The notes beneath the pieces are model-generated. The model ran no database searches. It was not told the origin of the DNA and saw only the letters and a list, made by a program, of their open reading frames with translations. Shown here piece after piece: positions 1-64,000 of a stretch of 64,000 bases of DNA. Source of the DNA: Maribacter algarum (ex Zhang et al. 2020) (lineage in GTDB: Bacteria; Bacteroidota; Bacteroidia; Flavobacteriales; Flavobacteriaceae); the NCBI RefSeq assembly GCF_005885635.1, contig NZ_VATY01000004.1, positions 310,001 to 374,000 on the forward strand, read 5' to 3'. Position numbers and translations under genes: made by a program. The stretch's first letter is position 1; each line of letters starts with the position of its first letter.

Positions 1-2
1 GA

Positions 3-872
3 GCTAAGCCCATGTACAATCACGTAGTTACTGTAGATAAAAACATCAATAATTACATCAGAATACTTGGCAGGGAAAATTTAAGTGGGCTAGTTACACA
101 AATACCGGTAAGTGTATTAGATGAAGAAAGACCCAAACAGATTGTGCAAGCTCTAAAATTAAATGAAATTAGAAGAGACTCATCATATGTTTATTTCGCC
201 GGTCAGATTGGTGATCAAAGAGCAATTGATATACTGAAAAGTAAAACGGCCGCAAATATGGCCTTGGTCAATTTGGTGGCTGAAGACGTAAAAGGTTTAG
301 TAAAAAAGAATGGCATTGTTTCAATTGAACGTTTCAATGAGAAAAATCCCCATACACGGGTTTTTCCTCATGATAGATCACATGCGGGAACTGTGGATAA
401 TTTTGGTCCATTCTATATACCTAAGCGAGGTGCTACAATTCCACTCACTGTAAGTACTTTGCCTTGGTATAAAAAGATAATAAAAGATTACGAACACAAT
501 ACCTTAAGCGTAAAAGGAAATCAAGTACTTTTAAACGGTGAAGTGGCCAGTTCTTATACCTTTAAACAAGACTATTATTGGATGATGGGTGATAATCGCC
601 ATAGTTCAGAAGATAGCCGAATGTGGGGATATGTGCCGGAAAACCATATCGTAGGTACTCCCATTTTTATATGGATGAGCTTTGACAATTTTGTCGATGC
701 CAAAGGCAATATGAACAAACCTTGGAAGTGGAAACCGCGCTGGGACCGTATTTTCACAACCGTAAATGGCACTGGAGAACCAGTTTCCTATTTCAAATAC
801 TTTTTGATTGCCTTAGCTGGATGGTTTGCATTTGACTTCTTTAGAAAGAAACGGAAACAGAAGAAAAGTTAA
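3..872 (+). CDS. lepB: Signal peptidase I, C-terminal part (5' end outside window)
   Basis: This is the C-terminal part of a type I signal peptidase, which cuts signal peptides from exported proteins at the outer face of the inner membrane. The frame is open to the window edge, so the ATG at 12 is probably internal. The conserved MMGDNRHSSEDSR box with the following WGYVP and the I-F-I-W-M-S segment are visible near residues 190-220. A hydrophobic stretch near the C-terminus (YFLIALAGWFAFDFF) is followed by a basic tail. The catalytic Ser and Lys boxes lie upstream of the window, so activity cannot be judged here. WbqC follows six bases after the stop, which suggests co-transcription. Confidence 0.88.
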   Translation, partial: AKPMYNHVVTVDKNINNYIRILGRENLSGLVTQIPVSVLDEERPKQIVQALKLNEIRRDSSYVYFAGQIGDQRAIDILKSKTAANMALVNLVAEDVKGLVKKNGIVSIERFNEKNPHTRVFPHDRSHAGTVDNFGPFYIPKRGATIPLTVSTLPWYKKIIKDYEHNTLSVKGNQVLLNGEVASSYTFKQDYYWMMGDNRHSSEDSRMWGYVPENHIVGTPIFIWMSFDNFVDAKGNMNKPWKWKPRWDRIFTTVNGTGEPVSYFKYFLIALAGWFAFDFFRKKRKQKKS

Positions 873-878
873 TTTTCC

Positions 879-1511
879 GTGATTCATCTTTTACACCCTG
901 CCTATATTCCGAACATTGCAACTTTCGCGGTGATTGCTCAAAATGAAGTGCGTTGGGAAGTATGGGATAATTTTCAAAAACAGACCTATCGGAATAGAGC
1001 CTATATCTGTACGGATCGCGGAAAATTGATGCTCAATATTCCCATACAACATGTAGGAAAAAATCAAGGTAGACAGTTATACAAAGATGTAAAAATAGAA
1101 AACGAGTATAAATGGCAACGTCAACATTGGCGGGCTTTGCAAACTGCTTATCGGACCTCTCCTTATTTTGAGTTTTACGAAGATGAAATCGCCCCGTTGT
1201 ATACCAAAGAATACGATTACCTCCTAGATTACAATTTAAAGTCCATTGAAATCATTAGCAATTGTCTTCAAATTAATATGCCCAATTTAAAGACAGGTAA
1301 ATTTGAGTTAAACCCCAAAACAGTAAGTGATGACCGATTTTTGGTGGAGGCGAAAAAGCGACTAGATTTTGTTCAGCCAGAATATGTTCAGGTTTTCGGT
1401 GACCGCCACGGATTTATTGAAAATATGAGCGTACTAGATCTGTTATTTAATGAAGGTACCAATGCCTTGTCCTACTTAAAAGCTCTGAATATAAAGCCTT
1501 TAAATGTTTAG
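879..1511 (+). CDS. WbqC-like family protein
   Basis: The 210-residue protein looks like the WbqC family. Its N-terminus, HPAYIPNIATFAVIAQ, is followed by W-DNFQKQTYRNRAYI, a pattern typical of that family. The biochemical role is unsettled; some members lie in surface-polysaccharide loci, but in flavobacteria the gene often follows lepB as here. No signal peptide or membrane segment is seen, so it should be cytoplasmic. The start is a GTG six bases after the lepB stop. The 3' end overlaps the next gene by 8 bases, which supports a lepB-wbqC-membrane protein operon. Confidence 0.75.
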   Translation: MIHLLHPAYIPNIATFAVIAQNEVRWEVWDNFQKQTYRNRAYICTDRGKLMLNIPIQHVGKNQGRQLYKDVKIENEYKWQRQHWRALQTAYRTSPYFEFYEDEIAPLYTKEYDYLLDYNLKSIEIISNCLQINMPNLKTGKFELNPKTVSDDRFLVEAKKRLDFVQPEYVQVFGDRHGFIENMSVLDLLFNEGTNALSYLKALNIKPLNV

Positions 1512-1824
1512 GTTTTTTATCCACTATGGAATTCACTTCATTGTTCCAATAGCAATAGGATTACTCTTTTTCAAAGAAAATAGAGAGACAGCAATCATTA
1601 TTTTACTTGCAGGTATTTTAATCGATATAGATCATTTGTTGGCGAGTCCGATTTTTGACCCAAATCGCTGTAGCATTGATTTTCATCCTTTACATACGTA
1701 TTGGGCCATTGGAATATATGTTGCACTATTATTCTTCAAAAAGACTAGAATCTTCGGAATTGCTTTGCTTATTCATATTCTGGCGGATCTAGTGGACTGC
1801 TATCTTCTTCTGGGGAGATGGTAA
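1504..1824 (+). CDS. Small four-helix membrane protein, DUF6122-like
   Basis: The 106-residue protein has about four hydrophobic segments and almost no soluble part. It carries DIDHLL in the second segment and H-I-L-A-D-L-V-D-C in the last. Such paired His/Asp motifs recall integral-membrane metal-dependent hydrolases of the YdjM/DUF457 type; this resemblance is an inference. Flavobacterial relatives carry the DUF6122 label. The ATG at 1504 overlaps the end of the WbqC gene, so translation is probably coupled. Its 3' end overlaps by 56 bases the 3' end of the convergent CPBP protease gene. Confidence 0.65.
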   Translation: MFRFFIHYGIHFIVPIAIGLLFFKENRETAIIILLAGILIDIDHLLASPIFDPNRCSIDFHPLHTYWAIGIYVALLFFKKTRIFGIALLIHILADLVDCYLLLGRW

Positions 1825-2581
1825 GTAAATGAAATCGTTTCAATGCTAGATAAAGCCCTGCAAAACACACAAAAAAGAAAATAAGAATTGCGAAAAACTG
1901 ATTGTCATCAGTATAAAATTCTCTTCGTTTTACAACTATTGCCAACAAATTAAATATAGCGTGATAACCCATTACCAATATCAGGGAATTCGTTCGGTGA
2001 TACATATAGCCTAAAATACAACCACCTATAAAATAGTAGGCAAAACCTTGAAAATTAAGATGGACTAAGGAGAACAACGCACTAGAAAGTACGATGGCCG
2101 TTGATACTGATAAAACTCTCTTAAATTTCTTGAATAGAATCCCTCGAAAAAAAAGTTCTTCCAAAATTGGACCAATCAAGATTACATTCGCGAAATAAAA
2201 ATAGGAGTCAAACTCGTTGAATTGCGAAATACTCCAATCAAAAAAAAGAATTTTACCTTCTTGTATTCTCTCAAAAAACATCCGTAAATTAAAAAAATCA
2301 CTAACTAAAAATTCGAGAATAACAATAAGTAAGGCTGTGGTAATTATCTTTTTTGATGGTAGTTTTGAAACCCATTCAATTTTAAACTTCCATAGCCATA
2401 GCCCAGTGAAAACTGCTATCAAACTTCCTAGAATACTCGTGAGAGCATTCAAATTTAAAGCTATTTCAAACGAAGAATCATTTGAAAAATATTTTGATAT
2501 GAGTACAAATGCCCCATATTCAAGTATACCCACAAGTACTAATATCAAAACTGCTTCTAAAACAATTCCATATCCCTTCAT
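1769..2581 (-). CDS. CPBP family intramembrane glutamic protease
   Basis: The 270-residue polytopic membrane protein carries the CAAX protease/bacteriocin-processing (CPBP, Abi) signature: E141-E142-x3-R146 (EELFFRG), then H174 in FSLVHLN and H207 with N211 in YHAIFN. These residues form the active site in Rce1-type glutamic proteases. The substrate is unknown. The length and the seven or eight hydrophobic segments fit the family. It converges with and overlaps the DUF6122-like gene at its 3' end. It lies 26 bases downstream of the EEP-family gene on the same strand, so the two may share a transcript. Confidence 0.82.
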   Translation of the reverse strand: MKGYGIVLEAVLILVLVGILEYGAFVLISKYFSNDSSFEIALNLNALTSILGSLIAVFTGLWLWKFKIEWVSKLPSKKIITTALLIVILEFLVSDFFNLRMFFERIQEGKILFFDWSISQFNEFDSYFYFANVILIGPILEELFFRGILFKKFKRVLSVSTAIVLSSALFSLVHLNFQGFAYYFIGGCILGYMYHRTNSLILVMGYHAIFNLLAIVVKRREFYTDDNQFFAILIFFFVCFAGLYLALKRFHLLTISPEEDSSPLDPPEYE

Positions 2582-2607
2582 TTACAACCAACGTTTGAAA
2601 TAAAGGA

Positions 2608-3633
2608 TTATTTCAATTTAAAAGACGCCATAATAGGAAAGTGATCGGAGTACTCTTCGTCGTAATTCTTATGACTTTTCACTTCAAACTCCGGGTCGGC
2701 TAAAATAAAATCTATTCGAACAGGTATCCCATGAAAGTTCAATGTTCGTCCGTAACCAGAACCCTCTTCTATAAAAGTATCTACTTTATCACCTTTGATA
2801 ATTTTATATGCATTTGAGAACTGTGTATTATTAAAATCACCGCAAAGTATCTGTTTGTAATTCACTGTTTTCATGTCGGCTTCAAGCATTTTGGCTTGTT
2901 GTTGCTGTATTTTGAAATTCTCGTTAAGCATTTTAAAAAGCTTATCCTTGGGCTTGTTTTGAATTATTCCTTTTCCCGGAGTAATGCCCAAAGATTGGAG
3001 ATGTACATTATACACTCGAATAGTATCTTTTTTATAAAGTATATCCGCATATGCAGCGTTATTTGGGCTATCAGGAAAACAAACAAAATCCCGATTTACA
3101 ATTGGGTATTTCGAAAAGATTCCTAAAAGAACCTTTCCATCCATATAAATGTAATCCAAATACTGATATGGATAATCATCAAGAAACTCCTTCTTTCTTG
3201 TGTACCCTGCTTCTTGAAAACAAATGATATCAGGCTGCTCTTTATCTATTAAGCTCTTGACATCTTCAAATACATTTGGGTTATCCAATTGGTTATATCT
3301 ATTAAATCCCCTAACATTATAACTCATTATACTCAGGTCTTCCTCTTGCAAATCTTCTCCCCAAAAATTGAATTTAAGAAAGGTGCCGAGCGTAAAATAT
3401 CCAAATACCAATACAAAAAGGGAAAGCCACAATTGCCTTCTTCTTTTCAACATCCAAAACAGTAAAGAGAAGAAGTTCATTCCTACCAACAAAGGAACCG
3501 TTAAACTCAAAAAAGACAGGAATGAAAATTTTTCATTTGATATGTAAGGCACCGCACAAGCTGCGAGCAGGAGCAATGCAGCTATGGCATTTAAAACAAA
3601 AACTACTTTATTAAATGCGGAGAGTCGCTTCAC
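2608..3633 (-). CDS. Membrane-anchored endonuclease/exonuclease/phosphatase family protein
   Basis: Three N-terminal hydrophobic segments (about residues 10-85) are followed by an EEP (DNase I-like) domain. Visible motifs are MSYNVRGFN, the catalytic-type FQEAG, CGDFNN and the C-terminal SDHFPI with its His. Family members hydrolyse phosphodiesters of nucleic acids, phosphoinositides or sphingomyelin, and the substrate cannot be read from this sequence. The anchored arrangement is common in Bacteroidota. The start lies 4 bases from the stop of the downstream-oriented rhomboid gene at 3638, so it belongs to the run of minus-strand genes that begins at 7387. Confidence 0.82.
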   Translation of the reverse strand: MKRLSAFNKVVFVLNAIAALLLLAACAVPYISNEKFSFLSFLSLTVPLLVGMNFFSLLFWMLKRRRQLWLSLFVLVFGYFTLGTFLKFNFWGEDLQEEDLSIMSYNVRGFNRYNQLDNPNVFEDVKSLIDKEQPDIICFQEAGYTRKKEFLDDYPYQYLDYIYMDGKVLLGIFSKYPIVNRDFVCFPDSPNNAAYADILYKKDTIRVYNVHLQSLGITPGKGIIQNKPKDKLFKMLNENFKIQQQQAKMLEADMKTVNYKQILCGDFNNTQFSNAYKIIKGDKVDTFIEEGSGYGRTLNFHGIPVRIDFILADPEFEVKSHKNYDEEYSDHFPIMASFKLK

Positions 3634-3637
3634 CTAT

Positions 3638-4507
3638 CTAGTCTTCTTTACCTGCTTTGAATAAAAAGTCTTTTTCAGCTTTTGAAAGACTTTCGTAACC
3701 CGACTTACTAATTTTATCGAGTATTGTATCGATTTGACGCTGGTGGCTATCTTTATCTCGCTTTACCTTTGATTGGGAAGTAGCTCTATTCTTATATACC
3801 GTTTTCATTGGCGCTTTCTTTTCTTTGGTTTTGAATAGGTTTGCTAATCCGTCTAAAAATTTAGAGAAACCAGCACCGATATCTCTACCTTCCATAAGTT
3901 TACGGGCATACATATAGCCCAATAAAGCTCCACCTAAGTGAGCAATATGGCCTCCAGCATTTCCCATTGGGATTTGAATTAAATCTTTCAAGACAAAGAA
4001 GGCCCCAATATACCAGAGCTTAACATTAAAAAAGATGAGCCTAATCTCTTGATTGGGAATATAAGTGCATATAAAAATAAGAACCGCCATTACTCCTGCC
4101 GAGGCACCAATCATTTGAGAAGTATTTTCGAGAAAAGCAGGGAAAATATTATAACTTAATAAGAAGGCTGTTCCACCAGCTATTACACCTAAAAAGTAAA
4201 TATTAAGAAACTTCTTGCCATCGAACAGATTGAGAAGAATTCTACTTGCAAAATAGAGAATGAGCATGTTCATGAGAATATGCCAAAAATCTGCGTGAAA
4301 AAAGGAATAGGTTACAATGGACCAAGGTTGTGAAAAGAAATCAAGTAAACTTTTAGGTAACCAGAACCATTGAGAAATACTATCAGGATGCAGTTTAAAA
4401 AGAAACGGAACCAAATAATTTACAATGTAAACAGCCACATTAATCGCTATTAGTTTTTCAGCGATACTTAATCGGGCATATTGATATCGTAGTCCTCCAG
4501 TTTTCAT
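3638..4507 (-). CDS. Rhomboid family intramembrane serine protease (downstream copy)
   Basis: The 289-residue protein carries a rhomboid domain. H71-A-D-F-W-H76 and N80 lie in an early helix, the GASAG motif gives the likely nucleophile S136, and H190 of AHLGGA completes the Ser-His dyad. A basic C-terminal tail of about 85 residues resembles the DUF6576 region of flavobacterial rhomboids. The frame stays open to an ATG at 4621, but I place the start at 4507. That ATG lies one base after the stop of the upstream rhomboid, and the extra 38 residues do not look like protein. It probably cleaves membrane proteins; the substrates are unknown. Confidence 0.85.
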   Translation of the reverse strand: MKTGGLRYQYARLSIAEKLIAINVAVYIVNYLVPFLFKLHPDSISQWFWLPKSLLDFFSQPWSIVTYSFFHADFWHILMNMLILYFASRILLNLFDGKKFLNIYFLGVIAGGTAFLLSYNIFPAFLENTSQMIGASAGVMAVLIFICTYIPNQEIRLIFFNVKLWYIGAFFVLKDLIQIPMGNAGGHIAHLGGALLGYMYARKLMEGRDIGAGFSKFLDGLANLFKTKEKKAPMKTVYKNRATSQSKVKRDKDSHQRQIDTILDKISKSGYESLSKAEKDFLFKAGKED

Positions 4508-4508
4508 A

Positions 4509-5231
4509 TTAGTTCCAACGGTTTTTGTTGAATTGATTCTTTTTCCAGTACCAGACCATAAACAATCCGAAAAGTGCTCCTCCGATATGTGCAAAATACG
4601 CGATGTTACCTCCACCCCCACTAAGGCCGTAGTATAAATCCCCTAAAAATAGAATTGGAATAGCGAACTTTACTTTAATCGGAATAGGGAAAAGCTCTCT
4701 CTCGGGGTACATAAAAGCGAACGCAGCCAAAATACCAGAAGTCGCCCCGGAAGCCCCGACTAAATGTGTCATATAATTGCTAATCATCCCCTCAACCAAA
4801 CTTCCAGGGATTATATCATACCATCCAGGCATATACCTTCCTTGCGACATTAAATCAATTATTTCATTTTCGGAAACCCCAGCATCAACGAGTGCCGAAA
4901 TTCCTTGATTAAATTGATAATAATTTACTCCTGTTTGAACCAATGCAGCACCAATGCCTGCAGAAAAAAAGAAAAAAAGAAATTTTTCTTTACCCCATAC
5001 CATTTCCAAAGAAGTACCAAACATCCATAACGCTAACATATTGAAAAAAATATGGTCAGGCCCGCCATGCATAAACATATGCGAAACAAACTGCCACCAT
5101 CCGAAAGGCTCAGCCTTTGGAAACCACAGCGCAAACCATTCTATCATGATATCGCCATAAAGAGAAGTGGCTATAAAGAATAGAACATTCAATATAAGTA
5201 AGTGTTTTACTCCTTCTGTAATTCTAAACAT
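4509..5231 (-). CDS. Rhomboid family intramembrane serine protease (upstream copy)
   Basis: This 240-residue rhomboid has an early helix with HMFMHGG-x3-H and N64. The GASGATSG motif gives the probable nucleophile S161, and AHIGGA gives H215. Between the first helices and the Ser motif is an insertion of about 40 residues, probably periplasmic. It ends one base before the next rhomboid starts and begins directly after mutL stops. The two rhomboids are clearly diverged from each other, so they are an old tandem pair rather than a recent copy. Confidence 0.87.
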   Translation of the reverse strand: MFRITEGVKHLLILNVLFFIATSLYGDIMIEWFALWFPKAEPFGWWQFVSHMFMHGGPDHIFFNMLALWMFGTSLEMVWGKEKFLFFFFSAGIGAALVQTGVNYYQFNQGISALVDAGVSENEIIDLMSQGRYMPGWYDIIPGSLVEGMISNYMTHLVGASGATSGILAAFAFMYPERELFPIPIKVKFAIPILFLGDLYYGLSGGGGNIAYFAHIGGALFGLFMVWYWKKNQFNKNRWN

Positions 5232-7088
5232 CTAAATGAATTTTCTATCAATATCGTTTTCGGTAATTGTAATATATACAGGTTTATTAAACGGACTAAC
5301 CAATGGCTCCTTACAAGCAAATAAATCATTGACTAGTGCGGTTTGTGACGTGCTTTCCAAAATTTCACCAGTCTTTACCGAGAGTGTTTTAGCAAGGGTT
5401 TTAGCAACAATATCGGTTTGTGAAAAACTGTTTCCTGAAACCTCCATTTGATAATCAGAAATCAATTGATCAAGTACCATTCCTACTTCACTCTCAGAAA
5501 CCAAAACTGGAACTCCTTTTATTTCAACAGTTTCATCACCCATGGCTCCAAAAATGAAGCCAATCGTATTCAAGCTTTCTTTAATTTCTTCTAAAATGGC
5601 TCTATCATTAATAGAAAAGGAAAGTGACAGTGGAAAAAGTAATTGCTGACTTACAGCCTCTTTAACGGTAATATTCTTTAAGAATTTCTCGTATAAAACA
5701 CGTTGATGTGCACGGCTTTGATCAATTACAATCATGCCTGACTTGATGGTAGTAACAATATATTTTCGTCGCAATTGAAACGTTGTACTACTGGTATTCA
5801 AAGATTCTTTTTCTTCGTCAAATACAGACCCAGTAATGGTATCTGACTCAAACTGCATACTTCTAAAAGCAACCTCTTTCCCAATTTCAGATTCTAAGCC
5901 GGTGTATAGACCTTCCCAGGATTGATTGCTTACTTTGCTTCCTTTTTGATATGAGGCTGCACCTTTTGTAGCCACTTTTTCTTGAAATGGGTTAAAACTG
6001 GAATCAACAGCAACGCTCGGCAATTCAGCTTCTTTATTTTTATAGGCATAGGGAGTTTCCAAATTTTGATCCTGTTCAAAATCTAAAGCAGGAACTATGT
6101 TGAATTGCCCTAAGCTATGCTTTACGGTAGATCTCAAAATTGCGTACAAGGTATGCTCATCATCAAATTTTACCTCCGTTTTGGTTGGATGAATATTAAT
6201 ATCTATGGATGCGGGGTTTACATCCAAATACAAAAAGTAGCCTGGGTAAGTATCCGGCTTTATAACTCCTTCAAATGCCGAAACTACGGCGTGGTGTAAA
6301 TACGGACTTTTAATAAACCGATTGTTTACAAAGAAAAACTGTTCTCCCCTACTCTTTTTGGCAAACTCAGGCTTGTTGATAAAACCAGATATCTTAACAA
6401 CCTGTGTTTCCTCCGCTACTGGCACAAGTTTCTGATTTGTTTTCGCGCCAAAAATATTTACGATACGCTGACGATAATTACTTTTTGGAAGGTTGAACAT
6501 CTCACTTCCATTATTATGAAAATGAAAGGCAATATTTGGATGAGCCAATGCCACTCTATGAAACTCATCCGTAATGTGCCTTAGTTCAACCTGATTTGAT
6601 TTCAAAAAATTACGTCTTGCCGGAATATTAAAAAAAAGGTTTTTTACTGCCATGGAAGTACCCGTAACAGTAGCGCCAACTTCCTGTGAAATTATTTTAC
6701 TACCCTCTATCTTCAAAACAGTACCTAACTCCTCAGCTTGGAGCTTAGTTTGCATTTCTACATGAGCAATGGCGGCAATAGATGCCAATGCCTCACCACG
6801 AAAGCCTTTTGTATTTAAATCAAAAAGGTCTTCGGCCTTCTGAATTTTAGAAGTTGCATGACGTTCAAAACTCAATCGCGCATCTGTAGGACTCATACCG
6901 ATTCCATCGTCGACCACTTGGATTAGGGCTTTGCCTCCGTCTCGAACAATAAGCATAATGGTACTAGCACCAGCATCAATAGCATTCTCCAGAAGTTCTT
7001 TGACCACTGAAGCCGGCCGCTGCACTACCTCACCCGCCGCTATTTGATTGGCTACATGGTCAGGCAGAAGTTTAATAATATCTGCCAT
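5232..7088 (-). CDS. mutL: DNA mismatch repair protein MutL
   Basis: The 618-residue protein works with MutS in mismatch repair. The N-terminal GHKL ATPase shows E34 and N35 in ENAIDAGAS, D60-D61-G-I-G-M, and RGEALASI. The linker (about residues 330-420) is poorly conserved. In the C-terminal dimerisation domain, the place where endonuclease-type MutL has DQHA-x2-E-x4-E reads DQSRAHQRVLYE (residues 456-467), so the His and first Glu are replaced. Start and stop overlap as TAATG with the upstream small membrane gene, and a rhomboid gene follows directly. Confidence 0.95.
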   Translation of the reverse strand: MADIIKLLPDHVANQIAAGEVVQRPASVVKELLENAIDAGASTIMLIVRDGGKALIQVVDDGIGMSPTDARLSFERHATSKIQKAEDLFDLNTKGFRGEALASIAAIAHVEMQTKLQAEELGTVLKIEGSKIISQEVGATVTGTSMAVKNLFFNIPARRNFLKSNQVELRHITDEFHRVALAHPNIAFHFHNNGSEMFNLPKSNYRQRIVNIFGAKTNQKLVPVAEETQVVKISGFINKPEFAKKSRGEQFFFVNNRFIKSPYLHHAVVSAFEGVIKPDTYPGYFLYLDVNPASIDINIHPTKTEVKFDDEHTLYAILRSTVKHSLGQFNIVPALDFEQDQNLETPYAYKNKEAELPSVAVDSSFNPFQEKVATKGAASYQKGSKVSNQSWEGLYTGLESEIGKEVAFRSMQFESDTITGSVFDEEKESLNTSSTTFQLRRKYIVTTIKSGMIVIDQSRAHQRVLYEKFLKNITVKEAVSQQLLFPLSLSFSINDRAILEEIKESLNTIGFIFGAMGDETVEIKGVPVLVSESEVGMVLDQLISDYQMEVSGNSFSQTDIVAKTLAKTLSVKTGEILESTSQTALVNDLFACKEPLVSPFNKPVYITITENDIDRKFI

Positions 7089-7387
7089 TAGCTAGAGTAG
7101 AATATAGAAAGATCGAAATCGATGATATAGAGAAAAATAAATACTAGTATGGAAATAATTACAAGTAAGCGTATACGCATATTGCGATCACCTTTCCTTC
7201 TTGAGTCTTCAAGGATGTTATTGAATTTTTTTTTCAAGCCTCTATTAGAGCCTGCAGTAGTTCGATACTGATCAAACTTATATTCAATTTTGAACGGATT
7301 ACCCTCCTTATCACTTTTATAATATCGTGGTTGGTAATCAAAGTCTTTGGCACGCCCCAATTTTGTGAATTTGCTTAAGAATCCCAT
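7088..7387 (-). CDS. Small conserved protein with one C-terminal membrane helix
   Basis: The 99-residue protein begins MGFLSKFTKLGRAKDFDY, is basic and rich in Tyr and Arg, and ends with one hydrophobic helix (about residues 73-92). Flavobacterial homologues are sometimes labelled riboflavin synthase subunit beta, but nothing in the sequence supports an enzyme. The ATG at 7387 is preferred over 7411. A TAACTTTG box lies five bases before 7387, and the eight extra residues lie inside that box. The stop overlaps the mutL start as TAATG, so it leads the mutL operon. The function is unknown. Confidence 0.7.
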   Translation of the reverse strand: MGFLSKFTKLGRAKDFDYQPRYYKSDKEGNPFKIEYKFDQYRTTAGSNRGLKKKFNNILEDSRRKGDRNMRIRLLVIISILVFIFLYIIDFDLSIFYSS

Positions 7388-7392
7388 AGTAT

Positions 7393-7400
7393 CAAAGTTA
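7393..7400 (-). promoter_or_regulatory. Bacteroidota -7 box close to a start codon
   Basis: On the minus strand, TAACTTTG matches the TAnnTTTG -7 element and is followed by ATACT and then the ATG at 7387. No clear TTG element is seen about 20 bases further upstream. With normal spacing the transcript would begin at or next to the start codon. Confidence 0.4.
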
Positions 7401-7540
7401 CTTAAATTCAAAAAAAATGCTGTAGTTCTTCTGCCAAAAAATGTTAACAGAATTGAATAAGCCCATTCGCATCCAAATAGCCGGTATCATGAGTACAAAT
7501 ACAGTACCAAATTTCAAAACTGATCGCCATTATCGAGGCA

Positions 7541-8743
7541 CTATGTTGTGCTATTTCGAATTGCCTTTGCAATGCGATCTAAACCTTTATGAAGACGAGC
7601 TCTAGGGCAAGCTAAATTCAAACGGATATGACCAGCACCGTTCGCCACAAACATATTATCCCCCTCCAAAAGCACTCCCGCCTTATTTGCAAAGAACAAA
7701 GTCAAGTTTTCTTCATCTGGTAAATAGGCGCCAATATTAACCCAGGCAAGGTAAGTAGCATCCGGAATTTTAAAAATGGCCTTGGGCAAATATTCAGATA
7801 AATAGTCTTTTAAAAATTCAAAATTTCCATCCAAATATTCTTTTAGTTCAGAGAGCCATTCATTACCATGGGAATAGACAGCCTGGGCCGCCGCAATGCT
7901 TAAGGGATTATCAATGGGGATTTCCTTTTGCTGCCAAAGCGTGCGCAATTCGTCATTAGGAATGATAATATTTGCAATCATAAAACCTGCCATATTAAAG
8001 GTTTTACTGGGTGCCATGCAGGTGATGATTTGGTCACTTTCAGGAAAAAGGCGTGCAAGGGGAGTAAATGTTTTTTCGGTTCTCAAAAGGTCACAATGTA
8101 TTTCATCAGAAATAATCATGACATCGTTCTCCAAACATATTTCTCCAAGTTGACGAAGTTCATCATCTGACCAGACACGTCCTGTAGGATTATGTGGGTT
8201 ACAAAAAATGGTCAAAGTTACTTTTTCGTCTTCCGCTTTTCTTCTAAAATCCTCAAAATCTATAGTATAATTACCATTTTCATTGATTAAATCAGAAGTA
8301 ATCAATTCTCTATTGCTGCCCTCTGTTGCCAGCTTAAAAAAAGCATAGGAGGGGGTCATGATAAGCACTTTCTCATCGGGAGCGCAAACGTACTTGACAA
8401 GCGAAAATAATGCCGGAATCACACCATGGGAAGTAACCAAATGATTTGGCTTAAACTCCCAGTCATAATGTAGTTTTGACCAGTTTAAAAAAGCTTGCTT
8501 GTAGTTAGGGTCAAATATTTGTGAGTATCCGAAAATACCATGTTCCGCTCTATCCTTTACTGCCTTGGAAACTGCTGGAGGTGACTTAAATTCCATATCC
8601 GCAATCCACATCGGAATCAAATCTTCATCTGAATAATCAGATTCAAAGGCATCACTGCCTCCAAAGAGGTAATTGCGATAACCATTTAGACTCATCGCAT
8701 TTGTATTTCGGCGATCTATGATTTCATCAAAATTGTATTTCAT
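7541..8743 (-). CDS. MalY/PatB-type PLP-dependent C-S lyase or aminotransferase
   Basis: The 400-residue fold-type I PLP enzyme resembles MalY/PatB. It begins MKYNFDEIIDRRNTNAMS, with IPMWIADMEF near residue 45. It has NPHNPTGR, ISDEIHCDL, and the PLP lysine K247 in APSKTFNMAG. MalY-like enzymes cleave cystathionine or related C-S bonds (cysteine-S-conjugate beta-lyase), and some act as aminotransferases; substrate preference cannot be read here. A longer reading frame reaches 8923, but that part overlaps ribH and lacks protein character, so the start is 8743. The gene lies 64 bases downstream of ribH on the same strand. Confidence 0.88.
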   Translation of the reverse strand: MKYNFDEIIDRRNTNAMSLNGYRNYLFGGSDAFESDYSDEDLIPMWIADMEFKSPPAVSKAVKDRAEHGIFGYSQIFDPNYKQAFLNWSKLHYDWEFKPNHLVTSHGVIPALFSLVKYVCAPDEKVLIMTPSYAFFKLATEGSNRELITSDLINENGNYTIDFEDFRRKAEDEKVTLTIFCNPHNPTGRVWSDDELRQLGEICLENDVMIISDEIHCDLLRTEKTFTPLARLFPESDQIITCMAPSKTFNMAGFMIANIIIPNDELRTLWQQKEIPIDNPLSIAAAQAVYSHGNEWLSELKEYLDGNFEFLKDYLSEYLPKAIFKIPDATYLAWVNIGAYLPDEENLTLFFANKAGVLLEGDNMFVANGAGHIRLNLACPRARLHKGLDRIAKAIRNSTT

Positions 8744-8807
8744 AATCCGTGTATCTACACGGAAAATACATTTTAAAATTGAATTGAAAACAAAAGAGGG
8801 TTTGATT

Positions 8808-9290
8808 TTACGCTCCGAGAGTCGCCATTTTGATAGCCGCAATGGCAGCTTCCGTACCCTTGTTGCCGTGTTTGCCACCACTGCGTTCTTGAGCCTGCTG
8901 CAAGGTGTTGTCTGTGAGAACACAAAAAATTACTGGAGTATTAAATTGAACATTTAAATCTTTGATTCCTTGAGCAGTTGCACTACAGACAAAATCAAAG
9001 TGTTTCGTTTCACCTTGAATAACACTTCCTATGGCGATAACGGCATCAACTTTGGTGTCCAATATCATTTTTTTACAGCCAAAAGTCAATTCAAAACTCC
9101 CTGGAACATCCCAACGAATAATATTTTCTGAACTGGCACCACAGTCTAACAAAGCTTCCAAAGCTCCTGTGCAGAGTTCTTCCGTGATTTCAGAATTCCA
9201 TTCAGAAACAACAATCCCAAACCGAAGGTCTTTCGCGTTTGGGATTGTTGCTTTATCGTAAACCGATAAATTTTTATTTGCCGTAGCCAT
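8808..9290 (-). CDS. ribH: 6,7-dimethyl-8-ribityllumazine synthase
   Basis: The 160-residue enzyme makes the last riboflavin precursor from 5-amino-6-ribitylaminouracil and dihydroxybutanone phosphate. Visible family blocks are FGIVVSEWNSEITEEL, VPGSFELTFG, AIGSVIQGETKHFD with the catalytic His, and PVIFCVLTDNTLQQA. Length is normal for the cytosolic icosahedral family. The start overlaps the stop of the upstream TPR gene as TAATG. The order TPR protein-ribH, divergent from recF, is a common flavobacterial arrangement. Confidence 0.95.
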   Translation of the reverse strand: MATANKNLSVYDKATIPNAKDLRFGIVVSEWNSEITEELCTGALEALLDCGASSENIIRWDVPGSFELTFGCKKMILDTKVDAVIAIGSVIQGETKHFDFVCSATAQGIKDLNVQFNTPVIFCVLTDNTLQQAQERSGGKHGNKGTEAAIAAIKMATLGA

Positions 9291-10057
9291 TAGTTTCCAC
9301 TTTTAGCCATTCCAATAAATGCATCAATTGTCTGAGCCTCATCAGATTTTGAAAACTCGTCTTTAATTCTTTGGAAATATCCTAAGGCCTTATCGTTTTG
9401 GTTTAATTCCAAGGCTGTAATTCCCGCTTTATATAAAAACTTTGGAGTTGTAAACTCATTGGCATTGTGGCTAATTGCCTGCTCATAATAACCTAAGGCA
9501 TCGGCCGCTTGACCTAGCTGCATGAACGCATCGCCAAGTCCGCCTTTCGACAAGGCACCCAAAACAGCATCATCAGAAGAGAAATCCTCTAAATAATCCA
9601 CAGCTTTCTCGTACTCATTCATATTTAGATAGGCCATTCCTGCAGAATAGTGCGCAAGGTTTGCTGCCTTTGTTCCATTGTATTCTTCAATGATTTCTAA
9701 GAATCCATATTTACCTTCAGCCCCTTCCAGCGCCAAAGTGAATAAGGAATCCTTTTGAGTTGGACTATTTACTGCTTGGTCAAAGTATTGCTGAGGATAG
9801 TACATTTCGTTTGCAGCACTTTCTTCCTTTGGAGCTTGAATAAACTGGTTATAGGCCAAATAACCTAATACACCGATAGCAACTACACCAATAATACCTA
9901 AAATAATATTTTGGTTCTTGGCAACCCATTCCTCACTACGAGAGGCACTTTCATCTAAGGTACTAAACACCTCAGCTGTTGTGCTTTCCTGCTCATCGAA
10001 CTGTTGCTGCTCCGCTTTATTTTTAGGTTTAAAACCTCTTTTCTTATATGTTGCCAT
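9290..10057 (-). CDS. Tetratricopeptide repeat protein with single membrane anchor
   Basis: The 255-residue protein has a basic, polar N-terminal tail (MATYKKRGFKPKNK), one membrane helix at about residues 50-69, and a C-terminal domain with three or four TPR units (for example AHYSAGMAYLNMNEYEKAVDYL and LYKAGITALELNQNDKALGYF). The architecture matches YfgM-type proteins, anchored by the N-terminus with repeats outside the cytoplasm. Such proteins are thought to assist envelope protein biogenesis; a role here is inference. It is translationally linked to ribH. Confidence 0.83.
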   Translation of the reverse strand: MATYKKRGFKPKNKAEQQQFDEQESTTAEVFSTLDESASRSEEWVAKNQNIILGIIGVVAIGVLGYLAYNQFIQAPKEESAANEMYYPQQYFDQAVNSPTQKDSLFTLALEGAEGKYGFLEIIEEYNGTKAANLAHYSAGMAYLNMNEYEKAVDYLEDFSSDDAVLGALSKGGLGDAFMQLGQAADALGYYEQAISHNANEFTTPKFLYKAGITALELNQNDKALGYFQRIKDEFSKSDEAQTIDAFIGMAKSGN

Positions 10058-10077
10058 CAGAATTTTTATTGGTCGCG

Positions 10078-10085
10078 CAAAAATA
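10078..10085 (-). promoter_or_regulatory. Candidate -7 box for the TPR-ribH operon
   Basis: TATTTTTG on the minus strand fits TAnnTTTG and leaves about 20 bases to the ATG at 10057. No convincing TTG element lies about 20 bases upstream, so support is only partial. Confidence 0.33.
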
Positions 10086-10182
10086 AAGTTTTTATTGAAA
10101 TCGTGAGCCGTATTTATTCGTTATTTTTCGATAATTTGCATCTTCTTAGGCGACTCGAATCAAAAATACTTCGGCACACGGA

Positions 10183-11262
10183 ATGCTTCTAAAGAATTTA
10201 TCACTTATCAATTATAAAAATTTTGAGTCGGCTGAGTTCGATTTCGACACCAAAATAAACTGTTTTGTAGGTGCAAATGGTATCGGAAAAACAAATGCTT
10301 TAGACGCTATTTATCATCTTTCTTTAGGTAAAAGTTACTTTAACCCTGTAGCCACTCAAAATATCAAACATGGCACCGATTTCTTTGTTATAGATGGAAC
10401 ATTCGAAAATGGAGAACGAGAAGAAAAAATTGTTTGCAGTCTCAAACGTGGGGCAAAAAAAATAATAAAAAGAAACGCCAAGGCCTACGAGCGTTTATCT
10501 GACCACATTGGTTTATTACCCTTGGTGATTATCTCTCCAGCTGACAGCGACCTAATTGTAGAAGGCAGCGATACACGAAGAAAGTTTATGGATGGTGTAA
10601 TTTCGCAGTCCGACAAGGCCTATTTGCAAGATCTTATCAAATACAACAAGGTGCTTTCACAACGGAATTCACTTTTAAAATACTTTGCTGCAAATCAAAC
10701 ATTTGACGCCACAACTCTTGCAGTTTACAATGAGCAATTAGTAGAGTATGGAAAGCCCATTCATAAGAAACGGACGGTTTTTTTGGAGACTTTTATTCCT
10801 ATTTTTATTGAACAGTATCGTATTATTTCTGGGGATAATGAGGTTGTTTCCCTTACCTATGAATCGAAACTTACCAATACGGATTTCCTCAGTTTACTAG
10901 AAAAAAACATTGATCGTGATAAGGCGCTCCAGTATACAAGTGTTGGTATTCACAAAGATGATTTGAGTTTTAAAATTACTGATTATCCTATAAAGAAGTT
11001 TGGAAGTCAAGGACAGCAGAAATCCTTTTTGATAGCACTGAAATTTGCACAATTTCATTTCATGAAGGAATTAGCAAAAACCACTCCTATTCTACTCTTA
11101 GATGATATTTTTGACAAGCTCGATGAAAATCGCGTGAGTCATATTATAGCGGTGGTTGATAATAAGAATTTTGGACAAATCTTCATTAGTGACACCCATC
11201 CTGAACGAACTGAAAATGTGGTGAAAAACATTCATCAGTCTTATAAAATCTTTAAATTGTAA
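10183..11262 (+). CDS. recF: DNA replication and repair protein RecF
   Basis: The 359-residue SMC-like ATPase loads RecA at single-strand gaps with RecO and RecR. It has Walker A at residues 30-37 (GANGIGKT), a signature region [17 protein letters not shown], and Walker B in [13 protein letters not shown]. Length and motif order are typical. It is divergent from the TPR-ribH pair and starts a three-gene run: a lipoprotein one base downstream, then a DUF721 protein. Pairing with a DUF721/DciA-like gene fits a replication and repair role. Confidence 0.95.
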
Positions 11263-11263
11263 T

Positions 11264-11683
11264 ATGAAGTATTTCAGTTTCATATTTTCTTTTTTAGTAC
11301 TCCTCGGATGTACCACAAAAATAGCTCAACAAGATATTTCAAAGCTTAATGGATATTGGGAAATTGAACAAGTTACCTTCCCGAATGGAGAAACCAAGGA
11401 GTTTACCGTAAATCCTACCGTGGATTATATTGAATTGGATGGATTGAAAGGTTTCCGAAAAAAAATGCAGCCCAAATTCGATGGAAGCTTTACAACTTCG
11501 AACGACGCAGAACCTTTCCTAATTCAAGAGAATAATGGTGAATTCAAAATCCATTATAAAAATGCCATGAGTGAATGGTCGGAAGTTATAAAATCAATTT
11601 CACAAGATAAATTTTCGGTTACAAACCATGATACCTTGACCTATACCTACAAACGTTTTCAATCCATTAATTTAGAAGAATAA
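11264..11683 (+). CDS. Small lipocalin-like lipoprotein
   Basis: The 139-residue protein begins with a lipoprotein signal (MKYFSFIFSFLVLLGC, lipobox LLGC, Cys16). The mature part has the LNGYWEIEQVTFPNG opening and alternating short strands seen in small lipocalin-like proteins of Bacteroidota. No ligand or partner can be named. It is wedged between recF and a DUF721 gene with 1-base spacing and a TAATG overlap, so it is co-transcribed with them even though its export signal sets it apart. Confidence 0.6.
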   Translation: MKYFSFIFSFLVLLGCTTKIAQQDISKLNGYWEIEQVTFPNGETKEFTVNPTVDYIELDGLKGFRKKMQPKFDGSFTTSNDAEPFLIQENNGEFKIHYKNAMSEWSEVIKSISQDKFSVTNHDTLTYTYKRFQSINLEE

Positions 11684-11979
11684 TGGCGAAACGACGAAAT
11701 GACAATTTGAATATGGGCGAAGCCCTGAATGAGTTTATTAAAGCTAACAAACTCGAAAAAGGCATAGACAAGGTAAATGCCAAAGAGGCTTGGGTAAACC
11801 TTATGGGCAATGGGGTCAACAATTACACGACGGCGGTTGAACTTCGTAACCAAACTTTATTTGTTTCGCTTTCTTCCTCAGTTCTCCGAGAGGAATTAAG
11901 TCTTGGGAAATCGAAAATTATCGCAATGCTGAACGAAGAATTGGGTAAGGAATTGGTGACAAAACTAGTTTTGCGGTAA
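11683..11979 (+). CDS. DUF721 (DciA-like) protein
   Basis: The 98-residue protein is of the DUF721 type: MGEALNEFIKANKLEKGIDKVNAKEAWVNLMG, then hydrophobic strands and EELSLGKSKIIAMLNEELG. The family includes DciA, the helicase operator that loads DnaB in bacteria without DnaC or DnaI. A similar role here is likely but inferred. The start overlaps the preceding stop as TAATG. A hairpin just beyond the stop closes the unit and separates it from the convergent ndk. Confidence 0.75.
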   Translation: MAKRRNDNLNMGEALNEFIKANKLEKGIDKVNAKEAWVNLMGNGVNNYTTAVELRNQTLFVSLSSSVLREELSLGKSKIIAMLNEELGKELVTKLVLR

Positions 11980-11984
11980 TAAAA

Positions 11985-12011
11985 AACCCAACAAGCTAAA
12001 CTTATTGGGTT
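11985..12011 (-). terminator. Rho-independent terminator after ndk, possibly bidirectional
   Basis: The arms AACCCAA and TTGGGTT (extended by CAAG/CTTA) form a hairpin between two convergent genes. Read on the minus strand it is followed by a run of six T, so it serves ndk best. On the plus strand the following bases (CCTTCAG) are less U-rich. Confidence 0.75.
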
Positions 12012-12032
12012 CCTTCAGTATAAATTATCAGT

Positions 12033-12452
12033 CTAGTAAATCTCTCTACCAGCAAAATGAAATGCACCTTCAATAGCGGCATTCTCATCACTATCTGAGC
12101 CGTGAACGGCATTTTCTCCGATACTGGTTGCATATAATTTACGAATTGTACCTTCGGCAGCTTCAGTAGGGTTTGTAGCACCAATCAAGGCACGAAAATC
12201 CTCAACTGCGTTATCTTTTTCTAATATTGCGGATACAATAGGTCCTCTCGTCATAAAATCAACCAATTCACCGTAAAATGGGCGTTCACTGTGAACCGCA
12301 TAAAATTCTTGTGCATCTCTCTTGCTCAATTGCGTATACTTCATAGCTACAATCTTAAAACCAGCAGAGGTAATTTTATCCAAAATTCCACCGATATGTC
12401 CGTTTTCAACGGCATCAGGCTTAATCATTGTAAAAGTTCTATTTGTCGTCAT
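12033..12452 (-). CDS. ndk: Nucleoside-diphosphate kinase
   Basis: The 139-residue enzyme passes the gamma phosphate of ATP to other nucleoside diphosphates through a phosphohistidine. It has the [14 protein letters not shown] start and the catalytic H117 in [23 protein letters not shown] and [14 protein letters not shown] are also conserved. It stands alone on the minus strand, with its own well-formed promoter at 12469-12498 and a terminator at 11985-12011. Confidence 0.96.
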
Positions 12453-12468
12453 GTTTCAAAATTTTGTG

Positions 12469-12498
12469 CAAAAGTACAGTTTATTTGGCAATCGGCAA
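12469..12498 (-). promoter_or_regulatory. Bacteroidota housekeeping promoter for ndk
   Basis: Read on the minus strand, TTG (12498-12496) is followed by 19 bases and TACTTTTG (12476-12469). This fits the Bacteroidota consensus of TTG, 19-21 bases, TAnnTTTG. The -7 box ends 16 bases before the ndk ATG. It is the most complete promoter I recognised in the window. Confidence 0.65.
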
Positions 12499-12501
12499 GT
12501 A

Positions 12502-13527
12502 TTAATACGACTGTCTTAACTCTCCTAAAACCGCTCCTCCATCTCCCATCATTTTAAATACAACCTCGCCTTTATCGAAATCAAATTCTAACACTCCAAA
12601 GCTTTCCGTACTTACCACTTCTCCAACTCTAAACGGATTTGGTTCACCACTAAATTTAGAATAGGCATGTGTCAAACCACTACTTGTAAAATCAATCAAC
12701 GGGTAATTCATCCCTTCTATTTTAGTTTTTGAAAATTCTGAAATGTGCCGATCTCCCGATAATACAATGACACCCTTGGCCTTAGAATCTGCAACCAATT
12801 CATTAAACCGATCAACTTCGTGTGGGAAGTTGCCCCAGCATTCAAAACCGTGCTCGTTAGAGAGAAATTGAATACTACTTATTACAACATTGAAATCTGA
12901 ACTAGAATTGGCCAATTCACCTGCTAACCATTCCCATTGAACTTCCCCCAAAATTGAGCCCTCTCCATAAGTATTTGGTTTTAAACGTTTATTAGTTTCG
13001 GTATCTGGGGTAATCGCAGTCCGAAAATACCTCGTATCCAAAACAATAACCGAAACGGTTCCCCACGAAGTACGATAATGGTGAGACGTATAAACTCCTT
13101 CTTGTTTTCTTCTTGGGCTATTCTTTGGAACATCTAAGAAATTCAATAATTCTTGTTGGCTATCCTGTTTCGCTGAAAATTCAACTCCCCCATCATTTAA
13201 TCCGTAATCATGGTCGTCCCAAGAACCAATTACTGGAACTTCACTTTTCATGTCCTTATATCCTACTACCTCGTTTTGAGCCGCGTACGTGCGTCTTAGT
13301 TCGGTCATATCATCTGTGTCGGCATACACAATATCACCGCCCCATATCCAAACATCAGGATTAGAAGCCTTAACGTCATCCCACAATAGATTCGGCAAAT
13401 CGTGTTTATTACAGGACCCAAAAGCAATGGTGAAATCAGATTTTCCAATAGTGGCCGAAACCTGAGTTTTTGGAGTTTTACATCCGAAGAGAAATAAAAC
13501 ACTTAAAATTGAAACGAATTTTAGCAT
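12502..13527 (-). CDS. PhoD-like alkaline phosphatase family lipoprotein
   Basis: The 341-residue protein begins with a lipoprotein signal (MLKFVSILSVLFLFGC, lipobox LFGC), then FGSCNKHDLPN, WIWGGDIVYADTDD, SWDDHDYGLNDGG, DTRYFR and LSGDRHISEFSK. These are the metal and substrate motifs of PhoD-type phosphatases/phosphodiesterases. It should act at the cell surface or in the periplasm to release phosphate from esters or diesters. The start is set at 13527 rather than 13554, because the shorter form begins directly with the signal peptide. It is divergent from nrnA across 79 bases. Confidence 0.85.
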   Translation of the reverse strand: MLKFVSILSVLFLFGCKTPKTQVSATIGKSDFTIAFGSCNKHDLPNLLWDDVKASNPDVWIWGGDIVYADTDDMTELRRTYAAQNEVVGYKDMKSEVPVIGSWDDHDYGLNDGGVEFSAKQDSQQELLNFLDVPKNSPRRKQEGVYTSHHYRTSWGTVSVIVLDTRYFRTAITPDTETNKRLKPNTYGEGSILGEVQWEWLAGELANSSSDFNVVISSIQFLSNEHGFECWGNFPHEVDRFNELVADSKAKGVIVLSGDRHISEFSKTKIEGMNYPLIDFTSSGLTHAYSKFSGEPNPFRVGEVVSTESFGVLEFDFDKGEVVFKMMGDGGAVLGELRQSY

Positions 13528-13551
13528 CCTTATCTGTATTGGTTTATCCAA

Positions 13552-13559
13552 CAAAAATA
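13552..13559 (-). promoter_or_regulatory. Candidate -7 box for the PhoD-like gene
   Basis: TATTTTTG on the minus strand matches TAnnTTTG. It leaves 24 bases to the ATG at 13527, with AAGG next to the start. No clear -33 element is seen. Confidence 0.35.
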
Positions 13560-13593
13560 GCCTTTTAGGGTTTATCTCTGTATTATATTATTG

Positions 13594-13601
13594 TATCTTT
13601 G
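13594..13601 (+). promoter_or_regulatory. -7 box five bases before the nrnA start codon
   Basis: TATCTTTG matches TAnnTTTG and is separated from the ATG at 13607 by only CGCGC. The expected transcription start would fall on or beside the start codon. The same five-base spacing occurs at 7393-7400. Confidence 0.45.
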
Positions 13602-13606
13602 CGCGC

Positions 13607-14623
13607 ATGAATTCAGCCAATATTAAAGCGGTAGAGGAGCTGCTTTCAGTACCGCAGAGAATTGTCATTATTCCCCATAAAAATCCCGACGGTGATGCAA
13701 TTGGCTCTACACTTGCTTTATGGCACTACCTTAAAAATCGAGGTCACGAGGCTGTTATAGTTTCCCCAAATGACTATCCGAAATTTTTAAAATGGATGCC
13801 AGGCAATGAGCATATTCTAAATTTTGAGACGAAAAATTCACAGGCACTTGCGGCAATGCAAGAAGCGACCTTGATTTTTACTTTGGATTTTAATCACTTC
13901 GGACGAACGGGACAATTAGAACCCATCTTAGAAGCTTCAAACGCTCGGTTTATTATGATAGACCATCATCAAGCTCCGTCAAATTATGCTGAAGTGACCT
14001 ATTCAGATGTCGAGATGAGCTCCACCTGTGAAATGGTTTATAACTTCATTGAATTTTTAGGCGATACAAGTACGATTACCCCAGAAATGGCGAATTGTAT
14101 TTATACGGGAATCATGACTGATACCGGTTCCTTTAAATTCTCTTCAACGACCAGCAGAACGCATCAAGTTGTGGCCAATTTAATTGACAAAGGAGCAAAA
14201 AATACCGAAATACACAATAGCATTTACGATACCAATTCTCCAAGTAGACTTCATTTGTTAGGCTGCGCCTTAAAGAACATGGTCATCTTAGAAGAATATC
14301 GAACAGCTTATATCACCTTAAGTCAAGAAGAGTTAGATACGTACAACTATAAAAAAGGAGACACCGAGGGTTTTGTAAACTACGGACTAACCTTGGAAGG
14401 TATTCGGTTTGCAGTTATTTTCATTGAAAATAAAGAAGAGGGAATCATAAAAATTTCTTTTCGTTCTGAGGGTGACTTTTCGGTCAATCAATTTGCTCGA
14501 AAGCATTTCAATGGCGGTGGTCATGATAATGCCGCCGGAGGGAGGAGTGATGTTTCCATTGAGGAAACTGCAAAGTATTTCGTTTCCCTGTTAGAAGACT
14601 ATAAAGAGAATTTGAACGCATGA
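13607..14623 (+). CDS. nrnA: DHH/DHHA1 phosphoesterase, NrnA-like oligoribonuclease/pAp phosphatase
   Basis: The 338-residue protein has the DHH-family motifs: NPDGDAIGS (near residues 26-34), LDFNHFGR, IDHHQAP, and the DHHA1 glycine-rich block FNGGGHDNAAGG near the C-terminus. NrnA-like enzymes degrade short RNA oligomers and dephosphorylate 3'-phosphoadenosine 5'-phosphate in the cytoplasm. The stop overlaps the gldI start by four bases (ATGA). The nrnA-gldI-peptidyl-prolyl isomerase order is a familiar flavobacterial arrangement. Confidence 0.88.
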   Translation: MNSANIKAVEELLSVPQRIVIIPHKNPDGDAIGSTLALWHYLKNRGHEAVIVSPNDYPKFLKWMPGNEHILNFETKNSQALAAMQEATLIFTLDFNHFGRTGQLEPILEASNARFIMIDHHQAPSNYAEVTYSDVEMSSTCEMVYNFIEFLGDTSTITPEMANCIYTGIMTDTGSFKFSSTTSRTHQVVANLIDKGAKNTEIHNSIYDTNSPSRLHLLGCALKNMVILEEYRTAYITLSQEELDTYNYKKGDTEGFVNYGLTLEGIRFAVIFIENKEEGIIKISFRSEGDFSVNQFARKHFNGGGHDNAAGGRSDVSIEETAKYFVSLLEDYKENLNA

Positions 14624-15159
14624 GAAATTTAGTTTGCCTCTTATTATTTGTAGGTCTTATTAGCTGTGAAGGCCCAGTACCGAGACATCCTGTGAAAAGG
14701 AAAACCGGCAGTTCTATTGAAGCCTCTATAGAACGTAGCAAAAAACTACTTGCCCTTGAAGAATCAATTATGAAACAGGTTATAGCCAAGGATTCTACAA
14801 ACAGCTATTTGCAAAGTGACACAGGTTCATGGTATTATTATAATAAGAAAAATGAAGTTGCCATATATACTCCGCAACCTGACGATTTGGTTACCTTGAC
14901 CTATAATATCTTAAGTCTTTCAAATGACACCATATATAAAATGGAGGACATCGGAATCTTAAAATACAAAGTAGATAAACAAGAGCTTTTTCCTGGACTG
15001 AGAAATAGTGTGAAATTGCTAAAGGAAAATGAAACCGCTACCTTTTTATTTCCGTCTTCCTTAGGGTACGGTTATCCTGGTGATGGTGACAAAATAGGAA
15101 TTAATATGCCTTTAAAGTCAACTATAGCCATTTTGAAAATTGAAAAAGACAGTATTTAA
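14620..15159 (+). CDS. gldI: Gliding motility-associated FKBP-type peptidyl-prolyl isomerase GldI
   Basis: The 179-residue lipoprotein has a lipobox LISC (Cys16) and a C-terminal FKBP-like domain ending with the F-x-FPSSLGYGYPGDGDKIG block typical of the family. GldI is a gliding-motility lipoprotein of Bacteroidota, probably helping fold secretion or motility components in the periplasm. The gene overlaps nrnA by four bases. A second isomerase gene follows after 26 bases. Its presence suggests a gliding or type IX-secreting organism. Confidence 0.85.
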   Translation: MRNLVCLLLFVGLISCEGPVPRHPVKRKTGSSIEASIERSKKLLALEESIMKQVIAKDSTNSYLQSDTGSWYYYNKKNEVAIYTPQPDDLVTLTYNILSLSNDTIYKMEDIGILKYKVDKQELFPGLRNSVKLLKENETATFLFPSSLGYGYPGDGDKIGINMPLKSTIAILKIEKDSI

Positions 15160-15185
15160 AAACTAAATTATTTAAAATACCATTC

Positions 15186-16334
15186 ATGAAAAAAGCATTA
15201 CTATTAGTATTAAGCATCTCAATGATACTTTCAAGCTGTAAATCAAGCAAGTATCCTGATTTAGGAGATGGGGTTTTTGCCGATATACAAACTACAAAAG
15301 GTGATATTGTTGTAAAATTGGAATATGAAAAAGTTCCGGTTACCGTGGCAAATTTTATCTCTCTGGCAGAAGGTACAAATACCTTCGTAGCGGAAGAATA
15401 CAAGGGTAAAAAATTCTACGATGGCCTTATCTTTCATCGGGTTATGAAAGATTTTATGATACAAGGCGGAGATCCTCTTGGAACAGGAATGGGAAATCAA
15501 GGGTATAGATTCATGGATGAGTTCAATGACTCCTTGGTTCATGATAGAAAAGGAGTTCTTTCGATGGCCAATTCAGGGGCGAATACCAATACAAATGGCA
15601 GTCAGTTTTTTATTACGCACAAGCCAACTCCTTGGTTAGACAAGATACACAGCGTATTCGGGGAAGTTGTATTGGGTATGCCAATAGTTGATTCTATTGC
15701 AAACGTTGCAGTAGCCGGCCGTAATAGACCAGTTGAAGAAGTTAAAATGAACACTATCGAAATCATTCGCAATGGAAAAGAAGCCAAGGACTTTGATGCG
15801 GTAGCAGTGATGACTGATTATTTCAATAAGGAGGGGGAACGTTTAGCAGCCCTAGAGGCTGAGAAAAAGGCTAAAATGGAAGCCGTTAAAAAAATAAAAG
15901 AAACCTTTGTCGCAGATTTAGCTTCTCAAAAAGCCAAGGCGAAAGCATATCCTTCAGGATTGAAAGTATTAATACTTGAAGAAGGTTCAGGGGAAAAGCC
16001 GGGAATGGGGACCAAAGTTTTAGTAGACTATGCTGGTTTTTTAGAAGATGGAACTTTATTTGATACCAGTAAAGCCAGTGTTGCGGACACCTATGGAATG
16101 TTGGATCAACTTACTCAGATGCATCGCGGAAATTTATCCCCAAGCCCAATGGATTATAGTCCTGATGCACAGCTCGCCCCTGGTTTCAGGGAGGGTCTAT
16201 TGACAATGAAAGTTGGCGATAAGGTTCGTTTGTTCTTTCCATCTCATTTAGGATATGGTGATCGTGATTATGGCCCTATACCCGGGGGGTCAAGTTTAGT
16301 TTTTGACCTCGAGATTACGGGTCTGGCCCAGTAA
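15186..16334 (+). CDS. Cyclophilin-FKBP fusion peptidyl-prolyl isomerase lipoprotein
   Basis: The 382-residue protein has a lipoprotein signal (lipobox LSSC, Cys18) and two different isomerase folds. Residues about 30-195 are a cyclophilin with FHRVMKDFMIQGGDP, NTNGSQFFIT and HSVFGEVV. A charged, Lys/Ala-rich helical linker (about 210-260) leads to a C-terminal FKBP domain with VDYAGFLEDGTLFDTS and FPSHLGYGDRDYGPIPGGSSLVF. It probably acts as a periplasmic chaperone at the inner or outer membrane. A strong terminator follows at once. Confidence 0.88.
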   Translation: MKKALLLVLSISMILSSCKSSKYPDLGDGVFADIQTTKGDIVVKLEYEKVPVTVANFISLAEGTNTFVAEEYKGKKFYDGLIFHRVMKDFMIQGGDPLGTGMGNQGYRFMDEFNDSLVHDRKGVLSMANSGANTNTNGSQFFITHKPTPWLDKIHSVFGEVVLGMPIVDSIANVAVAGRNRPVEEVKMNTIEIIRNGKEAKDFDAVAVMTDYFNKEGERLAALEAEKKAKMEAVKKIKETFVADLASQKAKAKAYPSGLKVLILEEGSGEKPGMGTKVLVDYAGFLEDGTLFDTSKASVADTYGMLDQLTQMHRGNLSPSPMDYSPDAQLAPGFREGLLTMKVGDKVRLFFPSHLGYGDRDYGPIPGGSSLVFDLEITGLAQ

Positions 16335-16340
16335 AAATAT

Positions 16341-16368
16341 AAATCCCGCCACCAAGCGGGATTTTTTA
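16341..16368 (+). terminator. Rho-independent terminator of the nrnA-gldI-isomerase unit
   Basis: A perfect eight-base-pair stem (AATCCCGC/GCGGGATT) with a six-base loop is followed by a T run. It starts seven bases after the isomerase stop codon. Confidence 0.85.
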
Positions 16369-16432
16369 TTTCTTCACTCCCCCTGAAACAATTTGTATTT
16401 TTAATCCGTTAAACAATAAAATCCTCCTTGCT

Positions 16433-17500
16433 ATGAGAAGAATATGTCTTAATCTAATCTTAGTTTGTCTTTTAATATCAACCACATCATGTAGTTCGTC
16501 CGATGAGCCTGTAGTGAACCCAGAGATTTCCGAAGATCAGACTCCTAAAGAAGAAGAAGAAGAAGAAGCACCTGAGAATCCAGTTACAGCCAGCTCAATA
16601 GTCGATATTCATGGTCAACTAAGCGTCTCTGGAAAAAACCTTGTTGATAAAGATGGAAACATAGTCCAATTGAGAGGTATGTCTTTATCTTGGACCAATT
16701 GGTGGCCGCAGTTTTATACCAAAGAAGTCGTACAATGGTTGAAGAAGGATTTCAAAGCTACCATAGTAAGAGCCTCCATGGGAATTGAAGACCCAGGAGG
16801 ATATCTTGAAAACAAAGAAAGTCAAAAAGCACTTATTTTTACTGTTATAGACGCTGCGATTGAAGAGGGTCTATACGTGGTCGTCGACTGGCATAGTCAT
16901 CATGCCGAGGACAGTGTTGAGGAAGCAAAAATCTTCTTTACTGAAGTAGCACAAAAATATGGAGACCAGCCCAATATCATTTACGAGACCTATAACGAAC
17001 CGCTAGATACTCCGTCTTGGAATGATGTAATCAAACCCTATCATGAAGCCGTAATTGCCGAAATACGCAAATATGACCCCGATAATGTTGTCATCGCTGG
17101 CACTCGGACTTGGTCACAACGTGTTGATGAAGTAATTGGCAACCAAATTGAAGATGATAATGTGATGTATACGCTGCATTATTATGCATCTTCACATAAA
17201 CAAGAACTTCGTGATTTAGCAAAAACGGCCATTGACGCAGGCATTCCCCTTTTCGTTACCGAACAAGGTGTTACAGAATATACCGGCGACGGATTCATTG
17301 ACATTGTCGAGGCCAATACTTGGTGGGATTTCCTTGACGAAAATAATATCTCATGGCTCAACTGGTCAATAGCGGATAAGGAAGAAAGCTCTGCAGCTGT
17401 AAAACCAGGTGCTAGTGGTAGCGGTGAATGGCCCGATAGTATGCTGACCCAATCAGGATTAATGGTAAGGGAAGAGCTTAGGGGGAAAAACCCTAATTGA
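16433..17500 (+). CDS. Glycoside hydrolase family 5 (cellulase-type) lipoprotein
   Basis: The 355-residue lipoprotein has lipobox TTSC (Cys20), an acidic linker with a run of Glu (residues 40-45), then a GH5 domain. The catalytic acid/base is E189 in TYNEP and the nucleophile E277 in FVTEQG. RGMSLSW, VRASMG, VVVDWHSHHA and TLHYYA are also typical, pointing to the GH5_2 endoglucanase group. It should cut beta-1,4-glucan or related polymers at the cell surface. It stands alone after a terminator, with no SusC/SusD pair nearby, so it is not in a visible polysaccharide utilisation locus. Confidence 0.87.
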   Translation: MRRICLNLILVCLLISTTSCSSSDEPVVNPEISEDQTPKEEEEEEAPENPVTASSIVDIHGQLSVSGKNLVDKDGNIVQLRGMSLSWTNWWPQFYTKEVVQWLKKDFKATIVRASMGIEDPGGYLENKESQKALIFTVIDAAIEEGLYVVVDWHSHHAEDSVEEAKIFFTEVAQKYGDQPNIIYETYNEPLDTPSWNDVIKPYHEAVIAEIRKYDPDNVVIAGTRTWSQRVDEVIGNQIEDDNVMYTLHYYASSHKQELRDLAKTAIDAGIPLFVTEQGVTEYTGDGFIDIVEANTWWDFLDENNISWLNWSIADKEESSAAVKPGASGSGEWPDSMLTQSGLMVREELRGKNPN

Positions 17501-17544
17501 TGCTTGGGTATTCGAAATCATTCTACGAAAAATAAAAAATATTC

Positions 17545-19014
17545 CTAGGCATTGCTTATTTCAGGGATATCTTCCAGAATAGCCAATAAATATTTCCAGA
17601 ATTTTTGAACAGATGAAATCTGAACTCGCTCATCGGGAGAATGGGCACCGTGAATAGTGGGTCCAAAACTAATCATATCCATATCGGGATAGTTTTCTCC
17701 AAGTATGCCACATTCGAGTCCCGCGTGGCAAGCTACCACTCTAGGCTTCTCATTGAATAAAGACTCATATCTCGACTTTAAAACCTTTAGAATTTCAGAG
17801 TCGGGATTTGGGTTCCACCCTGGATAGCTTCCGCCGAAAGTGACAACAAAACCTGCAAGTTCAAAAGTAGCTCTCAAGGTTTCTGCCAAGTCCATTTTAG
17901 CTGAATTTACAGATGAACGCGTTAAACATCCGATTTTAATCTTCCCATCTTTCACCAAAACCCGAGCAACATTATTTGATGTTTCCACTAAATCAGGAAT
18001 AGAAGCACTCATGGCATACACACCGTTATGAGCGGCATAAAGTCCTTTGAGTAATTCCTCTTGAACAAGACCATCCATCACTTTCGTAGGTGTCTCCGTG
18101 GAAATCAAATTAATTTCAAGGTTTTGTTCTGTAACCCTAAGTTCGTTTTTAATTACGGTAGTTAAAAGTTCAAAATTCTCTTCAAATTTTAGTTTTTGAA
18201 ATTCATCGATAACGATTACCGAAGTGCTTTCCCTAGGGATAGCATTACGTAAACTTCCACCATCAATGTGTGCCACCTGAATATGATACTTTGCCATATT
18301 ATAGTGCAAAATGCGATTCATAATCTTATTGGCGTTGCCCAAACCTTTATGGATGTCCATTCCACTATGTCCACCATTCAATCCTTTAACGGTAATTGAA
18401 TAGGCAACATGACCAGTTGATACCTCTTTCTCTTTGTAATTCTTTTCTGCGGTAACGTCAATTCCCCCTGCGCAACCAATATCAATTTCATCATCTTCCT
18501 CGGTGTCGAGATTTAACAGAATTTCTCCTTTAAGAACGCCACCTTGCAAACCCATAGCGCCGGTCATTCCTGTTTCTTCATCTATTGTAAATAAAGCTTC
18601 AATCGGTGGATGAACGATATCGGAACTCTCCAATAAAGCCATAATCGCTGCAACACCCATTCCGTTATCCGCGCCTAAAGTCGTACCCTTGGCTTTGACC
18701 CAATCTCCATCAATATACATTTCAATACCTTGGATATCAAAGTCAAAAACCGTGTCATTATTCTTCTGATGTACCATATCTAAATGCGACTGTAAGGTCA
18801 CCCATTTTCGATTCCCCATTCCTGAAGTGGCCGGTTTTCTGATAATCACATTTCCAACTTCATCTTTAAAAGTCTCTAGATGTAGTTCTTTTCCAAAATC
18901 CATCATAAACTGAATGACCCGCTCTTCTTTTTTTGAAGGGCGGGGCACGGCATTTAAATCAGCAAATTTGTTCCAAACGGTTTGAGGTTCTAAGTTCCTT
19001 ACTTCAATACTCAT
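17545..19014 (-). CDS. pepD: Aminoacyl-histidine dipeptidase (M20 family PepD)
   Basis: The 489-residue cytoplasmic metallopeptidase has the M20 metal-site motifs: H77-L-D79 in SHLDMVH, D116 in GADNGMG, E146-E147 in DEETG, and a distal His in GPTIHGAHSPDE. The lid domain lies in the middle. PepD hydrolyses Xaa-His and a broad range of dipeptides. It is a single gene on the minus strand, divergent from the DUF3810 gene across 94 bases. Confidence 0.9.
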   Translation of the reverse strand: MSIEVRNLEPQTVWNKFADLNAVPRPSKKEERVIQFMMDFGKELHLETFKDEVGNVIIRKPATSGMGNRKWVTLQSHLDMVHQKNNDTVFDFDIQGIEMYIDGDWVKAKGTTLGADNGMGVAAIMALLESSDIVHPPIEALFTIDEETGMTGAMGLQGGVLKGEILLNLDTEEDDEIDIGCAGGIDVTAEKNYKEKEVSTGHVAYSITVKGLNGGHSGMDIHKGLGNANKIMNRILHYNMAKYHIQVAHIDGGSLRNAIPRESTSVIVIDEFQKLKFEENFELLTTVIKNELRVTEQNLEINLISTETPTKVMDGLVQEELLKGLYAAHNGVYAMSASIPDLVETSNNVARVLVKDGKIKIGCLTRSSVNSAKMDLAETLRATFELAGFVVTFGGSYPGWNPNPDSEILKVLKSRYESLFNEKPRVVACHAGLECGILGENYPDMDMISFGPTIHGAHSPDERVQISSVQKFWKYLLAILEDIPEISNA

Positions 19015-19108
19015 AGAAATGGTTAATTTTTCCTAAAAATACGGACTCAAAAATTGCTATCACCCATAAAAGTTTAATTTTGGACGAACTGCAATTCTTT
19101 AACATCAT

Positions 19109-20176
19109 TTGAAAAACAAACTCAGAAACGCAATCGCTCTTAGTCTCATCCCTCAAATCATTTTGGTGAAGTGGCTGGCAGGTCATACTGATTGGGTAGA
19201 AAGCTTTTACAGCACAGGCATTTATCCATGGATTAGTCAATTTTTCAGGAGTTTATTCGGATGGATTCCCTTTTCAGTCGGAGAAATCATTTATACCCTC
19301 TTAGTTGTATTGGTATTCCGCTACATCCTTAGAAATCGTAGAAAAATCAAGACAAAACCATTGCTATTTCTACGTGATAATATCATGGTACTCGCGGTTT
19401 TTTATTTCACTTTTCATATTTGTTGGGGGCTCAATTATTACCGAAAGCCTCTTTCAGAAACCCTAGCAGTAAATGAGAAAGCGACCTATGAAGACATAAA
19501 AAGTTTAACGGAAACATTGATCGAGAAAACCAATGCCTTGCAGTTACAAATCACTCAAGACAGTACTGCAATGGTAAACGTACCGTATAACAGAAATGAA
19601 ATCTTCGAGCGGACTATTGCTAGTTACAACAACTTAGATGATCAAATGCCCTTTTTGGAGTACCGTCGACCGAGTGTTAAAAAATCTATGTTCAGTATCA
19701 TGTCAAGTTATATGGGTATTGGGGGGTATTTGAATCCGTTTACCAACGAAGCACAGGTGAATAAAAAGACACCTGTTTTTAGGTTCCCAGTTGTAGCAGC
19801 CCATGAAATCGGACACCAAATTGGCTATTCCGCAGAAAACGAAACAAATCTCATCGGTTATATGGTCACAGCTGAAAACGAGGATATTTATTTTCAGTAT
19901 TCAGCTTCAGCTTATGCCCTAGCCTATTGTCTAAGCGCCGTACACACCACCGATGAAAAAGAGTTTGAAAGACTATACACAAACATTAATGAGGGTGTAA
20001 GGAAAAACTATCGTGAACTTCAAGATTTTCATGAGGATTATGAGAATCCGTTCGAGCCAATCTTCAAATCTGTTTTCAGCACCTTCTTAAAAGCCAATAA
20101 TCAGGCAGACGGTGTACAGAGCTATAGCCGCGTTGTACATTTGTTAGTGGGATATCATGAGAAGAATCCTTTATAA
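19109..20176 (+). CDS. DUF3810 zinc-metallopeptidase-like membrane protein
   Basis: The 355-residue protein starts with TTG. It has two or three N-terminal hydrophobic segments (to about residue 115), then a soluble domain. That domain carries H232-E-I-G-H236 followed by SAENETNLIGYM, which supplies a third Glu ligand as in gluzincin peptidases. This matches the DUF3810 family, whose substrate is not known. A membrane-anchored protease is the likely reading. The downstream gap carries a long inverted repeat and no gene. Confidence 0.78.
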   Translation: MKNKLRNAIALSLIPQIILVKWLAGHTDWVESFYSTGIYPWISQFFRSLFGWIPFSVGEIIYTLLVVLVFRYILRNRRKIKTKPLLFLRDNIMVLAVFYFTFHICWGLNYYRKPLSETLAVNEKATYEDIKSLTETLIEKTNALQLQITQDSTAMVNVPYNRNEIFERTIASYNNLDDQMPFLEYRRPSVKKSMFSIMSSYMGIGGYLNPFTNEAQVNKKTPVFRFPVVAAHEIGHQIGYSAENETNLIGYMVTAENEDIYFQYSASAYALAYCLSAVHTTDEKEFERLYTNINEGVRKNYRELQDFHEDYENPFEPIFKSVFSTFLKANNQADGVQSYSRVVHLLVGYHEKNPL

Positions 20177-20200
20177 ACTCTAACTAAATCATAAAATACA

Positions 20201-20372
20201 GGCCCTCCCCTTTTTTCAAGGGGCGACGCTGTGAGAACAGTGGGCGAGTTGAGGCGATGGCCTAGGGTGGAGGGGTATTTGGTGAAAATAATCGAGAAGG
20301 TTAATCAATTCGTGTTCCTAGGTTAACCACCCCGGCTGTCGCCACCCCTCCTTGAAAAAAGAAGGGGACCCT
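20201..20372. repeat. Imperfect inverted repeat of about 170 bases
   Basis: This fills most of the 315-base gap between the DUF3810 and amidohydrolase genes. The left arm (20201-20227) reads CCCTCCCCTTTTTTCAAGGG then GCGAC. The right arm (20338-20371) is its imperfect complement (GTCGCC, then CTTGAAAAAAGAAGGGGACCC). A second pair inside (near 20260 and 20317, CCTAGG with GGTGGAGGGG against CCACCCC) continues the pairing. No ORF is seen. It may be a mobile miniature element or a processed repeat unit. Confidence 0.6.
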
Positions 20373-20491
20373 TTGTAACCACCTTTCTAGTTTTGAGGGA
20401 CTTTCAGCAAACGTTAAAAATCCCAAAACCTCTTCGTAAATCCCCTGACTTCCCTTACATTTAGAAAGACTAATTAATCAACTATTCTAAT

Positions 20492-23446
20492 ATGAAAATC
20501 AGACTATTCGCGCTCGCCATTCTTTGGTGTGGCAGCACCTTGTTTGCTCAGGATTACTTTCCTGAAAACGATGGGGTAAAATCAAAAAACAACAACTATA
20601 CAGCTTTTACAAATGCTAAAATTTATGTGACTCCAACTCAGGTAATCGAAGGAGGCACATTGCTTATTCAAAATGGCAAGGTTAAGCAGGTTGGAAAATC
20701 AGTTTCGATTCCTAAAAATTCTGTGGTTGTAGATGCGAAGGGACATTCAATTTATCCCTCTTTTATCGATATCTATTCCAAATTCGGAGTAGAGCAACCC
20801 AAGCGTCCTTCTGGTGGAGGTCGTGCCACACAATATGATGCGTCACGACAAGGTTTCTACTGGAATGACCATATCATGCCTGAAAATGCAGCAATTGCAA
20901 AGTTTAAATACGACGATAAGAAAGCTAAGGAATTGCGAGATGCAGGTTTTGGCGTAGTGAACTCCCATATTCAAGACGGAATTGTCCGGGGAACAGGAGT
21001 ACTGGTTGCTTTAAACGGAAGCGGTGATGATTCCAACCGAATTTTGGATGACAAATCAGCGCAATACCTTTCTTTTTCGCGTAGTGTCATTAAAAAGCAA
21101 TCTTACCCTACTTCACTTATGGGTGCCATGGCTTTGCTACGTCAAATGTATTCCGATGCGAAATGGTATGCTGCCGGAAACTCTGATACCAAAGACCGTT
21201 CTTTAGAAGCCTTAAATGAAAACAAAGGTCTTGTGCAGATTTTTGAAGCAAAAGATAAAGGTCATGCCCTTCGAGCAGATAAAATCGGAGATGCGAACGG
21301 CATACAATATGCCATCTTAGGGGGCGGAAATGAATACGAGCGAATTGCTGAAATCAAAGGAACCAACGCGAAGTTTATTCTTCCTATAAATTTTCCTGAG
21401 GCCTATGATGTTTCCGACCCGATTGCCGCGAATTACGTGAATTTGAAAGATATGCGTAAATGGAATCAAGCACCTTCAAACCCAAAGATACTCGCTGATA
21501 ACGGAATTCCTTTTTCATTGACACTTTATGATTTAAAGTCCCCTTCAAAATTCAAAGCGAATCTGATGAAGGCCATAAAATATGGACTTCCCAAAACAAA
21601 GGCCTTAGAAGCATTAACAACGGTCCCAGCTTCCATCTTAGGAAAATCAGGAAGTGTTGGTTCCTTACAAGTTGGCCGTCAAGCCAATTTCTTGATTACT
21701 TCTGGAGACATTTTTGATAAAGAAACAACGCTTTATGAAAACTGGGTGCAAGGACAAAAAAATGTCATCAACGATAAAAACCAGAAAGATATTCGTGGCA
21801 ACTATGATTTATCTGCTGGAGGCATGACATATAAAATGTCAATTACGGGAGAAGCTGGCAAACCTAAAATCGAAATCAAACAAGATACCAACAAGTTAAA
21901 GTCAAAACTTAGCTACAAAAATGATTGGGTAGCGCTTTCCTTTGCCACGGATAAAGGAGCGAAGAATTACCGTATGACGGGATTGGTTAACAAAGCTTCG
22001 GATAACATCAAAGGTAAATTGACCCTTCCTAATGGAAACGAGTCTACATTCGCGGCCATCAAAACTTCGGCATTCACTAAAGACAAAAAGGATGAAAAGA
22101 AAGATGCCAGCGCTCCGGAAGTAATGCCTGTAACCTTTCCAAATTTAGCCTACGGATTCAAAACAAAGCCTCAAGCAGAAACGATTCTATTCCAAAATGC
22201 AACGGTCTGGACAAGTGAAGATTCTGGAATATTAGAAAACACGGATGTACTTATTAAAGACGGAAAGATTTCCAAAATTGGTCAAAATCTCTCAGCAGGT
22301 CGTGCCAAAGTGGTAGATGCCACAGGAAAACACCTAACAGCAGGTGTCATTGACGAGCATACCCATATTGCCGCCTTAGCGGTTAATGAGGCCGGACATA
22401 ACTCTACAGCAGAGGTAAAAATGGAAGATGTTGTAGATAATGAAGACATTGATATCTACAGACAACTTGGTGGTGGTGTAACTTCAGCACAGTTGCTGCA
22501 TGGTTCTGCGAATCCGATTGGGGGTCGCTCTGCGATTTTAAAATTAAAATGGGGGGAGTCTCCCGAGAACATGATTTACAGCAATTCTCCCAAATTCATC
22601 AAATTCGCTTTGGGTGAAAACGTAAAACAAAGTAACTGGCAGAGTTTTTCAAGATTCCCCCAGACACGTATGGGAGTTGAACAAGTATTTATGAATTACT
22701 TCCAAAGAGGTAAGGAATATGATACTAAAAAGAAAAGCGGTCAACCCTATCGTTATGATGAAGAGATGGAAGTGATTGCCGAAATTCTAAATGGCGAGCG
22801 CTTTATCAGTTGTCACTCCTATGTGCAGAGCGAAATCAATATGATGATGAAAGTAGCCGACCATTTTAACTTCCGTCTAAACACGTTCACACATATTCTT
22901 GAAGGGTATAAAGTAGCCGATAAAATGGCAGCACACGGTGCAGGTGCAGGAACCTTTAGTGACTGGTGGGCCTATAAATATGAAGTTAATGATGCGATTC
23001 CCTATAACGCGGCAATCATGCAGCGACAGGGTGTTACAGTTGCTATCAATAGTGATGATGGTGAAATGGCAAGACGCTTAAATCAAGAAGCGGCCAAAAC
23101 GGTAAAGTATGGAGGAATGACTGAGCTTGAAGCCTGGAAGATGGTAACCATCAATCCTGCGAAATTGCTGCATATCGATGACCGGGTAGGAAGCATAAAA
23201 GTTGGCAAGGATGCTGATTTGGTATTGTGGTCCGACCATCCATTATCCATTTATGCTAAAGCAGAGAAAACATTGATAGAAGGAGCTACCTACTTTGATT
23301 TGGAAGTGGATAAGCAAAACAGGGAAGCTATTAAAAAAGAACGTACACAGCTCATAAACATGATGCTAAAAGAAAAAGCAGGCGGTGGCAAAATGCAGGG
23401 ACCAAAGATGAGCAAGAAGGAACGTATGACTTGTGAATCCTTGTAG
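20492..23446 (+). CDS. Secreted two-domain amidohydrolase
   Basis: The 984-residue protein has a cleavable signal (MKIRLFALAILWCGSTLFAQ) and two amidohydrolase-superfamily halves. The first (about 35-430) keeps the fold but has IYPSFIDIYSKFG where the metal-binding HxH should be, so it looks catalytically dead. The second (about 560-960) keeps H623-T-H625 in DEHTHI, a His in SCHSY, a His in FTHILEG and the Asp in NSDDGE. It resembles imidazolonepropionase-like secreted hydrolases of Bacteroidota, but the substrate is unknown. A paralogue of the dead half follows downstream. Confidence 0.85.
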   Translation: MKIRLFALAILWCGSTLFAQDYFPENDGVKSKNNNYTAFTNAKIYVTPTQVIEGGTLLIQNGKVKQVGKSVSIPKNSVVVDAKGHSIYPSFIDIYSKFGVEQPKRPSGGGRATQYDASRQGFYWNDHIMPENAAIAKFKYDDKKAKELRDAGFGVVNSHIQDGIVRGTGVLVALNGSGDDSNRILDDKSAQYLSFSRSVIKKQSYPTSLMGAMALLRQMYSDAKWYAAGNSDTKDRSLEALNENKGLVQIFEAKDKGHALRADKIGDANGIQYAILGGGNEYERIAEIKGTNAKFILPINFPEAYDVSDPIAANYVNLKDMRKWNQAPSNPKILADNGIPFSLTLYDLKSPSKFKANLMKAIKYGLPKTKALEALTTVPASILGKSGSVGSLQVGRQANFLITSGDIFDKETTLYENWVQGQKNVINDKNQKDIRGNYDLSAGGMTYKMSITGEAGKPKIEIKQDTNKLKSKLSYKNDWVALSFATDKGAKNYRMTGLVNKASDNIKGKLTLPNGNESTFAAIKTSAFTKDKKDEKKDASAPEVMPVTFPNLAYGFKTKPQAETILFQNATVWTSEDSGILENTDVLIKDGKISKIGQNLSAGRAKVVDATGKHLTAGVIDEHTHIAALAVNEAGHNSTAEVKMEDVVDNEDIDIYRQLGGGVTSAQLLHGSANPIGGRSAILKLKWGESPENMIYSNSPKFIKFALGENVKQSNWQSFSRFPQTRMGVEQVFMNYFQRGKEYDTKKKSGQPYRYDEEMEVIAEILNGERFISCHSYVQSEINMMMKVADHFNFRLNTFTHILEGYKVADKMAAHGAGAGTFSDWWAYKYEVNDAIPYNAAIMQRQGVTVAINSDDGEMARRLNQEAAKTVKYGGMTELEAWKMVTINPAKLLHIDDRVGSIKVGKDADLVLWSDHPLSIYAKAEKTLIEGATYFDLEVDKQNREAIKKERTQLINMMLKEKAGGGKMQGPKMSKKERMTCESL

Positions 23447-23461
23447 CAGATAGAATGAAAC

Positions 23462-23496
23462 AAAGGTTTTCCCCTCTTGAGAGGTGTTAGGGGTGT
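23462..23496 (+). repeat. GC-rich hairpin repeat (CCTCT/AGAGG type)
   Basis: A short hairpin (CCCCTCTTGAGAGG) is followed by TGTTAGGGGTG. It lies 15 bases after the amidohydrolase stop and resembles other C-rich/G-rich hairpins in the window (37781, 43045, 57101). Confidence 0.4.
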
Positions 23497-23538
23497 GTTA
23501 AGCCCAAGCCATAATAAGCATAAAAGCAACAGTAAATA

Positions 23539-23568
23539 GATTCCCGCCTTCGCGGGAATGACAATAAA
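23539..23568 (+). repeat. Family A hairpin repeat upstream of an amidohydrolase start
   Basis: G, then stem ATTCCCGC, loop CTTC, stem GCGGGAAT, then GACAATAAA. It ends seven bases before the ATG at 23576 and ten before the ATG at 23579. Copies with the same geometry occur at 41812-41841 (+) and 37636-37665 (-), also just upstream of start codons. Confidence 0.75.
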
Positions 23569-23578
23569 AGTACTAATG

Positions 23579-24868
23579 ATGAAAAAACAAAAAAACATAC
23601 TAATCACCCTCCTCCTCACCTTCGGGATGACCAGCTGGGCACAACAAACTCCCGCAAACAAACAAACAGAAGCCATAACCATTACAGGTGCCACCGCACA
23701 TATCGGAGATGGTACTGTAGTTGAAAACTGTACCATTGTTTTTGAGGATGGAAAAATCACAGCTTTGGGTTCTGGCGAAACTACCCAGGGGACGGTCATA
23801 GATGCTTCCGGGAAACATGTTTACCCCGGATTCATAGCCCCAGTAAAAGAATTAGGCTTAATTGAAGTAAACGCAGTTCGAGCTAGTAGAGATGCTGACG
23901 AAATAGGAGATATGATTCCCCATGTACGGAGTTTGATTGCCTATAACTCAGAATCCAAAGTAGTAGAGAGCATGCGGCCTAATGGGGTTTTGATGGCGCA
24001 AATTACGCCCAAAGGAGGTCGTATTTCCGGTACATCTTCAATAGTACAATTTGATGCATGGAACTGGGAGGACGCTGCCGTAAAAGTAGATGACGGTATT
24101 CATTTAAACTGGCCGTCCAGTTTTAGAAGAGGTCGCTGGTGGTTAGGGGAACCAAGAGGTTTAAAACCAAACAAGGACTATCAAAAGCAAGTTACTGAAG
24201 TAGAAACTTTTCTCCAAAATTCCGCTGCCTATGGTGGTAATACTGCAAAAGAGTTGAATCCTGCTTTTGCCGCTATGCAAGGAACCTTTAATGGAAGTCA
24301 AAAATTATACCTCTATGCAGATGGGGAAAAAGAAATCATTGACGGAATTACCCTAGCAAAAAATTCGGGTATAAAATCAGTTGTTTTAGTAGGAGGTTAT
24401 CATGCTTATAAGGTGACTGACTTCTTAAAAGAAAATGATATTCCTGTGTTAGTACAGTTTACCCATAACACACCGAATTTTGAGGATGATGATTACGATT
24501 TACCATACAAGCTGCCCAAACTATTATCTGACGCTGGGCTCTTAGTTGCCATCCAAAACGGAGAAGCAAGCAACTTTCAAACCAGAAACCTTCCTTTCTA
24601 TGCCGGGCAGGTTGTCGGACAAGGATTGGCAAAAGAAAAAGCGGTACAAATGATAACCGGTAATACCGCCAAAATCTTGGGCATTGATGCAACTCACGGA
24701 ACGCTTGCCATCGGTAAAAGTGCCACCTTATTTATTTCTGAAGGAGATGCCTTAGATATGCGTACAAATCAATTGAGTCATGCTTTTATCGACGGCAGAA
24801 ACATTTCTTTGGAAACCCATCAGACTGAGCTTTGGAAACGTTATTCAGGCAAGTATGAAGGTGAATAA
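23579..24868 (+). CDS. Secreted amidohydrolase-fold protein lacking the HxH metal motif
   Basis: The 429-residue protein has a signal peptide (MKKQKNILITLLLTFGMTSWAQ). Its amidohydrolase-like fold has the composite N-terminal beta domain (GDGTVVENCTIVFEDGKI), and NTAKILGIDATHGTLAIGKSA near the C-terminus. At the expected HxH site it reads VYPGFIAPVKELGL, so metal ligands are missing. It is similar in layout to the N-terminal half of the 984-residue neighbour and may be its partner or a non-catalytic binding protein. The start is 23579 or the adjacent ATG at 23576. A family A hairpin forms its leader. Confidence 0.8.
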   Translation: MKKQKNILITLLLTFGMTSWAQQTPANKQTEAITITGATAHIGDGTVVENCTIVFEDGKITALGSGETTQGTVIDASGKHVYPGFIAPVKELGLIEVNAVRASRDADEIGDMIPHVRSLIAYNSESKVVESMRPNGVLMAQITPKGGRISGTSSIVQFDAWNWEDAAVKVDDGIHLNWPSSFRRGRWWLGEPRGLKPNKDYQKQVTEVETFLQNSAAYGGNTAKELNPAFAAMQGTFNGSQKLYLYADGEKEIIDGITLAKNSGIKSVVLVGGYHAYKVTDFLKENDIPVLVQFTHNTPNFEDDDYDLPYKLPKLLSDAGLLVAIQNGEASNFQTRNLPFYAGQVVGQGLAKEKAVQMITGNTAKILGIDATHGTLAIGKSATLFISEGDALDMRTNQLSHAFIDGRNISLETHQTELWKRYSGKYEGE

Positions 24869-24885
24869 TTACGAAAACAATTAAG

Positions 24886-26928
24886 ATGTCCAAAAAGCTA
24901 TTCCTATTCGTTCTGGCATGTGTATATGCTATAAACAGTTCTGCACAAACCGGAAAAAATCCTTCTTTTGAAGAAGTCATTTCTTTGCAATCAAACTCCA
25001 ATGCGGTCATTTCTCCTGACGGAAAACATATTGTTTTTGAAAAACAGTCTGTTGATTGGAAAGGAAACAAATTTGATAGGGAGCTTTGGCTATCTAAGAA
25101 TGGTAATACCCCTTTTCAACTGACCAATAACAATGAGGGAATTAGCAGAAATCCCAAATGGTCACCCAATAGTGAATGGATAGCTTTCTCTTCAAAGCGA
25201 GGGGAAAAAACACAAATTCATATTATCCGGGCCGAAGGTGGAGAAGCCTCTCAACTTACTAGTACAGAAAAAAACATCTCCCGTTTTGAATGGTCTCCTG
25301 ACGGAAAAAAAATTGCTTTTATTCAATCTGAAGATAAGTCAAAGGAAGAGGAAAAAAGAAAGGATAAATTTGGCGGTTTCGCCGTTGAGGATGCCGAGTT
25401 TAGTCAGAATCAAATATGGTTGTTGGATTTTAATCCTGCCAAACTCAATCTCCTTCCCTCTCCAGAACAACTTAAAGATTCTCTTTTTAAAAAAGAACAT
25501 GAAGCCAAACCGTTAATCGACAGCACTTCTTTTTCGGTCAATACCTTTAAATGGTCTCCAGATGGAAAGAAAGTGGCCATTGAACACCAGCCCAATCCGT
25601 TAACCAATACTTTTTTCGAGGCAGATATTTCTATCTACGATATGGAGACCAAATCACTCAAATCATTGGTCAAGAATCCGAGCTATGATGGACTAGTAGA
25701 TTGGTCGCCAGATGGAAAGTCTATTTTGTATGGAAGTAGTTTGAACGACAAAGTCTCGAACTATTATAAAAATGGAAAGTTTTTCCGAATCGATATTGAC
25801 GGAACAAATAATCAACAATTGGCAGCAGCTTTTGATGAAGACTTGTTTGCTATGCAGTGGAATACCAAAGGTATATTTGCCCTGTCATGGCAAAAAACCG
25901 TGCGACGATTACTAAGCATCAATCCAGAAAACGGCAACACCGAAATTCTTTCTAAAACTCCGGAACGCATTTGGAATTATTCATTTTCAGATGATGGAAC
26001 AAAAGTTGCTTTTACTGGAAGTAACGATACCGATTTAACTGAGGTATATTCAACAAGTTTTCCTTTTGATGACATAAAAGCACTAACGTCATCAACTAAA
26101 CAAATCGAAAATTGGGCAACAGCGCAAAGTGAAGTTATTAGTTGGAAGAGTAAAGATGGTACCATTATCGAGGGTGTTTTACATAAACCTCAAGATTACG
26201 ATGCTAATAAAAAATATCCTCTTTTAGTTATCATTCATGGAGGACCAACGGGAGTGTCTACTCCCGGAGCAGTACCGTCATATGTTTATCCGATGGTACA
26301 ATGGTTGAATAAGGGAGCATTGATATTACGCCCTAATTATCGCGGTTCGGCCGGTTATGGTGAAAAGTTTCGTTCGCTCAATGTAAAAAATCTAGGGGTT
26401 GGAGATGCTTGGGATGTGCTTTCAGGAGTTCGCCATTTGGAGAAAAAAGGAATTATTGATGGAAACAAAGTAGGTTCAATGGGTTGGAGCCAAGGAGGCT
26501 ACATTTCGGCCTTCTTAACCACGAATTCAGATAAATTCAAAGCAATTTCAGTTGGTGCTGGAATTTCCAACTGGATGACTTATTATGTGAATACCGATAT
26601 TCATCCGTTTACACGGCAGTATTTAAAGGCTACCCCATGGTCAGATAAGAAAATCTATGAAAAAACCTCTCCTATGACGAACATAAATAAGGCTAGCACC
26701 CCTACCCTTATACAACACGGGGAGAATGACCGGAGGGTACCGATTGCCAATGCGTACGAACTATTTCAGGGCTTACAGGATGTTGGCGTTGAAACAAAGT
26801 TTATCATCTATAAAGGCTTCGGACATGGTATTACCAAACCCAAAGAGCGACTAGCCGCTACTTGGCACAATTGGCAATGGTTTGGGAAATATATTTGGGG
26901 AGAAGATATTGAAGTCCCCATGGATTAA
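24886..26928 (+). CDS. Secreted S9 family prolyl oligopeptidase-type peptidase
   Basis: The 680-residue protein has a signal peptide (MSKKLFLFVLACVYAINSSA). A TolB/WD40-like beta-propeller follows (repeated WSPDGK motifs, about residues 30-420), then an alpha/beta-hydrolase domain. The triad is S535 in GWSQGGY, D615 in GENDRR and H647 in GFGHG, and HGGPTG supplies the oxyanion region. It should release di- or tripeptides, or acyl-amino acids, from oligopeptides in the periplasm. It lies 17 bases after the amidohydrolase and 12 before an M1-like gene, so these form one operon for peptide breakdown. Confidence 0.9.
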   Translation: MSKKLFLFVLACVYAINSSAQTGKNPSFEEVISLQSNSNAVISPDGKHIVFEKQSVDWKGNKFDRELWLSKNGNTPFQLTNNNEGISRNPKWSPNSEWIAFSSKRGEKTQIHIIRAEGGEASQLTSTEKNISRFEWSPDGKKIAFIQSEDKSKEEEKRKDKFGGFAVEDAEFSQNQIWLLDFNPAKLNLLPSPEQLKDSLFKKEHEAKPLIDSTSFSVNTFKWSPDGKKVAIEHQPNPLTNTFFEADISIYDMETKSLKSLVKNPSYDGLVDWSPDGKSILYGSSLNDKVSNYYKNGKFFRIDIDGTNNQQLAAAFDEDLFAMQWNTKGIFALSWQKTVRRLLSINPENGNTEILSKTPERIWNYSFSDDGTKVAFTGSNDTDLTEVYSTSFPFDDIKALTSSTKQIENWATAQSEVISWKSKDGTIIEGVLHKPQDYDANKKYPLLVIIHGGPTGVSTPGAVPSYVYPMVQWLNKGALILRPNYRGSAGYGEKFRSLNVKNLGVGDAWDVLSGVRHLEKKGIIDGNKVGSMGWSQGGYISAFLTTNSDKFKAISVGAGISNWMTYYVNTDIHPFTRQYLKATPWSDKKIYEKTSPMTNINKASTPTLIQHGENDRRVPIANAYELFQGLQDVGVETKFIIYKGFGHGITKPKERLAATWHNWQWFGKYIWGEDIEVPMD

Positions 26929-26940
26929 TAGCATCCCCTT

Positions 26941-28269
26941 ATGAAGAAATTCCTTTTTCCTCTTATAATACTCGTCACCTGTTTTACTACGGCACAATCG
27001 ACCGTCTTGTTAGGAAATCTAGACATTTCTTTGGAAAAAGAAACCCTAGTCGGCGACTATTCCCTAACAAATCTTAATGTCGAAAGCAGCAAAGTACAAA
27101 TCATTCTCCATCATAAAATTGCTATTAAGGAGACCTTATTAAACGGGCAAAAGATTTCAATAAAAAAGACCAAAGAAGAATGTTATGATTGCGATATTTA
27201 TGAAATATCGTTATCGAAACCAATTACTCCTAGCGACACCCTACATTTAAAAACCAAGGGCTCTTTTAAAAGTTATTCCAATGGGAAGAACAAAAAAGAT
27301 TACAAAGGGGAAATTGTGAACAACTATGGAATTCTAAGGGCCAGCGAACAATCCAAATGGTATCCGACTTTTGTTGGGCCAAATCAAATGTCCTCTATAT
27401 CGAATAAAACATACTACACCTATGCTATTAAAGCGAGCTGCACCGATTGCAGGAATATTTACATCGGTTCAGGCATTCCGAAATCTAGTGGAAGTACCTT
27501 TGAAAGTAGCATCCCTACAGAAAATATTATGCTTATTGCCGGGGACTTCGATTGGCAGGAAACCGACCACGCCATTTATATCAATATCGACCAAGAGTCG
27601 ACCATTTCCTATTTCGATGCGCTCTTTCAAAGTATCAATTCGTATTACGAAACGACTACTGCTATCAAAATGCCTAAAAAATTTACGTTTGCGCATCTGC
27701 CTTCAGACAATTCGAGTTGGGGTGGTTTTATGACCTACCCTACCATTGTAAATGTGAATCAAAAATTAGCTGCGAAAAACTTAGAAGGCTATCTCTCGCA
27801 TGAGGTTGCCCACTATCTTTTTGGTAATGTCTTTAAACCCAAAACCAATTTATACTGGCTATTTCTAGAATCTTTTGCGGAATACTATAGCTATAAATAT
27901 CGTTTGGAGTACCATCCAGAACTTATGAAAAGACCTTATGAACGTCTACAAAAAGCGCAAAACTTCGTTCGCTTAGATAAAGTAGAGCATTACCACGAAA
28001 TTACCAATGGCTATCGGTATTTGATAGGAGCTTTTCAATTGTTGGCGATTGAGCATCTAATCGGAGAAGAAAAAATGATAGCCTTTACCAAGGCACTCTT
28101 TTTAGACCGCAAGGACAAGCAGACCAATGGTTATGAACTGTTGCTGAAAACACTTAAAAATTCTGGAGTTGACGACAAAGCAATAAACGATATAGAAGAA
28201 AAAATCATCAAAAACTTTGATTTGGATACCTATACATTCGTCGCTTCAAAAATCAAAACGACAGAATAA
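26941..28269 (+). CDS. Secreted M1-like gluzincin metallopeptidase
   Basis: The 442-residue protein has a signal peptide (MKKFLFPLIILVTCFTTAQ) and the zinc motif H287-E288-x2-H291 followed 18 residues later by E310 (FLESFAEYYS). This is the HExxH-x18-E spacing of M1 aminopeptidases. The N-terminal region is beta-rich. The typical GAMEN exopeptidase motif is not clear; WGGFMTYP at about residue 259 may hold that place. It is shorter than full M1 enzymes and lacks a large C-terminal domain. It is the last gene of the amidohydrolase-S9 operon. Confidence 0.78.
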   Translation: MKKFLFPLIILVTCFTTAQSTVLLGNLDISLEKETLVGDYSLTNLNVESSKVQIILHHKIAIKETLLNGQKISIKKTKEECYDCDIYEISLSKPITPSDTLHLKTKGSFKSYSNGKNKKDYKGEIVNNYGILRASEQSKWYPTFVGPNQMSSISNKTYYTYAIKASCTDCRNIYIGSGIPKSSGSTFESSIPTENIMLIAGDFDWQETDHAIYINIDQESTISYFDALFQSINSYYETTTAIKMPKKFTFAHLPSDNSSWGGFMTYPTIVNVNQKLAAKNLEGYLSHEVAHYLFGNVFKPKTNLYWLFLESFAEYYSYKYRLEYHPELMKRPYERLQKAQNFVRLDKVEHYHEITNGYRYLIGAFQLLAIEHLIGEEKMIAFTKALFLDRKDKQTNGYELLLKTLKNSGVDDKAINDIEEKIIKNFDLDTYTFVASKIKTTE

Positions 28270-28494
28270 ACCTATACTAAACAACCTGAGACTAGCTACA
28301 GGCTGGCCTCATCTCCGCTCACGTAAAATTTAGAATCTTGAAAAAATATAGATTTTCAAACACTTCCACCGCTTCATCATCATTTTACAAGTAACGACAT
28401 TCATAAAAAAGTCATTTCACTAGGCAACGTCCCAAGCGAATTTTACGTCTGTTAAATGAACAGGCTTTCTTTTATCAATCAAAAAACCAACACT

Positions 28495-29307
28495 ATGGCA
28501 TCATCAACCATTACCAGTACTGTAAAATCACCAAAACTTCTTAAAACTTCCGTCAATATTTGGTTTACCGTTGTTGTCATCGGTCAATTCATTTTTGCAC
28601 TTTATATTTTAGGAGTCTACGGCGTGAATGGTTTAGCAGGGGACTTTGAACGTTGGAATGCTTCTACTACAAATGGTTATGTTCCCAAAGATATTTGGGG
28701 AAATGTCTTCTTTGCCCTACACATGGCCTTGGCTGCGGTTATCACTATTGGCGGGCCTTTACAACTAATGAAAAAAGTTCGGTCCAAATTTCCACGCTTT
28801 CATAGAATTAATGGCCGTATTTATATCATCTCAGCATTTGTAATTAGTTTGGCAGGTTTGTACCTAGCTTGGATGAGAACTATGGCCGGTGGTTTGGCTG
28901 GTGCAATTTTCATCACCATAAACGCAATGCTCATTATGATTTGTGCAATTTACGCCGTAAAATTTGCCATAGCACGAAAGTTAGCAGTACATAGAAAGTG
29001 GGCCATACGACTGTTCTTAGCCATGAGTGGTGTTTGGTTTTTTCGGGTCTTCCTTATGGGGTGGATTGCTATAAATCAAGGGCCTGTTGGTTTTGACTTA
29101 GATACCTTTCAAGGTCCCGCTTTAAACGTACTGTATACCTGTAGCTATATATTACCCGTAGTTTTTGCTGGGTTCTATTTTAAAGCGAAAGAAAGTAAAC
29201 TGCCCAAGGCCCAAAAGGCGATTTCTATTTTTATTCTTCTTTTAACTACCTACATTGCTGTAGGTACTGTCGTTGCCACTATGGGCATGTGGTTGCCAAA
29301 TCTGTAA
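28495..29307 (+). CDS. DUF2306 family membrane protein
   Basis: This is a polytopic protein of about 270 residues with six to eight hydrophobic segments. FFALHMALAAVITIGGPLQ and FPRFHRINGRIYI fit the DUF2306 predicted membrane family, and conserved His residues in H-x-x-x-G-R could bind haem or metal. The function is unknown. The frame is open from an ATG at 28456. I prefer the ATG at 28495, which has an A-rich upstream stretch, because the 13 extra residues look untranslated; either is possible. A hairpin terminator lies 25 bases after the stop. Confidence 0.72.
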   Translation: MASSTITSTVKSPKLLKTSVNIWFTVVVIGQFIFALYILGVYGVNGLAGDFERWNASTTNGYVPKDIWGNVFFALHMALAAVITIGGPLQLMKKVRSKFPRFHRINGRIYIISAFVISLAGLYLAWMRTMAGGLAGAIFITINAMLIMICAIYAVKFAIARKLAVHRKWAIRLFLAMSGVWFFRVFLMGWIAINQGPVGFDLDTFQGPALNVLYTCSYILPVVFAGFYFKAKESKLPKAQKAISIFILLLTTYIAVGTVVATMGMWLPNL

Positions 29308-29331
29308 TGACCCAACAGCTATTTATACCTT

Positions 29332-29361
29332 AAAAACCTCCTTTTTTATAAGGTTTTTGGT
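29332..29361 (+). terminator. Hairpin terminator before the MBL gene
   Basis: AAAAACCT pairs with AGGTTTTT across an 11-base loop, followed by GGTTTTA. An almost identical hairpin lies at 31082, at the other end of the next gene. Confidence 0.6.
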
Positions 29362-29490
29362 TTTATCGTTTAGCAAGTAGTTCTTATCTTGTCGTACCTC
29401 AGATTGCCTATCATCTCCCCCATACTAATTTGCACTTATAAACTTTTAAGTATTTATACAGATTTATCATCTAAATAGCATTGTATTATT

Positions 29491-31038
29491 ATGGAACATC
29501 GATTCGTAGGATTGCCCGAAAAAGGAAAAACCTATCTGTACCAGATAAAAGATGGAACACGCAAAAAAGTCAAGCAAGTGCTTTGGGGCGATTGGCTTTG
29601 TATCGACCCAACGAAGAACAAGACGTATGAAAGAGAAAAGTATCTTGCGGTAATCTGGGCACCCAATAGCGATAACCCCGAAACGCTATTTATACTTGAA
29701 ACGCATACCGCTGAAAAGCGACCGATGGAATTGATATTTCTAGATGTCGGTCAAGGTGATGGTTGTGTTTTGATAACGCCTGAACGCGATCAAGATGAAC
29801 GGATAATGATTATTGACGCCGGTAAAGGGGATAATATGAATGCCTTTCTCGAGCGACGCTTCAAAACCTATCGGGACAAATTTCAGTTTGAAGCGGCCAT
29901 ACTCACCCACCCTGATAATGACCACTATTTAGGTTTCGAAAGCATTTTCGCCAATAAGAAAATCGGATTTAATAATGTGTATCACAACGGACTCAACGAA
30001 CGCCCCGTGAGTGGAAAATGGCCCAAGCTTGGTGACCATCATGAACATGCAAACGGACATAGCTATGTACATGAGCTTGTAGAAACCAAAAAACGCTTGG
30101 AGGAACTCTACGATACCGAAGAAAAAATAGGCAATTACCAATACCCAGGAGTGATGCATACTGCCTTGAAAAACCCGAACATAAAAGGCTACAAAATGTT
30201 GTCAGTACATGAAAGGCATAGCACCCATGATGCCGATGGGCGTGCCTATATGAAAGGTTTTGCTCCAGGAAATGAAAAAGACTATACTATCGAAGTACTC
30301 GGGCCAGTACCGGAAGAAGATGAGAATAAAGATTTGATGTTACGCAAGTTGGCATCCTACGGTGAGACCAAAAATGGACATTCCATTCTTTTACGCTTGC
30401 ATTATGGAAACTTCAAAATATTCTTTGGAGGCGACCTGAATATTCCTGCTGAGAAATATCTTTTGCAACATTACAGCAATACCACAAAATGGCCCAAAAA
30501 AGGAAGTGCACGAAGTGAAGCCATGATTGAGGAGGCCCAAGAATGGTTTCGCTCCGATGTGATGAAAGTATGCCACCACGGCTCGGAAAAAGTAACCGAT
30601 GAGTTTATACGAACGGTTGACCCTGCTTGTTTTATCATCTCCTCTGGTGACGAAGAAGGGCACGTACACCCCAGACCGGACCTTCTAGGACGACTAGGTA
30701 AATTAGGCCGAAGTTCAAGCCCGGTAATTCTCTCAACAGAGCTCCAACGTTCTACGCGCGAAAGTGAAGACGAAAAAATAATTAACCGACTAAAAAAGAA
30801 CGCCAAAAAGTTTCGAACCGTTAAAGATGAAAAACTAGCAGCGCATACCGAAAGTGTAGAAGCCGATATTGACCGACTGGGGCGTACCAATGTTAGTGTC
30901 TTTGGTTCTATCTACATTAAAACCGATGGCGAACGGCTTATCGCCGCCTTTAAAAACGAGGCAGATTCAGAAACCAAAAAGTGGTTTTATTTTGAGTATC
31001 ATTTGAATGACAAAGGCGAGTTGGTGTTGAAGTCGTAA
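29491..31038 (+). CDS. Stand-alone metallo-beta-lactamase-fold hydrolase, ComEC-C-like
   Basis: The 515-residue soluble protein has an N-terminal domain of about 80 residues, then a metallo-beta-lactamase domain. The domain starts LIFLDVGQGDG (near residue 92) with metal motif T139-H-P-D-N-D-H145, then FFGGDLN, KVCHHGS and the long C-terminal part with ISSGDEEGHVHPRPDLL. The DVGQGD and CHHGS motifs match the soluble domain of ComEC, a nuclease in that context, but there is no competence membrane channel here. Related orphan proteins occur in accessory regions. The substrate is unknown. No partner gene is within 200 bases on either side. Confidence 0.8.
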   Translation: MEHRFVGLPEKGKTYLYQIKDGTRKKVKQVLWGDWLCIDPTKNKTYEREKYLAVIWAPNSDNPETLFILETHTAEKRPMELIFLDVGQGDGCVLITPERDQDERIMIIDAGKGDNMNAFLERRFKTYRDKFQFEAAILTHPDNDHYLGFESIFANKKIGFNNVYHNGLNERPVSGKWPKLGDHHEHANGHSYVHELVETKKRLEELYDTEEKIGNYQYPGVMHTALKNPNIKGYKMLSVHERHSTHDADGRAYMKGFAPGNEKDYTIEVLGPVPEEDENKDLMLRKLASYGETKNGHSILLRLHYGNFKIFFGGDLNIPAEKYLLQHYSNTTKWPKKGSARSEAMIEEAQEWFRSDVMKVCHHGSEKVTDEFIRTVDPACFIISSGDEEGHVHPRPDLLGRLGKLGRSSSPVILSTELQRSTRESEDEKIINRLKKNAKKFRTVKDEKLAAHTESVEADIDRLGRTNVSVFGSIYIKTDGERLIAAFKNEADSETKKWFYFEYHLNDKGELVLKS

Positions 31039-31081
31039 GCGATTTTGTAAGCCTTCTGAACAAGCTAATACTACGACAAAG

Positions 31082-31115
31082 GAAAACCTCCATTTTTATA
31101 AGGTTTTCGGTTTTA
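31082..31115 (+). terminator. Hairpin terminator after the MBL gene
   Basis: GAAAACCT pairs with AGGTTTTC, followed by GGTTTTA. It starts 44 bases after the MBL stop and is nearly identical to the hairpin at 29332. Confidence 0.7.
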
Positions 31116-31275
31116 AAAATTGATATTTTATTTTTAAATTCCACGGCTTCAACTTTCATCCTTGACTTTCTTTATCTTCTTATGAGAAAAGAGATTGTAA
31201 AAATTCATGTAAGAATTTGAAATACAAATCTAGTCAATCTACTAATGCTATTTAATAAAAGTATTTGTAGAATTT

Positions 31276-32739
31276 ATGTTTTTCAATTCCATTGACTTTG
31301 CGATTTACCTGCCTATTGTATTTATACTCTACTGGTTTGTTACAAATAAAAACTTGAAGTTACAGAATTCATTAATTTTAGTGGCAAGCTACGTATTTTA
31401 TGGTTGGTGGGATTGGCGATTTTTATCATTGATTTTTTTGAGCACAATAATTGACTATTCTGTTGGTAGACAACTGTTCCGAGAAGAAAATACCCTGAAA
31501 AGAAGGCTTTTACTTTGGATAAGCATTATTATAAATATCGGGCTTCTTGGAGCATTTAAATATTATAACTTTTTCTTAGATAATTTCATAAATGTGTTTT
31601 CATTTTTCGGAACCGATATAAAGGCCAATACATTAAATATCATACTTCCAGTAGGTATTAGTTTCTATACTTTTCAAACATTGAGTTATACGATTGATAT
31701 TTATAAAAAAAGGTTATCTCCGACTAAGGACTTTATTGCATTTTCAGCTTTTGTTAGCTTCTTTCCACAATTAGTAGCTGGACCGATTGAAAGAGCCACA
31801 CAGTTACTCCCACAATTCCATAAAAAAAGAGCGTTTGATTATTCAAAGTCAGTAGATGGCATGCGACAGATTCTTTGGGGACTTTTTAAAAAAATGGTAA
31901 TTGCCGATAATTGCGCTGAATATGCTAATTTAATTTTCAACAATTCAGATGACTATTCTGGAAGTACCTTATTGCTTGGCGCCTTATTTTTTGCTTTCCA
32001 AATATATGGTGATTTTTCTGGATATTCTGATATTGCTATTGGCACCTCTCGGCTATTTGGTTTTGATCTAATGAGAAATTTCAACTACCCTTACTTTTCA
32101 CGAGATATTGCAGAATTTTGGAGGCGTTGGCACATTTCACTCTCTACTTGGTTTAGAGATTATCTTTACATTCCGTTAGGTGGCAGTCAAGGTGGAAAAT
32201 GGATGAAAGTTAGAAATACATTTATCATTTTTATTATAAGTGGTTTTTGGCATGGCGCAAATTGGACTTTTATTGTTTGGGGAGTATTAAATGCTATTTA
32301 TTTTTTACCACTTTTACTGACCCATAACAATCGGAAATATATAGATACCGTAGCTGCCGAAAAGTACTTTCCAAACATCAAAGAACTTATTTTAATGTTA
32401 TTTACCTTTGGTTTAACCGTATTCGCCTGGATATTCTTTAGGGCAGAAAGTCTGTATCATGCATTTTCTTTTATCGATGGTATTTTCTCTGAGTCTTTAT
32501 TTAGAATTTCGATTCTAGACCTCAAAAAAATTAGCTCGGGAGCAAACATAATTTACACTATTTTATTTCTTACGGGATTTATTTTAGTTGAATGGTTCCA
32601 ACGAAAAAAACAGCACGCGCTGCAATTTTCCAATGCCAATAAAAGTATAATACTTCGATGGAGTATCTACTATGGTCTGATTTTATTGATTTTTATCTTC
32701 CAAGGAAACCAGCAAGATTTTATTTATTTCCAATTCTAA
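31276..32739 (+). CDS. MBOAT family O-acyltransferase (AlgI-like)
   Basis: The 487-residue polytopic membrane protein is of the AlgI type. It has the N-terminal IYLPIVFILYW, FSGYSDIAIGTSRLFGF, FWRRWHISLSTWFRDYLYIPLGG, and the catalytic-type H326 in GFWHGANW. AlgI-like proteins pass acetyl groups across the inner membrane for O-acetylation of extracellular polysaccharides. An SGNH-type partner follows 12 bases downstream, the normal pairing. The DNA is visibly richer in A/T than its neighbours. No alginate or other polymer synthase lies nearby. Confidence 0.9.
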   Translation: MFFNSIDFAIYLPIVFILYWFVTNKNLKLQNSLILVASYVFYGWWDWRFLSLIFLSTIIDYSVGRQLFREENTLKRRLLLWISIIINIGLLGAFKYYNFFLDNFINVFSFFGTDIKANTLNIILPVGISFYTFQTLSYTIDIYKKRLSPTKDFIAFSAFVSFFPQLVAGPIERATQLLPQFHKKRAFDYSKSVDGMRQILWGLFKKMVIADNCAEYANLIFNNSDDYSGSTLLLGALFFAFQIYGDFSGYSDIAIGTSRLFGFDLMRNFNYPYFSRDIAEFWRRWHISLSTWFRDYLYIPLGGSQGGKWMKVRNTFIIFIISGFWHGANWTFIVWGVLNAIYFLPLLLTHNNRKYIDTVAAEKYFPNIKELILMLFTFGLTVFAWIFFRAESLYHAFSFIDGIFSESLFRISILDLKKISSGANIIYTILFLTGFILVEWFQRKKQHALQFSNANKSIILRWSIYYGLILLIFIFQGNQQDFIYFQF

Positions 32740-32751
32740 ATAAAAACTCAG

Positions 32752-33693
32752 GTGAAAGATTTTATTAAAAGAATTCTACTTTTTTTAGTCCCTCTGATTA
32801 TTTATGTTTCATTGGCGCTGTACATTGACCCATACAATGTTTTACGTAAGGAGACTAATCCTAAACTACTCGAGCTTAAGTTACAAATATCCTCTAAACT
32901 CAATTATCGTTTATACAAACTCAAAGAATACTCAGATCAACCGAAAGACATTATTTTTCTCGGAGATTCAAGGACTAACAGACTAAAGGTCAAAATAGTA
33001 GATAGTTTAAAAAATATGAGTTCTTCAAATCTAGCCTACGCTGGAGCAACTCTACCTGAAATAATTGAAACCTTTTGGTACATAAACAAAATTCATAAAC
33101 TCAAAGAAATTTATATTGGAGTAAATTTCAATCTCTACAATAAAAAAAATAGTATGAATATGGTAACTGAAGCTATTGATTTGAAAAAATCTCCTTTATC
33201 ATATCTATTTAGTCAAAGTTGTTTTAAATCAACTTTTTATATTCTTAAATCATTAGTAACCAAACAGAAAATAGATATAGAAAAACCACGATTGGACAAA
33301 GCTGAGTTTTGGAGATATCAGCTAGAATCAACAGCCAATAATTTTTACAGAGATTATAATTATCCAAACGGATTTTTTATTCAATTATCAGCAATAGCAG
33401 AGTACTGTGATAATAATAATATTAAGCTAGTATTTTTCATACCCCCTACTCATGTTGATCTTCAACAAAAAGTAGAAGAATTTGAACTTTTGCCAAAAGA
33501 ACATAAATTTAAGTCTGACTTATCAAAATTGGGCTTGTTTTATGATTTTGACTACCCAAATAAATTAACTAAAAACAACAATAATTTCTTAGATCCTTTT
33601 CATTTCAACGATTCAATTGCGAATATTATTGTTCACGAAATTGTTACTGGAAACGTTAATTATGCTAGAATACATGTTAATGAACATAAGTAA
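32752..33693 (+). CDS. Membrane-anchored SGNH-like protein, probable O-acetyl transfer partner
   Basis: The 313-residue protein starts with GTG. One N-terminal hydrophobic helix (residues 8-25) precedes a domain with FLGDSRT (D72-S73), an SGNH block I serine, and D281-x2-H284 in LDPFHFND, the block V pair. This fits AlgJ/AlgX-type periplasmic acetyltransferases that take acetyl groups from an MBOAT protein. It directly follows such a gene. Codon use is strongly A/T-biased. The acetylated polymer is unknown. The 283 bases after it hold no gene that I can see. Confidence 0.72.
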   Translation: MKDFIKRILLFLVPLIIYVSLALYIDPYNVLRKETNPKLLELKLQISSKLNYRLYKLKEYSDQPKDIIFLGDSRTNRLKVKIVDSLKNMSSSNLAYAGATLPEIIETFWYINKIHKLKEIYIGVNFNLYNKKNSMNMVTEAIDLKKSPLSYLFSQSCFKSTFYILKSLVTKQKIDIEKPRLDKAEFWRYQLESTANNFYRDYNYPNGFFIQLSAIAEYCDNNNIKLVFFIPPTHVDLQQKVEEFELLPKEHKFKSDLSKLGLFYDFDYPNKLTKNNNNFLDPFHFNDSIANIIVHEIVTGNVNYARIHVNEHK

Positions 33694-33976
33694 TAAAATA
33701 AATTTCTATTTAAAACAAAATTTCCTAAAAACATGGGAATGAGGACTGAAACCCAGTCGCTAATACTAAGTTATTGAAAGAAGTTTGTAGCAAGTATTTT
33801 TTTTAGGAGAAGAATAAGGTTAAGTTCTAATATCCTCATTATTATGTAATAAATACGGAGATTATTTAATTTAATGTATAGGTTGCTTTACCTGCTCCGC
33901 TTCAAACCTCTCCCGCCTGGCAAGAGCCTCCAACTTATGTCCGCAATAGAGAGCTTTCAAAGTTAAATATTAGATT

Positions 33977-34978
33977 CTAAACCTCCATATACTTCGCAGG
34001 CTCATTTTCAAAACTCACCTTACACCCATCACAGCAGAAATACACCTTCTCCCCTTCGTATTCTACAATATGTTTTGGGTTTTTTTTGGAGACCGGTACG
34101 TTACAAACCGGGTTGATATAATAGTCTTCGGCAAACTTTTCATTTACGGGTGCTGAGCTTTCTGTAGTGGAGGTTTCATGTACAGGCATATTATCAGCAG
34201 CATTGCCATTTCTAAAATGGTCTATGATTTCCGCCAAAATACTGATGGCTACTTCACTGGCCATTTTGGCATTGATGTCCAATCCAACAGGGCTACGCAA
34301 TTCGTTCGTCCGTTTTTCTGAAATGCCTTGGTCCAACAGGTACTTTCGAATATCCTCTGATTTTTTGGCACTTGCTACAAAACCCACAAACTTCACTGCC
34401 GTCTGTAAGGCTTTACGAACGGAGAGTTCATCATCTTCGCCCTGTGTCGTTACAATGATATAGGTATTCGAAACACTCTTAAACGACCGAAAATCCACTT
34501 TATCTTTTACTTGATAGGCTGAAGGAAACATTTGCAGATCCGCATCACTGGCCATCACAGAAACCTTAAAATCAGCTGCTGCGGCCAAAAGCGAAAGCTT
34601 TCGTGCGATATTGGACTTCCCTACAATAATCAATTCGGGTTGTGGAATTACGGGTTCTATCATAACTTCTAAGGTTCCTTTACTTTGACAAGACATTACA
34701 TATTCTTTGTAATTAGCTGTTTCGCGCGTACCCCCTTCAGGAGAAATACGAACACGTCGGTAGCGTTTGCTTCTTATGACATCCAAGGCTTCTTTAATGA
34801 CAATACCACGCACACAGCCGCCGCCTATCCAACCGATGAGTTCTCCAGTTTCTAAAATCAGGGCCTTGTCCCCTACTTTTCCTGAACTGGGTGCGATACG
34901 GTCTATCACTTGCGCAATGGCAAAGTTGGAGCCTTTCGCCAGGTGTTCTTCTATTTTTAGGGCAATCTCGTTAAACAT
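33977..34978 (-). CDS. coxF: CoxF/XdhC-type molybdoenzyme maturation protein with C-terminal YHS domain
   Basis: The 333-residue protein has an XdhC/CoxF N-terminal part (SSGKVGDKALILETGELIG, GGGCVRG), a central Rossmann-like region and an unusual C-terminal tail. Residues 284-333 form a YHS domain with C292 in NPVCNVPV and C315, C316 and C319 in YFCCDGC. CoxF in carboxydotrophs takes part in assembling the Mo-S-Cu site of carbon monoxide dehydrogenase; YHS domains bind metals such as copper. The fusion suggests copper supply, which is my inference. It overlaps coxE by eight bases and ends the cox cluster. Confidence 0.83.
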   Translation of the reverse strand: MFNEIALKIEEHLAKGSNFAIAQVIDRIAPSSGKVGDKALILETGELIGWIGGGCVRGIVIKEALDVIRSKRYRRVRISPEGGTRETANYKEYVMSCQSKGTLEVMIEPVIPQPELIIVGKSNIARKLSLLAAAADFKVSVMASDADLQMFPSAYQVKDKVDFRSFKSVSNTYIIVTTQGEDDELSVRKALQTAVKFVGFVASAKKSEDIRKYLLDQGISEKRTNELRSPVGLDINAKMASEVAISILAEIIDHFRNGNAADNMPVHETSTTESSAPVNEKFAEDYYINPVCNVPVSKKNPKHIVEYEGEKVYFCCDGCKVSFENEPAKYMEV

Positions 34979-36107
34979 CCATCAATACTTTTTCCAATTT
35001 CAATAAACTATCCAAGTTGTGTGCCGATTCAAAAGCATCTAAATGGGGCATCACGTTCACCATTCCTTTTTGAATGGGTTGGTAGCCGGCCATTCCCTTT
35101 AATGGGTTGAGCCATACCAAGGTTTTGCATTTTCTTCTAATGGTTCTGACCGCTTCTTTTAGCACAGTTACGTTTCCAGTTTCCAATCCGTCACTTAACA
35201 CCACTACAATGTGTTTTTGACTTAGAAACTTACTGCCGTAGACCGAAAGAAATTCAGTCAACGACTCCCCTATCTTCGTACCACTAGACCAGGAATGTAC
35301 ATTCTTACCGATTTGCTTTAAAACTTCCTGTTCGTTATTCTGTCGTAATAGCGGCGTTACATGCGTCAACTCCGTACTAAAGGTAAAGAACTCCAGGCTT
35401 TTAAAATACTTTTTTAACACCATCACATAACGCAGTAAATAGTAGCTATAGGTATCCATCGAACCGCTAACATCCAAAATAAAAACGACTTTGCGCTTTT
35501 CTTTTCGTTTGCGTTTGTGTGCTAAATCCAAAAGCATTCCCCCTTTGGAAACCCCATGGCGAATCGTATTTCTGATATCAATACCGCCTTTATTGGCATT
35601 TTCCAGTCTACGTTTGAAACGCATACTCATTTGGTGAAAAAGTTCTTCGGCTAGCTCTTCCAGTTTCTCTTTATCCGTAACATCTACTTTTGAGAAGTCC
35701 GTCATACGTAATCGAATGCTTTCATTCGCACCAACAGTCTCTTTGGCTTCTTGTTCTTTGACTTCTTTCTTCGGGAGTTTAAATTCGGTTCCCAAAAAAA
35801 TGACGGTAGCGGTATCCTTTTCTTTTTTAAGTTGTTTGATTTGCTTTTTCCGCTGCTCTAACTTCTCTTCGTAATAGCGACTCCAAAAGCGTTGGAACAT
35901 TTCATCAAAGCGGTCAAAGTGTTCTTTCCGTTTGCAATAAATCGCCTTTAGGCTGTATTGAAACAATTTACGGTCCAACGCATATCCCCGTTCCGCAATT
36001 TCAAAAGCATCCCTAGTTTCTTGGGGGCCTAGCACAAACTGACGCTCGCGACAATACATCGTAAAGTCTATAAGGCGTTCTTTGAATGTTTTGGTTACGG
36101 CTTGCAA
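34971..36107 (-). CDS. coxE: CoxE-like von Willebrand factor A protein
   Basis: The 378-residue protein has a basic, charged N-terminal half and a VWA domain with MIDAS motif D212-x-S214-x-S216 (LDVSGSMD), then LSDGLETGN. CoxE proteins work with the MoxR ATPase CoxD in inserting sulfur and copper into the CO dehydrogenase active site. The 3' end overlaps coxF by eight bases; coxD lies 97 bases upstream with a repeat between. Length is typical for CoxE. No membrane segment is present. Confidence 0.88.
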   Translation of the reverse strand: MQAVTKTFKERLIDFTMYCRERQFVLGPQETRDAFEIAERGYALDRKLFQYSLKAIYCKRKEHFDRFDEMFQRFWSRYYEEKLEQRKKQIKQLKKEKDTATVIFLGTEFKLPKKEVKEQEAKETVGANESIRLRMTDFSKVDVTDKEKLEELAEELFHQMSMRFKRRLENANKGGIDIRNTIRHGVSKGGMLLDLAHKRKRKEKRKVVFILDVSGSMDTYSYYLLRYVMVLKKYFKSLEFFTFSTELTHVTPLLRQNNEQEVLKQIGKNVHSWSSGTKIGESLTEFLSVYGSKFLSQKHIVVVLSDGLETGNVTVLKEAVRTIRRKCKTLVWLNPLKGMAGYQPIQKGMVNVMPHLDAFESAHNLDSLLKLEKVLMDV

Positions 36108-36177
36108 AATGGATTATTGAGTTATTGGATTACTTAAGTTAGAATGTGGTCTGAGTTTGAAGTTTCTAGCGTTGTAG

Positions 36178-36203
36178 CCCTTCGACTCCGCTCAGGGTGA
36201 CAT
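36178..36203 (-). repeat. Family B repeat between coxD and coxE
   Basis: CCCTTCGACTCCGCTCAGGG then TGACAT, with CCCT and AGGG as a short stem. It lies just after the coxD stop codon. Its core CGACTCCGCTC also occurs upstream of moeA (45341) and, with one change, near moaC (53471). Confidence 0.65.
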
Positions 36204-36204
36204 C

Positions 36205-37077
36205 TTAGGTAATAGGAACTAAAAACTCCTGCACGGTTTTATTTCTCACAAACTCCACATCGTCTTTGTGTTTTAAGACACTGCCGATGGTTGTTTTTAC
36301 GATTTCGTCGGTGATGTTTTTTTGGTTCATCAACAAAAGTGTCTTAGCCCAATCTAAGGATTCTGCAATTCCTGGAGGTTTGTGTAGACTTGACTTTCTC
36401 AAATTGTGTATAAACGTAACTACCTGGGTTGCCAATTCTTCGTCAATATTTGGAAGTTTTTTCGCAATGATATCTATCTCACCGGTTTTAGACGGGAAGT
36501 CCACCCAATGGTAGAGGCATCGTCTTCGTAAGGCATCACTTAGTTCCCTGGTGCGATTGGAAGTCAAGATGACCAAAGGTTTTGATTTCGCAGGAATCGT
36601 TCCCAATTCGGGAATACTGATTTGAAAATCAGATAACAGTTCCAACAAATACGCTTCGAATTCCTCATCTGCCCTATCGATTTCATCAATCAACAAAACC
36701 ACAGGTTTGTCTGCACTAATGGATTGTAGCAAAGGTCTTTGGAGGACGTAATCCATTCCGAAGATTTGATTTCCCAAGGCTTTCTTGTCTTTTTCTTGTT
36801 CGAAAAGTTTGATATGGAGGAGCTGTTTCTGGTAGTTCCATTCGTAAATGGTGGTACTTACATCCAATCCCTCATAACATTGCAATCGAATGAGGTTTGT
36901 TCCTAAATGCTCAGCCAAGGTTTTGGCCAACATGGTTTTTCCCACTCCGGGATTGCCTTCTAAAAGCAATGGTTTTTCCAAATTCTTCAACAGAAAAATG
37001 GAAGTTGCCAATTCTTCATTTAAGATGTAATCATGCTTATAAAAATCTTGTATAAGCGCATCAATTTCCTTGTTCAA
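36205..37077 (-). CDS. coxD: CoxD-like MoxR family AAA+ ATPase
   Basis: The 290-residue AAA+ protein has Walker A G41-NPGVGKT (to T48), Walker B LLIDEIDRAD, and sensor-type LTSNRTRELSDALRRRC. CoxD is the chaperone ATPase needed for sulfuration and copper insertion into the CO dehydrogenase bimetallic cluster in the best-studied carboxydotroph. The neighbouring coxE VWA gene fits the standard MoxR-VWA pairing. A strong hairpin lies between it and coxG upstream. Confidence 0.9.
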   Translation of the reverse strand: MNKEIDALIQDFYKHDYILNEELATSIFLLKNLEKPLLLEGNPGVGKTMLAKTLAEHLGTNLIRLQCYEGLDVSTTIYEWNYQKQLLHIKLFEQEKDKKALGNQIFGMDYVLQRPLLQSISADKPVVLLIDEIDRADEEFEAYLLELLSDFQISIPELGTIPAKSKPLVILTSNRTRELSDALRRRCLYHWVDFPSKTGEIDIIAKKLPNIDEELATQVVTFIHNLRKSSLHKPPGIAESLDWAKTLLLMNQKNITDEIVKTTIGSVLKHKDDVEFVRNKTVQEFLVPIT

Positions 37078-37101
37078 AAGCTAAATTTTTAATTACTACA
37101 A

Positions 37102-37127
37102 AAGCTATGCTCGGGGGAGCATAGCTT
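37102..37127 (-). terminator. Strong hairpin between coxG and coxD
   Basis: A perfect 11-base-pair stem (AAGCTATGCTC/GAGCATAGCTT) closes a four-base loop, G-only on the plus strand and C-only on the minus strand. It is followed on the minus strand by TTTG and AT-rich sequence. It lies 26 bases after the coxG stop and 24 bases before the coxD start. It could be an internal terminator or attenuator, or an RNA processing or stability hairpin. Confidence 0.6.
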
Positions 37128-37153
37128 CTTGATTACAGGATTATCGGGACTAT

Positions 37154-37624
37154 CTATACTGCTGCCTCTGCTGCGGCTAATTTTTTTGAGAAATTCGTAA
37201 CAAATTGTTTGAACAATTGATTCGACACCGTTGAAATCAGCCTTGAACCAAATTGTGCAATTTTTCCGTTTACCGTTACATCCATTATTGCGTCTAACTT
37301 CACGCCACCTTCATCACGGTCGGAAAGGTCAATGGTCATTTTCATTTCTGCATTTCCATTTCCCTTGGCGTCAACGCCATCCCCTGAAATTATAATTTTT
37401 CGGTTGTCAACATCTATTTCATTATAGTAAATATCGGCATTGTATTTCACACCCATGGGTCCGAACTTCATCCCAACTTTTCCTTTGTAATGGTTATCGC
37501 CCACTTTTTCGTCAATAGATACTCCTGGTACGCAATCCATTATTTTTTCTGGGTCTATTAGGTGTTCCCACACCAATTCAGTGCTTTGTGGCACCTCAAA
37601 TGATTTATCTAATTGTGTTTTCAT
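37154..37624 (-). CDS. coxG: CoxG-like SRPBCC family protein
   Basis: The 156-residue protein matches CO dehydrogenase subunit G-type SRPBCC proteins: VPQSTELVWEHLIDPEKIMDCVPG, then YKGKVGMKFGPMGVKY, and QFGSRLI near the end. CoxG is not part of the catalytic trimer. In carboxydotrophs it has been linked to membrane recruitment of the enzyme, and related domains bind hydrophobic electron carriers. This protein lacks the C-terminal membrane anchor of longer homologues. A family A hairpin lies 11 bases before its ATG. Confidence 0.86.
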   Translation of the reverse strand: MKTQLDKSFEVPQSTELVWEHLIDPEKIMDCVPGVSIDEKVGDNHYKGKVGMKFGPMGVKYNADIYYNEIDVDNRKIIISGDGVDAKGNGNAEMKMTIDLSDRDEGGVKLDAIMDVTVNGKIAQFGSRLISTVSNQLFKQFVTNFSKKLAAAEAAV

Positions 37625-37635
37625 GCAATTCTAAA

Positions 37636-37665
37636 TTTATTGTCATTCCGACGAAGGTCGGAATC
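37636..37665 (-). repeat. Family A hairpin repeat upstream of coxG
   Basis: Read on the minus strand: G, stem ATTCCGAC, loop CTTC, stem GTCGGAAT, then GACAATAAA. It ends 11 bases before the coxG ATG. The stem differs from the other two copies at its last three pairs, with compensating changes. Confidence 0.75.
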
Positions 37666-37758
37666 TGTTTAATGTTTGTTCTGCGCTTTGTTAATGGGCT
37701 GCGCTTCTGATAGTGTTATGTGGTTTTAATTAAGGCTTGGGCTTTTAGACCCCTCGGC

Positions 37759-37800
37759 TTTTCCACAAGTGGAAAACCACCTCCCCTTATCTAAGGGGAG
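37759..37800 (-). repeat. Two hairpins in the coxL-coxG gap
   Basis: TTTTCCAC/GTGGAAAA with an AA loop (37759-37776), then CTCCCCTTA/TAAGGGGAG with a TC loop (37781-37800). They lie 64 bases after the coxL stop in a gene-free gap of 239 bases. The second matches the C-rich/G-rich family seen at 20201 and 43045. Confidence 0.6.
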
Positions 37801-37863
37801 GAGCCTTCACATAATTCTTTTATTTCAACTTCGCATTTCGTACTTCTAACTTCGCACCTAATA

Positions 37864-40230
37864 CTAAGCCTTCGCCTTCTGCGCTTGAATGGCCTCCCAA
37901 ACCTTTGCAGGTGTAATAGGAATATCCAAATGCTTAATTCCTAAGGGAGCGACAGCATCGATAATGGCGTTTGCAATTGCTGGTGGTGCGCCCACAGTTG
38001 GCGATTCAGCAACACCTTTTGCACCTAATGGGTGATGTGGTGATGGCGTAATCGTATGACCTGTTTCCCAATGCGGAGACTCTACTGCCGTTGGCACTAG
38101 GTAATCCATCAAGGTTCCGTTTAGAACATTTCCTTCGTCATCATATTCGATACCTTCATACATTGCTGGTGCAATACCTTGGGTTAATCCTCCATGCACT
38201 TGACCCTCAACAATCATTGGATTGATAATGTTTCCACAGTCATCAATGGCAACGAAACGTTTTACATCAATCGCACCAGTTTCTTCTTCTACTTCAACAA
38301 CGCAAATATAAGCGCCATTCGGGAAGGTTAAATTTGGTGGGTCATAGTAATGTGTTGCTTCGAAACCGGGTTCCAATCCTGGTGGAATATTGGTGTAAGC
38401 TGCAAAGGCAACATCTTGAATCGTTTTTGACTTTTCAGGAGCTCCTTTTACAAAGTACTTCCCTACTTCCCATTCAATATCCTCCTCACTTACTTCCAAT
38501 AAGTGCGCTGCGATTTTTTTGCCTTTGTCACGCAATTTACGTGCTGCAATAGCTGCCGCTGCACCTGCCGTTGGTGTACTTCTACTTGCATAAGTACCTA
38601 GTCCGTATGGTGCTGTATCCGTATCTCCTTCATCGATTTCGATGTCGGTATAAGGAATTCCCAGTTCTTCCGCTAGAATCTGTGCGTAGGTTGTTTCGTG
38701 GCCTTGTCCTTGGGACTTGGTCCCGAAACGCGCAAGTGCCTTTCCTGTTGGATGGACTCTTATTTCAGCGCTATCGAACATGGCAATTCCTAAGATATCG
38801 AAATCTTTGGATGGCCCTGCCCCTACTACTTCCGTAAAGGTGCAAATACCGATACCCATTAATTTTCCTTGGGCGCGTTTTTCAGCTTGTTCCTTTTTAT
38901 AATCGTCATAGCCAATCATTTCCATGGCCTTTTCCAAGGTGGCTTTATAATCTCCACTATCATAGCTCCATCCCAATGGAGATTCATACGGAAACTGCTC
39001 TTTCTTGATAAAGTTCTCAAAACGTAAAAGCGCTGGATCCTTATCAATTTCAGCTGCCAATTTATCGACCATACGTTCAATCGCATGCACCGCCTCCGTC
39101 ACACGGAAAGAACAGCGATAGGCAACTCCACCTGGAGCTTTGTTGGTATAGACCGCATCTAATTCTGCAAATGCATGTTCATAATCATATGACCCGGTAC
39201 AAATCGAAAACATTCCCGTAGGATATTTTGATGGATTCGCTGAAGAATCGGTATACCCATGGTCCGCCAATGTAGAAACTTTAAAGGCTTGGATTTTACC
39301 ATCCTTCGTAGCCGCTAGCTCACAATCCATATGATAATCACGAGCAAAACCGTTCACCAAGTTTTCAGAACGGTCTTCAATCCATTTGACAGGTTTTCCG
39401 ATTAAGAAGGTCGCCGCAATCGCAACTACATAGGCAGGATAAACGGGAACTTTACCTCCAAATCCTCCTCCGATATCCGGGGAAATAATTCGAATTTTTT
39501 CTTCCGATAACCCAACATGTCCGGCCACCAGTGCCACGACGGTACGAATTGCATGTGGAGCTTGGGTCGTCAAATAAACCGTGAGTTTTTGCGTATCCTT
39601 GTCATAGGAGGCATTACAACCACAAGTTTCGATAGAAGCTACGTGAATTCTTGGTAGGTAGATGCGTTCTTTTACAACGACATCCGCATTAGCGATAACC
39701 TCATCGGTTTTGGCTCGGTCACCTCTTTCCCAGTGGTAAATCTGATTGTCTTCTTGCCCCTCTTTATCTGGGCGCAACAGAGGCGCATCGTCATCCAAAG
39801 CTTTAAAGGGGTCAACGATGGCCTGCATCGGCTCATAATCGACTTCCACAGCTTCTGCTCCATCTACCGCGACATACCTATCAGTTGCGATAACCGCACA
39901 GACTTCTTGCGACTGGTGCATTACCGTATCCGTAGGCAATACCATTTGTGTATCAGAAAGTAAAGTTGGCATCCAGTGCAGATTGTACTGGGCCAAATCC
40001 TCACCCGTGATAACAGCCAATACACCATCAATCGCTAGTGCTTTTTCTTTGTTGATACTTTTTATTTTGGCATAGGCGTACGGACTTCGTACCATAACCA
40101 TATGTAGTTGCCCAGGCAGTTTCGTATCATCGACATAATTACCTTTGCCGTGCAAAAACCGAGCATCTTCTTTTCTTTTTACAGAGTGACCCATTCCGCC
40201 AACCTCTGCTGATGTTTTACATTTAAACAT
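37864..40230 (-). CDS. coxL: Form I aerobic carbon monoxide dehydrogenase, large (molybdenum) subunit
   Basis: The 788-residue molybdopterin subunit of the xanthine oxidase family carries the loop A370-Y-R-C373-S-F-R376. This AYxCSFR sequence is the recognised mark of true (form I) CO dehydrogenase, whose Cys binds copper of the Mo-S-Cu centre. GGGFGGK (254-260) and the catalytic Glu742 in GAKGVAES are also in place. With CoxS and CoxM it oxidises CO to CO2 and passes electrons to quinones. Xanthine dehydrogenase or form II enzymes would have AYRGAGR or another loop. There is no Tat signal, so it is cytoplasmic. Confidence 0.93.
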   Translation of the reverse strand: MFKCKTSAEVGGMGHSVKRKEDARFLHGKGNYVDDTKLPGQLHMVMVRSPYAYAKIKSINKEKALAIDGVLAVITGEDLAQYNLHWMPTLLSDTQMVLPTDTVMHQSQEVCAVIATDRYVAVDGAEAVEVDYEPMQAIVDPFKALDDDAPLLRPDKEGQEDNQIYHWERGDRAKTDEVIANADVVVKERIYLPRIHVASIETCGCNASYDKDTQKLTVYLTTQAPHAIRTVVALVAGHVGLSEEKIRIISPDIGGGFGGKVPVYPAYVVAIAATFLIGKPVKWIEDRSENLVNGFARDYHMDCELAATKDGKIQAFKVSTLADHGYTDSSANPSKYPTGMFSICTGSYDYEHAFAELDAVYTNKAPGGVAYRCSFRVTEAVHAIERMVDKLAAEIDKDPALLRFENFIKKEQFPYESPLGWSYDSGDYKATLEKAMEMIGYDDYKKEQAEKRAQGKLMGIGICTFTEVVGAGPSKDFDILGIAMFDSAEIRVHPTGKALARFGTKSQGQGHETTYAQILAEELGIPYTDIEIDEGDTDTAPYGLGTYASRSTPTAGAAAAIAARKLRDKGKKIAAHLLEVSEEDIEWEVGKYFVKGAPEKSKTIQDVAFAAYTNIPPGLEPGFEATHYYDPPNLTFPNGAYICVVEVEEETGAIDVKRFVAIDDCGNIINPMIVEGQVHGGLTQGIAPAMYEGIEYDDEGNVLNGTLMDYLVPTAVESPHWETGHTITPSPHHPLGAKGVAESPTVGAPPAIANAIIDAVAPLGIKHLDIPITPAKVWEAIQAQKAKA

Positions 40231-40248
40231 AGTTTCTTTATTTAGAGG

Positions 40249-40740
40249 TTAAACAGTTGCTTCTTTTTCTTTCGCCATTTCTTTGGCAGCTTGCTGAACG
40301 GACTTTACGATATTGTTGTATCCGGTACATCTGCAAAGATTTCCTGAAATACCCCAACGAATTTCTTCTTCTGTAGGGTTCGGGTTGTTCTTTAACAAAT
40401 CAACAGAACGCATAATCATACCTGGAGTACAGAATCCGCAATGCAGACCATGTTGGTCGTGAAACGCCTGCTGCAACGGATGATTCGTTCCTTCTGGAGC
40501 CAAGCCTTCAATCGTCGTTATCTCTGCACCGTCAGCTCGCACCGTTAGGTACGTACATGCTTTTACTGATTTTCCATCCAACAAAATGGTACATGCACCA
40601 CAGTTAGAAGTATCGCACCCAATGTGGGTACCGGTCATATCTAAATTTTCCCTGATGAAATGAACAAGTAATAAGCGAGAATCTACCTCAGCAGTTACAC
40701 TTTGTCCGTTTATAGTCATTGTTACTTCGTGTTTTGCCAT
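40249..40740 (-). CDS. coxS: Carbon monoxide dehydrogenase small subunit (two [2Fe-2S] clusters)
   Basis: The 163-residue protein has the plant-ferredoxin-type cluster C-x4-C-x2-C ([15 protein letters not shown], with a fourth Cys in VKAC) and the C-terminal cluster motifs CGFCTPG and CRCTGY. It carries electrons from the molybdenum site of CoxL to the FAD of CoxM. The gene lies 18 bases upstream of coxL and 7 bases after coxM. The same fold serves other hydroxylases, and the assignment rests on its place next to form I coxL. Confidence 0.93.
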
Positions 40741-40747
40741 AGTTGTA

Positions 40748-41617
40748 TTATTGTCTTGCTCTTTCCAAAGCCTTGTTCAACATTCTTTTTGTAATCGTAT
40801 TTACGACAGATCTTTTATACGCTTCAGAACCTCTCAAATCTGATTCAGGTTCACAATCCTCGCTGGCAATTTGTCCAACTTGCTCGATAAGCTCGTCTGT
40901 AATTTCTTGTCCACGCAACAGTTCTTCACCTCTTTCCAATCGCATTGGCACAGCGCTTACGTTAGTGAGTCCAATACCTACTTGCTGACATACACCACTA
41001 TCATCTAACTCTACATGCACTGCAACTCCTGCCGTTGCATAATCCCCAACTTTCCGTTCTACTTTATGGTACGCTCCACCACTTCCTTTTTTTGCTTTTG
41101 GTATTTGAATTTCCGTAAGAATATCAGAGGGTTCTAAAGCCGTCATATAAAATCCGTGGAAAAATTCATCAATAGGAATTGTTTTTGTGCCATCTGCACC
41201 TTCGGCAACGATATTTGCTCGCATTGCTAACATAAGAGCTGGCTGGTCATTGGCTGCATCGCCATGAGCGATATTTCCGCCGATAGTACCGACGTTTCGA
41301 ACCGATGGGTCTGCAGTTAGCCAAATCGCATCACCCATAATGGGGTAGCTTTCTTTTAGCAATGTGTTATGCTCCATCTCTGTTTGAGTTGTTAAAGCAC
41401 CAATTTTTAGCATATCGCCGTCTTCCTTAATATAGGATAGTCCTTCGATTTTGCTGATATCGATAATGTGTTCGGGGGTGGCAAAACGGAGTTTCATCAT
41501 CGGCAGCAAACTGTGTCCGCCTGACATGTATTTTGCCTCCTCACCAAGTTCAGATGACAAAGCGATGGCTTCTTTCACGGAAGTCGCTTTGTGATAATTG
41601 AAATTAGCTGGAATCAT
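40748..41617 (-). CDS. coxM: Carbon monoxide dehydrogenase medium (FAD) subunit
   Basis: The 289-residue FAD-binding subunit has [18 protein letters not shown] at its start and the two FAD motifs [12 protein letters not shown] and [17 protein letters not shown]. The C-terminal CO dehydrogenase flavoprotein domain follows. It takes electrons from CoxS and delivers them to the respiratory chain. It is the first gene of the minus-strand coxMSL order, the canonical order in carboxydotrophs. A 235-base region separates it from the divergent cysteine desulfurase. Confidence 0.92.
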
Positions 41618-41811
41618 AATTATTTGTGAATTAAATTAAGAGGTAAGCATTAAATATATCGTATTTTTTTTGATGTCGCAACATATACTTGTTTTGTTTA
41701 ACAGTTTAATAATCGTACTATAGGAATCCACTTTCAAGCTTGCAAGATTCTATCTTTCATTTTGATTTTGAGATAATCCTTACCTTTAGCTTCGGACCTA
41801 AAACAGAAGAA

Positions 41812-41841
41812 GATTCCCCTCTTCAGGGGAATGACAATAAA
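41812..41841 (+). repeat. Family A hairpin repeat upstream of the cysteine desulfurase
   Basis: G, stem ATTCCCCT, loop CTTC, stem AGGGGAAT, then GACAATAAA. It ends 11 bases before the ATG at 41853. It has the same geometry and orientation relative to the gene as the copies before coxG and the 23579 gene. Confidence 0.75.
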
Positions 41842-41852
41842 ATTACTAACTC

Positions 41853-43025
41853 ATGTATTCCCAACTCTATTTTGACTACAATGCCACAACTCCTTGTGCT
41901 AAAGAAGTAGTGGAAAGCATGTTACCCCATTTTCATGAGGATTTTGGGAATCCCTCAAGCAGTCATCACCCTTACGGATGGTTGGCCAAAAGTGCTGTTG
42001 AAGATGCCACATTATCCATAGCAAAAAATTTAGGAGTTTCTCCAAGTAGTTTGATTTACACTTCTGGATCTACGGAAAGTATTAATATGGTATTGAAGGG
42101 TGTTGCCCGAAAAATGCAATCCAAAGGAAAACATATCATTACAACAAAAGCTGAACACAAAGCTGTTTTGGATACCTGTGCCTTTTTGGAAGAAGATGGA
42201 TTTGAAATCAGTTATTTGGATGTGAATCCCGACGGATTGATTTCTTTGGAAACATTAAACAAAACACTACGCCCAGATACCATTTTAGTTTCAGTCTTAT
42301 ATGCTAATAACGAAACAGGAATCATTCAACCCTTAGAAGATATTTCAAAATTGGTCCACGAAAACGGAAGCCTTCTTTTTTCAGATACCACTCAAGCCCT
42401 AGGGAAATTAGATTTGAAAGAAGTGCTAAACCAAGTAGATTTTGCTTGCTTCTCCGCACATAAAGTCTACGGGCCTAAAGGAATCGGATTGGTTTATATT
42501 AAGGATAACGAAAATGGTGATAGTCTTCCAAGCTTAATCCAAGGAGGAGGACAACAAAAAAGACAACGTGGCGGAACGATAAATACTCCATTAATTGTCG
42601 GTTTTGCAAAAGCGATTGAGTTAGCCATCAATAATCTCGATTCTGAAAAAAAACGCTTAGGACAATTACGGAATCAATTAGAGTCAGGTCTACGTGAAAT
42701 TGAAATGGCCATTTCCAACAATGCAAACCGTGAACGTTTGGCAAATACTGTTCATGTTTCTTTTCCTTTTGTGGATGGCGCTAATTTATTGACAGCACTA
42801 AGTAGACAGATTGCAGTATCAAATGGGTCCGCCTGTAACTCTGCTTCTGTGGAACCCTCTCATGTTTTAACTGCCATGGGCGTCGAGCGCAGTTTGGCTT
42901 ATGCGTCTTTACGATTGAGTATCGGGAGATACACAACTCAAAAGGATATAAAAAATGCTGTTGAGATTATTACTAAAGAGGTTGCTAAGCAACGCGAAGC
43001 TAATATACTTTGGGAGCGCAGATGA
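41853..43025 (+). CDS. NifS/IscS-like cysteine desulfurase
   Basis: The 390-residue PLP enzyme has YFDYNATTPCAKEVVESM, the PLP lysine K204 in SAHKVYGPKG, QGGGQQKRQRGGT and the catalytic C328 in NGSACNSAS. It removes sulfur from cysteine as a persulfide. No iscU or suf genes lie nearby. Instead it diverges from coxM and converges with an xdhC gene. A likely job is to supply the sulfido ligand of the molybdenum site, as desulfurases do with XdhC in other molybdoenzymes; this role is inference from context. Confidence 0.87.
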   Translation: MYSQLYFDYNATTPCAKEVVESMLPHFHEDFGNPSSSHHPYGWLAKSAVEDATLSIAKNLGVSPSSLIYTSGSTESINMVLKGVARKMQSKGKHIITTKAEHKAVLDTCAFLEEDGFEISYLDVNPDGLISLETLNKTLRPDTILVSVLYANNETGIIQPLEDISKLVHENGSLLFSDTTQALGKLDLKEVLNQVDFACFSAHKVYGPKGIGLVYIKDNENGDSLPSLIQGGGQQKRQRGGTINTPLIVGFAKAIELAINNLDSEKKRLGQLRNQLESGLREIEMAISNNANRERLANTVHVSFPFVDGANLLTALSRQIAVSNGSACNSASVEPSHVLTAMGVERSLAYASLRLSIGRYTTQKDIKNAVEIITKEVAKQREANILWERR

Positions 43026-43044
43026 AAATATAAAAGATAAGTCC

Positions 43045-43062
43045 TCCCCTCCTAGGAGGGGA
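43045..43062. repeat. 18-base perfect palindrome, probable bidirectional terminator
   Basis: TCCCCTCCTAGGAGGGGA is self-complementary and lies between the convergent cysteine desulfurase and second xdhC genes. No clear T run follows on either strand. It belongs to the C-rich/G-rich hairpins seen elsewhere in the window. Confidence 0.55.
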
Positions 43063-43096
43063 AACCCGTACGGTTAAACCCTTTCTGACTTTACAT

Positions 43097-44203
43097 TCAA
43101 TTCCGTTCGTGAATCGGCCCAAGCTTCTCTCGTAACATTCCACCCTCCTTTCCAGAAAAAACACCTAGAATCTCACTAAACAAACTCATAGCGATTTCCT
43201 CAGGAGTATTTGCTCCAATCTCCAATCCGCAGGGTGCGTAAATACGTTCCAATTCTTCGTCCGAAAACTCTACTCCATCTGCCTTGAATTCCGCAATCAT
43301 CTTATCAAAACGTTTTCGGGGTCCTAGAGAAGCAATGTATGGCGTAGGAGTCTTAATCAACTGCTGCAAATTTGCATAATCGGTTTTATAATCGTGTGCC
43401 ATTAATATGATTGCGGTACGGTCGTCTATTTCAGGGCGTTCTTCGCCATCTTTAAGATAGATGTTCTTTACAGAATGTAATTTTTCCTTTTTAAGTTTTT
43501 GAACATTGCCAACAAGACTAACATCCCAATCCATCAACTTTGCCATTTCTAGCATTGGGTAAACGTCATAGTTATCGCCGTAAATCGCCAAATGAAATTG
43601 AGGTGGAATCAATTCTATAAAAACACTCGCCTTTACCCCTTCTTCCTCAAACTGATAGGTTTTTGATTTTTTCTTGTCCAGCACATCTTTGATTCTGTCA
43701 TGAAGAAAATGTCGCAATCCGCCATGTTGGCAATCTTCTAAGGAAGCTGAATCTTTATCGTAGTAGAAACTTCTTCCTAAAGGAATCGTATCAATATCAG
43801 TGTTTAAAGCAGTTATTGTAGCAATGATATGTTCACCCCTATCGGAAACACATTTTTGAAGCATTTCTAAAGTAGCCGAATTTTCAGAAATAGGAGAAAT
43901 CAAAACATCGATAACACCGTTACAACCCAATCCTACGCCTATTTCATTTTCTTTAGAAGTATCATAGGTTACAATGGAAGGTTGTTGTTTAAGTATGGCA
44001 ATTTGAGAACGTTGCAAAGCATCACCTTCCAAACATCCTCCACTGATTCCTCCCTCAAAAACACCGGATTCAAAAACTAGCATTCTTGCTCCTTCACGTC
44101 GATACGAAGATTCCTCAACGCGAACCACCTGTGCAATCGCACATTTTTCTCCTGAAGCTTTTAAAGAATTATAAAGTTGAAGTATCGATTTGATTTCTTT
44201 CAT
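43097..44203 (-). CDS. XdhC/CoxI family molybdoenzyme accessory protein (second copy)
   Basis: The 368-residue protein has an N-terminal XdhC domain (VVRVEESSYRREGARMLVFESG, GGISGGCLEGDAL, GLGCNGVIDVLI) and a C-terminal Rossmann-like domain with IYGDNYDVYPMLEM and GLEIGANTPEEIA. XdhC proteins bind molybdenum cofactor and promote its sulfuration before insertion into the apoenzyme. It is longer than the CoxF copy and lacks a YHS domain. It is divergent from moaA and probably serves the IorAB-type enzyme of the same island. Confidence 0.86.
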   Translation of the reverse strand: MKEIKSILQLYNSLKASGEKCAIAQVVRVEESSYRREGARMLVFESGVFEGGISGGCLEGDALQRSQIAILKQQPSIVTYDTSKENEIGVGLGCNGVIDVLISPISENSATLEMLQKCVSDRGEHIIATITALNTDIDTIPLGRSFYYDKDSASLEDCQHGGLRHFLHDRIKDVLDKKKSKTYQFEEEGVKASVFIELIPPQFHLAIYGDNYDVYPMLEMAKLMDWDVSLVGNVQKLKKEKLHSVKNIYLKDGEERPEIDDRTAIILMAHDYKTDYANLQQLIKTPTPYIASLGPRKRFDKMIAEFKADGVEFSDEELERIYAPCGLEIGANTPEEIAMSLFSEILGVFSGKEGGMLREKLGPIHERN

Positions 44204-44293
44204 TTCCGTAGCAGTTCTTATTTCTTTCTTAAATATGCCCTCTAATATATCTAAAAATAGCTATATTGAATCTTCTTATCGCTGATATAAATC

Positions 44294-45277
44294 ATGAAGG
44301 ATTCCTTTGACAGAACGATAGATTATGTGCGTATTGCGGTAACAGACCGCTGTAATTTACGATGCTTTTATTGCATGCCCGCAGAAGGCATTCCGTATGA
44401 ACCAAAAGCCCATCTACTTAGCTATGAGGAAATTACTCGCTTGCTAAGAGTCCTAGGTGGACTCGGTTTTCAGAAAGTCCGGTTTACTGGTGGAGAACCT
44501 TTTCTACGCAAAGACTTCATGCAATTGTTGGAGAATACCGCCGGACTGGAAGACTATAAATCCATACATATTACTTCAAACGGAACGCTTTTACAAAAAC
44601 ATATTCCGAAATTAAAGGAATTGGGCATTACCAAAATCAACCTCAGCATTGATTCACTGGACAAAGAACGGTTTCATAAAATTACACGTCGTGATGATTT
44701 TGAAAAAGTGATGCAGACTTTTCATATGTTAGTCGATAATGGGTTTCAAATCAAATTGAATGCCGTAATAATGAAGGGTATTAATACACAAGATATTATT
44801 CCGTTGGCAGAACTTGCCAAAGATTACCCTGTCGATGTTCGCTTTATTGAAGAAATGCCCTTTAATGGAGGCTATAAAGAAAATATAGAAATGTATTCCG
44901 CCCGTGATATTTATTCGGATTTAAAGGCTCATTATTCGAATTTAGATAAACTACCAAGTAAACATGGCGATACAGCAAGTTTACTTTCGGTGCCAGGATA
45001 TAAAGGATATATTGGAGTAATCGCAGCCTTCTCAAGAACCTTTTGCAATACTTGTAATCGTCTTCGGATTTCTTCCAAAGGAGAAATCAAAAGTTGTCTC
45101 TATGACGATGGTGTTTTCAATATTCGTGATTTTATGCGTTCGGGAGTTTCCGATGAAGAATTAGCGGAAAAATTCCAGGAAATTGTTCGCTTAAAACCAA
45201 AAGATGGATTCGAAGCAGAAAAAATGCGTAAAGCTCCCAAGGAAGCGATGCAGAGTATGAGTAGTATTGGAGGCTAG
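44294..45277 (+). CDS. moaA: GTP 3',8-cyclase MoaA
   Basis: The 327-residue radical SAM enzyme starts molybdenum cofactor synthesis from GTP. The N-terminal [4Fe-4S] site is C20-x3-C24-x2-C27 (CNLRCFYC), followed by FTGGEPFLR. The C-terminal cluster uses C251, C254 and C268. The protein ends in Gly-Gly as functional MoaA should. It is the first plus-strand gene after the second xdhC, with moeA 84 bases downstream beyond a large inverted repeat. Its partner moaC lies at 52963 on the other strand. Confidence 0.95.
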   Translation: MKDSFDRTIDYVRIAVTDRCNLRCFYCMPAEGIPYEPKAHLLSYEEITRLLRVLGGLGFQKVRFTGGEPFLRKDFMQLLENTAGLEDYKSIHITSNGTLLQKHIPKLKELGITKINLSIDSLDKERFHKITRRDDFEKVMQTFHMLVDNGFQIKLNAVIMKGINTQDIIPLAELAKDYPVDVRFIEEMPFNGGYKENIEMYSARDIYSDLKAHYSNLDKLPSKHGDTASLLSVPGYKGYIGVIAAFSRTFCNTCNRLRISSKGEIKSCLYDDGVFNIRDFMRSGVSDEELAEKFQEIVRLKPKDGFEAEKMRKAPKEAMQSMSSIGG

Positions 45278-45290
45278 ATAAAGCCTTGCC

Positions 45291-45360
45291 TGTCATTTCG
45301 AGCGGAGTCGAGAAATAAGCAGGCTAACGTATAAGCATTTCGACTCCGCTCAATGTGACA
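45291..45360. repeat. Family B inverted repeat pair upstream of moeA
   Basis: The left arm TGTCATTTCGAGCGGAGTCG (45291-45310), then AGAAAT, pairs with the right arm ATTTCGACTCCGCTCAATGT then GACA (45337-45360). The spacer is about 20 bases. It fills almost the whole 84-base moaA-moeA gap and ends one base before the moeA start codon. Confidence 0.8.
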
Positions 45361-45361
45361 G

Positions 45362-46576
45362 ATGGAAAATACTTTTATCCCATACGAAAAAGCCCTTTCG
45401 ATTTTAGAAGTACACAAAGGCGATTTCCCAGAAGAAAACAGAGATTTAGAAGAATGTATTGGTGCCTATCTGGCCGAAGATTTAATTGCCGACCGAGACT
45501 TCCCTCCTTTCGATAGAGTGACGATGGACGGCATTGCTATTGTCTATTCCACTTTTGAATCTGGTAAAAGAGATTTCCATATCGAAGACACCGCTGCTGC
45601 AGGAACTCCTCAAAAAAAACTCGCTGATACATCAAACTGCATAGAAGTGATGACTGGGGCGATAATGCCCAATGGCGTTGACACCGTGATTCGGTACGAA
45701 GATCTTACGATTGAAGATAATAAAGCCACTATTAATCTTGATGCTTTAAAGTATAAACAAAATGTTCATTTCAAGGGAATAGATATTGCTAAAGGAACAG
45801 TAATTGTTTCCAAAGGAAAACAGTTGTCAAGTGCTGAAATCAATATTGCCGCTGCGGTTGGAAAGGCAACTTTGAAAGTCCAGAAAATGCCCAAAGTGGT
45901 TATTTTTTCTACAGGTGATGAGTTGGTTCCTGTTGATCAAACTCCGGAATTACATCAAATACGACGTTCGAACATTTATGGAATACAGGCTACCTTAAAA
46001 GAATGGGGCCTAGCTTCAGACTTGCAACATTTGGCTGATGATAAAGAAGAAATGCTACGGACTATTTCTAAGTCTTTAGAAGAATATGACCTCTTTATTT
46101 TTACAGGAGGTGTATCTAAGGGAAAGTTTGACTATTTGCCTGATGTGCTTGAAGAGCTTAAGGTCGAAAAACATTTTCATAAAATTCAACAACGGCCAGG
46201 GAAGCCATTTTGGTTTGGCAGTAACACAAATGGAAAAAAGATTTTTGCTCTTCCTGGGAATCCGGTTTCTTCATTTGTTTGTGTATACATGTATTTGCAA
46301 TTTTGGTTGCAAAAGTCATTGGGAATAGAACCCGAAACCCATTTTGTGAAACTGAAAAACGATGTCGAATTCAAACCAGACCTGGTCTATTTCTTAGAAG
46401 CAACTTTAGAAAGTCAATCGGATGGGAGTTTAGTTGCTGAAGCCAAAAAAGGAAATGGTTCAGGTGATTTTGCAAATCTTGTAAAAACTGATGGATTCTT
46501 AATATTACCGCAAAATAAAAGCCAATTTTTTGCGAATGAGGTTTATCCTTTTGTATCTTATCGAACGAAATGGTAA
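45362..46576 (+). CDS. moeA: Molybdopterin molybdenumtransferase MoeA
   Basis: The 404-residue enzyme inserts molybdate into adenylated molybdopterin. Family blocks are RDFPPFDRVTMDGIAI, GAIMPNGVDTVIRYED, FSTGDELVPV, FTGGVSKGKFDYLPD and RPGKPFWFG, followed by the ALPGNPVS block. Domain order and length are normal. Its substrate needs a MogA-type adenylyltransferase, which is not in this window. The start codon abuts a large inverted repeat. Confidence 0.95.
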   Translation: MENTFIPYEKALSILEVHKGDFPEENRDLEECIGAYLAEDLIADRDFPPFDRVTMDGIAIVYSTFESGKRDFHIEDTAAAGTPQKKLADTSNCIEVMTGAIMPNGVDTVIRYEDLTIEDNKATINLDALKYKQNVHFKGIDIAKGTVIVSKGKQLSSAEINIAAAVGKATLKVQKMPKVVIFSTGDELVPVDQTPELHQIRRSNIYGIQATLKEWGLASDLQHLADDKEEMLRTISKSLEEYDLFIFTGGVSKGKFDYLPDVLEELKVEKHFHKIQQRPGKPFWFGSNTNGKKIFALPGNPVSSFVCVYMYLQFWLQKSLGIEPETHFVKLKNDVEFKPDLVYFLEATLESQSDGSLVAEAKKGNGSGDFANLVKTDGFLILPQNKSQFFANEVYPFVSYRTKW

Positions 46577-46585
46577 TCCCCTTCA

Positions 46586-47041
46586 ATGGAAATTGCAAAG
46601 ACTGGCTGTTGTAAAAGTAAGATGCAAACCACTAAAAAAGTGGAAGCTGCCAATGGCTCTATGTCATTTCTCTCCACTATTTTATTGATTCTTATTCCAA
46701 AGTGTCCACTTTGTATGACGGCTTATATGAGTGCCATGGTCCTCTTTTTTGATATTGAGTACACCACTTTGGTTCCTGTATTATTGCACACAAAACCAAT
46801 AATGGGGTTGTTGATTGTTACCATGATTCTCTTGAATCGAAAAGATAAAAGAACACTTATATCATTGCTTATCGCTAGTGTTGCATTGACCTTTTTAGTT
46901 TTGAAAACCTATTTCGGGATTGCTCTTTTAATGCCAGATTGGCTTATCTATATCGCCTTTATTTTCGCGATATGGTACAATGGCAATTTCCAATATTTTT
47001 ATCGGTTTATTCGATTTGGACGAAACAACGAAATGGTCTAA
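46586..47041 (+). CDS. Small membrane protein with CPLC motif
   Basis: The 151-residue protein has a short soluble N-terminus with Cys-Cys (TGCCKSK) and then four hydrophobic segments. The first segment contains PKCPLCMTAY. The Cys pair and overall shape recall small MerC/MerT-like metal-handling membrane proteins, but I cannot assign it to a family. It follows moeA by nine bases and is probably co-transcribed with moaA-moeA. A metal or redox role in molybdoenzyme maturation is possible but speculative. Confidence 0.65.
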   Translation: MEIAKTGCCKSKMQTTKKVEAANGSMSFLSTILLILIPKCPLCMTAYMSAMVLFFDIEYTTLVPVLLHTKPIMGLLIVTMILLNRKDKRTLISLLIASVALTFLVLKTYFGIALLMPDWLIYIAFIFAIWYNGNFQYFYRFIRFGRNNEMV

Positions 47042-47065
47042 TTGTGTATAATTTGGTTCGTCCTA

Positions 47066-48244
47066 TTACATGAATTTCAAACCATCAGTATCGGCCACAC
47101 GCGCTATAATTCCCCATCCAAAAAAATAATTCGTTACCCCAATTAAAATTTCATTTTCCCCTTTCTGCAATGGGAGTTGAAATGAACTATTTTCAATAGT
47201 ACACCTTCCTCTGGGTTCCTTCATGCCCGGAGAGCCATAATAGTTTTTATCAACGTATAATGGCTGACCATTAATAAATACCCAAACTTCATCACTAAAA
47301 CCCATATCAACCCTTTTTTCTTGAGGTTTTTCTGAATCAATGGTAGTTTTTATCCATGTTAATCTTCTTTCCCCTTGTTCCGTTTCACCAAATTGACGAG
47401 TTAGATTTATCAAACCTCGCCGTTCAGCCTTTAAAGGTTTCCATAGGGCGGTACTATCCAACAAAGTCGTATCAATGGCAACACCCGGATTGCGAGATAT
47501 ACCACGCATGACATCCTTTCCAAAAGGGAAATCAATAGGGTCAGTTACCAACCAATTGCGCAAGTATCTTGAATCGTTTGCAGTATGATCATATCCTGGA
47601 GTAGCAGCTAAACCTTCCGTCGTATCAGGCTGTATTACAAAATTTGAGTAAATCACATTTCCAGTGAGTTCGATACTCCCAGAAGTTGTAATACCTTCTA
47701 GTGCCGGAACCTCTAGAGCCTCATGCTCCATATCATTTACATATACCTTCATTTGCCTTCCGTTTATCACCATTTTTATATGATTCCATTTACCCTCATA
47801 AATTTCAGCGGCAGCTTGATAATCATCGGTCATGTCCCACATATTCACTTTATCGAGAACTGATGCGTATTGCAGCGTTGTTCTTTTGAGCTTATCTGGT
47901 TTTCCAAAATGGCGTATATAAAAAATCTCCCCGTTCAAAGTATCTTTCGACAACCTAAAAACAATACCAGGAAAGCCCATACCTTTTAACTCGACATCGT
48001 ATTCAATTGTACCGTTTGAGAATTCGAAATCCTTTAATCGAATACCAAATCCATCTCCATTATTACTTCGTACTGAGGCAACAGATTTATGATTCAGGAA
48101 TTCTACATTATCGGTGGTAGGCGCCCAATGCTTTTCATTCATCGGAAACTCAATAACCTTATTCTTATTTCTTTCTCTTTTTTGTCCATAGGTAATATTC
48201 ACAATTACCAATAATGTAAAACCTAAGATTACTTTTTTTATCAT
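47066..48244 (-). CDS. Secreted LamG/DUF1080-like protein
   Basis: The 392-residue protein has a signal peptide (MIKKVILGFTLLVIVNITYG). Its first half looks like a concanavalin/LamG-type jelly roll: FEFSNGTIEYDVELKGMGFPGIVFR, and WNHIKMVINGRQMKVYVND, as in 3-keto-disaccharide hydrolase-like (DUF1080) proteins. The second half has a galactose-binding-like block with DEVWVFINGQPLYVDKN. It may bind or act on a carbohydrate or small molecule outside the cell. It is divergent from the gene at 48396 across 151 bases and has no operon partner. Confidence 0.65.
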   Translation of the reverse strand: MIKKVILGFTLLVIVNITYGQKRERNKNKVIEFPMNEKHWAPTTDNVEFLNHKSVASVRSNNGDGFGIRLKDFEFSNGTIEYDVELKGMGFPGIVFRLSKDTLNGEIFYIRHFGKPDKLKRTTLQYASVLDKVNMWDMTDDYQAAAEIYEGKWNHIKMVINGRQMKVYVNDMEHEALEVPALEGITTSGSIELTGNVIYSNFVIQPDTTEGLAATPGYDHTANDSRYLRNWLVTDPIDFPFGKDVMRGISRNPGVAIDTTLLDSTALWKPLKAERRGLINLTRQFGETEQGERRLTWIKTTIDSEKPQEKRVDMGFSDEVWVFINGQPLYVDKNYYGSPGMKEPRGRCTIENSSFQLPLQKGENEILIGVTNYFFGWGIIARVADTDGLKFM

Positions 48245-48395
48245 GATATTCGATTTTGATATTATTTAATTTTTAAAACTAAATTTGATTAGGTCTAAAA
48301 TTAGTCACCATCATTAAGTTTTATCATCTTAATGGTTGTTCAATCTTGTTTAATTTTGTTCAAAGTCCCTCGTATCATATACCATCTTTACTTTT

Positions 48396-49664
48396 ATGGA
48401 TAAATCAACTTTACATATGAAAGACCATTTGGTAACCCTCATTGAGGCCAAGCTTGGCTGGGGGAATGGCGATACATGGAGCAACAAGGACTTTGAGGAA
48501 CTCAGTGAACGTATTTTAAAGCAAACCAATAAAAGGTTGAGCGTAACCACCTTAAAACGAATTTGGGGTCGTGCCGAGTGGGTGGCTAACCCTAGTGCTG
48601 CTACGATGGACATTCTGTCGGAATTTCTAGGGTTTGAAAATTGGCGTGATTTTGTTAGTGCCCATAAAGAGGAGCCCACAGAACAGAAAGTTTTAGAAAA
48701 GCCAAAACCACGCAAAACATGGACTATTGTTTTAGCCGTGGCGATAGTTGGTTCATTTTTCGGATTCTATTGGAATACTACTACTGAAAAAAACGAGCAG
48801 AATACCGTTTATAAGGCGGAAGATTTCTTATTTAAAAGTCGAACAATCAGCCAAGGTATTCCGAATTCCGTTGTATTTGAATATCATGCCAGCCTGGCGA
48901 AGGAAAATGCAAAAATAGAAATACAACAAGATTGGGATAGAAACAAACGCATGCGAATAGACAAAAGGGATACTGTCGCTACAAGTATCTATTACCACCC
49001 CGGATTTTTTAAATCAAAATTGGTTGTAGATGATACCATTATCAAAGAAAATGATGTTTTTATCACTACGGATAATTGGTTAGGTATGATAGAACGTGAT
49101 TCGGTGCCCATTTATCTCACGACGAAGGAAATTTATGCAGATAGTCTTTTAGGCATTAATCATGAAACAGTAACTGCTTATAATTTGGATGCCAGGACAT
49201 CAAATGTGGTTGTAAGCCTTTATCAAGTAAAGGATTTTGGAGATTTGTACACGAAAGATTTTGAAATGTCAACAGAGGTAAAGAACGATTTTGACGAAGG
49301 TATTAGTGCTTGCCAGAATGTTCGCCTCTTTATTCTCTATGATGGTGGAGCAATCGGAATTCCTTTAGCAAAAAAAGGATGTTCTTCCGATCTCACTTTG
49401 ATGACTATGGAGCGTTTCGTGGATGGAAAGAAAAATGACCTTTCTGGTTTTGGAGTAGACTTTAACGATTATGTAAATCTGAGGTGTATTTCAAAAAATC
49501 AAAAACTTGAAATTTTTATCGACAACAAATCAATTTATCAAATGAACGTCCCCGAACCTGCTCAAAAAATCAAAGGGGTCTCAATTCATTTTGAAGGAGC
49601 TGGTTCTGTAAAGACGTTTGAATTTAAAAGAGATGAAGAGATTATTTACAAATCTGGTTTCTAA
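48396..49664 (+). CDS. Putative membrane-anchored regulator or surface protein
   Basis: I do not recognise a named family. The 422-residue protein has an N-terminal helical domain (residues 1-90) with LSVTTLKRIWGRAEWVANPS, which could be a DNA-binding or interaction domain and is seen in Bacteroidota proteins of this layout. One membrane helix (about 108-126) and a C-terminal extracytoplasmic domain of about 290 residues follow. The C-terminal part is beta-rich with LamG-like features (VNLRCISKNQKLEIFIDN). A one-pass sensor is a fair guess. It diverges from the secreted LamG-like protein, which could be its target. Confidence 0.6.
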   Translation: MDKSTLHMKDHLVTLIEAKLGWGNGDTWSNKDFEELSERILKQTNKRLSVTTLKRIWGRAEWVANPSAATMDILSEFLGFENWRDFVSAHKEEPTEQKVLEKPKPRKTWTIVLAVAIVGSFFGFYWNTTTEKNEQNTVYKAEDFLFKSRTISQGIPNSVVFEYHASLAKENAKIEIQQDWDRNKRMRIDKRDTVATSIYYHPGFFKSKLVVDDTIIKENDVFITTDNWLGMIERDSVPIYLTTKEIYADSLLGINHETVTAYNLDARTSNVVVSLYQVKDFGDLYTKDFEMSTEVKNDFDEGISACQNVRLFILYDGGAIGIPLAKKGCSSDLTLMTMERFVDGKKNDLSGFGVDFNDYVNLRCISKNQKLEIFIDNKSIYQMNVPEPAQKIKGVSIHFEGAGSVKTFEFKRDEEIIYKSGF

Positions 49665-49735
49665 AATGTATTCAATTCTCAATCCTTAGTTTTCATTCTT
49701 ATCTATTTGGAGAGGAAATAAAACTAGTTTCTTAG

Positions 49736-50533
49736 TTATTCAGCAAATTCAATCTTACTCCATTTCGAAGGCATATGTGTATCATAAATACCATGACTAT
49801 TTAATGCCATTGCTGGATGCGGTTGAACTTCTATTCCGCTTAACATAAGTTTTTGAAACCTTCCGAGAAACATGCTCCAAACATCTCCATTGGAAGGAGG
49901 AATTGTTCTGCCGTTTGCTAAAATCTTCAAGCTTTCCCATGGAATCGCAATTTCAAGACTCCAACCTTTATCTACATCACTATGGTCGTTTAAAGTTCCG
50001 TCCAACTTGACCGCAGTTTCAAGGCCTTCCATATCAAAATCAGTAAAAGCCCAACGTATTCCACGAGGGTTGGTGCCTTTCCAGAATGAAGCCCCTGTCC
50101 GGTCATAATCCCCTCCAAAAGTATAGGCATCTCTCTGATGCACATCAAATTGGGGGGTGTCGAACTTACCTCCTTTTTGATAGGCATCTTTCCAAATAAA
50201 GAACACCTCGTAGATCGTATTGGCTGCGTTGACTTCCAATTCATAATAGCAATCGCCCCCATCGATAAATATCTCCAAATCATTTTCTAAAAAAATGATG
50301 CTATCACGTTCCGTCAATTTAGCCTCTAAGAAAGGCTCTTCTGCATTGAAAGCAAAATAGAGATGCGTATCGTTCCAAAGTATTGCGGACTGAGTATTGT
50401 ACATTCCCAAATCGCCAGTCACCATATCTACAAAACGTTTACTCCAAGTAGCATTTCGCCATACGGGCTTCTCAATATTTCCATCAATCGTTATTTGCTC
50501 ACATACCTTTTGTGCTCTATAATCTACTTTCAT
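49736..50533 (-). CDS. CBM9-like carbohydrate-binding protein
   Basis: The 265-residue protein has the family 9 carbohydrate-binding-like pattern: ITIDGNIEKPVWRNATWSK, AILWNDTHLYFAF, NDLEIFIDGGDCYYELEVNA, and GWSLEIAIPWESLK. No signal peptide is visible at the chosen start, unlike most relatives. It is the last gene of the minus-strand run that starts with the molybdoenzyme genes, 15 bases after the TauE-like gene. A link to molybdenum metabolism is unproven. Confidence 0.8.
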   Translation of the reverse strand: MKVDYRAQKVCEQITIDGNIEKPVWRNATWSKRFVDMVTGDLGMYNTQSAILWNDTHLYFAFNAEEPFLEAKLTERDSIIFLENDLEIFIDGGDCYYELEVNAANTIYEVFFIWKDAYQKGGKFDTPQFDVHQRDAYTFGGDYDRTGASFWKGTNPRGIRWAFTDFDMEGLETAVKLDGTLNDHSDVDKGWSLEIAIPWESLKILANGRTIPPSNGDVWSMFLGRFQKLMLSGIEVQPHPAMALNSHGIYDTHMPSKWSKIEFAE

Positions 50534-50548
50534 GACAATTTATCTATT

Positions 50549-51328
50549 TTAAAATTCTAACTGTAATCCATTCGCTAGTAAGACTCGAATACCCACTAGC
50601 AATACTAAAATTGCAGTAACCACCTTAATCCCATTTCCTGTTAGCTTACCAAGACTTAAACGTATTCCTATTTGGCCTCCAATGAAAACGGCAACTACAA
50701 GGCTTATGCCTTCAATCCATGGAAATTCAAAAGTTCCCTTTGTCAATAAGCCTCCTATTCCAGAAATAGAATTTACCAGTATAAAGAAGCTAGCAAGTGC
50801 CGCTATTTTTATGGATTTATCCCACTTCATATGATTTAGAATGGGTGCCAAAAAAATACCCCCGCCGATACCTACAAGTCCAGAAAGCAATCCAATTCCC
50901 GCTCCCAAAAAATAGGTAACATATGGCGGATAATTTGGATTTACTTCTTCCGAATTCTTGCCCTTTGTAGTTTGATAAATCAATGCCAAGGCTGAAATAA
51001 TTAAGGCCGCTCCTAGAATAATAAAAAAAGTATTTTCGGATAAACGGAATCGTGCTCCTAAAAATGCCAAAGGAATACTGGTTACAATGAAAGGGAGAAA
51101 TTTTTTAAAGTCCAGATGTCCTTTTTTCCAATAGAGGTAGCTACTACCGGAGACAACCACGAGGTTACAGATTAAAGCAGTACTACGGATTGCAAAAAAA
51201 CTAACAAAAACCAATGCCAATAGCGCCAAATAACTGGACCCTCCGCCAAAACCAACGGAGGAATACAAGGTAGCAATGACCAAAAAGCCAAGCATTAATA
51301 AGACAAGTTCAGGAAGGGTTAGGAGCAT
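50549..51328 (-). CDS. TauE/SafE family anion permease
   Basis: The 259-residue membrane protein has about eight helices and the family's repeat structure, with SVGFGGGSSYLALLALV near the start and GIGLLSGLVGIGGGIFLAPIL in the second half. TauE/SafE proteins export sulfite, sulfoacetate or other organic anions. The start overlaps the moeB stop by 10 bases, so it is translated with the molybdenum cofactor genes. It might export a sulfur by-product of cofactor sulfuration or transport an oxyanion; this is inference. Confidence 0.87.
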   Translation of the reverse strand: MLLTLPELVLLMLGFLVIATLYSSVGFGGGSSYLALLALVFVSFFAIRSTALICNLVVVSGSSYLYWKKGHLDFKKFLPFIVTSIPLAFLGARFRLSENTFFIILGAALIISALALIYQTTKGKNSEEVNPNYPPYVTYFLGAGIGLLSGLVGIGGGIFLAPILNHMKWDKSIKIAALASFFILVNSISGIGGLLTKGTFEFPWIEGISLVVAVFIGGQIGIRLSLGKLTGNGIKVVTAILVLLVGIRVLLANGLQLEF

Positions 51329-52386
51329 TCGGCCAAATACTGGTTTAGACCTCCTAAAATACTAAAAACTGAACTTTCTGGATGTGCATTTCTTAGTTGT
51401 CTTAAAGCGGTTTCACTTCGCTTACCAGATTGACAAAGTAAATACACTGGAAGAGAAAAATTGATTTTATTGGAATTCGCTTCCAACTCATTCAAAGGAA
51501 TATGAATGGAATCTGGAAGATGAAAATTAGTAAACTCTTCATTCGTTCGAATATCAACGATTTGGGCCTTCTCAATCAATAGCCTTTGCAATTCATCTAC
51601 TGAAACGATAGGAACTATTTCACAGGGGTCATTCCATTCGTAAAAAGCTTGCAACTTCTTTATTTCAAGGTTCTTTGGTTGTAGTTTAAATTTTATTTTT
51701 TGGTAGGATTGCTGAAGTCCGTCAAAAATTAAAAGTTTTCCTGAAAGTACTTCGCCTATTCCGGTTACTAATTTAATTGCTTCCAAAGCTTGAAGGTTTC
51801 CTATAATTCCTGGAATGATTCCCAATACCCCATGCTCATTACAATTAGGCACTTCATTTTCATTAGGCATATTTGGGAAAAGACAGCGGTAGGTCGGTCC
51901 ATCCTTATAATTGAAAACACTTACTTGCCCTTCATACCCATGCAAAGCACCATAAACAAAAGGTTTATTTAGAATCACGCAAGCGTCATTTACCAAATAT
52001 CGTGTTGGAAAGTTATCCGAAGTATCGACTACAACATCATAATCCGTAATAATTTCAAGAGCGTTTTTGGTAGTTAAAAAAGTATTGTAAACGACAATAT
52101 CATTATCGGGATTTTGAGCCTTTAGTTTCTCAAAAGCCGTAATTACTTTAGACTCCCCAATATCGTTCTCGCCATAAAGTACTTGACGATGTAAGTTAGT
52201 AATAGAAACCTCATCATTGTCGACAATGCCAATTTTTCCGACCCCCATGGCGTTAAGATAAGTCAAAACTGGGACGCCAAGGCCGCCCGCGCCAATGACC
52301 AAAATCTTAGCTTTTGCTAGCCTTTTTTGGCCTTCAAGGCCGAAGCCTTTTAAGGTTGTTTGCCTTATGTAACGCCTTTGGTTCAA
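51319..52386 (-). CDS. moeB: Molybdopterin-synthase adenylyltransferase with rhodanese domain
   Basis: The 355-residue protein has an E1-like ThiF/MoeB domain (IGAGGLGVPVLTYLNAMGVG, DNDEVSITNLHRQ, DTSDNFPTRYLVND) and a C-terminal rhodanese domain with C318 in CQSGKRS. It adenylates the Gly-Gly tail of MoaD and passes sulfur to it, combining the roles of MoeB and a sulfurtransferase. The Zn-type Cys pairs of MoeB appear reduced to single Cys (YRCLF, DPCEI). It overlaps mobA by four bases and the TauE-like gene by ten. Confidence 0.92.
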   Translation of the reverse strand: MNQRRYIRQTTLKGFGLEGQKRLAKAKILVIGAGGLGVPVLTYLNAMGVGKIGIVDNDEVSITNLHRQVLYGENDIGESKVITAFEKLKAQNPDNDIVVYNTFLTTKNALEIITDYDVVVDTSDNFPTRYLVNDACVILNKPFVYGALHGYEGQVSVFNYKDGPTYRCLFPNMPNENEVPNCNEHGVLGIIPGIIGNLQALEAIKLVTGIGEVLSGKLLIFDGLQQSYQKIKFKLQPKNLEIKKLQAFYEWNDPCEIVPIVSVDELQRLLIEKAQIVDIRTNEEFTNFHLPDSIHIPLNELEANSNKINFSLPVYLLCQSGKRSETALRQLRNAHPESSVFSILGGLNQYLAECS

Positions 52387-52979
52387 ACCTGAGCCAATTT
52401 TACTAATGCCTCTCTATACTCTGCCTCAGAATTTGCATTCAACAATACATTTTCATTTGCTGGAAACACCAATTTCGTATCATGATTAATGAGATATTTT
52501 CTGGGGCAGGTTCCGTTACCACTATTTAAGTATTCAACCGATGCTACAAAAGCATGAGGTTCCCAAATAGCGCACAGGGGTTCGGGCAAAGGATTCTTTT
52601 TTAGCGCAAGGGCTGTTGCTTGTTTTGTCGTATCTCTCTTGGCAATCAATTCCTTCAAAGCTTCTAAATCCATTAACGGAAGGTCGCAGGCCAAAACAAG
52701 CCAAGCCACTTCTGGGTATTTCTTATGTGCGGAAAGCAATCCGTTATACGGACCGCAATACTCATTTAAATCAACAATGGTTTGCGTTTGTGATGGAAGT
52801 TGTGCTTCTTGCTCTTCACGAAGACTAATAAAAGTTTCTTCGCATACCTGACTCAACAAATCGTACAAATATTCGCGCTGGGGTACTCCATGATAGGGTA
52901 TCAATCCCTTATCGGTTCCCATGCGAGTGCTCTTTCCTCCCGATAAAACGAGTCCGTATAGTCTAGCGGTTGAAGTCAT
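52383..52979 (-). CDS. mobA: Molybdenum cofactor nucleotidyltransferase, MobA-like
   Basis: The 198-residue protein has the nucleotidyltransferase motif LSGGKSTRMGTDKG (residues 12-25) and ACDLPLMD. MobA attaches GMP to molybdenum cofactor. The related MocA uses CTP and typically has A-A-G in place of the second and third motif residues, so this one looks guanylyl-type. The enzymes encoded here belong to the family that often needs the cytosine form. It overlaps moaC by 17 bases and moeB by four, within the moa operon. Confidence 0.88.
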   Translation of the reverse strand: MTSTARLYGLVLSGGKSTRMGTDKGLIPYHGVPQREYLYDLLSQVCEETFISLREEQEAQLPSQTQTIVDLNEYCGPYNGLLSAHKKYPEVAWLVLACDLPLMDLEALKELIAKRDTTKQATALALKKNPLPEPLCAIWEPHAFVASVEYLNSGNGTCPRKYLINHDTKLVFPANENVLLNANSEAEYREALVKLAQV

Positions 52980-53436
52980 TCTTTCCTCCTGTTTTTTGTT
53001 CTAATTGTACTTCCGAAATTTTTATGTCATGAGATAGTGCTTTGCACATATCATAAATGGTCAATGCGCTCACGGAAACGCCCGTTAACGCTTCCATCTC
53101 TACGCCCGTTTGCTCGTTACATTTTACTTTGCAGACGATCTGTAAAGCATTATCTATGGGAGTTATATCAATCTGAATTTTAGAAAGATTCAATTGATGG
53201 CAAAGAGGAATCAACTCTGCCGTTTTTTTTACAGCCTGTATTCCTGCTATTACTGCCGTTTGAATAATACTTCCCTTATGGCCTAAGAAGTCTTGCGAAG
53301 CCAGTTTTTCGAATACATCCGAAGGAAAAACAACTTTGCCTGATGCAACCGCAGTTCGAACACTTGCTTTCTTGCTTGATACGTCAACCATAGAGGCCTT
53401 ACCGGATTCATCTATATGTGAGAGTTCTTTTGCCAT
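52963..53436 (-). CDS. moaC: Cyclic pyranopterin monophosphate synthase MoaC
   Basis: The 157-residue enzyme makes cPMP together with MoaA. Conserved blocks are HIDESGKASMVDVS, PLCHQLNLSKIQID, and GVEMEALTGVSVSALTIYDM. Length is that of a free-standing MoaC, with no MoaB fusion. It overlaps mobA by 17 bases, and a family B repeat lies just upstream in the 80-base gap after moaE. Confidence 0.95.
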   Translation of the reverse strand: MAKELSHIDESGKASMVDVSSKKASVRTAVASGKVVFPSDVFEKLASQDFLGHKGSIIQTAVIAGIQAVKKTAELIPLCHQLNLSKIQIDITPIDNALQIVCKVKCNEQTGVEMEALTGVSVSALTIYDMCKALSHDIKISEVQLEQKTGGKNDFNR

Positions 53437-53466
53437 TTATTTTTGTTAACCAATACTGTTCCTAAG

Positions 53467-53490
53467 TTCTCGACTCCACTCGAAGTGACA
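53467..53490 (-). repeat. Family B repeat between moaE and moaC
   Basis: TTCTCGACTCCACTCGAAGT then GACA is a single copy of the repeat seen upstream of moeA. It sits 30 bases before the moaC ATG on the minus strand. Confidence 0.65.
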
Positions 53491-53516
53491 GTTTGGTAAG
53501 ATTTGCGTTGTATTAT

Positions 53517-53939
53517 TTACGGATGCGCCGAAACCCAAACAGTTTTGTTCTCGAACATCTCCTTTTTCCAGATAGGAACAGTTTCTTTTAAAGTATCAAT
53601 TAAATAGCGACAAGCCTCAAAACAGGCATCTCGATGCGCCGAAGATGCCCCGACCACTACAACAGGTTCTTCAACTTTTTTTAGCCCAATAGCATGTCGA
53701 ATAATCACTTTGTTGAGACTCCATTTTTCAACAGCATCAGAAGCAATTTTATCCATCTCCTTAATTGCCATTTTCTTATATGTTTCGAATTCTAGGGAAA
53801 CAACTTCTTCACCTTGTGTAAACTCACGAACAGTTCCAACGAAAACACAAATACCTCCACTTTGCGCATCGGATAATTCCGAGAACACTTGGGAGGTATC
53901 AATTCTATCTACTATTTCAATTACTTTTTTATCCACCAC
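53517..53939 (-). CDS. moaE: Molybdopterin synthase catalytic subunit MoaE
   Basis: The 140-residue subunit converts cPMP to molybdopterin with sulfur from MoaD. GGICVFVGTVREFTQGE, LEFETYKKMA, RHAIGLKKVEEPVVVVGASSAHR and the late Lys-rich PIWKKE are typical; the last holds the active-site Lys. It overlaps moaD by 11 bases, the usual close coupling of the two subunits. Confidence 0.95.
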   Translation of the reverse strand: MVDKKVIEIVDRIDTSQVFSELSDAQSGGICVFVGTVREFTQGEEVVSLEFETYKKMAIKEMDKIASDAVEKWSLNKVIIRHAIGLKKVEEPVVVVGASSAHRDACFEACRYLIDTLKETVPIWKKEMFENKTVWVSAHP

Positions 53940-54171
53940 TCACTGGGGGAATAATGGCTATTTCATCATTCCGGTCTAAAGGTACATTATCCTCGGCATA
54001 TTCACTATTGACAGCAACCGCCAAAGAAGTCAACTTACCAAACTCGGGATAGGTCTCAGATATCATCCGCTTTAGCTCTGAAACTGAACTTGGAACCTTA
54101 TCTGATTCCGTAAACTGTAGTTGTGACTCTCCAACAATATCCTTAGCAATCCCAAAAAGCAATACTTCCAT
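53929..54171 (-). CDS. moaD: Molybdopterin synthase sulfur carrier MoaD
   Basis: The 80-residue ubiquitin-like protein ends in PPVSGG. Its C-terminal Gly-Gly is adenylated by MoeB and thiocarboxylated before it gives sulfur to MoaE. The start MEVLLFGIAKDIVG is typical. It lies three bases after the IorB-type gene and overlaps moaE. Confidence 0.93.
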   Translation of the reverse strand: MEVLLFGIAKDIVGESQLQFTESDKVPSSVSELKRMISETYPEFGKLTSLAVAVNSEYAEDNVPLDRNDEIAIIPPVSGG

Positions 54172-54174
54172 AGG

Positions 54175-56451
54175 CTATCCCAAAATTGGTTTGGATGCCA
54201 TATTGGTCGCAAACGGCTGCTTGTACATACGATTTCCTGTTGCTTTTTTCATGGCAATAGCTACTGCCGCTCCAGCTGGAGGTAAGGTCGGCTCACCTAA
54301 TCCAGTGGGACTTAAAGTATTTTTCACAAAATGCGTTTCAACGATTGGCGTTTCATTCATTCGAATCAAACGGTATTTGTCATAATTGTTCGCTGTTGGC
54401 ATTCCGTTTTCAAAACCAAAATCCCCGTACATTGAATGTCCTACTCCGTCTATGGCTCCACCTTCAATCTGGTTTTTAGCACCTAATGGATTTATTACAA
54501 TTCCGCAATCCACCGCAACGGTTATCTTCTGGATTACAGGTCGATTGTTTTTCATTACAACATCAGCAACCTCAGCAACATGTGTATTGTGGCAGTAGTA
54601 AGCACAAACACCTTGAAACACGCCATCTTTCGGAGTTCGATATCCTGATTTTTCCACGGCTAATTTCAGTACATCTTGTAAGCGTTCCGCAGAATACTGA
54701 ATTCTGTCATCGGTTGTACCTTTTACTTTTTCCAACATATCCAATCGCATTTGTACCGGGTCTTTGCCCATATCTTCGGCCAGTTCATCTAAGAAGCTTT
54801 GTTCAGCATATGAAAGGAAGTTGGTATACGGAGCTCTCCATGCACCTGTTGTAATATTACTGTCATATTTGGCAACATCTACCTGATAGTTGTCAAGTGC
54901 TCCTGCCGGGAAGAAATTCGGAATCAATCCGTACATATTACCCCCTACAGCAGCCTCTTTTAAGTGATAGCCTGTAATTTCACCATCTTTGATGGATGCT
55001 GCAATACGATATTTAATCGCTGGACGATAAACCCCCGTGGTCATATCATCCTCACGAGTTGAAAACATTTTTACTGGTCTTCGGATTTTATCTGAAATTT
55101 CGGCGGCTTCATATACGAAGTCTCCATAAAGCCTTCTTCCAAAACCACCTCCCATTCGGGTCATTTCTAATCGAATATCTTTTTCATCCCTACCCAATAA
55201 ATTCGCAACTGTACTTGCCGCAGAAGCTGGAGTTTGAACTGGGCCCACCAAATGAATTTTTGAATCCGTAACATTCGCATAGAAATTCATGGGCTCCATA
55301 CAGTTATGAGGAAGGAACGGTGATTCGTATGTTCGTTCCACTACCTTATCTGCTTGTTTAAAAGCCTTTTTTACATCTCCATCTTTTCTTAGGTTGGTGA
55401 AGTCCTTCCCATCCAATAAATCCATCAAAATCTTATCATGAGCCTTTGTGCTTTCCAATGGTGAACCATCACTCCATAGCGCTTTGATTGTTTTTTTAGC
55501 TTTGATTGCCGCCCAAGAATTTTCTGCAATAACAACCACTTTTTCAGATGGGGCTAATTTGGCCGTCCAATCTATTTGCTCCTTTTCTAACATGGCTTTT
55601 GCCTTTTCGCCAATTTTGATAACATCAATAACTCCCGGCATCGCCTTAGCCTCAGTATCATCGTAAGATTCTAGAACTTGGCCAAATGCTGGCGGACGCA
55701 AAACGGAAGCATACACCATACCTTCTGCTTTATAATCTAATCCGAATAAAGGTTTTCCTGTTATAATTTTATCAATATCTACATTACCCACATCGGTTCC
55801 AATCAAGGTATAATCTTTGGGGTCTTTTAATTCAATTGTCTCTGCTGGAGGTTGCTCACCTTCGGCTAAAGACTCGATAAGAGCTTTTCGCTTCGCAGCT
55901 CTCTCTGCTTCCAAAGCAGCCGCCTCATCAACAACATCTCCATAACCAAGTGTTTCTCCCTTCGCATTGGTAATCACACCTTGTTTTGCAGTACACTCAG
56001 AAGCATCAACCCCCCATTTTGCCGCAGCAGCATTAACAAGCATCTGTCTTGCAAAGGCTCCTGTTTGACGTAGAGCATCCCATCCAAATCGGATAGACTG
56101 GCTACCACCAGCAACTTGACGGACATAGTTTTGGGTGTCTAAAATTCCCTGAACCACATTTACATTTTCCCAAGCCACATCAAGCTCTTCAGCAATAATC
56201 ATGGGCATAGAAGTTTTCACACCTTGACCGATTTCAGGGTTCGGCGAGAACAAGGTCACCATACCTTCTTTGGATATCTTTATGAAGGCATTGAAGTCAT
56301 TATAATCGAGTTTGGAAATATCGACCGGCATTTTCACCGTGTCTTTACATGCTGTGAAAAAATTAAAACCGATTAGCATTCCGCCACTCGCAAGTGAAGA
56401 AGTTCTTAAGAAAGACCTTCTGCTAAATTTTGTTTGTATTGTACTTGACAT
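54175..56451 (-). CDS. IorB-type molybdopterin hydroxylase subunit with Tat signal
   Basis: The 758-residue xanthine oxidase-family molybdopterin subunit resembles isoquinoline 1-oxidoreductase beta. The N-terminal S-R11-R12-S-F-L motif followed by a hydrophobic stretch is a twin-arginine signal. GGGFGRRLYGDF and the catalytic Glu in GLGEPTLPPAG are present. It lacks the form I CO dehydrogenase loop. It pairs with the small Fe-S subunit just upstream and has no FAD subunit, so electrons probably go to a periplasmic cytochrome. The physiological substrate, probably an aldehyde or N-heterocycle, is unknown. Confidence 0.87.
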   Translation of the reverse strand: MSSTIQTKFSRRSFLRTSSLASGGMLIGFNFFTACKDTVKMPVDISKLDYNDFNAFIKISKEGMVTLFSPNPEIGQGVKTSMPMIIAEELDVAWENVNVVQGILDTQNYVRQVAGGSQSIRFGWDALRQTGAFARQMLVNAAAAKWGVDASECTAKQGVITNAKGETLGYGDVVDEAAALEAERAAKRKALIESLAEGEQPPAETIELKDPKDYTLIGTDVGNVDIDKIITGKPLFGLDYKAEGMVYASVLRPPAFGQVLESYDDTEAKAMPGVIDVIKIGEKAKAMLEKEQIDWTAKLAPSEKVVVIAENSWAAIKAKKTIKALWSDGSPLESTKAHDKILMDLLDGKDFTNLRKDGDVKKAFKQADKVVERTYESPFLPHNCMEPMNFYANVTDSKIHLVGPVQTPASAASTVANLLGRDEKDIRLEMTRMGGGFGRRLYGDFVYEAAEISDKIRRPVKMFSTREDDMTTGVYRPAIKYRIAASIKDGEITGYHLKEAAVGGNMYGLIPNFFPAGALDNYQVDVAKYDSNITTGAWRAPYTNFLSYAEQSFLDELAEDMGKDPVQMRLDMLEKVKGTTDDRIQYSAERLQDVLKLAVEKSGYRTPKDGVFQGVCAYYCHNTHVAEVADVVMKNNRPVIQKITVAVDCGIVINPLGAKNQIEGGAIDGVGHSMYGDFGFENGMPTANNYDKYRLIRMNETPIVETHFVKNTLSPTGLGEPTLPPAGAAVAIAMKKATGNRMYKQPFATNMASKPILG

Positions 56452-56469
56452 GATTTTAGATGTTTACGG

Positions 56470-56934
56470 TTAGGCCATTTTTTTCTCAGCAGCCTTTGCA
56501 ACTGCATTCTCAATACGATTATATGATGCACATCTGCATATATTACCGGTCATCGCATTTCTGATTTCTTCCCTTGAAGGATTAGGGTTCTTTTCTAGAA
56601 AGGCTGAAGCCGTCATTATCTGACCAGCCTGGCAGTATCCACATTGCGGAACATCAATTGCCTTCCAGGCTTCTTGAACCGGGTGTGAACCATCTTCAGA
56701 CAATCCTTCGATAGTTGTGATTTCTTTTCCGTCCAATTGTGAAATTTGTAGTTGGCAACTGCGAGTTGCGTTACCATCCACATGAACGGTACATGCACCA
56801 CATTGTCCTATTCCGCAACCAAACTTGGTACCTACCATATCCAATTGGTCGCGTAGTGCCCAAAGTAATGGGGTGTCTTCAGCAGCCTCAATTGATTGAG
56901 AACTACCATTAATTTTTAGATTGTACGTTGGCAT
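56470..56934 (-). CDS. IorA-type [2Fe-2S] subunit
   Basis: The 154-residue protein has two iron-sulfur motif sets: CGIGQCGACTVHVDG with a fourth Cys in TRSC, and CGYCQAGQI with ICRCASY. It forms the electron-transfer subunit of the IorAB-type hydroxylase encoded 18 bases downstream. It has no signal peptide, so it should be carried out with the Tat-signal subunit. It is the first gene of the long minus-strand run leading into the moa, mob and moe genes. Confidence 0.9.
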   Translation of the reverse strand: MPTYNLKINGSSQSIEAAEDTPLLWALRDQLDMVGTKFGCGIGQCGACTVHVDGNATRSCQLQISQLDGKEITTIEGLSEDGSHPVQEAWKAIDVPQCGYCQAGQIMTASAFLEKNPNPSREEIRNAMTGNICRCASYNRIENAVAKAAEKKMA

Positions 56935-57100
56935 TTTCTTTATGTGTTGGGTTCGTAAATTGAATTATTACTATTCCGGCATCGCGGAAGAAAAGCTCAA
57001 AAAAAATAAAGCTCCTGCATATAGCAAGAGCTTCTAAATTACGGAAAAATAAGTACCATGCCTTTTTCGCCGGACTTTTTTTAACCTTTTTTTAAGTTAA

Positions 57101-57133
57101 AGTCCTCTCCTGGCCCCTCCTGAACGAGGGACT
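57101..57133. repeat. C-rich hairpin repeat between two minus-strand genes
   Basis: AGTCC and GGACT arms flank a C-rich and G-rich stretch (TCTCCTGGCCCCTCC, then GAGGG). It lies 10 bases after the DUF6503 stop on the minus strand and could serve as its terminator. It resembles the other C-rich/G-rich hairpins. Confidence 0.45.
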
Positions 57134-57143
57134 ACATAGGTAA

Positions 57144-57947
57144 CTATTTTTTAGAACTTACAGAAGTAGCACCTTCCGGTTTATTAAAAAAATCTACTGC
57201 TTGAATCGTTTCGCTTAGTGTTACGTTTTCAAAATTCAGTGGTTCTCTTGGTGATTTTATGGTTCGCCCTTCATATTCGTGCCACGTTATTGCTCTTGGC
57301 AATACTAGGCCTTCGACATCCATCCAATCATTGTAGCGAATCCATTTTATGTTATCCGATTTTTCACCACTTCGAAAAGTTACCGTATAGCCCAACCATT
57401 CCATTTGATACGTTTCTGGGTTGTAATGAATGAAGTATTCATCTTTTGAAGAAAGGCCTACTCCTTCATTGTAACTGATTCGAATACCTGGATACTCCTT
57501 CCCCTCAAATTCTAAGGGCCTTGTATCCCCGTATTGAATTCCGTTATCAGCAAGAACAAAAGGCATTGCATAAAAATAAAACATAAGGTTGTGGTAAAAA
57601 ACAGCATCCCCTTTATAAGCATCTTTTTCATCTAACAACCAAATATCAGAGCCCTCAGAGCCCATAGAAATACCAGGCATCTCAATCTTTTCATTTCTGG
57701 AAAACAAATCGATGGTGTGTTTCTCCGTCATATCTTTCTTCGGAATTTCAAAGGAAATAGTCCTCTTTTCTTTCCAAGCGGTAAGTCCGCCATGTGCTTC
57801 AAAAATTTTTCTAAGGGCTTCAGGATATTTTGAATCGTCGATCTTAGTCACAATTTCAGGTGCTTTAGATTTAGTTTCCATTTCTTTGGGAGCTTCTTTA
57901 CAAGCTAAAACAGCTAAGCAAAAAAGTGATACTAGTACTAATTTCAT
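57144..57947 (-). CDS. DUF6503-like lipoprotein
   Basis: The 267-residue lipoprotein has lipobox VLAC (Cys16) and a mature domain with ALRKIFEAHGGLTAWKEKRTISFE, MFYFYAMPFVLADNGIQYG and YNPETYQMEWLGYTV. This matches a lipoprotein type common in flavobacteria and labelled DUF6503; the fold resembles outer-membrane lipoprotein carriers of the LolA type. The function is unknown. It stands alone, divergent from the rRNA methyltransferase, and is separated from the molybdoenzyme genes by a hairpin. Confidence 0.72.
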   Translation of the reverse strand: MKLVLVSLFCLAVLACKEAPKEMETKSKAPEIVTKIDDSKYPEALRKIFEAHGGLTAWKEKRTISFEIPKKDMTEKHTIDLFSRNEKIEMPGISMGSEGSDIWLLDEKDAYKGDAVFYHNLMFYFYAMPFVLADNGIQYGDTRPLEFEGKEYPGIRISYNEGVGLSSKDEYFIHYNPETYQMEWLGYTVTFRSGEKSDNIKWIRYNDWMDVEGLVLPRAITWHEYEGRTIKSPREPLNFENVTLSETIQAVDFFNKPEGATSVSSKK

Positions 57948-58008
57948 GTTTGTTTTTTTAGGTTTCTTACTTCGTCGCAGATAGGGTAATTAAATTACTT
58001 TTGTAGTA

Positions 58009-58815
58009 ATGAACGAAATTAAGGAAATAAGCAGTCTTCAAAATCCTTTGGTAAAAAAGATTCTGATGCTCAAGGAAAAATCCCGGGAAAGGAAAAAGTC
58101 GGGCCTTTTCATTTTAGAGGGGCAACGTGAATTGGAATTGGCCTTAAAAGGAGGATACGAAGTAGACACTTTATTATTCCATAATGCGCTTATTACCAAA
58201 GAAGCAATTCTACAGATAACTAGCCATCTGAAATATGCGGTCAATTTGATTTCTGTTTCAAAAGAAGTCTACCAAAAAATAGCCTACCGAGAAACTACGG
58301 AAGGTTTGATGGCTATCATAAACTCTAAATCTCATGGTTTGGATGAGCTTGGATTAAAGGGAAATCCCCTAATATTGGTAGCTGAAGCTCCAGAAAAACC
58401 TGGTAATATTGGTGCTTTGCTACGTACTGCCGATGCTGCAAATTTAGATGCCGTAATCATTGCAAATCCGAAAGGTGATATCTACAACCCTAATATCATT
58501 CGTTCGAGTGTGGGTTGCATTTTTACCAATCAGATAGCTACCGGAAGTACCTCAGAAGTCTTGAATTTTTTAAAAAGTAAAAATATTGATATGTACTGTG
58601 CTGCCCTTACAGCCTCTGGAAGTTACACCAATGTAAACTTCAAAAAAGCAGCTGCGATAGTAGTCGGTACCGAAGCAACAGGACTAACCCAAGAATGGTT
58701 AGAAAACTCAACTCAAAATATCATCATACCCATGCGCGGGGAGATCGATTCAATGAATGTATCGGTATCTGCCGCAATTGTTATCTTTGAGGCTTTGAGA
58801 CAACGAGGTTTTTAG
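58009..58815 (+). CDS. SpoU/TrmH family RNA 2'-O-methyltransferase
   Basis: The 268-residue SPOUT enzyme has an N-terminal substrate-binding domain (residues 1-100) with LILEGQRELELAL-like features and the three SpoU motifs: EKPGNIGALLRTADAAN, VVGTEATGLTQEW and IPMRGEIDSMNVSVSAAI. It transfers a methyl group from AdoMet to the ribose of rRNA or tRNA; the target base cannot be read here. Length is normal. An M48 peptidase gene follows after 46 bases. Confidence 0.9.
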   Translation: MNEIKEISSLQNPLVKKILMLKEKSRERKKSGLFILEGQRELELALKGGYEVDTLLFHNALITKEAILQITSHLKYAVNLISVSKEVYQKIAYRETTEGLMAIINSKSHGLDELGLKGNPLILVAEAPEKPGNIGALLRTADAANLDAVIIANPKGDIYNPNIIRSSVGCIFTNQIATGSTSEVLNFLKSKNIDMYCAALTASGSYTNVNFKKAAAIVVGTEATGLTQEWLENSTQNIIIPMRGEIDSMNVSVSAAIVIFEALRQRGF

Positions 58816-58861
58816 TAACCGTACCCTCTGAATAAACCACCAAACACAAATACCGAACAAT

Positions 58862-60088
58862 TTGAATATCTTATTCTTTACCATCATAGCTATTCTCGTG
58901 CTCCAATTTTTGGTTGAAACTATTTTGGACTATTTCAATGCACAGCATTACGGAGACCCTATTCCGGATGCCTTAGAAGATGTTTTTGATGCTGAGGAAT
59001 ACCAAAAATCTCAGGAGTATCAAAAGACCAATTACCGCTTCGGATTCCTCAGTTCACTCTTTTCAATCATCTTAACCTTAGCATTTTTAGTTTTTGGCGG
59101 ATTCGAATGGGCCGACCAGTTAGCCCGTAATTTTAGTAACAATGAAATTGTTGTTACTTTAATTTTCTTCGGGATTCTTACCATCGGAAGCGATATTCTA
59201 ACCACTCCTTTTTCCTATTACCAAACTTTTGTTATTGAAGAACGATTCGGATTTAACAAGTCAACTAAAAAACTTTTCTTCACTGATAAACTCAAAGGTT
59301 GGTTGATAATGGCTATTCTGGGCGGTGGGGTTATTACCTTGGCCATGTGGTTTTACCAATGGGCAGGACCTAATTTTTGGTTATACGTTTGGGGCTTAGT
59401 GACAGCAATTATTGTTTTTATGAACTTGTTTTACAGTAAGTTGATTGTTCCGTTATTCAACAAACAAACACCCTTGGAAGAAGGAAGTCTTAAAAGCAAA
59501 ATCCAAAACTACGCGAACAAGGTTGGCTTTGAATTTCAAAATATCTTTGTAATTGATGGTTCAAAAAGGTCCGCTAAAGCAAATGCCTATTTTTCAGGTT
59601 TTGGAAGGGAAAAAAGAGTTACGCTTTATGACACACTTATCAAAGATTTAGATGAGGAAGAAATCGTAGCGGTACTTGCACACGAAGTGGGTCATTATAA
59701 ACACAAACACATTATTTTCAATTTAGTCGCTTCGATAGCCACATTAGGACTAACCCTTTTTATTCTATCCCTATTTATTAATAATCCTGAAGTTTCTAAA
59801 GCAATTGGTGTTTCTCAACCCAGTTTTCACGCTGCTTTAATTGGTTTTGGCATTTTATACAGTCCAATATCAGAAGTAACATCTTTAGTAATGAATTTCC
59901 TTTCCCGAAAATTCGAATATCAAGCTGATGATTATGCGAAAGACACTTTTGCAGCTCAACCACTAATTACTTCGCTTAAAAAGCTTTCAAAGAATAGCCT
60001 GAGTAACTTGACGCCCCATCCTGCTTACGTTTTCATGCATTATTCCCATCCTCCCCTCATTCAACGAATAAAGAACCTTATGGCGTGA
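58862..60088 (+). CDS. M48 family membrane metallopeptidase (Ste24-like)
   Basis: The 408-residue membrane protease starts with TTG. It has several N-terminal helices, the YQTFVIEERFGFNKST segment typical of the Ste24/CAAX prenyl protease I type, and zinc motif H274-E275-V-G-H278 with a later Glu in FLSRKFEYQADDYA. Bacterial relatives degrade or process membrane proteins. It is co-directional with the methyltransferase and the rsh gene. Confidence 0.9.
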   Translation: MNILFFTIIAILVLQFLVETILDYFNAQHYGDPIPDALEDVFDAEEYQKSQEYQKTNYRFGFLSSLFSIILTLAFLVFGGFEWADQLARNFSNNEIVVTLIFFGILTIGSDILTTPFSYYQTFVIEERFGFNKSTKKLFFTDKLKGWLIMAILGGGVITLAMWFYQWAGPNFWLYVWGLVTAIIVFMNLFYSKLIVPLFNKQTPLEEGSLKSKIQNYANKVGFEFQNIFVIDGSKRSAKANAYFSGFGREKRVTLYDTLIKDLDEEEIVAVLAHEVGHYKHKHIIFNLVASIATLGLTLFILSLFINNPEVSKAIGVSQPSFHAALIGFGILYSPISEVTSLVMNFLSRKFEYQADDYAKDTFAAQPLITSLKKLSKNSLSNLTPHPAYVFMHYSHPPLIQRIKNLMA

Positions 60089-60132
60089 TTTTTGTTGTGT
60101 AGTAGTTGAGATTATCCTACTTTTAATATACA

Positions 60133-62337
60133 ATGACGCAAGTTGCCATAGAAAAAGAGAATAAGGAAATTGCCAAGCAATATAAGGAATTGCTGCGCAT
60201 CAGTTATCAGACCTTAACAGATGATGACAAGGTATTGATACGCTCTGCTTTTGAGGTTGCCGTTGACGCACATAAAGACCAACGGCGAAAATCTGGTGAA
60301 GCTTATGTGTTTCACCCTATTGCAGTTGCGAAAATTGTGGCATCTGAAATTGGTCTTGATGCCACCTCCATTGCATCTGCACTGCTTCATGATGTGGTTG
60401 AGGATACCGAATATACCTTGGATGATATCGATAGAATGTTTGGTGAAACGGTTGCTCGAATTGTTGACGGACTTACCAAAATAGCAGGTTTAAAAAAGGA
60501 CATGAATACTTCGCAGCAAGCGGAGAACTTTAGAAAAATGCTGCTCACTTTGCACGATGATGTTCGTGTAATCATAATAAAAATTGCAGACCGCTATCAC
60601 AATATGCTCACTATGGATTCTATGCCTGAGCATAAACAAGTAAAAATAGCCTCTGAGACCTTGTATATATATGCGCCATTAGCACATAGAATTGGTCTCT
60701 ACAACATAAAAACAGAGTTAGAAGACCTCAGCCTTAAGTATACCGAACCTGAGGTTTATAAAGATATACATGATAAAATTGAAGACTCCAAGGAGGAGCA
60801 GCAAAATTATATCGATTCCTTTTCTGGAGTTATCGATAAATCCCTTAAGAAAGAAAAGCTCAATTATACGATTAAAGGACGGATGAAGTCCATATTCTCT
60901 ATTCGTAAAAAAATGAAAGCACAAAATGTGGCTTTTGACGAGATTTATGACAAGTTTGCCATTCGGATTATTTACAAATCCGATGAGAAAAATGAGAAAT
61001 TTTTAGCTTGGAAAATATATTCAATTGTAACAGACCATTTTACTCCAAACCCTGTACGATTGCGTGATTGGATATCCTCTCCGAAATCTACAGGTTATGA
61101 GGCCTTGCACATCACCGTTATGGGACCAAAAGGCAGATGGGTCGAAGTACAAATTCGTAGTGAGCGAATGCATGAAATTGCGGAAAAAGGTTATGCCGCG
61201 CATTTCAAATACAAACACGGAGACCAAAAAGAACAAGGTATTGATATCTGGTTAAATAAATTACAAGAGGCTTTAGAAAGTTCAACTACCAATGCCGTTG
61301 ACTTTGTTGAAGAATTTAAATTGAACCTTTATTCCAAAGAAATCTTTGTCTTTACTCCAAACGGTGAACTAAAATCATTACCAAAAGGAGCCACCCCACT
61401 CGACTTTGCATTTAATATCCATACTGAAGTTGGCATGCGTACTCGTGGTGCAAAAGTGAATGGAAAATTGGTGCCTTTAAACACCTCTTTAAATAGTGGA
61501 GACCAGGTAGAAATTGTAACTTCTGAACAGGCAAGGCCGAATCAAAATTGGTTGGACTATGCCACTACAGCACGAGCAAGGGCGAAAATCAAATCATCAC
61601 TTCGTGAAGAAAAGAAATCAGTTGCCCTTGATGGTAAGGAAGTACTTCGAAGAAAATTGAAATCTCAAAAAATAAACCTTAACGAAGATACTGTTAATAA
61701 AATGGTAGTGTTCTTCAAATTGAAAACCAGTTTAGATCTTTTTTACAGAGTTGGTATTGGTGCTATCGATAATCAAATGATTAAAGATTTTGCTTCTTCA
61801 TATAACAACGCCTTTATCAGCTTTTTCAAGAATAAGATTAGAAGAAGTCCAATTCCCGAGGACATTGACAAGGATGAGATAACCTCCAAATACGATCTTT
61901 TGGTATTTGGTAAGGAAGAAGAAAAACTGGATTATAAATTATCGAAATGTTGCAACCCGATTCCCGGTGATGATGTATTCGGATTTGTCAGTGTTAATGA
62001 GGGGATTAAAGTCCATAAGAAGAATTGTCCAAATGCAATTTCGCTGCAAGCCCACTACGCCTATCGTATCATGCCAGCCAAATGGATAGATTCTTCTCAG
62101 GAAGAATTCAAATCGGAAATCAAACTTACAGGCATCGACAACCTAGGCTTGGTAAGTGAAATCACAGAGATGATTTCTGGCAATATGCACGTAAACATGC
62201 GTAATATTAACTTTAGTACAGATGGCGGTACATTCACAGGTAGTATTACCGTGGTTGTTAAAAACAAATCTATCCTCAAGAAATTAATGGACAATCTAAA
62301 ACAGATTGAGGGAATTGATAAAGTGACCCGAATTTAG
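60133..62337 (+). CDS. Bifunctional (p)ppGpp synthetase/hydrolase
   Basis: The 734-residue Rel-type protein makes and breaks (p)ppGpp. The HD hydrolase domain is intact: H-P at 61-62, H86-D87 in LHDVVEDTEY, and ADRYHN. The synthetase domain has GRMKSIFSI, FAIRIIY and WISSPKSTGYEALH. TGS (IFVFTPNGELKSLPKGATPLDFAF), a Cys-rich helical region (KCCNPIPGDDV) and a C-terminal ACT domain follow. An intact HD domain means it can degrade the alarmone, as in Rel enzymes of species with one long RSH. It precedes the Fur-family gene. Confidence 0.94.
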   Translation: MTQVAIEKENKEIAKQYKELLRISYQTLTDDDKVLIRSAFEVAVDAHKDQRRKSGEAYVFHPIAVAKIVASEIGLDATSIASALLHDVVEDTEYTLDDIDRMFGETVARIVDGLTKIAGLKKDMNTSQQAENFRKMLLTLHDDVRVIIIKIADRYHNMLTMDSMPEHKQVKIASETLYIYAPLAHRIGLYNIKTELEDLSLKYTEPEVYKDIHDKIEDSKEEQQNYIDSFSGVIDKSLKKEKLNYTIKGRMKSIFSIRKKMKAQNVAFDEIYDKFAIRIIYKSDEKNEKFLAWKIYSIVTDHFTPNPVRLRDWISSPKSTGYEALHITVMGPKGRWVEVQIRSERMHEIAEKGYAAHFKYKHGDQKEQGIDIWLNKLQEALESSTTNAVDFVEEFKLNLYSKEIFVFTPNGELKSLPKGATPLDFAFNIHTEVGMRTRGAKVNGKLVPLNTSLNSGDQVEIVTSEQARPNQNWLDYATTARARAKIKSSLREEKKSVALDGKEVLRRKLKSQKINLNEDTVNKMVVFFKLKTSLDLFYRVGIGAIDNQMIKDFASSYNNAFISFFKNKIRRSPIPEDIDKDEITSKYDLLVFGKEEEKLDYKLSKCCNPIPGDDVFGFVSVNEGIKVHKKNCPNAISLQAHYAYRIMPAKWIDSSQEEFKSEIKLTGIDNLGLVSEITEMISGNMHVNMRNINFSTDGGTFTGSITVVVKNKSILKKLMDNLKQIEGIDKVTRI

Positions 62338-62409
62338 CAAAAAACCCCTCTTTTGTAAATGTTCACTTTATGTTGATAAAACACCCTTCCACTACTGCAA
62401 ATTTAGCTG

Positions 62410-62417
62410 TACATTTG
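62410..62417 (+). promoter_or_regulatory. Candidate -7 box for the Fur-family gene
   Basis: TACATTTG matches TAnnTTTG and lies 23 bases before the ATG at 62441. No convincing -33 TTG at the right distance is seen. Confidence 0.4.
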
Positions 62418-62440
62418 TGAATTGACTAGCACAGTTTGTT

Positions 62441-62887
62441 ATGGCAGCCAACAAAGATCAGGAGATTGTAAAAAACGTTTTCACCACCTTTTTAGAGGAA
62501 AACGGACACCGGAAAACACCCGAACGGTATGCCATACTTCAGGAAATTTACGATAGCGATGATCATTTTGATATTGAATCACTCTATATCAATATGAAAA
62601 ACAAAAATTATCGTGTAAGTCGTGCAACCTTGTACAACACCATAGAACTTTTATTGGACTGTAAATTGGTCAGAAAACATCAATTTGGAAAGAATCAAGC
62701 ACAATATGAGAAATCATATTTTGATCGCCAACATGATCACGTTATTCTCACTGACACAGGTGAGGTAATGGAATTTTGCGACCCTAGAATACAATCCATA
62801 AAAAAGACAATTGAGGAAGTTTTTGATATTAAAATCAATAATCACTCCCTCTACTTTTATGGCACAAAGAACACTGAGGAGAAATAA
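62441..62887 (+). CDS. Fur family metalloregulator
   Basis: The 148-residue protein has the Fur winged helix ([34 protein letters not shown]) and the metal-binding segment [20 protein letters not shown]. The usual C-terminal CxxC zinc-site pairs are not present; only single Cys residues remain. This occurs in some Bacteroidota Fur-type proteins, and the metal sensed (iron, zinc, or peroxide via PerR) cannot be decided. purA follows after 23 bases, and Fur-purA adjacency is common in flavobacteria. Confidence 0.88.
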
Positions 62888-62910
62888 GAAACCACTAACC
62901 AAAAATATTA

Positions 62911-64000
62911 ATGGCAGTAGATTTATTGTTAGGCCTACAATGGGGCGACGAAGGAAAAGGGAAAATTGTTGATGTACTTACCAAAGACTATGATATAATC
63001 GCAAGATTTCAAGGAGGTCCAAATGCAGGGCATACCTTAGAATTTGACGGAATAAAACATGTTTTGCATACGATTCCCTCAGGAATTTTCCATAAAAATG
63101 CCATGAATGTTGTTGGTAACGGAGTCGTTATAGACCCCGTAATTTTTAAAAAGGAGTTAGATGCACTTCAGAAATTCAATCTGGATATCAATGCTATTCT
63201 TTTGATTTCTAGAAAAGCACATTTAATTCTTCCAACACATCGCTTATTGGATGCTGCTTCAGAAGCATCTAAAGGAAAAGCCAAAATCGGTTCAACTTTA
63301 AAAGGAATTGGCCCAACATACATGGACAAAACCGGTAGAAACGGAATGCGTATCGGTGATTTGGAATTGGACAATTGGAAGGAAAAATACAGGGCGCTAG
63401 CTGATAAGCATGAAGCCATGATTGATTATTACAATGTTGATATTCAATACGACCTTCAAGATTTAGAAACTGAATTTTTTGCTGCTGTTGAAGAATTAAA
63501 AGAGTTGACTTTTATCGATAGTGAAGAATACCTTTTTCAAGCTCAAAAAGAAGGAAAGAAAATATTGGCCGAAGGTGCTCAAGGTTCTTTATTGGATATT
63601 GATTTTGGAACATACCCATATGTAACATCATCAAATACAACAGCCGCCGGTGCTTGTACTGGTTTAGGTGTTGCACCAAATCAAATTGGCGAAGTTAAGG
63701 GAATATTCAAGGCCTATGCTACAAGGGTTGGTAGTGGCCCCTTCCCTACTGAACTTTTTGATGAAGCTGGTGAAACGATGGGTCGCGTTGGCAACGAATT
63801 TGGCGCTACCACAGGTCGTCCAAGAAGATGTGGCTGGTTAGACCTGGTAGCTTTAAAGTATGCTGTTCAGGTAAATGGTGTTACTGAATTAAACATGATG
63901 AAAGGTGATGTTTTGAGTGGATTCAAAAAACTGAAAGTTTGTACCGCATACAAGTATAAAGGAGAAACTATTACCCATTTACCTTATAATATAGAGCAAG
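62911..64000 (+). CDS. purA: Adenylosuccinate synthase (3' end outside window)
   Basis: The frame starts MAVDLLLGLQWGDEGKGKIVD, which is the family's P-loop-like GDEGKGK block with its catalytic Asp, and continues to the window edge for about 363 codons. QGGPNAGHTL, GNGVVIDP, STLKGIGPTYMDKTGR, EGAQGSLLDIDFGTYPYVTSS and TTGRPRRCGWLD are also clear. PurA condenses IMP and aspartate using GTP in AMP synthesis. The C-terminal part is missing only because the window ends. Confidence 0.95.
   Translation, partial: MAVDLLLGLQWGDEGKGKIVDVLTKDYDIIARFQGGPNAGHTLEFDGIKHVLHTIPSGIFHKNAMNVVGNGVVIDPVIFKKELDALQKFNLDINAILLISRKAHLILPTHRLLDAASEASKGKAKIGSTLKGIGPTYMDKTGRNGMRIGDLELDNWKEKYRALADKHEAMIDYYNVDIQYDLQDLETEFFAAVEELKELTFIDSEEYLFQAQKEGKKILAEGAQGSLLDIDFGTYPYVTSSNTTAAGACTGLGVAPNQIGEVKGIFKAYATRVGSGPFPTELFDEAGETMGRVGNEFGATTGRPRRCGWLDLVALKYAVQVNGVTELNMMKGDVLSGFKKLKVCTAYKYKGETITHLPYNIEQ

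Follow-up and report, generated by a model that had tools for sequence, protein, structure and literature searches.

The cox operon and its genomic neighbourhood

The window, that is, the whole stretch of 64,000 nucleotides of Maribacter DNA analysed here, carries a complete cox operon on its minus strand in the order coxM-S-L-G-D-E-F. The genes of the operon, the functional features within them, and two genes beyond it are as follows.

40748..41617, minus strand: coxM, FAD subunit, 289 aa, first gene of the M-S-L series; Pfam FAD_binding_5 and CO_deh_flav_C above cut-off
40249..40740, minus strand: coxS, [2Fe-2S] subunit, 163 aa; Pfam Fer2_2 and Fer2 above cut-off
37864..40230, minus strand: coxL, form I molybdenum subunit, 788 aa; identified by TIGR02416, the tree, and the nearest solved chain 8uem_A
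39103..39123, minus strand: AYRCSFR loop of CoxL, residues 370-376, aligned with Afipia 385-391; Cys373 is at the copper-ligand position
38005..38007, minus strand: codon of Glu742, the catalytic glutamate position of CoxL, aligned with Afipia Glu763
37154..37624, minus strand: coxG, 156 aa, probable membrane-recruitment factor; Pfam COXG 90.0 bits against 22.2
36205..37077, minus strand: coxD, MoxR-type AAA+ ATPase, 290 aa; Pfam AAA and AAA_5 above cut-off, and operon position
34971..36107, minus strand: coxE, VWA-domain protein, 378 aa; Pfam VWA_CoxE 176.8 bits against 26.4
33977..34978, minus strand: coxF, XdhC-type maturation factor with a C-terminal YHS, 333 aa; Pfam XdhC_CoxI, XdhC_C, and YHS, and a structure model
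33986..34120, minus strand: YHS metal-binding domain of CoxF, residues 287-331; PF04945 42.6 bits against 30.3
41853..43025, plus strand: divergent class-V aminotransferase or NifS-like cysteine desulfurase; Pfam Aminotran_5 249 bits
43097..44203, minus strand: second XdhC-family protein, no metal tail, 368 aa; Pfam XdhC_CoxI and XdhC_C, outside the CoxF clade

The coxL frame runs from 40230 to 37864 and encodes its 788 aa with zero internal stops. The start of coxE was placed at a TTG codon by mechanical calling, and the true start is uncertain; its end is overlapped by coxF by 8 bases. The probable role of coxG is given by analogy with Afipia, as described in the accessible part of PMC4240915. 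The gene order of the operon is common to most flavobacterial loci. The operon resembles that of Afipia (Oligotropha) carboxidovorans OM5 in the coxM-S-L order, the AYRCSFR motif, the positions of the Cys, Gln, and Glu residues, and the presence of coxD, coxE, coxF, and coxG; however, coxG is located after coxF in Afipia OM5 and before coxD in the window.

The divergent NifS-like gene adjoins cox in 37 of 43 flavobacterial loci, and its product is a possible candidate for the sulfur source of the Mo-S site. MoaC, MobA-like, and ThiF/rhodanese proteins were identified by Pfam close to cox at 51319-53436, and a MoaA-like frame (44294) and a MoeA-like frame (45362) were assigned by reading the translations of the stretch 44294-46576. 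These predicted genes place the cox locus within a Moco-synthesis neighbourhood. TauE-, ThiF/rhodanese-, MobA-like, and MoaC-type genes are consecutive at 50549-53436 on the minus strand. A second molybdenum hydroxylase pair, in which a 154-aa [2Fe-2S] subunit accompanies a MoCoBD protein of 758 aa, is found at 54175-56934 on the same strand. The best Pfam stretches of the 758-aa protein come in the order MoCoBD_2 then MoCoBD_1, unlike those of CoxL.

Form I identity of CoxL and the host genome

Pairwise alignment was performed between the window CoxL and the CoxL of Afipia (Oligotropha) carboxidovorans. Identity was found at 453 of 785 aligned residues (57.7%), and Cys373, Gln223, and Glu742 correspond to Cys388, Gln240, and Glu763, respectively. 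GGGFGGK begins at residue 254. The earlier note had read a form I signature AYRCSFR with the copper-ligand Cys373 in this protein, together with an intact catalytic Glu742 and GGGFGGK; the alignment bears out both readings, and the residue numbering was exact. The protein scores 1205.5 bits on the curated family TIGR02416 (aerobic CO dehydrogenase large subunit), for which the cut-off is 991.15, and this is far above chance. The closest solved structures are 8uem (annotated as CO dehydrogenase CoxL; 1046 bits), 1ffu (1038), and 1n5w (1011), which are the three form I enzymes with solved structures. Assignment as a xanthine dehydrogenase was rejected, with only 394 bits on XdhA NF043082 against a cut-off of 780.

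Phylogenetic placement, which the earlier note had proposed as a check, was carried out on 91 rows via a quick maximum-likelihood search (LG+G4) with SH-aLRT support and no bootstrap, and some long branches were flagged. The 75 form I rows are split from the 16 form II rows with a support of 100 (SH-aLRT). The window CoxL falls within form I, fully supported, where it belongs to a clade of 8 sampled flavobacterial rows (support 100). This clade adjoins Cyclobacteriaceae, an uncultured lineage, and one Rhodothermales-order row, and the larger group around it is a mix of Chloroflexota, Gemmatimonadota, Acidobacteriota, and others. Form II was ruled out by motif, gene order, and tree. The motif, the Cys and Glu positions, the coxM-coxS-coxL order, the monophyly, and the curated family score all identify the protein as a form I CoxL.

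Form I coxL in Bacteroidota has already been published, partly from abundant marine species, in the accessible parts of PMC6794299, PMC10305171, PMC13203968, and PMC13240472. The window CoxL is therefore an ordinary new member, and the idea that form I is new to Bacteroidota is ruled out by these reports. PMC13203968, in the part available, applies three criteria to form I, namely phylogeny, motif, and coxMSL order, and all three are found for the window CoxL. A search for CoxL relatives gave 57 loci from named genomes, the majority of them Flavobacteriaceae with at least 91% identity. The close relatives belong to Robiginitalea aurantiaca, Maribacter, Eudoraea, Robertkochia, and Pelagihabitans; their form I loci share this operon, including CoxF-YHS, and in most cases have the NifS-like gene too, and no relevant difference from the window was seen. 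The surprise that the earlier note attached to form I in Bacteroidota was thus overstated. What stands is that form I is a minority trait in Flavobacteriaceae, with 11 of 397 genomes above the form I cut-off.

The host genome (5.11 Mb, 99.94% complete) contains six PF02738 matches, one of which is form II (AYRGAGR) and located on contig 12. Like that of the window, the form II operon combines the three subunit genes coxS, coxL, and coxM with neighbouring genes of the coxD and coxE types; however, its order is D-E-S-L-M and the copper-ligand Cys is absent. No XdhC-family gene was found in the 19.2-kb locus of this operon. The absence of carbon-fixation genes, claimed before from the window, holds across the whole host genome for RuBisCO, which was the one enzyme covered, with 0 matches to PF00016 and 5 of 14 control genomes positive. 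On this enzyme, the host would fit the earlier suggestion of a carboxydovore, a CO oxidiser that is not autotrophic. It is almost certain that the window holds a complete form I Mo-Cu CO dehydrogenase operon of a heterotrophic flavobacterium. Judged from the genes alone, CO oxidation by the Maribacter host is plausible.

CoxF and its metal-binding tail across form I

The window CoxF contains XdhC_CoxI (54.9 bits against 24.3) and the XdhC Rossmann domain XdhC_C (91.9 against 29.7), followed by the YHS tail. AlphaFold was used to model the protein (mean pLDDT 83.1). The model displays an XdhC-like core, a linker at residues 260-278 with pLDDT below 50, and an ordered YHS with 74 to 88 per ten-residue block over residues 281-330. 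In the model, the YHS is a separate fold from the core, tethered by a linker predicted to be disordered. A fold search matched the XdhC part to the XdhC-type structures 3on5 and 2we7/2we8, and no YHS or HMA match was found among the matches listed (best 50). Across 13 flavobacterial comparisons, pN/pS was 0.18 for the core, 0.54 for the linker, and 0.13 for the YHS, given as uncorrected proportions with pS near 0.7. The constraint on the YHS is stronger than that on the linker.

The predicted metal-ligand residues of the window YHS are Cys292, Cys315, and Cys319. Of the 76 CoxF ORFs with a YHS, 75 retain all three, and the one that does not is from Deinococcus sp. AJ005. The fourth-ligand position is Asn289 in the window, and the residues found at this position in the 76 ORFs are N (43), D (31), C (1), and S (1). 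The Deinococcus CoxF (L076:11526-12644) has a decayed YHS in which the first and second Cys are replaced, with 29.1 bits against the cut-off of 30.3. Cys97 in the core is kept in 103 of 105 CoxF-type ORFs, and its motif is the suspected Cu site of PMC4240915, in the part of that paper available. A YHS or HMA tail is present in 84/105 of these ORFs, the phytase-type motif RHG.R in 2/105, and RGD in 5/105; the set includes near-identical strains and extra copies, and the counts are not independent. The CoxF of Afipia OM5 has 280 aa and no metal tail, whereas that of the window has 333 aa with the YHS. In two Neomarinimicrobiota form I loci, an additional CoxF-like gene without a tail lies downstream of coxE (L043:15689-16480 and L046:9468-10382). 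No report of an XdhC-YHS fusion, or of a YHS tied to copper and carbon monoxide dehydrogenase, was found in the open-licence PMC literature, and the XdhC-YHS architecture itself will be visible in domain databases.

The distribution of CoxF was surveyed at loci flanked on each side by 5.5 kb or more. Genes were counted within 8 kb, a core score >115 bits defined the CoxF type, and flank-truncated loci (32 form I and 6 form II) were omitted. The form II loci were sampled from 14 of 51 Pseudomonadota rows, 7 of 11 Rhodothermales-order rows, 13 of 70 Chloroflexota rows, 17 of 18 Flavobacteriaceae rows, and 3 others, and additional form II copies entered the survey along with other loci. A CoxF-type gene is present beside form I in 76/76 loci and beside form II in 0/53. 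Another XdhC was found in 8 of the 53 form II loci, none of them with a YHS or HMA tail. Both coxD and coxE were found in 59 form I loci each, and in 31 and 30 form II loci, respectively; they were sought with flavobacterial queries, and divergent copies may escape. The tails of the 76 form I CoxF proteins are YHS in 54, HMA in 6, and none in 16 (mostly Afipia-type), and they are distributed by group as follows.

Flavobacteriaceae form I loci: YHS 30/30
Chloroflexota form I loci: YHS 17/17
Rhodothermales order form I loci: HMA 5/5
Pseudomonadota form I loci: YHS 1/13, none 12/13
Other named form I loci: YHS 2/3, HMA 1/3
Plasmid-record form I loci: YHS 4/8, none 4/8 (Afipia, Marivivens, Rhizobium jaguaris, Nonomuraea)

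Actinomycetota are represented by one record, Nonomuraea, with no tail. The tail is not indispensable, because it is missing from the CoxF of Afipia and from 14 of 15 Pseudomonadota form I loci with CoxF. Among the Chloroflexota form I loci (within L142-L163), recognisable coxD and coxE are each present in 2/17 and CoxF-YHS in 17/17; coxD and coxE seem dispensable or located elsewhere. CoxF-YHS is kept in Thermomicrobium roseum, a demonstrated CO oxidiser according to the accessible text of PMC6794299.

A survey of whole genomes gave a similar pattern. Form I was detected in 11 of 397 Flavobacteriaceae genomes, and XdhC-YHS in exactly those 11. Similarly, 23 of 151 Chloroflexota genomes have form I, and XdhC-YHS was found in those 23 plus G914. 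Form I is present in 17 of 349 Pseudomonadota genomes and XdhC-YHS in 2, both of them form I genomes. For the 70 genomes of the Rhodothermales order, form I was found in 9 and XdhC-HMA in the same 9, and none of the 12 further XdhC matches in this order is an XdhC-HMA. Overall, the fusion was detected in 45/60 genomes with form I and in 1/907 without; only the top few XdhC candidates per genome (e.g., 5 or 6) were scored, and some fusions may have gone undetected. Three centre genomes (G402, G407, and G399) were picked for having form I. In G914, where no form I was detected, XdhC-YHS occupies 2-655 of contig 20 (L220), so close to the edge of this 4.8-kb contig that the genes upstream are hidden; this fusion indicates either a missing sequence stretch or a true exception. 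No YHS was found in seven XdhC matches that extend beyond the core via stop-codon read-through, five of them in Flavobacteriaceae. Tail-less CoxF-like cores are present in genomes without form I (G549, G524, G576, and many Chloroflexota). This indicates that the tail, and not the core, tracks form I genome-wide, and the CoxF core alone was dropped as a form I marker. The YHS association is probably the result of one ancestral fusion, and the form I YHS loci are therefore not independent.

In the Rhodothermales order, XdhC-HMA replaces XdhC-YHS in 9/9 form I genomes; the HMA was above the Pfam cut-off in the 6 that were checked (L042, L134, L135, L140, L141, and L227) and was recognised by motif only in 3. 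In the PDB, the HMA tail matches ATP7-type ATPases and CopZ best, and its zinc and mercury relatives have weaker E-values. CopZ and similar HMA domains are known chiefly for carrying copper. The copper domains of CopZ and the ATP7-type proteins belong to the same fold family as the Rhodothermales CoxF tail, whereas the window has a YHS in that place. On the CoxL tree, the HMA label needs 4 changes, 3 of them forced by branches starred on that tree. This count is too high: L137 entered it as lacking CoxF, yet the CoxF of its genome, with HMA, is located on another contig (L227). On the CoxF tree, all 8 HMA rows lie on one side of a branch with a weak support of 79. Several independent swaps from YHS to HMA were considered; the claim made here is therefore limited to at least one replacement of YHS by HMA.

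Proposed copper delivery to the form I enzyme

The form I cluster is described as a unique bimetallic [CuSMoO2] in the accessible part of PMC4240915. According to the same text, Afipia coxE and coxF mutants give an enzyme without copper, both genes are needed for copper insertion, and CoxE and CoxF depend on each other. Because of this interdependence, the copper role was assigned to CoxF by sequence motif. On Afipia CoxF, that paper proposes an RGD contact along with a phytase motif and a motif suspected to be a Cu site, and it calls for study at the protein level. For the YHS, the available portion of PMC4626032 reports that the domain makes the adenylyl cyclase of Mycobacterium phlei specifically copper-activated, mentions a YHS domain crystallised without metal, and models the copper site with three Cys and Asp as the fourth ligand. 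The cyclase YHS resembles that of CoxF in its C-terminal position, its three conserved Cys, and the same spacing class; however, it is fused to a cyclase, is read as a sensor, and has Asp at the first ligand position, where the window CoxF has Asn. The window YHS has the three Cys of the model, and Asn289 in place of the Asp.

Two unrelated metal-carrier domains are found at the same position of CoxF, and both are tied to the copper form of the enzyme; copper handling is therefore the best explanation. It is rather probable that the form I operon of the window includes a CoxF whose YHS tail acts as a tethered copper donor to the [CuSMoO2] site. The evidence also tilts, by a little, towards a more general reading, in which CoxF is a dedicated form I copper-insertion factor, the YHS (HMA in Rhodothermales, absent in the Afipia lineage) is the tethered Cu donor, and the fusion is a marker. 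Asn289 in place of Asp, the zinc-like relatives of the YHS, the YHS domain crystallised without metal, the weaker zinc and mercury matches of the HMA, the tail-less CoxF of Afipia, and the probable single origin of the YHS fusion stand against the tail as a copper donor.

Part of this evidence also suits a different role, in which the YHS is a zinc module for structure or protein docking, CoxF acts solely as a chaperone of the XdhC type and shields the sulfurated molybdenum, and the copper has another source. Zinc-finger chains are among the PDB sequence relatives of the YHS, CoxF has no tail in Afipia and most Pseudomonadota, and a sulfur-protecting role for CoxF is also suggested in the accessible text of PMC4240915. 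Such a module is unlikely, though worth keeping in mind. It does not account for why the tail goes with form I, which contains copper, rather than with form II, or why a CopZ-like HMA is present in the same place in 9/9 form I genomes of one order.

With the tail as a tethered copper donor, CoxF would mature the apo-enzyme together with CoxD and CoxE, which would serve in sulfuration and membrane docking. The core of CoxF would bind the immature Mo site, the YHS would load Cu, and the flexible linker would swing the Cu to the core (Cys97) or straight to the Mo-S site. Copper would then be handed to the sulfurated molybdenum to give the active enzyme. CO would be oxidised at the [CuSMoO2] centre, which the AYRCSFR loop would hold through Cys373, and Glu742 would serve as the base. 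The electrons would pass from CoxL to CoxS and CoxM and then to the quinone pool, supplementing respiration and not supporting autotrophy.

The operon could also be a real form I operon without energy gain, in which case it would be silent, serve for CO removal, or act on another substrate. The possession of form I does not prove expression, and Robiginitalea biformata, which has a hydrogenase, took up no H2 according to the available part of PMC10305171, an example of how genes alone can mislead. However, the operon, the active-site residues, and the maturation genes are intact and the same gene order is found in most flavobacterial loci, and a lack of energy gain is considered improbable. 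Still less probable is a tail that is a copper sensor and not a donor, with Cu switching CoxF or keeping it off the enzyme until Cu is available: the one biochemically studied YHS that was found behaves as a copper switch of a cyclase (PMC4626032, accessible part), but the HMA tails match copper ATPases and CopZ best in the PDB, and CopZ-like domains are known chiefly as carriers. In Afipia, moreover, copper insertion itself depends on CoxF (PMC4240915, accessible part).

The less ordinary feature of the operon is the metal-binding CoxF tail, which occurs almost only with form I; CoxL itself is of an already known kind. The CoxF tail may be the way in which the enzyme gets its copper, and the finding of the tail makes the question of copper delivery a simple domain-deletion test. 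Form I CO dehydrogenases take CO out of the ocean and the air. If the proposed role is true, the XdhC-YHS/HMA fusion would be a second, independent genomic marker of copper-containing CO dehydrogenases, beside the CoxL motif.
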